Origin: Chitinophagaceae bacterium
GTDB lineage: Bacteria; Bacteroidota; Bacteroidia; Chitinophagales; Chitinophagaceae
Assembly: GCA_025363075.1 (NCBI GenBank)
Contig: JANYEP010000253.1
Location: 1 to 50,349 of the forward strand
Length of the DNA: 50,349 bases
Direction of reading: 5' to 3'
Shown piece by piece: positions 1-50,349 of this stretch. The notes beneath the pieces were generated by a model. The model saw nothing but the letters and a program-made list of their open reading frames with translations, searched no databases and was not told the origin of the DNA. Every line of letters begins with the position of its first letter. Within the stretch, counting starts at the first letter, position 1. A program made the translations under genes and the position numbers.

Positions 1-39
1 AAATTTAAAGCTGGTAAAGAGTTAAGTTCTAAAATCTAA
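1..39 (+). CDS. C-terminal fragment of HU-family DNA-binding protein (truncated by window start)
   Basis: Frame 1 reads KFKAGKELSSKI*, resembling the HU C-terminus (FKPGKxLKexv). Confidence 0.5.
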   Translation, partial: KFKAGKELSSKI

Positions 40-60
40 GTGATTTAAAAGACGTCTTTT

Positions 61-93
61 AAAAAAATCCTTCTAATATGGAAGGATTTTTTT
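61..93 (+). terminator. Rho-independent terminator
   Basis: AAAAAAATCCTTC-taatatg-GAAGGATTTTTTT hairpin with T tract. Confidence 0.85.
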
Positions 94-132
94 ATGTTCG
101 CAGTTCATTAATTAAAAAACAAACAAAATACA

Positions 133-243
133 ATGGGAAGAGGTGATAAAAAAACAGCAAAAGGAAAAAGATTTAAGGGTTCATTTGGCAAGAGTCGTCC
201 ACACAAAATTGCTGTGAAAAAAGCTGAAGTAAAAGCAGCATAA
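133..243 (+). CDS. 30S ribosomal protein bTHX (36 aa)
   Basis: Translates to MGRGDKKTAKGKRFKGSFGKSRPHKIAVKKAEVKAA*; short, very basic, MGRGDKKTxKGKRxxGSfGxxRP signature of THX. Absent from the supplied ORF track because of length. Confidence 0.9.
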   Translation: MGRGDKKTAKGKRFKGSFGKSRPHKIAVKKAEVKAA

Positions 244-266
244 TTCGCAACCGTAAAAACTTATTT

Positions 267-293
267 ATCCCACTTTTTAGTGGGATTTTTTTT
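267..293 (+). terminator. Rho-independent terminator after bTHX
   Basis: ATCCCAC-ttttta-GTGGGAT followed by T tract. Confidence 0.85.
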
Positions 294-310
294 GTCATTA
301 CCATAAACAA

Positions 311-353
311 AAAAGGTCGCTCTATAGCTTATCACCATAGAGCAACCTTTATT
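311..353 (-). terminator. Terminator of the DEAD-box helicase gene
   Basis: AAAAGGTCGCTCTAT ... ATAGAGCAACCTTT, 14-bp arms with one mismatch, immediately 3' of the minus-strand helicase. Confidence 0.7.
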
Positions 354-374
354 TAATACACTTAAAACACTTTC

Positions 375-1631
375 TTACTTGCCGTAATTTTGTGTCTTTC
401 TTTGTGTTCCACTTTTTTTACTTGAGAAATGATTGTTGCCACCTTGTCCTCCAAAATGCCTTTGGTTATTGGGTTTGGCAATTGTTGATATTTGTGTGGT
501 AACATTTTTTGCAAAAGGATGCTCTGCAATTAAAGGAATCATTTTTCCAATTACCTTTTGAATATCTTTCAATTCGCCTCTTTCTTCTGCATCGCAAAAA
601 CTTATTGAAATACCAGTATTTCCAGCACGTCCAGTTCTTCCAATTCTATGTACATAGGTTTCTGGAACATTGGGTAATTCAAAATTAAATACGTGAGATA
701 AATCATCAATATCAATACCTCTTGCAGCAATATCTGTTGCTACTAAAACCCTAATGGTTCCATCTTTAAAATTGTTTAAAGCATTCTGTCTTGCATTTTG
801 AGATTTGTTGCCGTGTATTGCAGCAGAATGAATATTCACTCTTTGTAAAATCTTTACCACTTTATCTGCACCGTGTTTTGTTCTTGTGAAAACCAATGCA
901 GATTTAATATCTGGATTCTTTAACAAGTGCAATAATAAATCTGGTTTATCGGCTTTGTTTACATAGTACAAGCTTTGCTCAATAGCATCAACAGTACTCG
1001 AAACTGGCGTTACTTCTACCTTAGCAGGATTGGTTAATAATTGGTTTGCTAAACTTTGAATTTCGGGCGGCATCGTTGCACTAAAAAACAGTGTTTGACG
1101 CTTTGCAGGAAGTTTAGTAATTACTTTTTTAACATCGTTAATAAAGCCCATATCTAACATTCTATCTGCTTCGTCCAACACAAATATTTCAAGATGTCTA
1201 AGGTCGATGTAACCTTGTTGCATCAAATCTAATAAACGTCCTGGAGTTGCAATTAAAATATCAACACCTCTGCGTAAAATATTTACTTGATTAAATTGTG
1301 AAACACCACCAAAAATTACTGTGTGAGATAATCGTGTGTGCTTACCATACGCTGCAAAGCTTTCATCAATTTGAATTGCCAACTCTCTTGTTGGTGTTAA
1401 AATCAAAGTACTAATACCACGAGTTGGTGTTTTTTTTGTGTAGAGCAATTGCAAAATTGGAATAGCAAATGCTGCTGTTTTTCCTGTACCTGTTTGGGCA
1501 CAACCAAGTAAGTCTCTTCCTTGTAAAACAAGGGGAATAGATTGGGCTTGAATAGGTGTTGGAGTTGTGTATCCTTCTTCGTTTAATGCCACAAGGATAG
1601 GGGCAATGAGTTCTAAATCTTTAAATGCCAT
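375..1631 (-). CDS. rhlE: DEAD/DEAH-box ATP-dependent RNA helicase (RhlE-like)
   Basis: [32 protein letters not shown] and HRIGRTGR motifs; basic/Gly-rich tail. Confidence 0.9.
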
Positions 1632-1870
1632 TATAATGGTTTAAAAGTGTGTGAGCTGGAAAGATGTTGTATGTTCTGAATCAGCGAGGGAAAATTATTA
1701 TTACAAACAAAGGGCTTACAACTTGCCTTGTTATTTTGTGAGTAGAGTGCAAATGTAGGGAATTAGAATTTAATGTTTTTTTTGACACATTAATTTATAT
1801 GAGTATAAAAACAAAACTAAATTTTATAGTTATATAAATACTAATTAATTTAGCGTTAAATTTTACTTTT

Positions 1871-2305
1871 ATGAATCAAGAAACTTTATATCAATCTGCT
1901 TATAATGGAACTAAAGGTTTTACACAGCAAGACGTTAAAACAGCTAATGCCACTGGATTTGGTGCAGCAGCTGACGATTTTATGGAACGAGGAATTGACC
2001 TCAACGAAATGCTGATACGCAACAAACCTGCTACTTATTTTTTTAGAATGAATAGTAATGCAATGGAAAGTTCTGGTATTTTCAGTGGCGATGTTTTAGT
2101 TGTGGACAGAAGTATTAAAGCAACAAATAATGCTATAATTGTTGCAGCAGTTAATGGGGAATTATTTGTTAGGCGTTATAACCAGAGTTTCAAAAAAGCA
2201 GTTTTAAGTGCCGATAATAAAAGGTTTCGAGACATTGTAATAGATGAATTTTCACAGTTTCAATGTTGGGGAATTGTTACTTATGTTATTCATCAATTGC
2301 ATTAA
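1871..2305 (+). CDS. umuD: UmuD-like S24 family protein (DNA polymerase V subunit), catalytic dyad apparently lost
   Basis: Colinear with E. coli UmuD (GFGAAADDFMERGIDLNEMLI...ATYFFRMNSNAMESSGIFSGDVLVVDRS...VAAVNGELFVRRY...WGIVTYVIHQLH), directly upstream of umuC. Confidence 0.85.
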   Translation: MNQETLYQSAYNGTKGFTQQDVKTANATGFGAAADDFMERGIDLNEMLIRNKPATYFFRMNSNAMESSGIFSGDVLVVDRSIKATNNAIIVAAVNGELFVRRYNQSFKKAVLSADNKRFRDIVIDEFSQFQCWGIVTYVIHQLH

Positions 2306-2312
2306 TTTATTG

Positions 2313-3593
2313 ATGATAGCCATAGTAGATTGTAATAGTTTTTATTGTTCTTGCGAAAGATTGTTTCGACCTGATTTAGAGAACAAACCAGTTGTTGTGC
2401 TAAGCAACAATGATGGTTGCATTATTTCAAGAAGCGATGAAGCAAAAGCTTTGGGTGTTGGAATGGCTGGGCCATACTTTAAAGCAAAGCCAATTATTGA
2501 AGCAAATAATGTTGCGGTCTTTTCTTCTAATTATAATTTATATGGCGATTTAAGTTGGCGTGTGATGGAAACACTTAGAATAATGTTTAGCCAAAATAAT
2601 GTAGAAGTATATAGTGTTGATGAAGCTTTTATAAATTTAGATATAATTCCATTGGAACAAATTGAAGATGTTGCACTGCAAATAAAAAATACTGTTGAAC
2701 AATGGACAGGTATTAAAGTTTCTGTGGGAATTGCTGCAACAAAAGTGCTTGCAAAAGTTGCCAATAGATTATCTAAAAAAAATAAAGCAATAACAAATTG
2801 CATAATGGTTTTAAATACCAAAGAAAAAGTTGATGCTGCATTAAAACAAACTTCAATAGATGCAGTGTGGGGCATTGGTTTTAGCTATGCTGAAAAACTA
2901 TTGAAATACAATATCAACACGGCTTACGACCTTAGTAAAAAAGATATTACTTGGGCTAAAAAACACTTAGGTGGCGTTATTGGCATTAGGCTTATTCAAG
3001 AATTAAAAGGCATTAGAAGCATTCAAATGAAAGATGAATTACTTAATAAAAAAATGATAATGACAACAAGAATGTTTGGTGCAGCAGTTACCGATATTAA
3101 AAGTATTAAAGAAGCTGTTGCAACATACGCATCAAGAGCTGCTGAAAAGCTAAGAAGACAAAGTTGTGCAGCTAAAACTATCAGTGTTTTTTTAGTTGCA
3201 AAACAGGAGTCTCACAACGCAAGTTTTAATAGAGGCACAACTATCAATACATATACAACATTGCCAGTAGCAACATCATTAACACATCAACTTATTAAAC
3301 CAGCAATTGAACTTGTTGAACGATTATTTGAACAAGGAATGGTTTATAAAAAAGCTGGTGTAATGCTTAGTGACATTGTACTTGACACTTCTATACAAGG
3401 CAATTTATTTTTATCGGAGACTAAAAATAAAACAAGATTTTTGATGGATGTAATGGATAATATTAATTTTAGTCAAAGAGGTGATGTACTAAAATTTGCA
3501 GCATCTGGCACAACAAGAAACTGGAAAATGCAACAAAATTTTCATAGTCCTAAATACACAAGTAGATGGGATGATTTATGTGTTGTTAAATAA
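2313..3593 (+). CDS. umuC: UmuC-like Y-family DNA polymerase V catalytic subunit
   Basis: MIAIVDCNSFYCSCERLF, VVVLSNNDGCIISRSDEAKALG, YSVDEAF; QGNLF clamp-binding-like motif near the C-terminus. Start placed at internal ATG 2313 (in frame with the ORF at 2244) so it follows the umuD stop. Confidence 0.93.
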   Translation: MIAIVDCNSFYCSCERLFRPDLENKPVVVLSNNDGCIISRSDEAKALGVGMAGPYFKAKPIIEANNVAVFSSNYNLYGDLSWRVMETLRIMFSQNNVEVYSVDEAFINLDIIPLEQIEDVALQIKNTVEQWTGIKVSVGIAATKVLAKVANRLSKKNKAITNCIMVLNTKEKVDAALKQTSIDAVWGIGFSYAEKLLKYNINTAYDLSKKDITWAKKHLGGVIGIRLIQELKGIRSIQMKDELLNKKMIMTTRMFGAAVTDIKSIKEAVATYASRAAEKLRRQSCAAKTISVFLVAKQESHNASFNRGTTINTYTTLPVATSLTHQLIKPAIELVERLFEQGMVYKKAGVMLSDIVLDTSIQGNLFLSETKNKTRFLMDVMDNINFSQRGDVLKFAASGTTRNWKMQQNFHSPKYTSRWDDLCVVK

Positions 3594-3595
3594 AC

Positions 3596-4252
3596 CTAAT
3601 CACTCTTGCCAGTTAGCATTGGCACAAAAGAAAATAGCTCAAATTTTTCTTCCTCATAAGTTCCGTCTTCATTTTTTGTAATGCGAAGCATACGTTGATT
3701 TTCGCCTTCATCAACAGGAATAACCATTACACCAGCAACCTTTAGTTGCTCCATTAATTTTGGTGGGATAAATGGTGCTGCTGCTGTAATAATTACTTTA
3801 TCAAATGGTGCAAATGTTGGCAATCCTGCAAAGCCATCTCCATAGAAAAATTTAAGGTTCGGATATTTATTTTTAAAGATGAAATTCTTATTTTCATAAA
3901 ACAATTTTTTTTGCCTTTCTATGGTAAAAACCCTTGCACCAATATGTGCCAGCACTGTTGCCTGATACACGCTACCAGTGCCTACTTCAAGCACTTTATG
4001 ACCTCTTTGTATATTTAGTAATTGTGTTTGAAAAGCAACTGTGTAAGGCTGAGAAATTGTTTGCTCTGCTCCTATTTGCAAAGCCACATCATCATAGGCT
4101 TTTGCGTCAAAAACAGTATCAACAAAAAAATGTCGTGGAATGGTATTTATGGCATCCAGCACATTACTATCTGTTATGCCTTTTTCTTTTAAAATCTGTA
4201 TTAACTGTTTTCTTCTGCCAACATCTTTAAACGTATCGGTAAATCTTTTCAT
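3596..4252 (-). CDS. pcm: Protein-L-isoaspartate O-methyltransferase
   Basis: HFFVDTVFDAKAYDDVALQIGAEQTISQPYTVAFQTQLL, LEVGTGSVYQATVLA, TIERQ. Start moved to internal Met (MKRFTDTFKDVGRRKQL). Confidence 0.88.
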   Translation of the reverse strand: MKRFTDTFKDVGRRKQLIQILKEKGITDSNVLDAINTIPRHFFVDTVFDAKAYDDVALQIGAEQTISQPYTVAFQTQLLNIQRGHKVLEVGTGSVYQATVLAHIGARVFTIERQKKLFYENKNFIFKNKYPNLKFFYGDGFAGLPTFAPFDKVIITAAAPFIPPKLMEQLKVAGVMVIPVDEGENQRMLRITKNEDGTYEEEKFELFSFVPMLTGKSD

Positions 4253-4331
4253 CAAATCAAAAATAACTACTATGTAATTCGCAATAGTTATTGTGAAAAA
4301 TATAAATTGATAATTCAATTTTCAACAAATA

Positions 4332-4360
4332 AAAATGCCCTGCAATTAGCAAGGCATTTT
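4332..4360 (-). terminator. Terminator of the SusC/SusD operon region or pcm-side boundary
   Basis: AAAATGCCCTGC-aatta-GCAAGGCATTTT hairpin with flanking A/T tracts just 3' of the susD-like gene. Confidence 0.6.
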
Positions 4361-4383
4361 ATTAAGAACAATATTTTATTTTT

Positions 4384-6240
4384 TTAATAGTTAGGATTTT
4401 GCGTAAGGTTAATATTAGCACCAAGCGAAGACTGGGGAATTGGGAACAATTCAGACTTATTTAACATAAAGTTCTTTGCAAAAAAATCAGCCATTTTATC
4501 TTTAATATCCCAGGAATTAGATGAATTTGCATCAAACCAATTTTTTTTGCTAGTTCCTGCGGGTGTTGATGTTGGCGAAGCTGCATAAAATGAATTTGCC
4601 CATATTGTCTTATCATCAGCAATAGTTCCATTTTTGTAATACATAGCTTTTGGTAAAGTAATTAAACCGCCATAAGGACCAACTCCAACAGGCAAAGTAG
4701 GTGCAGTACCCACCATAGCTGATAACCAATTTCGTGTTTGGTCAAGATTTGTTTTTAATAGATTCCATCTTATTAAATCATATTTTCTAATACCCTCGCC
4801 ACCCAGTTCCTTACTTCTTTCTTGTGTAAGCATTGTAAAGAAATCAGTTTTACTTAAACCACTTGGTATATCAACAGTCGCATCTGGCGTTGTAATTTGT
4901 TTCCCATGCCCTCTTCTTACAACTTTATTAACTGCCTCATAAGCTGCAGTGGTTGGTCCATTCAATTCGTTTTCTGATTCTGCAAACATTAATAATACAT
5001 CTGAGTAGCGAAGAATTTGCCATTTTAAGCCGGAATAATTAATAGTATAATCAGAAGCAGCAAGTGCTGGTGTAAGCCAGTCTCTTCTATACTTTCCATC
5101 ATTCATTGCAATATGTGTGTTACCAGTTTTTGTTACACCATCAGCGTTAACAGTATAGGGAGCACAAACAACATCCCTCCTTAAATCCAGCGAATCAAAA
5201 AGATAAAAATAAGTTGGTAATATTAACACCGAAGCATTGCCAGTAGTGCCCATTTTAGGACCATTATAATAGCCAAGTTTTGTGTCTGCAATTGATTTTT
5301 TACCAATTCCTGTTACTTGAAACATCAATTCACCATCTGGGTCAGCGATAGCATGTGAACCAACTTGGTCTTTCCAAAGGCTTTTATAACTTGGGTTTAA
5401 GCTATGCTGATTGCTCAAGATAATATCATTACATTCATCTCTTGCAATTTGATAATAAGTTAAATAATCACTTCGTCTTTCCATAATTTTAGAAGATTGA
5501 CGTAGAGAATAACCACCCATAAACAATGCAATTTTTGCTCTTAAAGCTTTAGCTGTCCCTTTAGTTAACCTTTCGTCTATTCGGTCTCCAATAGATGCCA
5601 AATCATTCCTCCAAGGCATTAGGTTTTCAGCAGTTAGTAAGTCATTTAAAATATGCACATATAAGGTATCTCTATTTACTCTAAAAGGAAATGGATTTGC
5701 CTGAGCTAAAGTATAAGCTGGTTGAAAATCCGCTGGTAAATCTCCCCAGTTTCTAATAGCCTCAAAATAAAATTGTGACCGCAGCGTTAGTACTTCTCCT
5801 AACATTCTTTGTAATTGCTTTTTTTGCTGCAAGGTACCATTTTTGTACATAGCCATTTGTGGTATCTGGTCAATGCATATATTAGCATAATCAATACCTT
5901 GAAAAAGTTGAGTCCAAGGATTTATAATCTCGGTGTTATTAGAAGTTGTAGCGTAATTATCAATTTCATATCTACCACCAATACCACTTTTAGGTCCCAT
6001 TTCTTCATCATTATCAAGTGTATAATAAAGACTCAAACGAATGCCATAACCAGCATCACCTGTAAGTCTATTATATACACCAGCTAAGGCTTCTAACGTA
6101 GTGGGCACGTCCACAAATACAAAATTTGGGCCCACCTGAGTTATAGGCTGTTGGTCTAAAAATTTTTTGCAACTTGACACTCCTAAAGCAATAAAAATAA
6201 TTGCAAAAAAGAGTTTTGTTTTAAAGTTTATAAGTTTCAT
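4384..6240 (-). CDS. SusD/RagB family nutrient-binding outer membrane lipoprotein
   Basis: Lipoprotein signal (MKLINFKTKLFFAIIFIALGVSSC), KKFLDQQP start and typical SusD C-terminal region; directly downstream of SusC. Confidence 0.92.
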   Translation of the reverse strand: MKLINFKTKLFFAIIFIALGVSSCKKFLDQQPITQVGPNFVFVDVPTTLEALAGVYNRLTGDAGYGIRLSLYYTLDNDEEMGPKSGIGGRYEIDNYATTSNNTEIINPWTQLFQGIDYANICIDQIPQMAMYKNGTLQQKKQLQRMLGEVLTLRSQFYFEAIRNWGDLPADFQPAYTLAQANPFPFRVNRDTLYVHILNDLLTAENLMPWRNDLASIGDRIDERLTKGTAKALRAKIALFMGGYSLRQSSKIMERRSDYLTYYQIARDECNDIILSNQHSLNPSYKSLWKDQVGSHAIADPDGELMFQVTGIGKKSIADTKLGYYNGPKMGTTGNASVLILPTYFYLFDSLDLRRDVVCAPYTVNADGVTKTGNTHIAMNDGKYRRDWLTPALAASDYTINYSGLKWQILRYSDVLLMFAESENELNGPTTAAYEAVNKVVRRGHGKQITTPDATVDIPSGLSKTDFFTMLTQERSKELGGEGIRKYDLIRWNLLKTNLDQTRNWLSAMVGTAPTLPVGVGPYGGLITLPKAMYYKNGTIADDKTIWANSFYAASPTSTPAGTSKKNWFDANSSNSWDIKDKMADFFAKNFMLNKSELFPIPQSSLGANINLTQNPNY

Positions 6241-6260
6241 TTTATTAATTTTTTGAATAA

Positions 6261-9200
6261 TTAAAATCCTACATTGATACCAAAAATGATTGAACGACTT
6301 TTAGGGTACGCTGAATAATCTAAATTGGGTGTAAGTGGGTTTTTTCCAACACTCACCTCTGGATCATACCCAGTATATTTGGTAAATACTTTTAAGTTGT
6401 TTCCAGTAATATATATTCTTAATTTACTGATGTGCAATCTTGCCAAGCTTTTAAGAGGTAATGAATACCCAACAGTAATATTATTTATTCTTATAAATGA
6501 ACCGTCTTCAATTGCCCAAGAATGTGTTAAAAAATCTGTTCCGTCGTGCGTTGGTTTCCAAATTTTTGCGTTTGAATTTACTGCAGCTAATTGATTTATA
6601 TCAGTAATTAAATTACCGCTATTATCAATAGTTCTAAATCTATCAGACATAACTGATAAAAGATTGGCATTAGGTGTGTAATTATTGGTATTTTCGATTT
6701 TGTTGGCGTTATAAATCTGTCCTCCATAAGAAAAATTAATGAAAACACTTGCATCAAAATTTTTATAAGAAAATTGCTGATTAATACCACCCGTAAATTT
6801 AGGAGTTGGATTGCCAATGATTTTCCTGTCACTAAAATTAATAGTATCGTTACCATCTAAGTCTTTAAATTTTATATCACCTGGCTGCACAGGACGAGTG
6901 CTACTTTGAAGACTTGATATCACTACACCAGGTTTTAAAGGGTATAATCCTTTACTAAAGTCATAAGGTAAAAAATCATTAGTTGTATAGAACCCGTCTG
7001 TAACAAATCCATACATTGAGCCAACTGGCGAACCAATTTGTTCAATATAATCAGAAGGATTAGGTTTAGGAGCCCAACTTGCAGCAGGCGAAAAATATTG
7101 CATATTTCTACCTAAGGCAGTTATTTCGTTTTTATTAAATGAGATGTTGAAATTAGCATTCCAATTAAAACCATTTCTTTTTTGTATGATAGCAGCATTC
7201 ACTTGAATTTCAACACCCTTATTGGTTGTTTTACCAATATTTTGCTGTTGGGTACTGTAACCATAGGTATCTGCAATGGGAACATTCAATAATAGATCAC
7301 TTGAGTGATTGGTGTAATAATCCATACTAATTTCCAAACGTTTTTTAAATAAGGTTATATCAAAACCAACATTTTGGGAAATAAGCGACTCCCATTTTAA
7401 TTTTTCATTAACTAACCCACTTGGAATATATGCTGTAATAGGTTGATTACCTATGCCATAATAAACAGGAGTACCACCACTATTGAGGTTTGCAAATGTG
7501 GTGAAGTATAAATAATCATCTATACGTGCATTACCATTTTCACCATAGCTTGCACGAAGCTTTAAATCATTAATAAATTTAACTTTAAAGAATTTTTCAT
7601 TTGAAACTCTCCATCCAACTGACGCTGAGGGAAAATAACCCCAACGTTGTTCAGGAGCAAATTTTGAAGAACCGTCCGCTCTCAAGATAAAACTAAACAT
7701 ATACTTTTTGTCATATGAATACTTTAATTGTCCAAAGAATGAAGCTAAAGTTGCTCTTCTCTTAATTATAGTAGGATAACCTGTAGCCTGAATGCTATCA
7801 TTAAGCGATGCGTGAACAGATGCATCAGCACCTAATCCTCTTGGAATATTAGTATATAAATTTCCATTAATTGTCGTACTTAAATCTGTTGTTTCTTCTC
7901 CAAGTAAGGCATCAATATCGTGTTTGTTATGAAAGTTTTTTAACGAATAAATCAGCACATTTGAATTAGTGAATGAAACCTTTTTTGTGCTATCAAACTC
8001 TAATATTGGCTTTTTACCATTTTGACTAAATGAATAGGGAGTTAATGAGTCACTAAATTGACGATCTTGTAGTAAACTTGTTTCATAGCCTATAGTTGAT
8101 TTAAAGCTTAAGTGGCTATTTATTGTATAAACTACATTAAATGATAGATTTAGGTTATTAGTTGTTTGTTTTCTATATTCATTGTTGGCAAGTTTTATGG
8201 GATTTATAAGTAATAGCCCATTTCCTGGATCTGGATAGTCATCGTTAACATCATCTGGTGTTTCGCCTGGTTTTAGGTATGGACGATATTTGATTGATTG
8301 CCTTAATCTGCTAAATGATGCATTTTCTGTAGTAGAACCTACCGATGAAGTACCAACACCATAAACATTTTGGTTTAAATATCTAGCAGTACCTCCAATT
8401 CTAATTTTTTCAGCTAATTTATGTTCTACTCTGAAATTAAGTAAATTTTTATTAAGACCAGAATTTATAACAATATTTTTATCATTTTGGTAAGTGTAAC
8501 TTCCATAATAATTTGTCTTTTTATTACCTCCACTTAAGCCAATATTGTGTTGTTGAGAAAAACCGCTAAGTGCCATTACCTTCTTTTGCCAATTAACTGG
8601 TGCTGCTTGCGTATAGTTTTCTAATGTATCCCAAGTGCTGCCATAATTTGTACGAAAAGTAGATAATCCATTAACACTAATTGCCCTTTCATATTGATTC
8701 ATAACAAAATCATATGGACCTAATACATCAAGGGTTTTAGGTAACGTTTTGAATGCTACATAAGTATTATAAGTTACTCTCAATTTACCAGACTTGCCAG
8801 ATTTTGTAGTAATAACAATTACACCATTCGCACCTCTTGCACCATAAATTGCGGTTGCTGCTGCATCTTTTAAAACTGTAATATCTTGCACATCCTGTAA
8901 GGCTATATTGCTTAATCCATTTTCTACAATTACACCATCAACAACATATAATGGGGAATTATCGCCTGTAATAGAGCCGCCACCACGAACCTTAATTGTA
9001 ATTTGTGCATCAGGACTTCCTTCAGCACTAGTGGCAGTTACACCAGCTAATCTTCCGTTTAATGCTTCTCCAATATTTGTAACTGGAATGTCTTTTAAAT
9101 CTTTAGCACCTACGGTAGAAAGTGAAGCAATAGCTTCCTTTTTCTTGATTGGATTACCATAACTGGTTTGAACCATCACCTCGCCTTCATCTTTTATATC

Positions 9201-9500
9201 TTCTTTTAATGCTACAGTAACATTATCTCCTGCTTTTACAGATATTTTTTTTGTAACAAATCCTGTAAAGACAATAGTTAATTGATATTCTTTGCTATCA
9301 TCTGGAAGTTTAATAGTAAAATTTCCCTGAGCATCTGTTGCAGTTCCCTTTTTTGCACCAACAAGAGAAACAGTTGCAGACTGCAAAGCTTTTTGTGTAG
9401 CTTCATTAATTACTTTTCCTTTCACAGTAAGGTTCTGTGCTATGGCTGCATTACAGCAAGCGAAAGCGACAAGAACGGCAAGAATCTTCGTTAGTCTCAT
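6261..9500 (-). CDS. SusC/RagA family TonB-linked outer membrane protein
   Basis: Signal peptide, CarboxypepD_reg-like N-domain, plug motifs PLYVVDGVIV, ITVLKDAAATAIYGARGANGVIVITTKSG, C-terminal beta-barrel. Confidence 0.95.
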   Translation of the reverse strand: MRLTKILAVLVAFACCNAAIAQNLTVKGKVINEATQKALQSATVSLVGAKKGTATDAQGNFTIKLPDDSKEYQLTIVFTGFVTKKISVKAGDNVTVALKEDIKDEGEVMVQTSYGNPIKKKEAIASLSTVGAKDLKDIPVTNIGEALNGRLAGVTATSAEGSPDAQITIKVRGGGSITGDNSPLYVVDGVIVENGLSNIALQDVQDITVLKDAAATAIYGARGANGVIVITTKSGKSGKLRVTYNTYVAFKTLPKTLDVLGPYDFVMNQYERAISVNGLSTFRTNYGSTWDTLENYTQAAPVNWQKKVMALSGFSQQHNIGLSGGNKKTNYYGSYTYQNDKNIVINSGLNKNLLNFRVEHKLAEKIRIGGTARYLNQNVYGVGTSSVGSTTENASFSRLRQSIKYRPYLKPGETPDDVNDDYPDPGNGLLLINPIKLANNEYRKQTTNNLNLSFNVVYTINSHLSFKSTIGYETSLLQDRQFSDSLTPYSFSQNGKKPILEFDSTKKVSFTNSNVLIYSLKNFHNKHDIDALLGEETTDLSTTINGNLYTNIPRGLGADASVHASLNDSIQATGYPTIIKRRATLASFFGQLKYSYDKKYMFSFILRADGSSKFAPEQRWGYFPSASVGWRVSNEKFFKVKFINDLKLRASYGENGNARIDDYLYFTTFANLNSGGTPVYYGIGNQPITAYIPSGLVNEKLKWESLISQNVGFDITLFKKRLEISMDYYTNHSSDLLLNVPIADTYGYSTQQQNIGKTTNKGVEIQVNAAIIQKRNGFNWNANFNISFNKNEITALGRNMQYFSPAASWAPKPNPSDYIEQIGSPVGSMYGFVTDGFYTTNDFLPYDFSKGLYPLKPGVVISSLQSSTRPVQPGDIKFKDLDGNDTINFSDRKIIGNPTPKFTGGINQQFSYKNFDASVFINFSYGGQIYNANKIENTNNYTPNANLLSVMSDRFRTIDNSGNLITDINQLAAVNSNAKIWKPTHDGTDFLTHSWAIEDGSFIRINNITVGYSLPLKSLARLHISKLRIYITGNNLKVFTKYTGYDPEVSVGKNPLTPNLDYSAYPKSRSIIFGINVGF

Positions 9501-9587
9501 ATTAAATCGTTATGAATTATAGATTACAAAGTTCACATTTTGCCATAAGAAATCTTTTTTTATTTGATAAAAACAAGTTCTTTTCTA

Positions 9588-9600
9588 TGCAAACGTTATC
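9588..9600. promoter_or_regulatory. Putative LacI-family operator site 1
   Basis: TGCAAACGTTATC in the divergent susC/lacI-type intergenic region. Confidence 0.4.
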
Positions 9601-9707
9601 GACTTTGTTGTAAAAAAAAGATGCAACTGCTTATAAAATTACACATTTCTTTTTTAATAGAACAAGAGAATTTGTTTTTTTGTTGCATCAACTCGCATTT
9701 CGTAACT

Positions 9708-9720
9708 TGCAAACGATTTC
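9708..9720. promoter_or_regulatory. Putative LacI-family operator site 2
   Basis: TGCAAACGATTTC, same 8-nt half-site (TGCAAACG) exactly 120 bp from site 1. Confidence 0.4.
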
Positions 9721-9747
9721 TACTTTTACTAACCAATAATATTTCAT

Positions 9748-10770
9748 ATGAGATTTGAAGCCGTTACAATTAAAGATATTGCTAAAGAATTGGGACTTTC
9801 TACTTCTACAGTTTCTCGTGCATTGCGTGATAGTTACGAAATTAGTGAAGAGACCAAAAAAGTGGTGTTGGAGTATGCCAAAAGAATTAACTATCACCCC
9901 AATCCTATTGCACTTGGATTAAAAGAAAGAAGAACGAAAAGCATAGGAGTCATTGTGTGTGAAATTGCTAATAGTTTTTTCTCGCAAGCTATCAATGGCA
10001 TTGAATCTGTGGCTTACAGCAAGGGATATAATGTAATGATTTCTCAAAGCCACGAATCGGTAGAAAGAGAAATGTTTCACCTGCAATATTTGGCTTCACG
10101 TTCCATTGATGGATTACTAATTTCAGTTTCAACCGAAACAAAAGATTTTTCCTTTTTGCACGATTTAAAACGTAGAGGAATGCCTATTGTTTTTTATGAC
10201 AGATCGGTGCCAGAAATTGATACACATAAAGTTGTTGTTGATAATGTTCAAAGTGCTTTTGAAGCTACTAAACATTTGATAAAAAAAGGGCATAGACGCA
10301 TTGCACATATTGCCAACGCAGAAAATCTTTTAATTACCCAGGAAAGGATGCAAGGGTATTTAAAAGCTCTTGCAAGTTTTGGAATTACACCAGATGAAAA
10401 ACTTATTAAACACTGTCCACACGGGGGTTTGGTGCAAAGCGAAGTTGATGATGTAATGAATCAATTATACAAATTAAAAGAAAAACCTACTGCTATTTTT
10501 GCTTCTGCAGATAAGCTTACTACAAATACTTTACGCTACTTAAATGCCAAAAAGAAAAGAGTGCCGCAGGATATGGCTTTAGTTGGGTTTTCCAATTCTG
10601 ACTTAACAGAAATGTTAAATCCACCATTAACTATTATTCGCCAACCTGCATTTGAAATGGGGCAACAAGCAATGCAATTGCTACTTGAAATGGTTGAAAG
10701 CAAAAGACCAGTTACAGATTTTAAAACTGTGAAGTTGAATGCTGAATTAATTTCAAGATCTTCTGTATAA
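9748..10770 (+). CDS. LacI family transcriptional regulator
   Basis: VTIKDIAKELGLSTSTVSRALRDSYEISEETKKVVLEYAKRINYHPN HTH plus periplasmic-binding-like domain. Confidence 0.95.
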   Translation: MRFEAVTIKDIAKELGLSTSTVSRALRDSYEISEETKKVVLEYAKRINYHPNPIALGLKERRTKSIGVIVCEIANSFFSQAINGIESVAYSKGYNVMISQSHESVEREMFHLQYLASRSIDGLLISVSTETKDFSFLHDLKRRGMPIVFYDRSVPEIDTHKVVVDNVQSAFEATKHLIKKGHRRIAHIANAENLLITQERMQGYLKALASFGITPDEKLIKHCPHGGLVQSEVDDVMNQLYKLKEKPTAIFASADKLTTNTLRYLNAKKKRVPQDMALVGFSNSDLTEMLNPPLTIIRQPAFEMGQQAMQLLLEMVESKRPVTDFKTVKLNAELISRSSV

Positions 10771-10785
10771 ATTATTAAAAAAGTA

Positions 10786-11271
10786 ATGCTCAATATTCAC
10801 ACGTTTATTTTATCATCTTTTCTCACATTGATACATCCTTTTTTTGTGAGTGTGATAGATATGAAACACAATGCAAAAGATAAAAATTTAGAAATAAGTG
10901 TTAGGGTTTTTACAGATGATGTTGAGGCTATTCTAAAGAAAAATTATCACAATGCTGTGGATTTGTCAAAGAGTACAAACAATGCAGAAGTAAATAAAAA
11001 CATTGCTCAGTATGTTCAGTCAAAATTGGCTATAAGCATTGATGGAAAGGGAAAATCGTTGCACTATATTGGCTATGAAATACAAAAAGAAAGCACTTGG
11101 ATTTATGTAGAAATAAATGATGTAGCTACCATAAAAAAGATGAACATTAATTGTAGTTTACTCTTCGATTATCAAGATAAACAAACCAATATATTTAATG
11201 TAAAAGCCAATGGCACTGAGAAGAATTACAAACTTGATTATCCAAAAAGCAGTGTAGAATTTGTTTGGTAA
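10786..11271 (+). CDS. DUF6702-like protein
   Basis: HPFFVSVIDMKHNAKDKNLEISVRVFTDDVEAILKK; recalled Bacteroidota family resemblance. Confidence 0.65.
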   Translation: MLNIHTFILSSFLTLIHPFFVSVIDMKHNAKDKNLEISVRVFTDDVEAILKKNYHNAVDLSKSTNNAEVNKNIAQYVQSKLAISIDGKGKSLHYIGYEIQKESTWIYVEINDVATIKKMNINCSLLFDYQDKQTNIFNVKANGTEKNYKLDYPKSSVEFVW

Positions 11272-11313
11272 TGGCGAGTAAAAATCTATATATAAAATCA
11301 CTAAATATTCAAT

Positions 11314-11838
11314 ATGCTTGACCCACGTTATCCTATTGGGAAATATGAACCACAGCCATTTTCTCAAAAGCAAAAGGAAGAATGGTTTGCCGATATCCAA
11401 TATTTACCAAATGAGTTAGAAGCATCTATTTTAAATTTAGATAAAATGCAACTTGATACTCCATACAGAGAAGGTGGATGGACTTTGATGCAAGTAGTGC
11501 ATCACGTTGCAGACAGTCATATGAATGCTTTAATACGCTTCAAACTGTGCTTAACCGAAGACAACCCAACCATAAAACCATATTTGGAAAATGAATGGGC
11601 AAAGTTGGATGATGTAAAAAATGTGCCTATCAATGTTTCTCTCACCATTTTATTTGGTATTCATTTACGTTGGTTAGCTACAATAAAAAATTTGCAAGAT
11701 GAAGATTGGAACAGAACTGTTATGCATCCAGAACATAATAAACAAATGACACTTTGGTATTTGCTTGGAATGTATGCCTGGCACGGTAAACATCATACTG
11801 CACATATTAAAATGTTAAGAGAAAACAAGAATTGGTAA
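11314..11838 (+). CDS. YfiT-like bacillithiol transferase / putative metal-dependent hydrolase (DinB superfamily)
   Basis: DPRYPIGKYEP, GGWTLMQVVHHVADSHMNALIRFKL, MYAWHGKHHTAHI. Confidence 0.9.
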   Translation: MLDPRYPIGKYEPQPFSQKQKEEWFADIQYLPNELEASILNLDKMQLDTPYREGGWTLMQVVHHVADSHMNALIRFKLCLTEDNPTIKPYLENEWAKLDDVKNVPINVSLTILFGIHLRWLATIKNLQDEDWNRTVMHPEHNKQMTLWYLLGMYAWHGKHHTAHIKMLRENKNW

Positions 11839-11862
11839 TTTTTTTAGATCTTACTTTATTAT

Positions 11863-12317
11863 ATGCAATCAAAAGCAGCAACACCTCAGGAATATATTGA
11901 CTCACTACCAAATGAGAGAAAGGTAATTATTTTGGCTATTCGCAATGCAATAAAAGACAATTTGCCCAAAGGATTTGAAGAAAGAATGGGCTATGGAATG
12001 TTGGCTTATGTAGTGCCTCATTCTATTTATCCAAAAGGCTATCACTGCGACCCAAAACTACCATTAGGTCTTATAATGTAGCATCACAAAAAAATCATAT
12101 CGCTATTTATCATATGGGGCTATATGGTGCAAACCCTTTGCACGATTGGTTTGTGACTGAATGGAAAAATCATTCTTCAAAAAAATTAGATATGGGTAAA
12201 TGCTGTGTTAGGTTTAAAAAAGCAGAGGATGTACCATTAAAATTGATTGAAGAATTAGCCACAAAATTAACACCAGAAAAATGGATAGGGATTTATGAAA
12301 AAATGTTAAACAGATAA
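11863..12317 (+). pseudogene. DUF1801 family protein interrupted by a -1 frameshift
   Basis: ORF 11863..12081 ends ...YHCDPKLPLGLIM*; frame of ORF 12114 extended upstream reads NVASQKNHIAIYHMGLYGA. One missing base near 12074/12075 would restore PLGLMNVASQKNHIAIYHMGLYG. Confidence 0.8.
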
Positions 12318-12375
12318 TAAAATACAGTTCGTTAAACTTTTCATTTATAAAAGTATCTACAAAATACAACTGTCA

Positions 12376-12924
12376 ATGCTTAATCACGAGGATAAACAAT
12401 TATTAATTCAATTTAAAGAAACGCACAGTAAAGAAGTAGCGTTTACTGCTATTATAAAAAAGTATCAGGAAAAATTGTATTGGCATATCAGGCGTATGGT
12501 TGTTGAACACGAAGACGCAAATGATGTATTGCAAAATATGTTTATCAAAGTGTGGAAAGGTCTTGAAAATTTTAGAGAGGATAGCCAACTTTACACTTGG
12601 CTTTATAGAATTGCAACCAATGAAAGCCTTACATTTTTGGAACAACAAAAAAGAAGATCATCCGTTAGCATTGATGAGGAAGATAGTGGTTTAAGCAATA
12701 AAGTAAAAGCAAGTGAAGGTTTTGATGCAAACAGGCTGGAATGGAAATTACAACTTGCAATTCAAAAATTGCCAGAGAAACAAAGAATAGTTTTTAATTT
12801 GCGATACTACGACGAACTTCCCTACGAAGAAATGAGTAGAATTTTAGAAACAAGTGAAGGTGCTTTAAAAGCAAGCTATCATCACGCAGCAAAAAAAGTT
12901 GAAGAATTTATTAAAAATCATTAA
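12376..12924 (+). CDS. ECF-type RNA polymerase sigma factor
   Basis: Sigma70 region 2 (DANDVLQNMFIKVWKGLENFREDSQLYTWLYRIATNESLTFLEQQKRR) and region 4 (LPEKQRIVFNLRYYDELPYEEMSRILETSEGALKASYHHAAKKVEEF). Confidence 0.93.
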   Translation: MLNHEDKQLLIQFKETHSKEVAFTAIIKKYQEKLYWHIRRMVVEHEDANDVLQNMFIKVWKGLENFREDSQLYTWLYRIATNESLTFLEQQKRRSSVSIDEEDSGLSNKVKASEGFDANRLEWKLQLAIQKLPEKQRIVFNLRYYDELPYEEMSRILETSEGALKASYHHAAKKVEEFIKNH

Positions 12925-12958
12925 ACCTAATAAAATTTAAGTTGTCCTTTAAAAGGTT

Positions 12959-13636
12959 ATGAAAAGTGAGCATAACATATTAAATCAATTAACACCCGAA
13001 AACGCTAATCCATATTCAACTCCTGTTGGATATTTTGAGGGTTTGCCGTGTTCAATTTTGAATAAAATAAATTCAAGAGAAGCTAGTTATTGTATTCCTA
13101 CAGATTATTTCAACCACCTTTCTTCGCAAATACTTCAAAAAATTAAAGAAGATGAGATTGTTGATGAGTTGGAGTTGATTGCCCCATTATTGGTTGCACT
13201 TAAAAAAGAAAATGTTTACAGTGTTCCTTCTAAATATTTTGAGACAATAAAACCAGATTTACTTCACAAAAAAACTAAAGTTGTAAGTTTAAAATGGATT
13301 AAATATGCTGTAGCAGCAAGTGTTTTAGGTGCTGTTTCAATTGGTATTTTAATAAATAACAATAGTGATAAGAAATTGCAAATTGCCTCATATCAACAGA
13401 CAATTAAAACTAATGTTGAACAGGGTTTAACTAGTATGAGCGATGATGAATTAACAAAAAATTTGGATGAGACTAAAACAATTTCCGATAACATTATTGA
13501 TGAAGTTGCCGTTTCTCCTTGGCAAAATTTGAGTGATTTGAATGAGGAAATTCAAGTGCTTAGCGATGATGAAATGAGGGATTATATAAAAGAAAATAAT
13601 ATTGAAGAAATTGAGAGGCTATCTCCAAACTCATAA
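12959..13636 (+). CDS. Hypothetical single-TM protein, candidate anti-sigma factor, with three N-terminal YF repeats
   Basis: Immediately downstream of sigma gene; one predicted TM (WIKYAVAASVLGAVSIGILI); repeats PYSTPVGYFEGL / SYCIPTDYFNHL / VYSVPSKYFETI. Confidence 0.6.
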   Translation: MKSEHNILNQLTPENANPYSTPVGYFEGLPCSILNKINSREASYCIPTDYFNHLSSQILQKIKEDEIVDELELIAPLLVALKKENVYSVPSKYFETIKPDLLHKKTKVVSLKWIKYAVAASVLGAVSIGILINNNSDKKLQIASYQQTIKTNVEQGLTSMSDDELTKNLDETKTISDNIIDEVAVSPWQNLSDLNEEIQVLSDDEMRDYIKENNIEEIERLSPNS

Positions 13637-13640
13637 AATA

Positions 13641-14192
13641 ATGAAAATGAAAAATATTTTTTTAATTGGTTTAATTCTTTTTTCGGCAAATACTTTTGCC
13701 CAAGAAGGTACTGAAACGCCTGTTAACAATGAAAATAGAGTTAAGATTGCTCAAAATATTGATGCATTAAAAATAGCATACATAACAAGAGAATTGAATT
13801 TATCTCCAGAGGAAGCTCAAAAATTTTGGCCTGTTTATAATAACTATACCAACGAATTAAAAAAAGCAAAAAATGAATTAAAACAGGATGAAGTATCTTT
13901 TGAAGAAAAGAAAGTTGGCATAATGAAAAAATACAAAGAAGAATTTAAAAAGCTTCTTAACAATGATTCAAGAGTTAATAAATGCTTTAAAGCCGAACCA
14001 GAATTTCATAAACTGTTAAAAGCAGAATGGATGAGAAGACGTGGTTTACAGCCTCAAAATCGTCAACAAGGTGGTAAACAACTTATGCAACCTGGTAAAG
14101 GTGATAATGATAAGCAAAGACCTCAAAGAAATGAACATTCGCCAGCACAAGGAGGATCGCATAATAGAGGAGAACGACCACATATTAACTGA
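13641..14192 (+). CDS. Secreted Spy/CpxP-like protein
   Basis: Signal peptide MKMKNIFLIGLILFSANTFAQ; helical region ITRELNLSPEEAQKFWPVYNNYTNELKKAK; Gln/Arg-rich tail. Start moved to Met14 of the ORF-track model. Confidence 0.6.
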   Translation: MKMKNIFLIGLILFSANTFAQEGTETPVNNENRVKIAQNIDALKIAYITRELNLSPEEAQKFWPVYNNYTNELKKAKNELKQDEVSFEEKKVGIMKKYKEEFKKLLNNDSRVNKCFKAEPEFHKLLKAEWMRRRGLQPQNRQQGGKQLMQPGKGDNDKQRPQRNEHSPAQGGSHNRGERPHIN

Positions 14193-14215
14193 TAAAATTA
14201 TAAGATTTTTTTAAT

Positions 14216-14258
14216 AAAAAGCCCTTTCAATGTAAACAAACTTGAAAGGGCTTTTTTT
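14216..14258. terminator. Bidirectional terminator between convergent genes
   Basis: AAAAAGCCCTTTCAA ... TTGAAAGGGCTTTTTTT. Confidence 0.9.
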
Positions 14259-14277
14259 ATATTTTTATGCGTAATTT

Positions 14278-14715
14278 TTATTCTTTTACTGGAGCAACGG
14301 GTGCAGCATTTTCAGGTTTTGCAGCCTCACGTTGAGCTTTTTGAATTCGTTGAAATGCTTTCAATTTTGCCTCACCCACAAGTTCTTTTAGTTTGGCATT
14401 TTTCTCGTCACTAACTTCTTTAAGTTTTGTTTTTTTTGCGTCTTCAGCAAGAGTTGTGTTATTTTTAACTTCCTTACCTTTCTTAGAAGCATCATCTAAA
14501 ATTTCTCTTGCTTTTGCTTGCTGTTCTGCCGTAAAATCAGAGTTTTGAAATGCTTGAACCAATTCTGCTTCTCTTTTAGCTTTTGCGGCTTCTTTCTCTT
14601 CTTTCGACATTTTTTTCTCTTGTTGCATTGGAGCTTTTTCTGAATTGGAAACTTGTGCTTGAGTAACAAGATTCATTGCACTAATTGCAAGTGCTGTTAC
14701 AAATAATTTTTTCAT
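14278..14715 (-). CDS. Secreted Ala/Lys/Glu-rich helical protein, Spy-like
   Basis: Signal peptide MKKLFVTALAISAMNLVTQAQ; FTAEQQAKAREILDDASKKG...KLKELVGEAKLKAFQRIQKAQRE. Confidence 0.5.
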   Translation of the reverse strand: MKKLFVTALAISAMNLVTQAQVSNSEKAPMQQEKKMSKEEKEAAKAKREAELVQAFQNSDFTAEQQAKAREILDDASKKGKEVKNNTTLAEDAKKTKLKEVSDEKNAKLKELVGEAKLKAFQRIQKAQREAAKPENAAPVAPVKE

Positions 14716-14843
14716 TTTTTTGTTTTAATTGTTTTTGATAATTTTTAGTAATAAGCAAACTAAATGCCAATTTGATTTGCTGAATTTTAGAAACTGTTAA
14801 ATATTATAAAATAGTGCCTTAGAGTACTATTAATTAATAAAAT

Positions 14844-14877
14844 AAAACCCCTCACCTTTTGTAAGGTGAAGGGTTTT
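14844..14877 (-). terminator. Terminator of the giant surface protein gene
   Basis: AAAACCCCTCACCTT-ttgt-AAGGTGAAGGGTTTT. Confidence 0.85.
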
Positions 14878-14902
14878 ATGAAACTAATAATATCTACAAA
14901 AT

Positions 14903-17900
14903 TTATTCAACTATTAATTTTTTGGTTTTCTTGCCTTCATTTGTAATAATGTTAACAAGATATAACCCTTTACTTAAATTACTGATGTCAAGTTTGTTTG
15001 AACCTAAACTTAGTGTTTGAACTTTAACTTGTTTTCCAAATAAATCAGTAACAATTATTTGTCCACCTGACTGAACATATTGTGTTACAATAGTTACAGA
15101 CCCTTTTGCAGGGTTAGGAGAAAGAGTAAAGTCAACTTCAGTTTGTGATTCAATTTGCTGAACGCCTCTTGAATTTGGACAGTTAACAACAGTTAATGTT
15201 ACAGATCTGCTATTGCTACATCCATTTGCATTTGTGAAAGCATATTTAATAGTGCTTGTTCCAAATGCAGCTAATTGAATTACAGCTAAAGTTCCAGTGC
15301 TATCAGTTGCAGTTAATACTCCAGGAACGCTACTTGTCCAATGACTAGTTCCTGAACCAGAACCTGTTGCTGGATAACCTACAACTACAAACTTGTTAGG
15401 TATACCGCTTCTGTTTAAACAATATCCACCACCTGGTCCATTTTGAGGATTAGGAGTGCCAGCAGCATATTGCATACCTGGTACACCTGGTATTGGATTT
15501 ACAGTAAGGTTTTTAGTAACAGTTTTGCTGCAACCATAAACATTAGATAATTTATACAAAATTACTGCAGGATATGAAGTACCAGCACCATATGTACCTG
15601 TTACTAAACCCGTAGAAGCATTAACACTAGCGGCATTATTTGCACTACCCCAAACACCACCAGATGTTGCATCTGACAATTGTAGCGTTGCACCAATACA
15701 AAGGCTAGTTATACTACCAGCAGAAGTAATAGCTGCTGGTACAGTTTGTTCTGCAACTACATAAACCACAGAAGAACTGTTACTACAACCATTTGAGCCA
15801 TATATTCTATAGCTAATCACAGTGCTACCATTTTTGAACGTATTCACTAAACCACTTACGTTAATTTTTGCAACTGTCGTATCGCTACTACTCCAAGCTC
15901 CTCCAGTTGTAGAATCTTTCAAGAAGTTAGATGTTCCTACAGTACAGTTTGTAGTAGTACCAGTAATTGCTTTAGGAGCAGCTAATGTAGCACCAGCAGT
16001 AATAGTCATTTGAATGCTGTTGCTATTTGATGTAGAAGCTGTTTGACAAACATTAGAAGTCGTCATAACACAATATATAACATCACCATTTTGTAGTAAA
16101 GTTGTAAGATATGCATTACTTGATCCATTTTGTTTGCTAACATTATTTACAAAGAAATTATAAGTTGGATTTGTACCACCATTTGTAGCCGTTGCAAAGA
16201 AAGCAACATTAGTTCCAGCACAAGCTGTTGTTGAACTTGATTGTAAACTAACAGATGGTGTTAAAGTTGTAATAACAGAAACTGTAGCACTGCCATTCAT
16301 TGGAGTTGAACAACCAGCATTTGATGCAGTTATTGTATATGTTCCAGCAGCGGTTTGATTACCATAACTTAATACACTTCCTGTTCCAGAGATTGAAGAA
16401 GAAGTACTACCAGTAACTAATTGATAAGTATAGCCACTTTGTGAGTTAGATAATCCAACAGGAACACCATCACCTGGGAATGAACAATATGAACCTCCGC
16501 CAGTTACATTGTAAACAGTTGCAGGATTGTAAACAGTAACAGTTGCAGTTGCTGGAGTGCCAGCACATGCACTTGACCCTGGTCCAACCGCAGTAACGCT
16601 AAATGTAACAGTTGTTGTGCTAGAAGCATTTGTTAAAGTTCCACTTATGAATGAATTGCCACTTGCAGCAATACCAGTTGCAGCACTTGTATTGTTTCTT
16701 GACCAAGTGTAAGTTGTTCCAGAAACGCTGTTTGTAGTACCTAAAGTAATTGGATTAATTGCACTACCAGAGCAAATGTTTTGAGCTGCTGGTGAAGCTG
16801 TAGCCAATGGCGTAGGATTTACAGTAACTGTTGATGTTACTGAAGATCCAGCACAAGATTGTGAGCCACTACCGTTAGCTGTAATTGTGAATGTAACAGT
16901 AATTGGAGCAGCTGTTGTATTTACTAAGTTTCCAGAAACATCTCCAGTTCCACTAGCACCAATAGTTCCACTAATATCACTTGTGTGATCTCTCGTCCAA
17001 GATAAGATTGCTGTATTATCATTAGGTGATGATAATACAATATCACTAATTGAAGTACCTGAACAAACAGTTTGGCTAGCAATACTTCTTGAAGCTGTAG
17101 GAATAGCTTGAATATCAACAGTCGCAGAAGTTGAACTAGCAGTACAACCATTGAAGCTAATATTTGCACTGTAGCTGTAATTTCCTGGTGTATTGTAAGC
17201 ATAAACAGATTGTTGACTACCTCCTGTATAAGCTGAAGTATGCCCAGCATTCAAATATAATCCAGCTGTTGGTGCCCAAACAAATGTAGGTTGTAATGTA
17301 TAGTACACTTTAACATACCAATTTTTAATAGCACCTGTATCACCTGCACCATAGTCTCTTGCAATTAATTTCCAAGTACCATTTGGCGTACTAAATAAAT
17401 CACTAAATAATGTGGTATTTGATTTAAATGCTGGAGTACCAACATTATTGTTCGCATCTGGAGCATAAACACCAACGATACCACCAGGTGTAGAATCTGC
17501 AGGCAAAAATTGTGTATTAGGGTCAGCATCTGAACTAAATACAGCATAGTTATTCACATCGCCATAATTATCAGTTGCATCACCAGCTAAGAATGCCAAA
17601 TTCAATATTTTGCCATTAGGAGCTTTTACATTAATTCCTAAATCACCAGTGAAAGTGTGAGTAATTTTCATTCCAACTTCAACTTTAGTTACTAAAGCAC
17701 CAGTTGGTACGCTATTCATAATTAAATCAGTATTTACACCACCTAAACCATTAACACCATTTGTTCCAGTACCATCTGGTATAGAAACACTGATAGCACC
17801 AGAACCTGTTGTTTGGTTTCCTGTTGCAGCTGTATAATTTGCAGTTAATTGTTGCACCCCATTTTGACAAATAGATGAACTTGTTGGAGATAAACTAACA

Positions 17901-20900
17901 ACACCTGGAGAAGCTTTAACTACTACAGTTGCAGTTGTTGCAATACCAGCACAACCATTTCCTCCAGTAGCATTAGCAGTATAAGTTAATGTTTCTGAAA
18001 TAGTTGAGGTAGATGCAAAAGAACCAGAGATACTGTTTGTGCCAGTAGTAGCACCACTAACAGCAGCATTATTTCCTGTTCTAGTCCAACTGTAAGTTGT
18101 ACCTGCAACACTATTACTATTTCCTAAAACAATTGTAGTTATAGCGTCTCCACTACAAACAGTTTGAGTTGATGGTGAAGCAGTTGTTATTGGTTGATCT
18201 AAAGTATTTAAACTACCAGAAGTTGAAGCAGAACCACCACCATTTGTAACTGTGATTACTCCACTAGGAATTGCAGTAGGAATGGTGATTGTTAATTGAG
18301 TTGATGAATTTACAGTAAATACACAACTAGCCGAACCAATTGTTACGCTATTTATACCATAAAAGTTGGTACCAGTAATTGTATATACTGAACCTTCGCA
18401 AGCACTAGTTGGGTTAGGCTCATTTACAGTTGGAGCTGGAGGAGGGTCTAATTCACCAATTAAAACATCTGTACTTGCACCAGTAGATAAACTAATACCA
18501 GTAGATGAAGAAGATGTAGCACTTGGGTTAGTAGTTGCACTTCTTAAAGACCAACCACCGCCATAAACTGAATCTGCAATTAAGTAATTAGCATTACTTG
18601 TATTACCTACAAGGTTTCCACTAACATAATTAAATGTTGGCGTAATTGAAGTAAAGCCAGTAACACCACTGTTAGAAAGGGTGTATTTTCTTGCAAGATA
18701 GTTAGTTAGGCTAATTCCAGAACGTAAATATCCTAAAGCAGCAGGAGCCCCAGCAGTTGTTTTTGCTGAAACTTTACCACCACTATTTGTAGAACCTCCA
18801 ACAAAACTCATTGAAACTGGGGTATAATTTGAAGCATCTCCAATTTCAAAAGATTTGCTTGAAGTTGCACTACCAATAGTTTTTTCTAACGTTCCATTAA
18901 TATAATTGCTACTATTTGCATTGGCAATAGCAGCACTCAATCCTAATGTTAATTTATTAGAACCAGTTGCAATTTTACCATTTGTAAGAGTTAAAAAATT
19001 ATTGACAGTAGTATTACCATTGATAGTTGCTCCATTAGCATTATTTAATGTTAAATTACCGTATGTAAGTGCTGATGAAATAGTTTGAGCAGCAGTACCA
19101 TTATATAAAACAGTACTCGCATTATCAAATGTGTAATTAGCAAACCCACTAGGAAAATTACTATTACCAACACCACCTGTAGCACCACTTAAAGTTAATG
19201 AACTATTAGAACCCAAGCTAAATGTACCACTACCACTTTGAGTTCTATTTAATTGTGTACCATTAGCAATAATTACAGATGCTCCATTACTGATTATAAA
19301 GTCATTAACTATACCAGCCATTTGAGAGTTTGTAGTCATTGTATCTGTGAATGTAACTGTTGGAGTGTTACTACTACCAATTTGTACATTACCTAATCCA
19401 TAAGTAGCAGGGTTAGCTGATGTAGCAGAAGAATTAAGTGTAACTGTCTGGCTAACAGGAGCATCAAACACAAAATTGATTAAATTACCAAAGTTTAAGA
19501 ATGATTGAGGGCCAAACACAACATCACCTTTTAAATAAATTGGCCCTAAAGTAGAACCTCCAGTACCTAAAGCAGCTGTTCTGTTACCAGTTTCACCCAT
19601 AGATACTTTACCCTCAACAGTGATTACACCTGGACCACTAACAAGGTAAACCGCATCTCCGGTTACTGTAGTACTCGCAGTTCTATTAACAGCAACAGTT
19701 GCATTACCACTTATATCAAAGCTATTGCTTTGAGTAAAAACGAATAATGTTTGAACAGCAGTACCAGTAAGTGTTTGATTAATATCCAAATTATGTATTG
19801 CTACAGGAGATTTTAAATATAAATAACAAGTTGTTGTAATAGGAACTGCCGCATTTATTTGAACATCTTCACAGGCATTAGGAGTATGTCCTAAACTCCA
19901 GTTTGAAGAATTTAGCCAGTTGTTACCAGTACCTGTAAATAAAGTTCCTATGTAACTATTCGTCGTGTAACCACTACAACTCGATGTACTTGTAGAAGTT
20001 GAAGTTGTAGCACTATTAGAACCACCAGCATTATATGCTTCTACTTTAAAATAGTAAGCAGTAGAAGCTTTTAAGTTGCCAATTAGAGTATTGGTAACAT
20101 TAGCTCCAGTAGATGTTCTATAAACCCAATCTGTACCATTTAATGAAGAATAAACGTTGTAACCAAGTTCAGTAGAAGAATTGTCTGTCCAATTTACTTG
20201 TAATGAATAAGCCGTAGGAATACTAGCGGTAACTGGTGCAGGTGCAGCAGGTGCAGCAGGAGTAACATCTAAGGTAATTTCATCTAAAAACAAGAATAAA
20301 CCGCCTTGAGCACTTGATGGAGAATTACAATAGAAACCTACATAATATGTACCAGTTGTTGGTGGTGTAAATGTAGCAGCTTGTAAAACAGCAGCAGTAT
20401 TGCTTAAACCAGCAGCATCAAATATTTTATTTGCATTTGTTTTAATAGCAGATGATTGAGACGCACCATAATAGATTTGCAAGTTTTCACCACCATTTGT
20501 TAATGCATTTTGTAAGAAACTCAATGTATAACTTTGACCTGCAACAAGTTGCACCCCTGGCATAAATGCCCAGTCATTTGCAGCAACGGTAGTTGTAGTT
20601 GAATTTGCTGAATATCTCAATGCTCTTGGATTTGTTAATCCACTTACACGGCTATCAATATTACTTGAAGTCCAAGTGATACCATCTCCATTAGCATCTT
20701 CTACTAACCAACAAGTTGGTAAAGCACTTGATATCGTTGCATCAAAATTTTGATAAACAGGTACATTAACAGCACCACAACCAGTAGTAACATTACCTGT
20801 TACATAGCTACTATAACAACCATTATTAGAACGAATTCTGTAATAATATTTTGTATTAAAGTTCAAGCCACTAACACTTTTCGATAATTGGTTTATGCTA

Positions 20901-23521
20901 AATGGAGAACCACTAACAGGACTACTATAAGCAGCATCAGTTGTAACTTCTAAACTATATGTCACACTATTTGCACCACCACCTGAAGGAGCACCCCAAG
21001 CAAAATTGATTGAGTTACCAGTTGAATTTCCTACAGGAGTTGCTGTTACACTTGTTGGTATATTACTACAAGTTGTAAATGTATAAGTAAGTGGATTTGT
21101 TGTGTTGTATAATGGACCTCCAGAGCAGCCACCACCATTGTATGCAAATACAGTTACAGTATAGGTAGTATTACCAGTTAAACCTGTGATTGATACACTA
21201 CTACTAGATGATACTTGTAAAATTGTACCACTAAACCCAGCTCCTGCTGTATATGTAGTACCATTTTGAGGCACACCACTTAATGCAGAAGTAGCGTAAA
21301 CTACCAAGTAACCAGATGGTGAACCACTTGCAAAAGAGAAGGTACCATTTAAAGTTGAAGTAGTTGTTGATGAAGCTACAAAACTAGTAGCTTGTGCAGA
21401 TGGTGTAGTACAAGGATTAGCAGTTACAACAGTAAAACTTCCTGCACTTACGCTATTACCACAAGCATCTGTAATTGCAATTGACACTGTTCCGTTACTA
21501 ATTGAAGGAACTGTTGCAACTACTTCTGTTGAGTTTGTGATAGTGAATGTTGCAGTAGTACCACCGAAAGTTACAGCAGTTGCACCGCTTAAATTAGTAC
21601 CACTAATTGTAACTTGATCACCAGTTGAACCTGTAGAAATTGATTTAGAAGTATATGTTCCAGGAGATTTTCTGTCAAGCGTTCCTGTACTTGTACCAGT
21701 TCCAAAACTATTGGTTACAGATACAGTACTATTTGATGGATTTGTAGAATTACTAACTGTAGCAGTTATTTGAGACGTGCTAACAACTGTGTAAGATGCA
21801 TTTAAACCAGCTAAACTCACGGCTGTTGCTCCAGTAAAATCAGCACCATTAATGGTAACTGTAGCACCAGGGCAAGCACTACTTGGTGAGAAGCTTGTAA
21901 TTTTTGGAATGTATATAAATTCGTCTGCACCAATATCTGGAGCATTTGTGCTTCTTGTATCTCCATCAAAGTCTGTAGTTACAGACGCAATAAAAGTACC
22001 AGCATTACTTAAAGAAGCATTTGCAGCTACTGATTGTAAATGATAATCTGTTGATGAAACAAAAGTTGGATTTAAAATTACAGAATTAACATCTTTACCT
22101 GTTAGAGCCTGTATTGCTGGTATAGTAGATGCAGCTGTTTGTGAAGCTGTATAAACATTTATATTAGCCAAATGAGAATAATAAGAATTGTAGTCGCAAT
22201 TGCTTAATACATTCACTGCAGACAAGCAAGCTAATGCATATGCGTTACCACCACCATTTGCAACGCATCTAAAAATATTATTTCTAATATCAATAGAATT
22301 TGCAAGCGTAGGACCACTAATAAATAGTGCAGCAGTTACAGCACTTGAGTTGCTTAAAGAAGACGTTAAGTTAAATGTGTTGTTATAAAATTTATAACCG
22401 CCATTTACACTAGCACAGTTAATACCGTAGCAAGAAAATGAGTTAGAAATACCAACTGCCCACACATCGCCAATAAAGTTATTGAAAACAGCTATGTTAG
22501 GACTAGCAGCACTTGAGTTCAAAGTTATACCACGTGCAGACGATGCAGTACTGTACTGATATACTTTAGCAATATTATTATTATAGATATTGCCATTTAA
22601 ACTACCATTTAATACCTGAATACCGTGTACTTGAGTGGTAGCTGCGGCAGTATTGGCTACATTAAATGTATTGTTAAAAATATTAAAGCCTGATTGTGCA
22701 GAACAATAAATACCATTTAAGAAAGCACTATCTACATTATTTTTGCTAATAGACACGTTTACATCTGGTGAAGCTGTAGTTCCCAATAAAAGTATGTTAT
22801 AGTTTGCACGCCCTACTCTATTATTTGTGTAAGTGTTGTTACTGTTAGGCGTAGGCGACGCTCCGCCTAAACTAGTGCTTGAACCACTAATAATACAAGC
22901 GAAATTATTTACTGTACTACTTTGTGTAAGGTTACAGTTTTTAATTGTATTACTAGTAGCACCATTACCACTAATTGAACCTACCCAAATACCTACGACA
23001 CTTCCACCTGTGCTTGAATTTAAAATTGTTAAATCTCTAGATGAGGTACCATTGTTACTACCATCTATAGTCACATTATCAGCACCTGCGAACTTAATTA
23101 AAGCACCATTAATAGTACCACCAATTGTAGGTGTTGTACTCGCTGCTGGTTTAATGTTAATGCTCGTGTAACTTGCACTACCAGTAGCACTACTATTTAA
23201 ACTAGCAGTTGCTATTTCCGTAGTACTTGATGTAACACTAATAGCTATTACACCCGTGTAATAACCATTGTTAATAGAGTCGAAAGCAGATTTTAAAGTT
23301 GTGTGTGTGAGAGGTGTGCCACTACCTGTACCCCCAGAAGACGTAACACTAATTTGTGCATTTACCGAAAATGAGAATGCCAAGATGAACATTGCTAAAA
23401 ACCACTTGACAAATAGTCGTGATTTGATGTTACTTACTTTGGCTTCTGGTGGATTAGTTGTAAAACTATTTGTTACAACTGATTCCGTACTCTTAAGAAA
23501 AGTGTAGTTTTTCTTTCTCAT
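14903..23521 (-). CDS. Giant (2872 aa) multidomain surface/secreted protein with T9SS type A C-terminal sorting domain
   Basis: Right-handed-helix-like N-terminal region, IPT/TIG-like repeats (ITSFSPSSACPGATVTINGADF), FN3-like segments, P/Homo-B-like domain (MKITHTFTGDLGINVKAPNGK...NGTWKLIARDYGAGDTGAIKNWYVKVYY), VCSG...SWTR PKD-like repeats, C-terminal FTLSPNPAKGSVTI...LDISNLSKGLYLVNIITNEGKKTKKLIVE. Confidence 0.9.
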   Translation of the reverse strand: MRKKNYTFLKSTESVVTNSFTTNPPEAKVSNIKSRLFVKWFLAMFILAFSFSVNAQISVTSSGGTGSGTPLTHTTLKSAFDSINNGYYTGVIAISVTSSTTEIATASLNSSATGSASYTSINIKPAASTTPTIGGTINGALIKFAGADNVTIDGSNNGTSSRDLTILNSSTGGSVVGIWVGSISGNGATSNTIKNCNLTQSSTVNNFACIISGSSTSLGGASPTPNSNNTYTNNRVGRANYNILLLGTTASPDVNVSISKNNVDSAFLNGIYCSAQSGFNIFNNTFNVANTAAATTQVHGIQVLNGSLNGNIYNNNIAKVYQYSTASSARGITLNSSAASPNIAVFNNFIGDVWAVGISNSFSCYGINCASVNGGYKFYNNTFNLTSSLSNSSAVTAALFISGPTLANSIDIRNNIFRCVANGGGNAYALACLSAVNVLSNCDYNSYYSHLANINVYTASQTAASTIPAIQALTGKDVNSVILNPTFVSSTDYHLQSVAANASLSNAGTFIASVTTDFDGDTRSTNAPDIGADEFIYIPKITSFSPSSACPGATVTINGADFTGATAVSLAGLNASYTVVSTSQITATVSNSTNPSNSTVSVTNSFGTGTSTGTLDRKSPGTYTSKSISTGSTGDQVTISGTNLSGATAVTFGGTTATFTITNSTEVVATVPSISNGTVSIAITDACGNSVSAGSFTVVTANPCTTPSAQATSFVASSTTTSTLNGTFSFASGSPSGYLVVYATSALSGVPQNGTTYTAGAGFSGTILQVSSSSSVSITGLTGNTTYTVTVFAYNGGGCSGGPLYNTTNPLTYTFTTCSNIPTSVTATPVGNSTGNSINFAWGAPSGGGANSVTYSLEVTTDAAYSSPVSGSPFSINQLSKSVSGLNFNTKYYYRIRSNNGCYSSYVTGNVTTGCGAVNVPVYQNFDATISSALPTCWLVEDANGDGITWTSSNIDSRVSGLTNPRALRYSANSTTTTVAANDWAFMPGVQLVAGQSYTLSFLQNALTNGGENLQIYYGASQSSAIKTNANKIFDAAGLSNTAAVLQAATFTPPTTGTYYVGFYCNSPSSAQGGLFLFLDEITLDVTPAAPAAPAPVTASIPTAYSLQVNWTDNSSTELGYNVYSSLNGTDWVYRTSTGANVTNTLIGNLKASTAYYFKVEAYNAGGSNSATTSTSTSTSSCSGYTTNSYIGTLFTGTGNNWLNSSNWSLGHTPNACEDVQINAAVPITTTCYLYLKSPVAIHNLDINQTLTGTAVQTLFVFTQSNSFDISGNATVAVNRTASTTVTGDAVYLVSGPGVITVEGKVSMGETGNRTAALGTGGSTLGPIYLKGDVVFGPQSFLNFGNLINFVFDAPVSQTVTLNSSATSANPATYGLGNVQIGSSNTPTVTFTDTMTTNSQMAGIVNDFIISNGASVIIANGTQLNRTQSGSGTFSLGSNSSLTLSGATGGVGNSNFPSGFANYTFDNASTVLYNGTAAQTISSALTYGNLTLNNANGATINGNTTVNNFLTLTNGKIATGSNKLTLGLSAAIANANSSNYINGTLEKTIGSATSSKSFEIGDASNYTPVSMSFVGGSTNSGGKVSAKTTAGAPAALGYLRSGISLTNYLARKYTLSNSGVTGFTSITPTFNYVSGNLVGNTSNANYLIADSVYGGGWSLRSATTNPSATSSSSTGISLSTGASTDVLIGELDPPPAPTVNEPNPTSACEGSVYTITGTNFYGINSVTIGSASCVFTVNSSTQLTITIPTAIPSGVITVTNGGGSASTSGSLNTLDQPITTASPSTQTVCSGDAITTIVLGNSNSVAGTTYSWTRTGNNAAVSGATTGTNSISGSFASTSTISETLTYTANATGGNGCAGIATTATVVVKASPGVVSLSPTSSSICQNGVQQLTANYTAATGNQTTGSGAISVSIPDGTGTNGVNGLGGVNTDLIMNSVPTGALVTKVEVGMKITHTFTGDLGINVKAPNGKILNLAFLAGDATDNYGDVNNYAVFSSDADPNTQFLPADSTPGGIVGVYAPDANNNVGTPAFKSNTTLFSDLFSTPNGTWKLIARDYGAGDTGAIKNWYVKVYYTLQPTFVWAPTAGLYLNAGHTSAYTGGSQQSVYAYNTPGNYSYSANISFNGCTASSTSATVDIQAIPTASRSIASQTVCSGTSISDIVLSSPNDNTAILSWTRDHTSDISGTIGASGTGDVSGNLVNTTAAPITVTFTITANGSGSQSCAGSSVTSTVTVNPTPLATASPAAQNICSGSAINPITLGTTNSVSGTTYTWSRNNTSAATGIAASGNSFISGTLTNASSTTTVTFSVTAVGPGSSACAGTPATATVTVYNPATVYNVTGGGSYCSFPGDGVPVGLSNSQSGYTYQLVTGSTSSSISGTGSVLSYGNQTAAGTYTITASNAGCSTPMNGSATVSVITTLTPSVSLQSSSTTACAGTNVAFFATATNGGTNPTYNFFVNNVSKQNGSSNAYLTTLLQNGDVIYCVMTTSNVCQTASTSNSNSIQMTITAGATLAAPKAITGTTTNCTVGTSNFLKDSTTGGAWSSSDTTVAKINVSGLVNTFKNGSTVISYRIYGSNGCSNSSSVVYVVAEQTVPAAITSAGSITSLCIGATLQLSDATSGGVWGSANNAASVNASTGLVTGTYGAGTSYPAVILYKLSNVYGCSKTVTKNLTVNPIPGVPGMQYAAGTPNPQNGPGGGYCLNRSGIPNKFVVVGYPATGSGSGTSHWTSSVPGVLTATDSTGTLAVIQLAAFGTSTIKYAFTNANGCSNSRSVTLTVVNCPNSRGVQQIESQTEVDFTLSPNPAKGSVTIVTQYVQSGGQIIVTDLFGKQVKVQTLSLGSNKLDISNLSKGLYLVNIITNEGKKTKKLIVE

Positions 23522-23787
23522 AATTACAGATTGATTTGTGAATAAAAATATTAAAAGTTATAATATAAAAAATTACTTATACGCTTAAAACTCGCTCTGT
23601 TCAACAGTTTCAGCATAATTACTGATTTTGCTTTGGCAAAAAAATTTTGTTAAATTTATGTTAAAAAATAAAACTAATTAAATTCTTTTGGAGATGCAAT
23701 ATAATGATTTTGTCATTCCAACCAAAAAAAATTTTTTTTTAAAAAAAAAATATTAAATTGCATTTTCATTAAAAAAAATTAACATTT

Positions 23788-25944
23788 ATGAAGAAGAAAA
23801 TTACCTGCTTACTGATGTTGTTCTGTATCTACTATGGTTCTACAAAAGCTCAGTTTTTTAACTATGTAAGTACTAGTGCGTCTTCAGAAGATGCGTTTTA
23901 CGTAGACCTTGCTCAAAAAGGTACAAAAGTTACTACAAATTATACAGGTGGTGTGCTTAATGCTGCTACAGCTACAAGTCAAAATTCAACTGTTCAGAAC
24001 ATTGGTTTTACTTTCAGTTTTGCTGGCGTTAGCTATACACAATTTACTTTAAACACAAATGGATTTATTAAGTTAGGAAACGATACTGTAACACGCACCG
24101 AATCTACTGATGTATTGTTTAGCACAGACCCTAGTGCAACAAATGTTATATATGCTTTTAACGGAAATTTGCAACCCACATCAAGTAGCGAGTATAGAGT
24201 TTACACCGATGGTGCAGCTGGTTCAAGAACTTGCACAATTCAGTTTAAGGCAGTTGCAGATAGTGGTTGTCCTGATTGTAGCCCGTCATCATCACCTCAA
24301 TATGATAATGTTGAATTTCAAATTATTCTATTTGAAACTTCTAACAATATAGATTTCATTTATGGTGGATTTACTGCAAACCTTAATCCTGCGGGTTTTG
24401 TACCCTATAATTGTGGATTAAAATCCAACAGCAAGGCTAATTCAGTTAATGCTACAAAATCATCACAAACACAATATACAAATGTGGCATTTGTAGATGG
24501 TGCTTACACAGGAAATAGATTTAATACCAGAAATAATTTATTACCATCATTAGGCTTTACTATTCACTGGGTTCCAATATTAATTAAGAACAATAATGTA
24601 AAACTTTTAAATGAATACATCATTGGCAAAGTTCCAAAGCAATATGACCACGAAATGAAAGTGAATGTAAGAAATATTGGAGCCACATCTTTAACCAATT
24701 TCCCAATAACTGTAACTGTTTCTGGTGCTAACTCACAAGTTTATAATCAAACAATTGCATCTCTTGCTTCTGGTGCAAAAGCAACAATAACAATACCTGC
24801 AATTAGCTGGCAAAATGCTGGTAAAAATACAATTGCAGTATCTATACCAAACGACGATGATAATAGTGATAATTTAGATACAGTTTATCAAACCGTAACT
24901 CCGCTTACAATTGGGTATTGTACTGATTCCATTTTTGGTGGAAGAGTTGGTAACACTACTAATTCAATAGATTTAGGAACGAGATTTCATATTCCAGGTG
25001 CATCCAATAAAATTACCAGTGTTACCGCATATATTGATACTCCAGGTAGATTATATAGAATTTATGTTTATGGGGTAAATGCAGATACTCCAAAGGTTAA
25101 GCTTAGCAATATGGCTACCAACCTTACAAGTGTTGCAGGAAAAAATGTTTATACTTTTGCCACGCCTTTGACTGTCCCAAGTGACTTTGTGGTTGTAGTT
25201 ACGCAATTAAGTGTTAACACATCTGTGCGTTTAGGATATCAATATGAAGACCCAATAAGAGATAAAACATTTTATTTTAGAATACCACAAGGTTCATCCG
25301 TTGGGGCATCATCCAGTTGGTCTGATTTTGCTCCTGGCAACCCCTTTAAACTAATGGTAGATGTCACAATGCTCAATGCTTTTCTACCTGTTAAATTAGT
25401 TAGTTTTACTGCACACAAGGATGGTAGAAATAATGTACTAAATTGGCAAACAGCATCCGAAATAAACAATCTTGGTTTTGAAATACAAAGAAGTGCAGAC
25501 GGAACTGATTTCACTAAAATAGATTTTGTAAATGCAAAAGGTGATAATAAAACCATTGCCAATTATATGTTTTATGATGTACATCCATTAACTGGTAATA
25601 ATTATTACAGATTACGTCAATTAGATAAAGATGGTAATGAAAGTTTATCCGAAATTGTTCAAATTAAAAATGCTATAGTTGAAAAATCTGAAATCGCTAG
25701 CGTTTACCCTAACCCTACATCAGATAATGTTAGTGTAGTTTTAACAAGTATTCAAAAAGAAAAATACACTATTAAAGTAACTGATATTTATGGTAGAACT
25801 CTTAAACAAGATAGTTATCAGGCACAACAAGGAAGCAACAAAATAAACATCAACTCATCTTCATTTGCAGCAGGTACATATTTTGTAAAAATATTAAGCG
25901 AAAGCAATGAAACTATTGCTACTACTAAGTTTGTGAAACAATAG
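23788..25944 (+). CDS. Secreted protein with T9SS type A C-terminal sorting domain (718 aa)
   Basis: Signal peptide MKKKITCLLMLFCIYYGSTKAQ; VYPNPTSDNVSVVL...INSSSFAAGTYFVKILSESNETIATTKFVKQ. Confidence 0.88.
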   Translation: MKKKITCLLMLFCIYYGSTKAQFFNYVSTSASSEDAFYVDLAQKGTKVTTNYTGGVLNAATATSQNSTVQNIGFTFSFAGVSYTQFTLNTNGFIKLGNDTVTRTESTDVLFSTDPSATNVIYAFNGNLQPTSSSEYRVYTDGAAGSRTCTIQFKAVADSGCPDCSPSSSPQYDNVEFQIILFETSNNIDFIYGGFTANLNPAGFVPYNCGLKSNSKANSVNATKSSQTQYTNVAFVDGAYTGNRFNTRNNLLPSLGFTIHWVPILIKNNNVKLLNEYIIGKVPKQYDHEMKVNVRNIGATSLTNFPITVTVSGANSQVYNQTIASLASGAKATITIPAISWQNAGKNTIAVSIPNDDDNSDNLDTVYQTVTPLTIGYCTDSIFGGRVGNTTNSIDLGTRFHIPGASNKITSVTAYIDTPGRLYRIYVYGVNADTPKVKLSNMATNLTSVAGKNVYTFATPLTVPSDFVVVVTQLSVNTSVRLGYQYEDPIRDKTFYFRIPQGSSVGASSSWSDFAPGNPFKLMVDVTMLNAFLPVKLVSFTAHKDGRNNVLNWQTASEINNLGFEIQRSADGTDFTKIDFVNAKGDNKTIANYMFYDVHPLTGNNYYRLRQLDKDGNESLSEIVQIKNAIVEKSEIASVYPNPTSDNVSVVLTSIQKEKYTIKVTDIYGRTLKQDSYQAQQGSNKININSSSFAAGTYFVKILSESNETIATTKFVKQ

Positions 25945-25969
25945 AAAATAATCATTTAATGATTTTAAC

Positions 25970-26001
25970 AAAAAATGCTGACTTTACAGTCAGCATTTTT
26001 T
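25970..26001. terminator. Bidirectional terminator between convergent genes
   Basis: AAAAAATGCTGACT-ttac-AGTCAGCATTTTTT. Confidence 0.9.
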
Positions 26002-26031
26002 GTTATTAAAATTTCAGCAAAAAAATAAAAA

Positions 26032-27702
26032 TTACTGGCACACGTCTTTAATTACTTTTCCAACGCAACCACTTGGCATTTGTATCTTCAATAATGCTGC
26101 TAATGTAGCTGCAATATCTGTCATATAAACTTCACTGAAACTACTACCCTGCTTGATATTACATCCATACCATAGCAAAGGAATATGTGCATCGTAAGGA
26201 TTCCATAAACCGTGTGTTGTACCAGTTTTCATTCCATCTATATAACCAGGTTTTAGAATAAATTGTATATCCCCACTCCTACTTGAATTGTAACCATTCG
26301 ATAACATTTCTTTCACCGTTTTATTCATTGGTTCTTCAATCAACTCTTTTAGTTCAAAAGCATTTGCAACAGCGTCATATTTTTTCAAATATTTTATTAT
26401 CCATTGAGAAATTTTTTCTTCGTCTAATTTTAAAGAATCAATTGCAGGATGGTTAAGTGTCAATTGATAATTCATTGTAGCAACAATAGTTTTATTGATA
26501 CCAAAAATTTCTTTTAATTGTTTATTCATTTCTTTTACTACGCCATTGTCATCAAATGTTCCAGCAGGCAATTTATGCTCTTGCATAAATGCTGGAATGT
26601 GAGCAACAGCGTGGTCTGCAGTTAAAAATGACAAATAATTTCCCTTGCCAATCTGTGCATCAATAAAATCAAAAAGTTTTCCAAGTTGCTCATCCAATCT
26701 CACATAACAATCCAACAATTCCCAACTATTTGGACCAAATGCGTGTCCAATATAATCAGGGCTTGAAAAGCTAATGGCAAGCAAATCTGTTACACTATTT
26801 TTTCCAAGTTGTTCGTTTAACAAAGCGGCTTTTGCCATTTCAACAGTAATGTTATTTCCATAAGGAGTGGAGATAATTTTGCTGTAATCTTTATCAATAA
26901 ACTGTGTTAAATTACTATATGGAAATGAAAGAGCATCTTTACCAAACGCTTTACTCTCATAGCTTTCAACATCATTGGTGCAGTATTGCAAGTAGATTTC
27001 TTTAGGCAAACTAATATTCCAACCTATTCTATAAAAAGAGTCTATCATCTTTCTATTATTAAAATTATTTACCCAGTTTGGAAGTTGTGATAAATAGTGT
27101 GTGCTGCTAATAAAACTGCCAGTAGATTTATCAAGCCAATAAGCAGCATTAGCACTATGACCAGCAGGTAAAATAGCTCCCCTATCTTTTATAGCAATGC
27201 CAATTACTTTGCTCTTAAAATTTGTTGAGAGCCTTAATTCATCACCAATAGTTGTTACCAACATATTCTTTGGACTCATCTTTCCTGCATCACCTTTAGT
27301 ATTGCCAACACCAGCAACAGTAGTATCTTCAGTGCAGTAAACTTCTTTATTTAAATTTTTATCGTACCAATTATTGCCAACAATTCCGTGAATATTTGGA
27401 ACACTACCTGTGTACACACAAGTATGTCCACAAGCAGTAACAGTAGGCGTGTAAGGCACCATTGCATTGTTGCAACTAAAGCCATTATCCATCATTCTTT
27501 TAAAGCCACCATTGGCTTTAAACAATGGTTGAAAACGTTGCAAATAATCCCATCGCATCTGGTCTATAATAATTCCAACTACAAGTTTTGGTTTGCTATT
27601 TACAGTTGTTTTTTGTGTTGCTTGTTTTGCTTGAGAAGCCTTCTGGCAAAGGCTTGTAGCAACTATCGAAAATGAGAGAATAGTAGTAAAAAAAAGTTTC
27701 AT
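26032..27702 (-). CDS. PafA-like alkaline phosphatase / nucleotide pyrophosphatase family protein
   Basis: VVGIIIDQMRWDYL, PTVTACGHTCVYTGSVPNIHGIVGNNWYD, SFSSPDYIGHAFGPNSWE, LTADHAVAHIP. Start moved to internal Met of signal peptide MKLFFTTILSFSIVATSLCQ. Confidence 0.88.
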   Translation of the reverse strand: MKLFFTTILSFSIVATSLCQKASQAKQATQKTTVNSKPKLVVGIIIDQMRWDYLQRFQPLFKANGGFKRMMDNGFSCNNAMVPYTPTVTACGHTCVYTGSVPNIHGIVGNNWYDKNLNKEVYCTEDTTVAGVGNTKGDAGKMSPKNMLVTTIGDELRLSTNFKSKVIGIAIKDRGAILPAGHSANAAYWLDKSTGSFISSTHYLSQLPNWVNNFNNRKMIDSFYRIGWNISLPKEIYLQYCTNDVESYESKAFGKDALSFPYSNLTQFIDKDYSKIISTPYGNNITVEMAKAALLNEQLGKNSVTDLLAISFSSPDYIGHAFGPNSWELLDCYVRLDEQLGKLFDFIDAQIGKGNYLSFLTADHAVAHIPAFMQEHKLPAGTFDDNGVVKEMNKQLKEIFGINKTIVATMNYQLTLNHPAIDSLKLDEEKISQWIIKYLKKYDAVANAFELKELIEEPMNKTVKEMLSNGYNSSRSGDIQFILKPGYIDGMKTGTTHGLWNPYDAHIPLLWYGCNIKQGSSFSEVYMTDIAATLAALLKIQMPSGCVGKVIKDVCQ

Positions 27703-27775
27703 TCTATAATTTGTTTGAAACAAAAGTATAGAATGAAACAACGTAGAAAGGTTATGAAATTATTTTGTGATAGAA

Positions 27776-28543
27776 TTAAAACCTAAAACCTAAGCTTAAA
27801 CTTAAAGCTCTAACACCTGCCCACGCACCAGTTGAAGTAAAGGTAGCTTTTGTATAATCACTATTTACCTCACCGTGAAACTTAAATGGTCCATATTCTT
27901 TACTATTTATATCTTTCAATTGGTCATCAAAAGCTTTAGTTTGAACTGGATTATTTTTATCTATTGTTGGATTAAAATTTGAAGCTACAATTGTTCCATT
28001 ACTTGTTCCATAATGCCCACCAATAATCCAAAAGTCCAACACTAATTTCTTTGCAATTTGAAACTGCCTGCCTATTAATATTCCACCAGAAAGAGATGTA
28101 AAAGTTCCAGCAAACATAGCAGAAGCCTTTTCTGTAGAGCCTGGTGGAATGTAATCGTAAGTCATTGGCACTTGCAAATCGAAACTTGCATAACGCAAAT
28201 AAGGAGCTATATAAAAACCTCGCATTTTTCCTGCACTTAAATATATTCTTAGCTCAGGTGTGATAGCAAAATTTCCCATTTGAAAATCGCTTATTCGCAC
28301 ATTCTTATTATCAATGGTCGATTCTATTTTGTCTTTAACAAATTGAGGCATTCCCATTTTGGGCATATAACGAACTCCCACAGATAAGGACATTTTCTTT
28401 AAAAGACTTCTTTCGTAAGTTATATTATAGTTGCTAATAGCATCGCCAAAAATGTTTGTTTTAATAATATTTTTTCCTCCAATTAGTTTTTGTGCATTTG
28501 TAATAAATGGAACAAAGAATAAAATGATAATGAACTTTTTCAT
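27776..28543 (-). CDS. Putative outer membrane beta-barrel protein (DUF3575-like)
   Basis: Signal peptide; NIIKTNIFGDAISNYNITYERSLLKKMSLSVGVRY; C-terminal ALSLSLGFRF (terminal Phe). Confidence 0.6.
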   Translation of the reverse strand: MKKFIIILFFVPFITNAQKLIGGKNIIKTNIFGDAISNYNITYERSLLKKMSLSVGVRYMPKMGMPQFVKDKIESTIDNKNVRISDFQMGNFAITPELRIYLSAGKMRGFYIAPYLRYASFDLQVPMTYDYIPPGSTEKASAMFAGTFTSLSGGILIGRQFQIAKKLVLDFWIIGGHYGTSNGTIVASNFNPTIDKNNPVQTKAFDDQLKDINSKEYGPFKFHGEVNSDYTKATFTSTGAWAGVRALSLSLGFRF

Positions 28544-28624
28544 TGTGCAAGTTTTTGGTTATTGTGATGTAAATATAAATTTTTTATCTAATCATAATTC
28601 CTTTATTTCTTCTTTTTTTGCACG

Positions 28625-29146
28625 ATGAGAAAATTATCAATGGATGAATTAAATAGAAAGTCGGTTGAAGGTTTTAAACAAGCCAATAAAAAGCCCATTG
28701 TTGTTGTGATGGATAACATTAGGAGTATGCACAATGTTGGTAGTGTTTTTAGAACTGCTGATGCCTTTTTAATTGAAGCCATTTGCCTATGTGGCTACAC
28801 ACCACAACCACCACACAGAGACATTAACAAAACAGCACTTGGAGCTACTGAAACTGTTGATTGGCTTTATTTTGAAAACACAACAGCTGCTATTGATGAA
28901 TTAAAAAAACAAGGCTATAAAATTTATGCAATAGAGCAAACCGAAGGAAGCATAAGCCTTGAAAGCATTACTGCTGTTGATTCTAAGACTGCCTTAGTTT
29001 TTGGCAATGAAGTTGAAGGTGTGAGTGATGAAGTAATAAAACTTGCTGATGCGTACATTGAAATACCTCAACTTGGAATGAAACACAGCTTGAATATTAG
29101 CGTTGCAGCGGGTATTGTTTTATGGCAATTTGTATGGGGGAAATAA
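28625..29146 (+). CDS. SpoU/TrmH family RNA methyltransferase (173 aa)
   Basis: DNIRSMHNVGSVFRTADAF, ALVFGNEVEGVSDEVIKLAD, IPQLGMKHSLNISVAAGIVLW (SpoU motifs 1-3). Confidence 0.92.
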   Translation: MRKLSMDELNRKSVEGFKQANKKPIVVVMDNIRSMHNVGSVFRTADAFLIEAICLCGYTPQPPHRDINKTALGATETVDWLYFENTTAAIDELKKQGYKIYAIEQTEGSISLESITAVDSKTALVFGNEVEGVSDEVIKLADAYIEIPQLGMKHSLNISVAAGIVLWQFVWGK

Positions 29147-29149
29147 ATA

Positions 29150-29575
29150 TTATTTTGATTCATCACCTGGGCAATGACACTCAAATTCCTTTCCTAAATC
29201 TATGCAAGTGATGACAGTTAATTCATCATTGCAGCCAGCAACAATAATTCTTAAATGTTGTTGCTCTTTGCTGAAACCCTCTACAGCATAGCGTTTGTGG
29301 CAATCATCATTTTGCAAATTACTTTTTTTATAATTAATTTCTCCGTGTTCTATCACATCTTTTATTTCTGTTTCATCAATGTGCCTGCACTCCATTCTGC
29401 ACTTTGCGTGTTTAGAATATTTTATATGTGATGGATGATGGTTATATGCTTCTTGTTGTTGAACTAAACTTTTTCCACTTGGTTTTTCACTACGATTATT
29501 GCAACTTGAAACAAATAGTGATACAGCTACAACTGCTGCTATCATTATGTTTGAAGATATTTTTAAAAAATTCAT
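29150..29575 (-). CDS. Predicted lipoprotein with DUF4258-like domain
   Basis: Lipobox MIAAVVAVSLFVSSC; YSKHAKCRMECRHIDETEIKDVIEHGEI...RYAVEGFSKEQQHLRIIVAGCNDELTVITCIDLGKEFECHCPGD. Confidence 0.65.
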   Translation of the reverse strand: MNFLKISSNIMIAAVVAVSLFVSSCNNRSEKPSGKSLVQQQEAYNHHPSHIKYSKHAKCRMECRHIDETEIKDVIEHGEINYKKSNLQNDDCHKRYAVEGFSKEQQHLRIIVAGCNDELTVITCIDLGKEFECHCPGDESK

Positions 29576-29606
29576 ATTACAATATTTTTAATTAATAAAC
29601 CACTTA

Positions 29607-30479
29607 CTAAACACTTTTTCTTTTCGCAATTCTCAGCATTTGCAAAACAACAGAAAGTATAATGAGTGCAAAGCCATAATAAAAAGTATCACTCAATTCT
29701 TTCTGTTCATTGTAAATAATAAATGCTAAAACAATTCCATAAACAGGTTCTAAATTGAGTGTTAAATTTTGTGTAAATGCAGAAACTTTCTTTAATGCCT
29801 GCAAGCTTAAATCCATTGCTATTACTGTGCAAACCCAACTTAGCAACAACAACCAAACAATATCTTTTGCTGTTGGTATCAACTGGGTTGTTGGCAAATA
29901 TTTTAAATAAAGTGGCATTAATAAACTCAAAAAAACAAGTCCTCCAACAAGCTCATAAAACATAATTGATTGCGAGTTGGCAACATTTACATTCTTTTTA
30001 TTATAGGTAGAAAACAAAGCACTAAAAGCAGCAGAAACCAAGCCCAGTAATATTCCTATGCGATACTTATTATCAAAATGAAAAATTAAAGCAACTCCAG
30101 AAACACCAACTAAACTCAATAGAATATCAATAAAACTAAACTTTGATTTTACAATAATTGGTTCAAGCAGTGAAGTAAAAAAAGCAATGCAAGACAAACA
30201 AATTAGAGAGATAGAAACATTGGCATATTTTATACTTCCATAAAAGAAAACCCAATGTATTGCCACCAAAATACCAATGCCCATTAACTTGAGTTTGGAT
30301 TTTATTTCAATTTTTTCAAAAGATTTTTTGATGCTAAAAATAAAAAACAAAGTAGCAATAGTGATGATTAAACGATACCAAACAAGTAAGCCTTCATTGA
30401 GTTGAATGAGCCTACCAAGAACACCAGTAAACCCCCATAAAAACACAGCAATATGAAGTTTGATAAGTGCAGATTTCAT
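29607..30479 (-). CDS. EamA/DMT family transporter
   Basis: 10-TM hydrophobic profile, HIAVFLWGFTGVLGRLIQ start, LEPVYGIVLAFIIYNE in second EamA repeat. Confidence 0.88.
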   Translation of the reverse strand: MKSALIKLHIAVFLWGFTGVLGRLIQLNEGLLVWYRLIITIATLFFIFSIKKSFEKIEIKSKLKLMGIGILVAIHWVFFYGSIKYANVSISLICLSCIAFFTSLLEPIIVKSKFSFIDILLSLVGVSGVALIFHFDNKYRIGILLGLVSAAFSALFSTYNKKNVNVANSQSIMFYELVGGLVFLSLLMPLYLKYLPTTQLIPTAKDIVWLLLLSWVCTVIAMDLSLQALKKVSAFTQNLTLNLEPVYGIVLAFIIYNEQKELSDTFYYGFALIILSVVLQMLRIAKRKSV

Positions 30480-30499
30480 TGATTGATTTGTGAAGAAGT

Positions 30500-31261
30500 T
30501 TATCCTGCAATAAATTGACTATCGGACTTTAACCTTTTGCTGTAGTTTTTAAAAAGGCTTTGCCATTGAATTTTCAATACGCCTAAAACACCCTCTTTAA
30601 TGATGCCTTTGCTCATTTTACTGTAGCCAATTTTTCTATCAATAAATGTAATAGGAACTTCAACGATATTGAAACCAAGTTTCCAGCTGGCAAATTTCAT
30701 TTCAATTTGAAAAGCATAACCAACAAACATTATTTCATCGAGGTTGATGGTCTCAAGCACTTTTCTTTTGTAGCAAACAAAGCCAGCAGTTGGGTCGTTA
30801 ACTGGCATCCAGGTTATCATTCTTGTATAAATAGAACCACCACGAGAATAAAGTTGCCTATCCCAAGGCCAGTTTTCTGTTTTGCCACCTGGCACATAGC
30901 GAGAGCCTACAGCAACGTCGCCACAATTATCTTTACAAGCCTTATATAACCTTTCTAAATCGTTGGGATTATGAGAGAAATCTGCATCCATTTCAAAGAT
31001 AAAATTGTAACCTTTTTCGATGCACCATTTAAAGCCGTGAATGTAGGCTGTACCCAAGCCCAGCTTGCCTTTGCGTTCTTCAATAAACAATTGCTCGGGG
31101 TATAATTTCATTAAATCTTTTACAATATCTGCAGTGCCATCTGGCGAGCCATCATCTATTACCAAAATGTGATAACCAAGATTAAGATTGATAACAGCAC
31201 TAATAATAGCGGTTATATTTTCTTTCTCATTATAGGTTGGTATGATGACTATTTTTTCCAT
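30500..31261 (-). CDS. Polyprenol-phosphate mannosyltransferase-like GT2 glycosyltransferase
   Basis: VIIPTYNEKENI, VIDDGSPDGTADIV, EMDADFSHNP, GSRYVPGG, RKIGYSKMS. Confidence 0.9.
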   Translation of the reverse strand: MEKIVIIPTYNEKENITAIISAVINLNLGYHILVIDDGSPDGTADIVKDLMKLYPEQLFIEERKGKLGLGTAYIHGFKWCIEKGYNFIFEMDADFSHNPNDLERLYKACKDNCGDVAVGSRYVPGGKTENWPWDRQLYSRGGSIYTRMITWMPVNDPTAGFVCYKRKVLETINLDEIMFVGYAFQIEMKFASWKLGFNIVEVPITFIDRKIGYSKMSKGIIKEGVLGVLKIQWQSLFKNYSKRLKSDSQFIAG

Positions 31262-31373
31262 TTATTTACTTGCGGTAAAAGTAAAGAGTTTGACATTAGC
31301 AGGTTGTGATTGTAAAAATATTTTTTGTTAAAATGCTTAAGTATCACAAAAAATTATCTTGTAGTATTTTTTT

Positions 31374-31440
31374 CTCGCAGAAAGCACTGATAACCCAGAA
31401 TTTCAATTTTAGTTTCTGCAAATTCCCTGCTTTCTGCGAG
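31374..31440. repeat. Palindromic intergenic repeat (family CTCGCAGAAAGCA)
   Basis: Perfect 13-bp inverted arms CTCGCAGAAAGCA (31374-31386) / TGCTTTCTGCGAG (31428-31440). Confidence 0.8.
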
Positions 31441-31537
31441 TAATATTTTATCTCTTTTATTTTGAAGAACTACTTAACATAAATAGTTTAAACAAATCGT
31501 AAATTTAAAATCGTAAATTTTTAATTCCCTTTAGGGG

Positions 31538-34500
31538 TTAGGGGTTAACTCTGCCTTTCATCACAGCAGGCACACCTTCATTAATCCACTTTGGAGTAGG
31601 TGCATCTTTCAATAACCAATCAAAATATTGTTGCTCTTTTATTTGAATATCTTTTCTGTTTTTTCTTTCAATTAAATTATGAGCTTCACCATTATAATTC
31701 AACATCCATACAGGTTTGCCAAGTCTTCTCATTGCAGTAAATAATTCAATGCCTTGATACCAAGGCACAGCACCATCTGCATCATTTGCCATTATTACTA
31801 GTGGTGTTTTTACTTTTGGCAAATGAAATAATGGAGAATTTTCTATGTAAAGATTTGGCTTCTCCCAAATGGTTGCACCAATTCTGCTTTGACTATGCTC
31901 GTACTGAAACTGCCTGTTTACGCCACTTTCCCAACGAATGCCACCATAAGCACTAAACATATTGCCCACAGGTGCACCTGCCCAGGCTGCTTTGTATAAA
32001 TTGGTTTGGGTAATGAGATATGCTGTTTGATAACCACCCCAACTTTGACCTTGCAAGCCAATGCGTGTGCTGTCTATAAACCCTTTTTTAATTAAAGCCC
32101 TTGTGCCACTTACAATATAGTCGCAAGCACTTTTGCCAGGATGCCCTGTTGTGTACCAAATATCTGGCACAAAAACTACATAGCCATTGCTTACAAAATA
32201 GGGAATATTTAAACGTGATGGTGTGGGTGCTGGTGGAATATACTGATGAAGTGTAGCATTATTTCTTTCGTAGAAATAAACAATCATTGGATATTTTTTA
32301 GTGCTGTCAAAGTTTTCTGGTTTGTATAAAACACCTTCTGTAAGCTTGCCTGTGTATGCTTTCCATTTAAACAATTCTGCCGTACCCCAGAGATATTGAT
32401 TTTGTTTAAGATTAGTTTCAAATAGAAATGTCGAACCACAAGTTAATATTGGCGATGTTTGAAAGTTTTCAAAGCAGTATAAATACTTATCAGCTTTTTT
32501 GGCTTTAGCATAAAAGTTAATATTGCCAGTTTGATAACTCATTGTATGGGTCATACCACCAAACATTATTGATGGTGTATTGAGTGGTTCAAATGTCCAA
32601 TAATCAGTTATTTTTTTAATTTCGTCAAAAGCTCTCAATAATAAATGGCTTGTATCACTAATAAACTTTTCATCATTATCAACTGTTACATACCTGTATT
32701 GAATTTTATCTTTTCTGCCATTGGTTATGCAAACAGATTTCTCTTTTCCTGTTGGGTCAACTTTCCAGATGTCGTATTTATCATATATTAAAACATAAAT
32801 ATCAAATGGCGATATTTTGAAAGAATCTTTAGTACAAACAAATTTTCCTTGTACCCACTTTACGATGCCATAAGCATTGGGTGCATCAGGTACATCATTT
32901 TCTTCATCATATAAAGGATAAGGAATGTCTTTTGCAATAGATTTTATTTTATTGCTATCAGCATCGTAACAACTGTATTGTTTTTTATCTTCATCATACA
33001 CCAATAAATATTTACCAGTGTAAGATGGATAAATGTTTGCACGAACATTGGTCATTATTTGTTTATTGCTACCATCACTGCTATTAATTACAAATACATC
33101 TTTCTTTGTAAAGCCTTGCCATTGCTGCTCTACACGCTTGCCACTATCACTTAGGACATAGAAGTATTCACCATCGCCTTCCTCTGTAATTTTAACTGTT
33201 TCAAATTTCCCTTTCTCAAGTTGGGTGATTTGAGGTATAAACTTTCCACTATCTGAATTAAATTCATAATAGGCAGATGTTAAATAACTCTTTTTAGTTT
33301 CAACATCAACATTTTTTAATTGAGCAGTCATTACATCATCATCTTTATAATTCCATACATCAACATTTACTCTTTCAAATTCTGGCAGTGTGGTATCTTT
33401 TATTGGGAGTTTGGGCGATGTGCCAAAGAAAATTTTATCCCATCTTTCACTGATAAAAACATTTGCATTTTCATTAATTCTCCAATTTTTCTGTATTCCT
33501 AAACTTTCATTTCTGATTGTGTCAACTATCCAAATGCATTGTCGATGAAATGTGCTGTCATTAGCAAAGGATCTCATTTCAAGAGTGAGTAATTGATAAT
33601 TCCTTTGTTCGATTTTGGCAGTATCAAAGGTTACTAAGAAGGCACAACTACAACCATTTTCTCTGAAACAAAATTGTTTAGCATCAAAAAAATCTTGCAC
33701 TATAGTGTCTTGTTTATTTAAAAACCTCGGATAGTTTTGTTTAAAGAGATTATAAATTACAACAGCTGATTTTATTTTGCTATTATTCTTCTTAGTAGTT
33801 TCTACAACAAAAGCATTTCCCTTCTTACTAAACAAATATTCCTGTACCAGCTTAATTCTTTGTTCTTTACCATCACTCAAATTTCTTAATACCAATTCTG
33901 TTCCTTCTTCAATATCATCTTCTTTTTTAGGTTTTGCTGTAGTATCTTTTTTAGGTGCAATAGCAGCAAAACCATTTGCTAAAAGCTCACTATTTTTTTG
34001 TTGCAAACTGTCTAATTCTTTTTGTAATTTTTCAATTCGTTTATCTAAATTCTTTTTGGTTGCAGCACTGTCAGGCTCTTTGCTGTCTTTGGTTTCAGGT
34101 AAAGGCTTTTCCATTAAGTATGCTAACCAACCACCAGCTTTCTCAGGCATTTTGTAGCTTCTAACTCTTGCAATTTTTTCTAATTTGTTATTGTCAATAT
34201 CATAAATACCCAAACTATCTTTAGGCATATCATCAGCTTTTTTCTTAGCAATTTTTGCATCGCGTGTTTGCTTGTAAGTTGGTTTAATTTTAAACACAAT
34301 AAACTTGTCATCATCGCTAATGGTTATGTTGTAGCCACGTTCTACTTCTTGTAAAACTGTTCCATTGGTATTTTGTATTACCAATTTATTATCGCCTTCC
34401 TGCACATTAATGGTGTAGGCAACAAACTTTCCATTGGCACTAATTAATTTTTCGCCAATGCTTTGCCAGCTATCATAAACACTATGGTCTAAAGATTTTT

Positions 34501-34555
34501 TTTGGGAGAAAGAAATAATAGGAGAGAGAAGCAACAGTAATAATATTTTTTTCAT
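31538..34555 (-). CDS. S9 family peptidase (prolyl oligopeptidase-like), secreted
   Basis: Signal peptide MKKILLLLLLSPIISFSQ; GLQGQSWGGYQTAYLITQ nucleophile elbow, NDADGAVPWYQGIELF, NYNGEAHNL. Confidence 0.9.
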   Translation of the reverse strand: MKKILLLLLLSPIISFSQKKSLDHSVYDSWQSIGEKLISANGKFVAYTINVQEGDNKLVIQNTNGTVLQEVERGYNITISDDDKFIVFKIKPTYKQTRDAKIAKKKADDMPKDSLGIYDIDNNKLEKIARVRSYKMPEKAGGWLAYLMEKPLPETKDSKEPDSAATKKNLDKRIEKLQKELDSLQQKNSELLANGFAAIAPKKDTTAKPKKEDDIEEGTELVLRNLSDGKEQRIKLVQEYLFSKKGNAFVVETTKKNNSKIKSAVVIYNLFKQNYPRFLNKQDTIVQDFFDAKQFCFRENGCSCAFLVTFDTAKIEQRNYQLLTLEMRSFANDSTFHRQCIWIVDTIRNESLGIQKNWRINENANVFISERWDKIFFGTSPKLPIKDTTLPEFERVNVDVWNYKDDDVMTAQLKNVDVETKKSYLTSAYYEFNSDSGKFIPQITQLEKGKFETVKITEEGDGEYFYVLSDSGKRVEQQWQGFTKKDVFVINSSDGSNKQIMTNVRANIYPSYTGKYLLVYDEDKKQYSCYDADSNKIKSIAKDIPYPLYDEENDVPDAPNAYGIVKWVQGKFVCTKDSFKISPFDIYVLIYDKYDIWKVDPTGKEKSVCITNGRKDKIQYRYVTVDNDEKFISDTSHLLLRAFDEIKKITDYWTFEPLNTPSIMFGGMTHTMSYQTGNINFYAKAKKADKYLYCFENFQTSPILTCGSTFLFETNLKQNQYLWGTAELFKWKAYTGKLTEGVLYKPENFDSTKKYPMIVYFYERNNATLHQYIPPAPTPSRLNIPYFVSNGYVVFVPDIWYTTGHPGKSACDYIVSGTRALIKKGFIDSTRIGLQGQSWGGYQTAYLITQTNLYKAAWAGAPVGNMFSAYGGIRWESGVNRQFQYEHSQSRIGATIWEKPNLYIENSPLFHLPKVKTPLVIMANDADGAVPWYQGIELFTAMRRLGKPVWMLNYNGEAHNLIERKNRKDIQIKEQQYFDWLLKDAPTPKWINEGVPAVMKGRVNP

Positions 34556-34572
34556 AAAGCAGGGTTTTATTT

Positions 34573-34632
34573 GCCACAAAGGCACTAAGACATAAAGAAT
34601 AAAAACTCTGTGTTCTCTGTGCCTCTGTGGTG
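34573..34632. repeat. Palindromic intergenic repeat (family GCCACAAAGGCACTAAG), copy 1
   Basis: GCCACAAAGGCAC (34573-34585) / GTGCCTCTGTGGT (34619-34631). Confidence 0.7.
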
Positions 34633-34640
34633 AATTTAAT

Positions 34641-35357
34641 TTATAATCCTAAAGCATCTTTCATTGTAAATATTCCTTTTTTATTGTGAATAAATTCAGC
34701 AGCTAATACAGCACCACTTGCAAAACCAATTCTGTTATGTGCTGTATGCGTTATTTCAATATCATCAATTGTTGAGGAATATTTAATAGTATGTGTGCCT
34801 GGTGCTGGGTCTATTCTTTTAGAAGTAATTTCAAGTTCAGCAGTATTGCTTGTTGGTTGATTTACCCAATTTTTTTTAATGTTATTATTACCTAAAACCT
34901 GCTCTGCTAAAGTAATTGCAGTGCCACTTGGTGCATCTTTCTTTTGTGTGTGATGAATTTCGGTTAATGAAATATTGTAGTCATTGTATTTGCTCATTAA
35001 TTTGGCTAAATAAGTGTTGAGTTCAAAAAATAAATTAACACCAATGCTAAAGTTGCTTGCATACAATAGTGTTCCATTTTGTTGCTTGCAAACTGTTTCA
35101 ATTTCCTTCCATTTATCGAGCCAGCCTGTGCTGCCACAAACTATTGGAATGCCATATTCTATGCACCTTTTAACGTTTTCGTAAGCTGTGTGTGGAGATG
35201 TAAATTCTATTGCCACATCTGCTTGTGAAAGATTTTTTTTTGTAAATTCATCAATGTTGCTCAAATCAATTTTTAATATAATTTGATGTCCCTTTGCAAT
35301 TGCAATTTCTTCAATGGCTTTACCCATTTTACCATAACCTATTAATGCTATTTTCAT
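34641..35357 (-). CDS. dapB: 4-hydroxy-tetrahydrodipicolinate reductase
   Basis: MKIALIGYGKMGKAIE, EFTSPHTAYENV, GSTGW, ASNFSIGVNLF, EIHHTQKKDAPSGTA. Confidence 0.93.
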   Translation of the reverse strand: MKIALIGYGKMGKAIEEIAIAKGHQIILKIDLSNIDEFTKKNLSQADVAIEFTSPHTAYENVKRCIEYGIPIVCGSTGWLDKWKEIETVCKQQNGTLLYASNFSIGVNLFFELNTYLAKLMSKYNDYNISLTEIHHTQKKDAPSGTAITLAEQVLGNNNIKKNWVNQPTSNTAELEITSKRIDPAPGTHTIKYSSTIDDIEITHTAHNRIGFASGAVLAAEFIHNKKGIFTMKDALGL

Positions 35358-35372
35358 TTACTTTTTTGTTTT

Positions 35373-35432
35373 GCCACAAAGGCACTAAGGCATAGTAAAA
35401 ATAAACAAATCGTGCCTTAGTGTCTTTGTGGC
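35373..35432. repeat. Palindromic intergenic repeat (family GCCACAAAGGCACTAAG), copy 2
   Basis: 20-bp arms GCCACAAAGGCACTAAGGCA (35373-35392) / TGCCTTAGTGTCTTTGTGGC (35413-35432), one mismatch. Confidence 0.85.
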
Positions 35433-35438
35433 TATTAA

Positions 35439-35915
35439 CTATTTAACCAGCTTCTCTATTTCTTTTTTCAATCCATTTTCTGTTAGCTGACCACTATGAA
35501 AGCTTTTATATTTTGTTGCGTTATTAACAAATAAAGAAGCAGGGATAACACCTTCAAAACCCCTATCAATCTTGGTTTGTATCACACTTGTTTCTTGTTC
35601 ATCAAGCCAATAAACTGTTACTTTATATCCTTTAGATTTTACAAAAGAAACCATCCTTTCATAGTCTTCTGGATAGTCTAAACTTATTAAAATCAATTGC
35701 ACATTTTTATCCTTGAATTTATCAACCACCTTTTCAAAATAATTCAATTCATTTACACAAGGTCTGCACCAAGTTGCCCAAAAATTAATGATTAAAGGAC
35801 TGCTTGATACTTCAATCATTTTAACAACATCTGTTGCCTTAACTTTCTTAATTTCCTGAGCATTTGCAAGGGTTGTAGCTGCTACTAAAGCAACCATTAA
35901 AAACATTTTTTTCAT
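35439..35915 (-). CDS. Thioredoxin/TlpA-like periplasmic disulfide reductase
   Basis: Signal peptide; LIINFWATWCRPCVNELNYF (CRPC active site). Confidence 0.9.
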   Translation of the reverse strand: MKKMFLMVALVAATTLANAQEIKKVKATDVVKMIEVSSSPLIINFWATWCRPCVNELNYFEKVVDKFKDKNVQLILISLDYPEDYERMVSFVKSKGYKVTVYWLDEQETSVIQTKIDRGFEGVIPASLFVNNATKYKSFHSGQLTENGLKKEIEKLVK

Positions 35916-35935
35916 AATTTATAATTTAAAATTTA

Positions 35936-36529
35936 TCATTCAACATTATCTTCAAATCCCCACTCATTCATCAAAATTTCCATTCTATCTTTTGGTAAAG
36001 AAATCTGATTATAATGACCAGCATTTGTTTTTTGACGAGAGGCTTCATAGATACTTACTGCACAAGCCACAGAAATATTAAGGCTTTGAATAATTCCCAT
36101 TTGTGGAATAATAAAATTTCCATCCGCCAATGCACGCACCTCATCTGTAACGCCACTATGTTCATTACCAAAAACAAGTGCAACGTTTTTTGTAAAATCA
36201 ATCTCATACAAACCTATTGCATCGCTCGAAAGATGTGTTGTTAAAATAGTTTCATAATTTTTTCTTAATGCTGCAAAACATTCTTCGTTATTGTCAAACT
36301 GATTTATTGTAAGCCATTTTAATGCACTGCTACTGCTTTTTGCACCAAATTTTTCGTGTCGTGGAATCTTTGTGTTAAGGATATAAATATCTTGAATGCC
36401 AACAGCATCGCAGGTTCTCATTACTGCACTTATGTTGTGTGGGTCTTGCACATTCTCCATTACCACAGTCAAGTTTGATTGTCTTTTGCTAAGAACCCTT
36501 AATAATTTTTCGCTTCTTTCTGGTGTCAT
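35936..36529 (-). CDS. TrmH-like tRNA 2'-O-methyltransferase (SpoU family)
   Basis: MENVQDPHNISAVMRTCDAVGIQDIYI, VALVFGNEHSGVTDEV, IPQMGIIQSLNISVACAVSIYEA. Start moved to MTPERSEKLLRVLSKRQ. Confidence 0.88.
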   Translation of the reverse strand: MTPERSEKLLRVLSKRQSNLTVVMENVQDPHNISAVMRTCDAVGIQDIYILNTKIPRHEKFGAKSSSSALKWLTINQFDNNEECFAALRKNYETILTTHLSSDAIGLYEIDFTKNVALVFGNEHSGVTDEVRALADGNFIIPQMGIIQSLNISVACAVSIYEASRQKTNAGHYNQISLPKDRMEILMNEWGFEDNVE

Positions 36530-36556
36530 AATTAAAACGAAAATAGGGTAAACTTG

Positions 36557-36670
36557 GAACACAGATGACACTGATTTAGTGGATTTGCAAGGATTTATTT
36601 TACAGAATAATGATTTTTATCATACATAAAAAATCTGTGTTATCTGCACCAATCTGAATCATCTGTGTTC
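36557..36670. repeat. Palindromic intergenic repeat (family GAACACAGATGA)
   Basis: Perfect 12-bp terminal arms GAACACAGATGA (36557-36568) / TCATCTGTGTTC (36659-36670), with further internal similarity. Confidence 0.8.
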
Positions 36671-36697
36671 TACTCTTTGCAATTGCAAATATTCATT

Positions 36698-36728
36698 TTG
36701 AACAATAAGTTGCTAACCCTTACTTTTG
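36698..36728 (+). promoter_or_regulatory. Bacteroidota-type promoter upstream of queA
   Basis: TTG - 20 nt - TACTTTTG (matches -7 TAnnTTTG). Confidence 0.5.
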
Positions 36729-36818
36729 CTGCCTTTCGTTTAACAATAAACTACTAAAATGATGGCTGCCCCGTAAGGCGGCAGCAAGTTCATAAAGTAT
36801 TTAAACAAATTACTTAAT

Positions 36819-37868
36819 ATGAAACTTAGCTCATTTCGCTACGACCTTCCTTTAAATCTAATTGCCCAAAATCCTACTAAACGCAGAGAAGACAGCCGTT
36901 TGATGGTAGTGAATATGAAGACAGGCAATATGGAGAACAGAAACTTCAAAGACATTATGGATTATTTTAATGACAAAGATGTTTTTGTGGTGAACAATAC
37001 AAAAGTTTTTCCCGCACGTATGTATGGACGCAAAGAAAAAACAGGTGCAAAAATTGAAGTATTCTTGTTGAGAGAATTAGATAAGCCTAATCGTTTATGG
37101 GACGTAATTGTAGATCCCGCAAGAAAAATTCGTGTAGGAAATAAATTATATTTTGGAGAAAATGAAGAGCTTGTTGCAGAAGTAATTGATAACACTACAA
37201 GTCGTGGAAGAACCATTAAGTTTTTATGGGAAGGAAGTGAAGATAGCTTTAAAGCGATGTTAGAATTTTTAGGTGAAACACCTTTACCAAAATACATCAA
37301 ACGTAAGCCAGATGCTGATGATAGAGAGCGTTATCAAACTGTTTATGCAAAATATGAAGGTGCTGTTTCTGCACCAACTGCTGGATTGCACTTTAGTAAA
37401 GAGCTAATTAAGCGTTGCGAAATTCACGGAATTAAATTTGCAGAAGTTACATTGCACACAGGTTTGGGAACTTTTAGACCAATTGAAGTTGAAGATTTAT
37501 CTAAACATAAAATGGATGCAGAATATTATCGCATTCCTGAAGAAGCTGCTGCAACAGTTAATAAAGCAAAGGATAAAGACCATCGTGTTTGTGCTATTGG
37601 CACTACAACAATGCGTGCTTTAGAGTCAAGTTTTACAGCAGAGAAAAGATTAAAACCAAGTGAGGGTTGGACAAATAACTTTATTCATCCTCCTTATAAT
37701 TTCCACATTGCAGATTCTTTGGTTTCTAATTTCAATTTACCAAAAACAAGTTTATTAATTTTATGTTGTGCTTTTGCAGGATATGACTTAACAATGGAAG
37801 CTTACAAAAAAGCTATCAAAGATAAATATCGCTTCTTTAGCTATGGTGATGCTTTATTATTTGTATAA
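36819..37868 (+). CDS. queA: S-adenosylmethionine:tRNA ribosyltransferase-isomerase
   Basis: [73 protein letters not shown]. Confidence 0.97.
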
Positions 37869-37892
37869 TTTTTGATATTTTTTCAAAAATAT

Positions 37893-37922
37893 TTGGCACT
37901 ACAATTCAAAGTCCTACATTTG
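37893..37922 (+). promoter_or_regulatory. Bacteroidota-type promoter for tRNA-Pro
   Basis: TTG (37893-37895) - 19 nt - TACATTTG (37915-37922), 26 nt before the tRNA. Confidence 0.65.
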
Positions 37923-37947
37923 CACTCCTTTCAAAAAAGGAATAGTT

Positions 37948-38021
37948 CGGGAGGTAGTTCAGCCCGGTAGAATACTTGGTTTGGGACCAAGGGGTCGCAG
38001 GTTCGAATCCTGTCCTCCCGA
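37948..38021 (+). tRNA. tRNA-Pro (anticodon TGG)
   Basis: CGGGAGG acceptor pairs with CCTCCCG; anticodon arm CTTGG-TTTGGGA-CCAAG; T arm GCAGG-TTCGAAT-CCTGT. Confidence 0.95.
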
Positions 38022-38026
38022 CTACT

Positions 38027-38057
38027 AAAAAAGCAATCAGCAATGATTGCTTTTTTT
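38027..38057 (+). terminator. Terminator after tRNA-Pro
   Basis: AAAAAAGCAATCA-gcaa-TGATTGCTTTTTTT. Confidence 0.85.
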
Positions 38058-38079
38058 ATTTGCAATTATTCTATACCGC

Positions 38080-38143
38080 AAAAAAAAGCAGCCGATGTAG
38101 AAACATAGCTGCGTTTTTAAAATCCAATATCCTATGAAAAACC
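38080..38143 (-). ncRNA. Candidate small RNA (about 60-65 nt) with its own terminator
   Basis: On the minus strand a TATATTTG -7-like element (38148-38155) precedes about 60 nt ending in a GCAGC/GCTGC + ATGT/ACAT hairpin (38088-38112) followed by T8 (38080-38087). Confidence 0.4.
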
Positions 38144-38160
38144 GATGCAAATATAAAGAT

Positions 38161-38183
38161 ATATTGTAGTAATACTACTACAA
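38161..38183. promoter_or_regulatory. Perfect palindromic operator-like site
   Basis: ATATTGTAGTA-a-TACTACAATAT, 11-bp perfect arms, 1-nt centre; lies between -33-like TTG and -7-like element of the minus-strand promoter. Confidence 0.6.
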
Positions 38184-38313
38184 TATGAATAATTTATTTT
38201 TTAATTTAGTATAGAAAATAAAATGTGGATAACCGTAACATTAAGAAATATTTTTATGATGATATAAATTTAGAATAAAATCATCCCACATTTCTTTCAT
38301 TATCTCATTAAGC

Positions 38314-38350
38314 AAAAAAAGCTCAAAGATAGTTAGCCTTTGAGCTTTTT
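38314..38350 (-). terminator. Terminator of HtrA-like protease gene
   Basis: AAAAAAAGCTCAAAG-atagttagc-CTTTGAGCTTTTT. Confidence 0.85.
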
Positions 38351-38369
38351 ATTTTTCAGTTAAATAATT

Positions 38370-39890
38370 TTACTCTTCATCCAACTTAATTGGGTAACGA
38401 TAGGTAACTGCTCCAGAACCAGGATAAATTCCCTCAATAAAAACAGTTCCTTTTGCTTCTTTTATTAAAGTCGTGAATTCATCAAGTGTTTTTATTTCCT
38501 GACCATTTACACTTGTGATTACAAATCCTTCTTGAATACGTGAATTTTTTAAAGCACCGCTGCTAATTTTTTTAACAACAACACCACCTGCAATTTCATT
38601 TGCTTCTGCTGTTTTTTTATCAATAGTTGCGAACTCGCCTCCCAGTTTTTCAATTGTAGAACTACCTTTTACAACAGAAGTAGTATTTAACTTATTTTTT
38701 AGTACAACGCTTACTGTGCTTGGCTTTCCATCTCTTGTATATGTAATAGAAATTTTGTCTGCTGGTTTATAACGAGCTATTTGCTCTACCATTTCTGGTG
38801 CAGAGTTTACACCAACACCATTAATTTTTGTTACAAAATCTCCTTTCTTAATTCCAGCAGCAGCAGCAGCACCTCCTTCTAAAACATCTGTAATGTAAAC
38901 ACCTTCTCCTTCTTTAATTCCTTGTTTCTTTTTATCCTCTTCACTTAAAGTTTCTGATGCATAAGTTAAACCAACATATGCACGTTGTACTGTACCATAT
39001 TTTATGATATCATTAACCACTTTTTTTGCAAGGTTAATAGGAATGGCATAAGAATACCCAATATAGCTACCATTTTGCGAAGCAATTGCAGAGTTAATAC
39101 CAATCACTTCACCATTCAAATTAATTAATGCACCACCACTGTTTCCAGGGTTTACAGCAGCATCTGTTTGAATAAAACTTTCAACAGGGTTTTTGGCTTC
39201 TGAATTATTATTTGGATTGATAATACCAATGTTTCTTGCCTTTGCACTCACAATTCCAGCAGTTACCGTAACATCCAAGTTCAGTGGATAGCCAATAGCC
39301 AATACCCATTGTCCCAACTTCGCCTCATCACTATTTCCATAAATTAGATAAGGTAAATTATTTGCTTCAACTTTAATAACTGCTAAATCTGTGTTGGCAT
39401 CTGTACCAATTACTGTCGCTTTATACGTTTTTTTATTGGTCAATGTAACAGTAATTTCATCTGCACCTGCAACAACGTGATTGTTGGTTATGATATATCC
39501 ATCGTCACTAATTATAACCCCACTTCCACTTGCTCTTTGTTCTGGAATCATTTGCATTCTCGGACCATTAAAAAGCTCATCAAACATATCTCCACCAAAC
39601 ATATCACTAAAAGGATTTTTTTGACGAGGTAAATTATTGGTTACTTGTTTTGCTTTTGTTTTTGTTTTAATATGCACAACAGCTGGTGTAGCAGACGTAG
39701 CTGGTGCTGTAAAATCCATTGATGCAGGAACATTATTTTTGCCAAAATAACCTGCATAATTTGCAGGAACTTTTCCTGCTTCTTGTGTACCAGTAAAATG
39801 ATTTTGCATCAGCTTACCATAGCCCCAAACACTTGCTATTGCTGAGGTTGCACTAATTCCTACGATTGCTAAAATTTGTTTTAATTTCAT
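38370..39890 (-). CDS. Do/HtrA-like periplasmic serine protease with two PDZ domains
   Basis: GSGVIISDDGYIITNNHVV, NTDLAVIKV, QTDAAVNPGNSGGALINLNGEVIGINSAIAS; PDZ regions follow. Start moved to MKLKQILAIVG. Confidence 0.94.
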   Translation of the reverse strand: MKLKQILAIVGISATSAIASVWGYGKLMQNHFTGTQEAGKVPANYAGYFGKNNVPASMDFTAPATSATPAVVHIKTKTKAKQVTNNLPRQKNPFSDMFGGDMFDELFNGPRMQMIPEQRASGSGVIISDDGYIITNNHVVAGADEITVTLTNKKTYKATVIGTDANTDLAVIKVEANNLPYLIYGNSDEAKLGQWVLAIGYPLNLDVTVTAGIVSAKARNIGIINPNNNSEAKNPVESFIQTDAAVNPGNSGGALINLNGEVIGINSAIASQNGSYIGYSYAIPINLAKKVVNDIIKYGTVQRAYVGLTYASETLSEEDKKKQGIKEGEGVYITDVLEGGAAAAAGIKKGDFVTKINGVGVNSAPEMVEQIARYKPADKISITYTRDGKPSTVSVVLKNKLNTTSVVKGSSTIEKLGGEFATIDKKTAEANEIAGGVVVKKISSGALKNSRIQEGFVITSVNGQEIKTLDEFTTLIKEAKGTVFIEGIYPGSGAVTYRYPIKLDEE

Positions 39891-40104
39891 AGTAATAATT
39901 TTTTCTTTATAATTCAAATATTATGCCTTTAAGGCTGCAAATAAATAAAAATGTAAATACGACAGTTGATTTAAAAAAGTTTTAACAAAGTTTTACGAAA
40001 TTTGTCGTAATAACGTTGATGAACGGTTTTCAAAAGTGTCAAAATGTTTTTAAAATGATTTGCACAATTTTTTAAATCAATAAATAACAACTTAGGTTTG
40101 CACA

Positions 40105-40653
40105 ATGGTAACAAATGTTCTTCATCCCTGGCACGGCGTAAATTGTGGTGAAAATGCCCCAAGAATTGTTAATGCAATTATAGAAATTCCACAAGGCAGT
40201 CGTTGTAAATATGAGATAGATAAACCAAGTGGTTTATTAAGATTGGATAGAATTATTTATTCATCTTTTCACTATCCAGTTAACTATGGTTTTATTCCCC
40301 AAACTTATGGTGGCGATAAAGATCCATTAGATATTTTAGTGATAACAAGTTTACCTGTGCAACCCCTTACATTAATGGATGCAAAAGTTGTTGGTGTAAT
40401 GCAAATGATTGATGGTGGTGATGCCGATGATAAAATTATTGCTGTTGCAGCCAACGATCCAAGTGTTAATCATTACAACAACATAGAAGAATTGCCTAAA
40501 CACTTTTTTGAAGAGTTAAGACATTTTTTTGAAGAGTATAAAAAACTCGAAAATAAAACTGTTGAAGTAGAAGAGTTCAAGGACAAAGCAACAGCATTAA
40601 AAATTATTGAAGAAGCAATTGAATTTTATAAAACTACCTTCATAAATAAATAA
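40105..40653 (+). CDS. ppa: Inorganic pyrophosphatase (family I)
   Basis: EIPQGSRCKYEIDKPSGLLRLDRIIYSSFHYPVNYGFIPQTYGGDKDPLDILV. Confidence 0.95.
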   Translation: MVTNVLHPWHGVNCGENAPRIVNAIIEIPQGSRCKYEIDKPSGLLRLDRIIYSSFHYPVNYGFIPQTYGGDKDPLDILVITSLPVQPLTLMDAKVVGVMQMIDGGDADDKIIAVAANDPSVNHYNNIEELPKHFFEELRHFFEEYKKLENKTVEVEEFKDKATALKIIEEAIEFYKTTFINK

Positions 40654-40654
40654 A

Positions 40655-41095
40655 TTGAAAACCAAAATGACATTAACAATTAGCGTAGTAATTATTCTGC
40701 TTTTGATAGGCATTTTTTCTGGTGCGTTAAGTGGTTTAATTGGCATTGGTGGTGGCATTATCATTGTGCCTTGCCTGGTTTATTTTCTTGCATTTCCTCA
40801 AAAAATGGCACAGGGAACTTCACTTGGTATTTTGCTTTTACCAGCAGGAATTTTAGGAGTAATTCAATACTACAAACAAGGACAGATTGACTTTAAAGTA
40901 GTTGCTATTGTTGCACTTGGTTTTCTCTTTGGCAATCTTTTAGGAAGTAACTTAGCCTTATCTTTAAGCGATAAAGTATTAAAGAAAATTTTCGCAGTAG
41001 TACTAATTGTTGTGGCAATTAAAATTCTTTTTTTAGATGGCGATAAAACAAAAAAAGAGCAACCAATTCAATCTACACAAAGTGTAGAGAAATGA
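40655..41095 (+). CDS. Half-size TSUP (TauE/SafE-like) membrane protein
   Basis: GALSGLIGIGGGIIIVPCLVYFLAFPQKMAQGTSLGILLLPAGILGVIQYYKQGQID, about 4 TMs; true start may be ATG 40667. Confidence 0.8.
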   Translation: MKTKMTLTISVVIILLLIGIFSGALSGLIGIGGGIIIVPCLVYFLAFPQKMAQGTSLGILLLPAGILGVIQYYKQGQIDFKVVAIVALGFLFGNLLGSNLALSLSDKVLKKIFAVVLIVVAIKILFLDGDKTKKEQPIQSTQSVEK

Positions 41096-41103
41096 TTGCT
41101 CTT
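41055..41103 (-). terminator. Terminator of minus-strand operon, embedded in the 3' end of the opposing TSUP CDS
   Basis: AAGAGCAA (41055-41062) / TTGCTCTT (41096-41103) with nested CTACAC-aaa-GTGTAG; on the minus strand followed by T7. Confidence 0.65.
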
Positions 41104-41126
41104 GATATTTGTTTGGTTAAAATCTA

Positions 41127-41705
41127 CTAAATGTAATAATATAACAAAGCACCCAAGCCCATAATGGCAAGCACAATTGCAATAACCCACCAATAATCTT
41201 CTTTTTCACTCACGACCAATCTATCTCCATCGCCATCAAACCTCGATTGCTTAATGATAGATGGTTGCATTTCTGCATACACATCTAAAAGCCCTGTACC
41301 AGCAGCTTGTGTTTTAGTAATCCACAAATCTGGCAGCACTTGTTTACTTTCAGTTTCAACATCAATAGAGTAGCCATTATAGTCTCTTTTCAATCTACCA
41401 ATACCTGGCAATAAAACACTACCACTTGTTGCAGCTTGTTTTTGAATATCGTGAGAAAAGTCTTGAAACCTGCGTGCAGCATCACTTTCATTCACATTCA
41501 ATTCTTTTGCAAGATAGTTGTAAAGTGAGTAAGTGTCGGTTGCTATTTCAGAACTTTCAAGTTTAATACTTTGCGTTGGAGGGCTTAATTTTTTGTTTTC
41601 AAAATCCATTGTCGCAGGAATTTGCTCTACTCCAAATGTGCCAATTCCAGGCATTGAAGCACGCCCATTAAGTATTAAATATTTATAAAATAACTCGTAT
41701 AACAT
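41127..41705 (-). CDS. HU-domain (CCDC81-like prokaryotic HU) protein with C-terminal TM helix
   Basis: LFYKYLILNGRASMPGIGTFGVEQIPATMDFENKKLSPPTQSIKLE; GSVLLPGIGRLKRD; C-terminal YWWVIAIVLAIMGLGALLYYYI. Confidence 0.65.
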   Translation of the reverse strand: MLYELFYKYLILNGRASMPGIGTFGVEQIPATMDFENKKLSPPTQSIKLESSEIATDTYSLYNYLAKELNVNESDAARRFQDFSHDIQKQAATSGSVLLPGIGRLKRDYNGYSIDVETESKQVLPDLWITKTQAAGTGLLDVYAEMQPSIIKQSRFDGDGDRLVVSEKEDYWWVIAIVLAIMGLGALLYYYI

Positions 41706-41720
41706 AGTAACAGGTTTTTT

Positions 41721-43493
41721 TTAGCGAAACGAATATACGACTCCACCAACAATATTGAAGCCCAAAACTTTATATTGATTCCAACGTTGGTATTGATTGT
41801 TGAATAAATTGTTGAAATCTAAATAGACATTTAACTTGTTTAAAACTTTATATTCCGCTCCAATATTCAAATCAAAAGCAGCACTATTTTTTGCAGTTTG
41901 AATGGTTTGAACTCTGTAATAAGCTCCATCCCAAAAGAATAAATCAGTCTTCACAAAAACATCTTTCATCAATTTATATTTTATAGTTCCAGTTATTTCT
42001 AAAGGAACAATTCCAAATGCTTTTGGATATAAATCCTGTGAAGTAAATTGTGTGTAATTAATTGCAGCAGCAGCACTGAATTTTTCTTTATCTGTGTAAG
42101 CAATTTCACCTACAATTTTAAATGCACTTAAACTTGGTTCATACAAAATATTAAAGGTTTGGCTTTTATTTGAATCAGCATCATTCGCAAACAATACCTG
42201 ATTGGTATATTTCAAAAATGAAAGTTTTGTAGTATAAGTAAAATGCCCACCAACACTGCCTTTCAAGCCACCATAAACTTCAGACACTTTGGTATTGGCA
42301 AACAAATTTGGCTGTTCAATAAATGGATTAATCGCTGCAATAGACTTGTAAGTATTTTTGTTGAAATAACCAATCCAACCAGCACTTAAAACAAGCTCAT
42401 CTTTTAGCTTATAATCGCCAAAAATATTTGGTAAAAATGCAAATACACTATTATCCCAAGTTGGCTGAAAACCTATATTGATATTGTAATCACTTGACTT
42501 AATTTTTACAGAAGGTGCAACTGAAAAAATATTGTTTGATAGCTTTATTACTTTTGATGAATAGCTTGATATATCTGCATTTAAACCAACATTGAAAGAG
42601 GTAGCATCTGAAATAGATTTTTCAATGGGTACTTTAACAGCAACACTAGTTTCGCTTGCATTGTTATTGTCAAAAAAATAAGATGCTTTAATTTGGGGAT
42701 GGTAACTGATGCCATAACTATTTTCTGTTTTTGTGTGTAGGCTAATGTCTGCCTCAATAGTACTAAAGTTTTGTGCCAACGAATCTTTGCTAAAAGTGTG
42801 AACATAGTTTGGCTTTACACCATATTTATTTTGATTGCTTAAATTGTAGTTAATAGAAGCCAATAACTCGTGATTTGCAATACCACCAAACGCTCCATTT
42901 ACTTTCAATTGTGCATTGGTATATTCTTGAAATGGGATGGTGCCTTTTGAGCTAACAAATTTGCCAAACACAGTGTACAAGGCACTTGCAGGGTTTCCAA
43001 ATGCTAAACCTGCTTCAAAATAAGGAGTAGTGTAATTACCAAAACCTGCTTTAATATATTGATGATTTTGCCAGGTAAATTCTGAATCACTAGTTAATGC
43101 TAATGGCTTAATGGGAACTGGTTGATAACTGAACACTAAATTCTGTGCAGGAATATTATAGTTCAAACTAAATCTGTTGGTGTCCAATTCTGGTGCTGAT
43201 GCTGTGAAATTAATTTTAGCAGCACTTCTCAAAGATGGTTTAAAAGAAGCATAAACAGTTACAGAACCCAATCGTGGTGTATCTTTCGACAAAACAACAG
43301 TTTGGTTTTGATAACTATTGTTTGCCACATTATTGTCTTCATCTCCACCTTGATTTTTCTTTGTATTTTTTTTAATTTTCTTAGTTTGAGAAAGTTTCTT
43401 TTGCTTGCCAGTACTACGTTTACGTTGTGCATTTGCAGCAACACTGCTAAATAAAAATGCGATTAAGAATAATATTTTAATCAGTTTGTTCAT
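41721..43493 (-). CDS. Plug-less TonB-dependent-receptor-like outer membrane beta-barrel protein
   Basis: Signal peptide; basic linker; VTVYASFKPSLRSAAKINFTA...PVPIKPLALTSDSEFTWQNHQYIKAGFGNYTTPYFEAGLAFG; C-terminal YLDFNNLFNNQYQRWNQYKVLGFNIVGGVVYSFR. Confidence 0.7.
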   Translation of the reverse strand: MNKLIKILFLIAFLFSSVAANAQRKRSTGKQKKLSQTKKIKKNTKKNQGGDEDNNVANNSYQNQTVVLSKDTPRLGSVTVYASFKPSLRSAAKINFTASAPELDTNRFSLNYNIPAQNLVFSYQPVPIKPLALTSDSEFTWQNHQYIKAGFGNYTTPYFEAGLAFGNPASALYTVFGKFVSSKGTIPFQEYTNAQLKVNGAFGGIANHELLASINYNLSNQNKYGVKPNYVHTFSKDSLAQNFSTIEADISLHTKTENSYGISYHPQIKASYFFDNNNASETSVAVKVPIEKSISDATSFNVGLNADISSYSSKVIKLSNNIFSVAPSVKIKSSDYNINIGFQPTWDNSVFAFLPNIFGDYKLKDELVLSAGWIGYFNKNTYKSIAAINPFIEQPNLFANTKVSEVYGGLKGSVGGHFTYTTKLSFLKYTNQVLFANDADSNKSQTFNILYEPSLSAFKIVGEIAYTDKEKFSAAAAINYTQFTSQDLYPKAFGIVPLEITGTIKYKLMKDVFVKTDLFFWDGAYYRVQTIQTAKNSAAFDLNIGAEYKVLNKLNVYLDFNNLFNNQYQRWNQYKVLGFNIVGGVVYSFR

Positions 43494-43502
43494 ACTGTAA
43501 TT

Positions 43503-46500
43503 TTAATTTGTTTCAACTTTATTTGCCTTGTCTTTCTCAACAATTAATGCTGCCAATTTTTGCTGAGCTTCTTTCTTTAAATCTTCAATGCTTGAGTTTT
43601 CAGTAATGCTTTTGTAAGTTGCTTCTGCATTGAAATAGTCTTTCTGCTTAAAATAAATATCCCCCAATAAAATATAACTTTTGGTAAGCCAATATTCATA
43701 AGAACCAAATTTCTTAATGCAGTCAAAAGCCTCGCTCTCAGCGTCTTTCAGCTTATCCTGTGCAAATAAAATCTCTGCAATTCTGTAGTTTGCTTCTGCA
43801 CTAAACTCAGTCTTTCCAAGTGCAATTACTTGCTTGTAAGCAGCTACAGCTTCATTTAATTTATTATCGTTTTGGTTTACTTTACCAATAATTAAATTAG
43901 CCATCATTTTATCGTCTGTTGCAACTGTTTTTTCTTCCAGCAAATCCTTTGCATTAGGCAAAGCAGTTGCCCATTTTTCTTGTTTATATTGACAACGCAG
44001 CAAACCACGCATAGCCTCTAATTTATTCTCTTTTTGAGAAGAAATTATTTTCGCTTCGGTAAAATATTTTTCAGCATTTGCAAAATCCTGTAAATCGAAA
44101 TAGTAAATTCTCGCAGATTGTAAAATAGAACGTTCTGCATATTTATTAGGTGCCTTAGCAGCAATAGCTTCATAAAAAGGCAGTGCAGCCTTATTGTTTT
44201 TATTTGAATAATTCAATTCGGCAGAAAAATAATTCGCATCTAAAGCATATCTACCACTTGCAAATTTTGAAAGGTAACTTGCAAATCCTTTTCTTGCGTT
44301 TACAGTATCATTTGCATCGAATCTCAATTGTGCAGAACGATAGGTTAATGAGTCTTCTTCTGTGTAAGTTAAACTCCTTCCATTTTGCTTCATAAAGTTT
44401 GCAAACTCTTCTGGGCGTTGGCTTTCAACAAAAACATTTCTTATATACTCAATGCTTTCATCTGCTTCCTGAGAGTTAGGATATTGCTTCACCAAATAGC
44501 TAAAATGCTTTAATGCTTCTTCGTTTTTATTCAAGTTAAAATTGGCAACGCCAAGCTTTAAATATCCTTGAGGATATAACACATTCGCAGCTTTATTTTT
44601 TACCAAATCCTGCAAAGTAAAAATGGCTTTTTCGTAGTCTTCTGCAGCTATATATGTGTTTGCAATTTCAAGCAAGGCTTCTCCACCAAATGTTGAGGAA
44701 GGATATTGTTTAGGCAATGATTGTAACAAGGCAATTTTGTCTGCTTGTTTGCCCAAAGCCCCTGCTATCACAGCTTTTTGATACATTGCATAATCGGCAG
44801 ATTTAAAATTTTTGTATATAACATCATCATAAACTTTAAGAGCAGGCGTAAAGTTTTTTTGCATAAAATAGCAATCAGCACTTCTTAAATAAGCGTCTTG
44901 TTCCATTGCACTTGATGATGAACTAACATTGGTTGCAACCTGCTCAAAATTTGCCAAAGCATCTTTATAGTTTTCTTTCTTTAGCAAGCAATAACCAAAA
45001 TTGTATTTGGCATTTGCAAGGTTTACCTCACCATTGGTTTTTGGTTTTAAAAGATAATTATTAAAGTAAAAAATAGCGTCATCTGTATTGCCATTTCTAT
45101 ATGCAATTTCTCCTTTCCAAAAATTTGCAAGCTGCGATTGCTGAGTGTTGTAGGGAGCTTTCAACAATTTGTCAAGTAAAACATCAGCAGCAGCAATTTG
45201 TCTGTCATTAACCAATTCTATTGCTCTTGCATATAAAATTCTTGGATAAACTTTTTTAACAGATTCACTTTTTTCAGGTAGGTTTTCAAACAACTCCAAT
45301 GCATCTTTATAATTGCTTGTATTTGCCATTGCACTCACTAAAAGCTCCTTTGTTTCATTGGTGTAAGCCGATTTAGGATTATTCTTTAAAAATGCCTGTA
45401 ACTCTTTGATAGCAATATCCAGATACCCTAATTCATAACTCAATTTTGCATAATTAAATGCCGAAACTTCTTTTTGAATAGCATTGCTACTATTACTTGC
45501 ACAAAACAAAAAAGCATTTCTTGCATTTGCTTTCTGATTGGTTTTTAAATAAGCATCTGCCAGCAAATACATACTGTTTTGTGCCAACGAATCTTCTTTA
45601 CCACCAAGTTGCTTTAAACCCTCAATTGCTTTGTTTAACTGGTTTGCAGCGTAATAGCAAAATGCTAATTCATACAAATCCTCACGCCTTACTTTCTCAT
45701 TTTTATTTACATAAAACTCTAAAAAGGGCAATGCTTTTGCATATTCTTTTTTATCAAAATATAAATGTCCAACAAGTTGTTTTAGTTCAACTGCATACAT
45801 CTGAGCTCCACTCCTATTTAATGCAGCTTCTCCAAAACTCAATGCTTTTTCCCTATCGCCTGTAAAGTAATAAATCTCTGCAATGTAGAATGGCACTACG
45901 TTTTGGTAAACAGGATCTTTATCTGCAATGGTAAAAGCCTTTAATGCTTCGTTATATTGCTTGTCGTAAAAACACAAAAAACCATAGTAATAATTTGCGT
46001 CAACATAGTTAATATCATTTGGAATTTGGCGAATGATATTGAACAAAGTTTTAGCTTCTTTAAACTGCTGTATTGTAAAATATGAATAAGCCTGATGAAA
46101 TTTTAGAGAAGCAATTTCGGTATTGGTTAAGTTTTCAATTCCTGCTTTATTGTAAATATCAATTGCTTGCTGGTATTGTTGATGCCTAAAATAATATTCA
46201 CCCAATTGAAAGTTGAGCATTTGCACACGAGCAACAGCTACTTCATTTGCAGTAAAATCTTTAGCAGTTTGCAACACAGTAGTATCATCTAAAATTAATC
46301 CATTAATGATATAGTAGTAAGTAGCTTCTGCTCTCAAGTACTGTGGATAAAGGCTTTCAGCTTGTCCATTCAAATATATTTTTTTAAATACCGGAAAAGC
46401 CAAGCTATATTGGTCTTTCATAAACCACTCTTTAGCTAATTTAAATTCAGCATCAGGGTCGTTGTATATTTTAGTGGATTGTGCAGTTGCATTAAGCATT

Positions 46501-46547
46501 GCAAAGCACAAAAAAGTGGCGGTAAATATTTTTGTGAAATGAGTCAT
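43503..46547 (-). CDS. Large periplasmic tetratricopeptide-repeat protein (1014 aa)
   Basis: Signal peptide MTHFTKIFTATFLCFAMLNATAQ; repeated TPR-like helical units throughout. Confidence 0.88.
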   Translation of the reverse strand: MTHFTKIFTATFLCFAMLNATAQSTKIYNDPDAEFKLAKEWFMKDQYSLAFPVFKKIYLNGQAESLYPQYLRAEATYYYIINGLILDDTTVLQTAKDFTANEVAVARVQMLNFQLGEYYFRHQQYQQAIDIYNKAGIENLTNTEIASLKFHQAYSYFTIQQFKEAKTLFNIIRQIPNDINYVDANYYYGFLCFYDKQYNEALKAFTIADKDPVYQNVVPFYIAEIYYFTGDREKALSFGEAALNRSGAQMYAVELKQLVGHLYFDKKEYAKALPFLEFYVNKNEKVRREDLYELAFCYYAANQLNKAIEGLKQLGGKEDSLAQNSMYLLADAYLKTNQKANARNAFLFCASNSSNAIQKEVSAFNYAKLSYELGYLDIAIKELQAFLKNNPKSAYTNETKELLVSAMANTSNYKDALELFENLPEKSESVKKVYPRILYARAIELVNDRQIAAADVLLDKLLKAPYNTQQSQLANFWKGEIAYRNGNTDDAIFYFNNYLLKPKTNGEVNLANAKYNFGYCLLKKENYKDALANFEQVATNVSSSSSAMEQDAYLRSADCYFMQKNFTPALKVYDDVIYKNFKSADYAMYQKAVIAGALGKQADKIALLQSLPKQYPSSTFGGEALLEIANTYIAAEDYEKAIFTLQDLVKNKAANVLYPQGYLKLGVANFNLNKNEEALKHFSYLVKQYPNSQEADESIEYIRNVFVESQRPEEFANFMKQNGRSLTYTEEDSLTYRSAQLRFDANDTVNARKGFASYLSKFASGRYALDANYFSAELNYSNKNNKAALPFYEAIAAKAPNKYAERSILQSARIYYFDLQDFANAEKYFTEAKIISSQKENKLEAMRGLLRCQYKQEKWATALPNAKDLLEEKTVATDDKMMANLIIGKVNQNDNKLNEAVAAYKQVIALGKTEFSAEANYRIAEILFAQDKLKDAESEAFDCIKKFGSYEYWLTKSYILLGDIYFKQKDYFNAEATYKSITENSSIEDLKKEAQQKLAALIVEKDKANKVETN

Positions 46548-46705
46548 AGACTATAATTCCTTTTTGCAAATATTTTGGATTGTTTGTTAAAAAAATGTTA
46601 ATGTTTATAAATGTGGATTAGGCTATTGAATTGCTTGTGTTTATAGTGCTTTGTGGATAACAAACAATAAAAAAATATTTTATACTATTGCATAAATAAA
46701 AATTT

Positions 46706-47326
46706 ATGAAGAAGATATTTATTACAAGTTTATTTATTACTACGTTTTACAGTTTTTCATTCTCGCAGATGTCTAAAGATAGTTTAGTGAAAGTGATGTC
46801 AAAGGAAATGTGCACAGAGATTAGTAAACAAGATTTTACTGGTAAAAAATTGGATGATTTTGAAGCACAGTTGGGTATGGCAATGCTGCCTTTATTTAGC
46901 AAGTACAGCAAGCAGATTAAAGAAGTTTATGGCTTTGAAATGGATGATCAACAAGGCTTTGAAGTAATTGGTAGAGATATTGGTATGAGGCTAGCCGTTG
47001 ATTGCCCTGCTTTTTTAAAATTGATAATGAACGACCAGGAGGCTGTTAAAGAAATTAATGATAAAGTAGCAGACAAAAAAACAACAAAGGTTAGTGGAAT
47101 ATTATTAAAAATTGTTACAGGAGACATTACTTATTTTGAAGTTAAAACTACTGCTGGCAAAACTGAAAAGGTTTACTGGCTTGAGTTTTTTGAAGGATCT
47201 GATAAATTATCAACTGAAATGCTGAACAAAAAAATCACAGTGTCATACACTGAAAAAGAAGTTTATAAATCATCATTAAAAGATTATAGTAAAATAAAAA
47301 TTGCTACAAGCATCAAGACCGAGTAG
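46706..47326 (+). CDS. Secreted hypothetical protein
   Basis: Signal peptide MKKIFITSLFITTFYSFSFSQ; no family recognised. Confidence 0.6.
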   Translation: MKKIFITSLFITTFYSFSFSQMSKDSLVKVMSKEMCTEISKQDFTGKKLDDFEAQLGMAMLPLFSKYSKQIKEVYGFEMDDQQGFEVIGRDIGMRLAVDCPAFLKLIMNDQEAVKEINDKVADKKTTKVSGILLKIVTGDITYFEVKTTAGKTEKVYWLEFFEGSDKLSTEMLNKKITVSYTEKEVYKSSLKDYSKIKIATSIKTE

Positions 47327-47380
47327 TTAATTTTTCTTCTTAAACAAACAACTAATATTTTACCCCCTTAGATTTGCCAA

Positions 47381-48379
47381 ATGAAGATTTCTAATGAAAC
47401 TAAAGTTGGAGCTTTAACTGCTATTGCTATTACAATGTTGGTACTTGGCTTCAACTTTTTAAGAGGGAGAACCTTATTTAAAACTGGCAACTTTCTCTAC
47501 GCCAAATTCAATGATACCAAGGGTTTAATGGTTTCGAATGGTGTTTTTATAAATGGCTATCAAGTTGGTAATGTTTACGAAATTGAAAACGAAGACGAGA
47601 ATTTGCGAACCATCAATGTTGGCATTAAATTAAAAAGTAATTACAATATTCCTGACAATTCTTTTGCTGCTATTGCAGATAATCCTTTGGGTAACCCAAA
47701 AGTGGAAATTACATTGGGCGATAGTAAAGCGTTTTTAAAAAGTGGCGATTTTGTAAAATCGCAAAACAGTGTGGGAGTGCTTGGTGCATTAACAAGTCAA
47801 CTTAGCCCTGTTACCAACCAAGTTAAAACAACCTTGCACACATTGGATAGTGCGTTAAAAAACATCAATAGCATTTTTGATCCTTCATCAAAAGCTAATT
47901 TACAAACGGCTATTTCAAACATTACTAAACTTACAGCATCGCTTACTCAATCTTCTGCATCGTTAAATACAATGCTTGAAAAACAAAATGGTTCTATTGC
48001 AAAAAGTATGGATAACGTTAACAGTTTTACAAGTAATCTTGCTAAGCAAAACGAAAAAATAAGTGCTACGCTTGATAATGTAAAAAACACAACAGAAAGC
48101 CTTAGTGAAGCAGACTTTAAAGGAACAGTAAACAACCTTAAAACAGCTATTGAAAGTTTAAATGGTGTTGTTGCAAAAATGAATAGCAGCAATGGTTCTA
48201 TGGGTTTATTGTTAAATGATAAAACTCTTTATAACAACCTCACAAACACTGTTAGAAGTGCCAATATTTTGGTCGATGATTTAAGAACACACCCTAAGAG
48301 ATATGTAAATATTTCTGTGTTTGGAAAGAAAGATAAAACTGGTGCATTGCAAGCTCCACTTGAAACAAGTAAACCTTAG
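47381..48379 (+). CDS. MlaD (MCE-domain) family lipid-transport protein
   Basis: N-terminal TM, KFNDTKGLMVSNGVFINGYQVGNVYEIE MCE-like domain, long helical C-terminus. Confidence 0.88.
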   Translation: MKISNETKVGALTAIAITMLVLGFNFLRGRTLFKTGNFLYAKFNDTKGLMVSNGVFINGYQVGNVYEIENEDENLRTINVGIKLKSNYNIPDNSFAAIADNPLGNPKVEITLGDSKAFLKSGDFVKSQNSVGVLGALTSQLSPVTNQVKTTLHTLDSALKNINSIFDPSSKANLQTAISNITKLTASLTQSSASLNTMLEKQNGSIAKSMDNVNSFTSNLAKQNEKISATLDNVKNTTESLSEADFKGTVNNLKTAIESLNGVVAKMNSSNGSMGLLLNDKTLYNNLTNTVRSANILVDDLRTHPKRYVNISVFGKKDKTGALQAPLETSKP

Positions 48380-48387
48380 TTTTTACG

Positions 48388-50064
48388 ATGTACGATTTTA
48401 GATTTACAATTTATAGGAATAATGTAAACAAGCATCAGCCTATATTTCATATTAAGTACTCGCTACTACTTATTGTTTTGCTGTTTTCTTCTTTGTCATT
48501 TGCCCAAAAAACAATTACAAAAGATACTCTTACCCGAACTCCTGGCACAACTATCATCATTATTAAAGCTGATAGGGAGAATTTTCAGGATAAAGATTCT
48601 GCAAAATATATTTCTCTTGGGGGTAATGCAATGGTGCAACAGGGCAAAGCAACTTTTAGTGCTGATAGCATAGTATTGAACCAAAAAGAAAACTGGCTGG
48701 AAGCCTTTGGCAACGTGCATATCAACGATGCAGATAGTGTGCAAACCTATGCTCAATATGTTAAGTATTTGGGTAAAGAAAAAAAGGCTTTCTTGAAAAA
48801 TAAAGTCCTTTTAACAGATGGCAAAGGAACGCTTACAACAGATGATTTAGACTATGACGTGGGCATTAAAATAGGAAGGTATCACAATGGCGGAAAACTG
48901 GTAAATGGCAAAACAGTTTTAACAAGTAAGGAAGGAAATTATTTTGGCGATACCCGTGACGTTTATTTTTATAAACGAGTGGAGATGATAAGTCCCGACA
49001 CGAAAATATTTACCGACACTTTGCTGTATAATATCAACACAGATGTTACAAAATTTGTTGCTACTACCACCATTTTTAATGGCAACAGAAGAATAGTTAC
49101 CAAAGAAGGTTTCTACGATACCAAGCACAACACATCATCCTTTGGCAAAAGAACTTTTATAGATGACAGCAGTTACACAATGGTTGCTGACACTATGTTT
49201 CAAGATAGTACAGGCAAGGGAGAATTTAAAGGCAATGCCATTTATAGAGAAAAAGATGCCAAGAATGGATTTGATTTAATGGCTAACTCCATTAAAATAA
49301 ACCGAAAGACCAATACCATTCTTGCAACAGAAAAACCCGTGCTTTTTATTAAGCAGGACTTGGATACCATTTTCGTTACAGCTGATACTTTATTTTCTTC
49401 GAGGCAAACATTGTTTGAGAAGAAACAACATATTCCAATGTTGCGAGATACTGTTAACGGAAAATATGAATTTAAGTTTGACAAAGACAGTAGCAACGAC
49501 CGTTTTTTTCAGGCATATAACCACGTGAGAATTTTTAACGATTCCATTCAGGCTGTTGCAGACAGTATGTTTTACAGCTCTACCGATTCGGTGTTTAGAT
49601 TGTTTAGCAACCCAATTGTGTGGGCTCAGGATAACCAACTTACAGGCGACACAATGTATCTTTTTCTCAAAAATAAAAACCCTGAAAAGCTATTGGTTTA
49701 TGAAAATGCAATGGCAATTAGCAAGGTGAACAGCATTTATTTCAACCAGCTAAAAGGCAATACCATTACTGGATATTTTAAGGGTGGAAAGATTGATATT
49801 TTAAAAACAAAAGGCAGCCCAGCCCAAAATGTTTACTATGCACAAGATGAACAGAAACGGCTTGTGGGCGTTAACCAATCTGCTGCAGATGCCATTAACA
49901 TTGAGTTTAAAGATGATAAACCCGAGCGTGTCATTTTCATCAACAACCTGCAAGGCACTATGTTTCCCATTAACCAGGTTAACCACAGCGAACTTAAAGT
50001 GAAAGATTTTAAATGGCTGATTGACGTGAGACCTAAAAGTAGAATAGACATTACTGGAGAATAA
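48388..50064 (+). CDS. OstA-like (LptA/LptD N-domain) protein
   Basis: Signal peptide; repeated LptA-like units (KYISLGGNAMVQQGKATFSADSIVLNQKENWLEAFGNVHINDADSVQTYAQYVKYLG). Start codon uncertain, see findings. Confidence 0.8.
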   Translation: MYDFRFTIYRNNVNKHQPIFHIKYSLLLIVLLFSSLSFAQKTITKDTLTRTPGTTIIIIKADRENFQDKDSAKYISLGGNAMVQQGKATFSADSIVLNQKENWLEAFGNVHINDADSVQTYAQYVKYLGKEKKAFLKNKVLLTDGKGTLTTDDLDYDVGIKIGRYHNGGKLVNGKTVLTSKEGNYFGDTRDVYFYKRVEMISPDTKIFTDTLLYNINTDVTKFVATTTIFNGNRRIVTKEGFYDTKHNTSSFGKRTFIDDSSYTMVADTMFQDSTGKGEFKGNAIYREKDAKNGFDLMANSIKINRKTNTILATEKPVLFIKQDLDTIFVTADTLFSSRQTLFEKKQHIPMLRDTVNGKYEFKFDKDSSNDRFFQAYNHVRIFNDSIQAVADSMFYSSTDSVFRLFSNPIVWAQDNQLTGDTMYLFLKNKNPEKLLVYENAMAISKVNSIYFNQLKGNTITGYFKGGKIDILKTKGSPAQNVYYAQDEQKRLVGVNQSAADAINIEFKDDKPERVIFINNLQGTMFPINQVNHSELKVKDFKWLIDVRPKSRIDITGE

Positions 50065-50102
50065 GTCTATTTACTATTTGGTAATTTTAGATGTACAATT
50101 TT

Positions 50103-50349
50103 TTTTTCAATGGTAATTTAAAATGTAACCTGCCAAAGTTTGTAATCATTGCGAGGCACAAAGCAATCCACTTGATACTTGAGATTGCTTCAGGCAAGAA
50201 CCTTCGCAATGACGTTGACAATTGGAGAATAGTTCTATTTACGATTTTTTTTATCCTCGAGTAGCTTTTTATTTTTCAATGGTAATTTAAAATGTAACCT
50301 GCCAAAGTGTGCTGTCATTGCGAGGCACGAAGCAATCCACTTGATACTT
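50103..50349. repeat. Two direct copies of a palindrome-containing dispersed repeat (second truncated by window end)
   Basis: Copy 1 50103-50180 and copy 2 50272-50349 share CAATGGTAATTTAAAATGTAACCTGCCAAAGT...TCATTGCGAGGCAC(A/G)AAGCAATCCACTTGATACTT, 5 mismatches in the 73 nt starting at CAATGG, offset 169. Confidence 0.9.

Follow-up and report, generated by a model that had tools for sequence, protein, structure and literature searches.

Among the known systems close to the locus considered here is the Escherichia coli umuDC operon, whose products form DNA polymerase V (Pol V, UmuD'2C). In textbook accounts self-cleavage of UmuD is a second lock on SOS mutagenesis; in E. coli it removes the N-terminal 24 residues of the protein. 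Two laboratory variants bear on the uncut form: UmuD S60A, when paired with UmuC, gives much reduced UV mutagenesis (PMC3901139, PMC5342242); and UmuD 3A (T14A L17A F18A), which is full-length and non-cleavable, is regarded as a mimic of UmuD' (PMC5342242). Self-cleavage is also unneeded where the gene is naturally pre-cut, as in UmuD' genes of the phage P1 HumD type. Finally, no self-cleavage is known in the YqjX/YolD subunits of the Gram-positive YqjW/UvrX polymerases, which are small UmuD-like partners. In published models their N-terminal arm docks on the Y-family polymerase (PMC12926913, PMC6511836).

The window, meaning the whole stretch of 50,349 nucleotides that was analysed, comes from a Chitinophagaceae assembly of 3.0 Mb in 281 contigs (95.7% complete), whose relatives also belong to this family of soil and freshwater bacteria. 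It carries a umuD-like gene followed after 7 bp by umuC (Table 1), and also a very large ORF of 2872 aa at 14903-23521 (-). The umuDC locus and its clade resemble the E. coli system in the S24/UmuD fold, the operon, predicted SOS control, and a UmuC with a DUF4113 tail and clamp-like motif; they differ in having no Ser/Lys dyad and no Cys-Gly or Ala-Gly site, in a conserved tail of fixed length, in an Arg for Gly in the RecA-NT motif of UmuC, and in an SOS box of the Bacteroidetes LexA-like type. The likeness to the laboratory variants is likewise partial. UmuD 3A keeps the dyad and frees its arm by mutations in the tail, whereas the clade has lost the dyad and conserves the tail; S60A carries the same Ser-to-Ala change, which in this clade is fixed alongside a co-evolved UmuC. 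Pre-cut UmuD' has no tail, whereas the window protein has a conserved one of 28 residues and scores 72 against the HumD model NF051876, below the cut-off of 120. YqjX/YolD are not homologous by sequence, while the clade partner is a true S24/UmuD homologue.

Table 1. Positions of the features discussed, in the window unless a locus is named.
Feature	Position	Strand	Remark
CTAATTAATTTAG, exact CTAA-N5-TTAG SOS box, Bacteroidetes LexA-like type	1841..1853	+	17 bp before umuD ATG
umuD-like gene, inactive protease dyad	1871..2305	+	144 aa
N-terminal tail, residues 1-28, kept under constraint	1871..1954	+	identity, gaps, dN/dS
Thr28-Gly29 at E. coli Cys24-Gly25 scissile bond	1952..1957 (act gga)	+	phmmer alignment
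Ala64 at catalytic Ser60	2060..2062 (gca)	+	gap-free phmmer alignment
Arg101 at catalytic Lys97	2171..2173 (agg)	+	phmmer alignment, 8gmt K97A as position marker
umuC, Y-family polymerase, same operon as umuD	2313..3593	+	426 aa, ATG at 2313
UmuC VDCNSFY, keeping the first catalytic Asp and the steric-gate region	2325..2345	+
UmuC YSVDEAF, catalytic Asp-Glu, retained	2610..2630	+
UmuC QGNLF, clamp-binding-like motif	3396..3410	+	clamp binding inferred from motif
UmuC RecA-NT-like motif in DUF4113	3441..3500	+	helix-end Gly = Arg389 (aga 3477-3479)
XRE-S24 repressor, probable LexA-like SOS repressor	L002:1375-2145 (G000 contig C147)		box just upstream
Pre-cut UmuD' gene adjoining umuC	L046:3748-4119
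Pre-cut UmuD' gene adjoining umuC	L048:3378-3755
Pre-cut UmuD' gene adjoining umuC	L050:3368-3772
Pre-cut UmuD' gene adjoining umuC	L052:3284-3688
Pre-cut UmuD' gene adjoining umuC	L066:3114-3494
Pre-cut UmuD' gene adjoining umuC	L069:3399-3776

Cleavage residues of the UmuD homologue

The window protein matches Pfam S24 (E 4.8e-19) and, at 125 bits, exceeds the homology cut-off of 110 for the NCBIfam UmuD subfamily model NF007621. In the PDB, phmmer aligns it with E. coli UmuD' 1umu (E 4.4e-17) without gaps through the dyad region. The original prediction had aligned it with E. coli UmuD by eye, setting Ala at Ser60, Arg at Lys97 and Thr-Gly at Cys-Gly, and had called it a pseudo-protease; the gap-free phmmer alignment reproduces these assignments, and the Lys97 column is fixed by the UmuD K97A mutant 8gmt, in which TVAKLQ lies over FVRRYN of the window. 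Structure prediction and superposition, proposed at the time as a check, recovered the UmuD' fold: the core of the AF2 model has pLDDT >90, and its top Foldseek match is E. coli UmuD' 1ay9 (E 3.8e-9, TM 0.90 on the target).

The Ser-Lys dyad is absent from the window UmuD (A64/R101), as it is across a Chitinophagaceae clade in which Arg101 is invariant (56/56). The Cys/Ala-Gly scissile bond is missing as well, P1 in the clade being Thr in 51/57 members and otherwise Asn or Ser, at a position that is Ala-Gly in most other Bacteroidia UmuDs. The possibility raised earlier of a dyad built on nearby serines did not hold up when a replacement was sought in the clade alignment. There neither S62 nor S67/S68 is conserved. 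One serine alone, S81, is invariant, and Ser/Lys UmuDs conserve it just as strongly; with no clade-specific conserved Ser, an alternative Ser/Lys dyad in the window UmuD was rejected. The alignment thus predicts that this UmuD is incapable of RecA*-stimulated self-cleavage, and the joint absence of dyad and cleavage site would make the two proteins a UmuDC variant outside the autoproteolytic UmuD family. The name 'autoproteolytic subunit', which NF007621 gives to the whole clade, is an annotation error, the dyad being found in no member.

Clade-wide constraint and predicted SOS control

Among the first relatives collected, Ala and Arg occurred in 43/43. After UmuDs of the wider family and class had been added, 58 distinct clade proteins were read, comprising 56 Ala/Arg, one Thr/Arg, one Ser/Arg and no Ser/Lys, so that the proposed check for a clade sharing the S-to-A and K-to-R changes came out positive. 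In a tree of 117 UmuDs the clade and three divergent relatives stand behind a 100/100 branch with no Ser/Lys protein among them. UmuDs retrieved at 23 loci of other families in the class have, without exception, the Ser/Lys dyad and a cleavage site of the type Ala-Gly-FPSP or similar. In a 395-genome sample of the class, UmuD scores drop from 208 bits for members of the family to 124 beyond it. Of 200 family genomes sampled, about 95 encode the clade UmuD (E <1e-40) with open frames conserved, and about 84 of these 95 have no second UmuD. Sequencing error or a strain-specific mutation was rejected, because the dyad loss is clade-wide and is present also in a named isolate, Niastella yeongjuensis DSM 17621 (genome L043), whose UmuD is Ala/Arg. 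Open frames, clade-wide dyad loss and a dN/dS that is low in both tail and core (window against its close relative L004) point to purifying selection rather than decay.

The locus organisation is also shared, umuC lying close behind umuD on the same strand in 45/58 clade loci and nearby in most others. In L092, L093, L094 and L095 a radical-SAM (SplB-like) gene lies 3' of umuD, with umuC nearby on the opposite strand. Viral contigs, phages and plasmids searched with UmuD gave only matches below 60% identity, the best of those listed being annotated as ordinary UmuDs; with no close relative there, a mobile or phage origin of the window umuD was rejected.

Constraint extends over the segment that canonical UmuD discards. 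Within the clade, mean pairwise identity is almost the same in the tail (55%) and the core (56%), and gaps make up 0.7% of the tail; canonical Bacteroidia UmuDs have 18.7% (31% gaps) in the tail and 48.8% in the core. Overall divergence is unequal between the groups, but the tail-to-core ratios of 0.98 and 0.38 are each taken within one group. The tail is 28 residues long in 52/57 members; G13, Q19 and A27 do not vary at all, and K15 hardly does. Between the window and L004 the tail has dN 0.016 and dS 0.415. At the former cleavage point Gly29-Phe30 is conserved in the clade. The AF2 monomer gives low confidence for the window tail, as would be expected if this tail folds on a partner; the confidence is too low to place the tail, and since a canonical control tail scores low too, AF2 does not tell the two kinds of tail apart. 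A segment that is conserved and unstructured alone suggests a partner-binding arm.

Bacteroidetes lack a classical LexA and instead have XRE-S24 repressors that target either CTAA-N5-TTAG or GGA-N5-TCC (PMC8565304). Each of the 58 clade umuD genes is preceded, at no more than 200 bp, by an exact CTAA-N5-TTAG box, where shuffled upstream sequence would give 0.46; in most members the box stands at -31 to -33. The window holds one exact box, with 1.55 expected by chance, and the genome 33 sites; most of the others inspected fall within coding regions and resemble chance matches. In the source genome boxes stand before umuD, before recA and just before an XRE-S24 repressor gene, the product of which is the only other S24 protein found there and is intact (Ala-Gly, GDSM, VYKR). 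This gene probably encodes the Bacteroidetes LexA-like SOS repressor. From the box in every clade gene and its recurrence before recA and the repressor, transcriptional SOS control of umuDC is strongly predicted.

The partner UmuC

The clade UmuCs form one clade of their own (SH-aLRT 100) and keep VDCN[SN]FY, YSVDE and a QxNLF-type motif. The window UmuC has both the Y-family catalytic residues and the DUF4113 tail, with the C-terminal UmuD-binding tail kept; it scores 355 bits with the full-length NCBIfam UmuC model, below the cut-off of 431. A RecA-NT-like motif, which binds RecA in E. coli (PMC6511836, PMC11791011), is recognisable as DN[IV]NFS[QM]R[DN]D, without the helix-end glycine. Of the 46 clade UmuCs that cover this residue, 45 have Arg and one has Lys; it is Gly in 43/44 canonical partners and 6/6 partners of pre-cut UmuD'. 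RecA of the source genome keeps its own glycine (DYGKGSV). The altered residue could weaken activation by RecA. The original prediction of an apparently intact UmuC therefore stands for the catalytic and clamp-like motifs, and not for the RecA-NT glycine. The source genome encodes a second Y-family polymerase (C40).

A probable full-length Pol V and rival readings

Taken together, the lost dyad and cleavage site and the kept fold, tail, operon, UmuC motifs and SOS box are best read as an uncleaved, full-length Pol V under transcriptional control, an account that is probably correct. The umuDC operon would be silent until DNA damage removes the LexA-like S24 repressor, whereupon full-length UmuD, as the working form, would pair directly with UmuC without UmuD-to-UmuD' maturation. 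Rather than block the polymerase, the 28-residue tail would stay docked on UmuC as a permanent arm, continuing the segment GFGAAADDY.., which in E. coli UmuD' sits in the UmuC cleft. The switch of RecA-stimulated UmuD self-cleavage would be permanently removed, and the remaining control would lie in transcription and in contacts of RecA, the clamp or the tail. UmuD 3A sets a precedent for an uncleaved working form, and the published Pol V model in which the UmuD' arm docks in UmuC (PMC11791011) supports the arm; the E. coli S60A phenotype counts against the account, since by simple analogy it predicts inhibition. More tentatively, the lineage may be wholly uncoupled from licensing by the RecA filament, UmuD self-cleavage having been lost and the RecA-NT motif rebuilt around the Gly-to-Arg change; the tail would then be an essential activator arm that partly replaces RecA, and transcription the sole damage-sensing step.

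The original prediction had allowed three options: a Pol V that runs without cleavage, a permanent UmuD-type regulator, and cleavage in trans by another S24 protease. The first fits best. For the second, uncleavable UmuD would act as a permanent brake or checkpoint, restraining UmuC, DinB or the replicase after damage and so giving accurate rather than mutagenic tolerance. We consider this unlikely. In its favour, S60A lowers UV mutagenesis in E. coli, where the full-length protein also has a checkpoint role (PMC3901139), the conserved tail is the inhibitory part of full-length E. coli UmuD (PMC5342242), and the second Y-family polymerase is at hand. Yet a UmuC that keeps all its catalytic and clamp motifs and co-evolves as one clade would be odd without DNA synthesis, and 84/95 genomes have no other UmuD to supply UmuD'. 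That scarcity also weighs on cleavage in trans, for which no partner UmuD was found in the source genome as assembled or in most clade genomes. There is precedent for UmuD' still being made by another S24 protein, the arms of E. coli UmuD S60A being cut by a competent UmuD partner (PMC5342242), and the conserved Gly29-Phe30 marks the former site; trimming by a general protease (ClpXP, Lon) would have the same outcome. However, the only other S24 protein in the genome is the XRE repressor (a missed gene being possible at 95.7% completeness), P1 is mostly Thr in place of the usual Ala, and conservation spans the entire tail, which is not so in disposable tails. Tail removal is therefore distinctly improbable.

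The same constraint along the whole tail opposes a further route to UmuD', an internal start codon that would make cleavage unneeded. In-frame ATG, GTG or TTG codons between 13 and about 36 do occur in 15/57 members, mostly GTG at codon 22, and natural pre-cut genes starting at MGFPSP are known in the family; the remaining 42/57 and the window gene have no such codon, so that an internal start was rejected for the window UmuD and is very improbable as a general explanation. Ordinary decay, in which a neutral pseudoprotease is on its way to loss, has a negligible chance of being right. A few divergent members are indeed degenerating (L055, L056, L084), but conserved open frames in about 95/200 family genomes, low dN/dS, the box in 58/58 and Arg101 in 56/56 speak against it.

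In the literature searched, which lay mostly outside subscription journals, no natural lineage of full-length, dyad-less UmuD was found; the accessible part of PMC8565304 uses UmuD homologues solely for motif finding and makes no comment there on dyads. A widespread natural lineage without the UmuD lock yet with the rest of the system kept suggests that the lock is not obligatory, and the clade offers a natural system in which to ask what Pol V gains from the UmuD tail and from RecA.

A built-in comparison comes from the six pre-cut UmuD' genes found in Chitinophagaceae, which start M-GFPSP or M-AFPSP and have escaped cleavage by another route, in part independently. Lys97 is replaced by Arg in 6/6 and Ser60 by Ala or Asn in two, as dyad decay would follow once cleavage is unnecessary. 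They occupy at least two places in the UmuD tree. All six of their genomes also carry a full-length inactive UmuD, which does not hold for most canonical UmuDs of the family, in what is a small and related sample; a link between the two kinds of gene is possible. The divergent or degenerating relatives L055, L056 and L084, with NAV or NNT, for example, at the dyad and a frame of 236 aa in L084, suggest that the inactive UmuD has been lost in some lineages.
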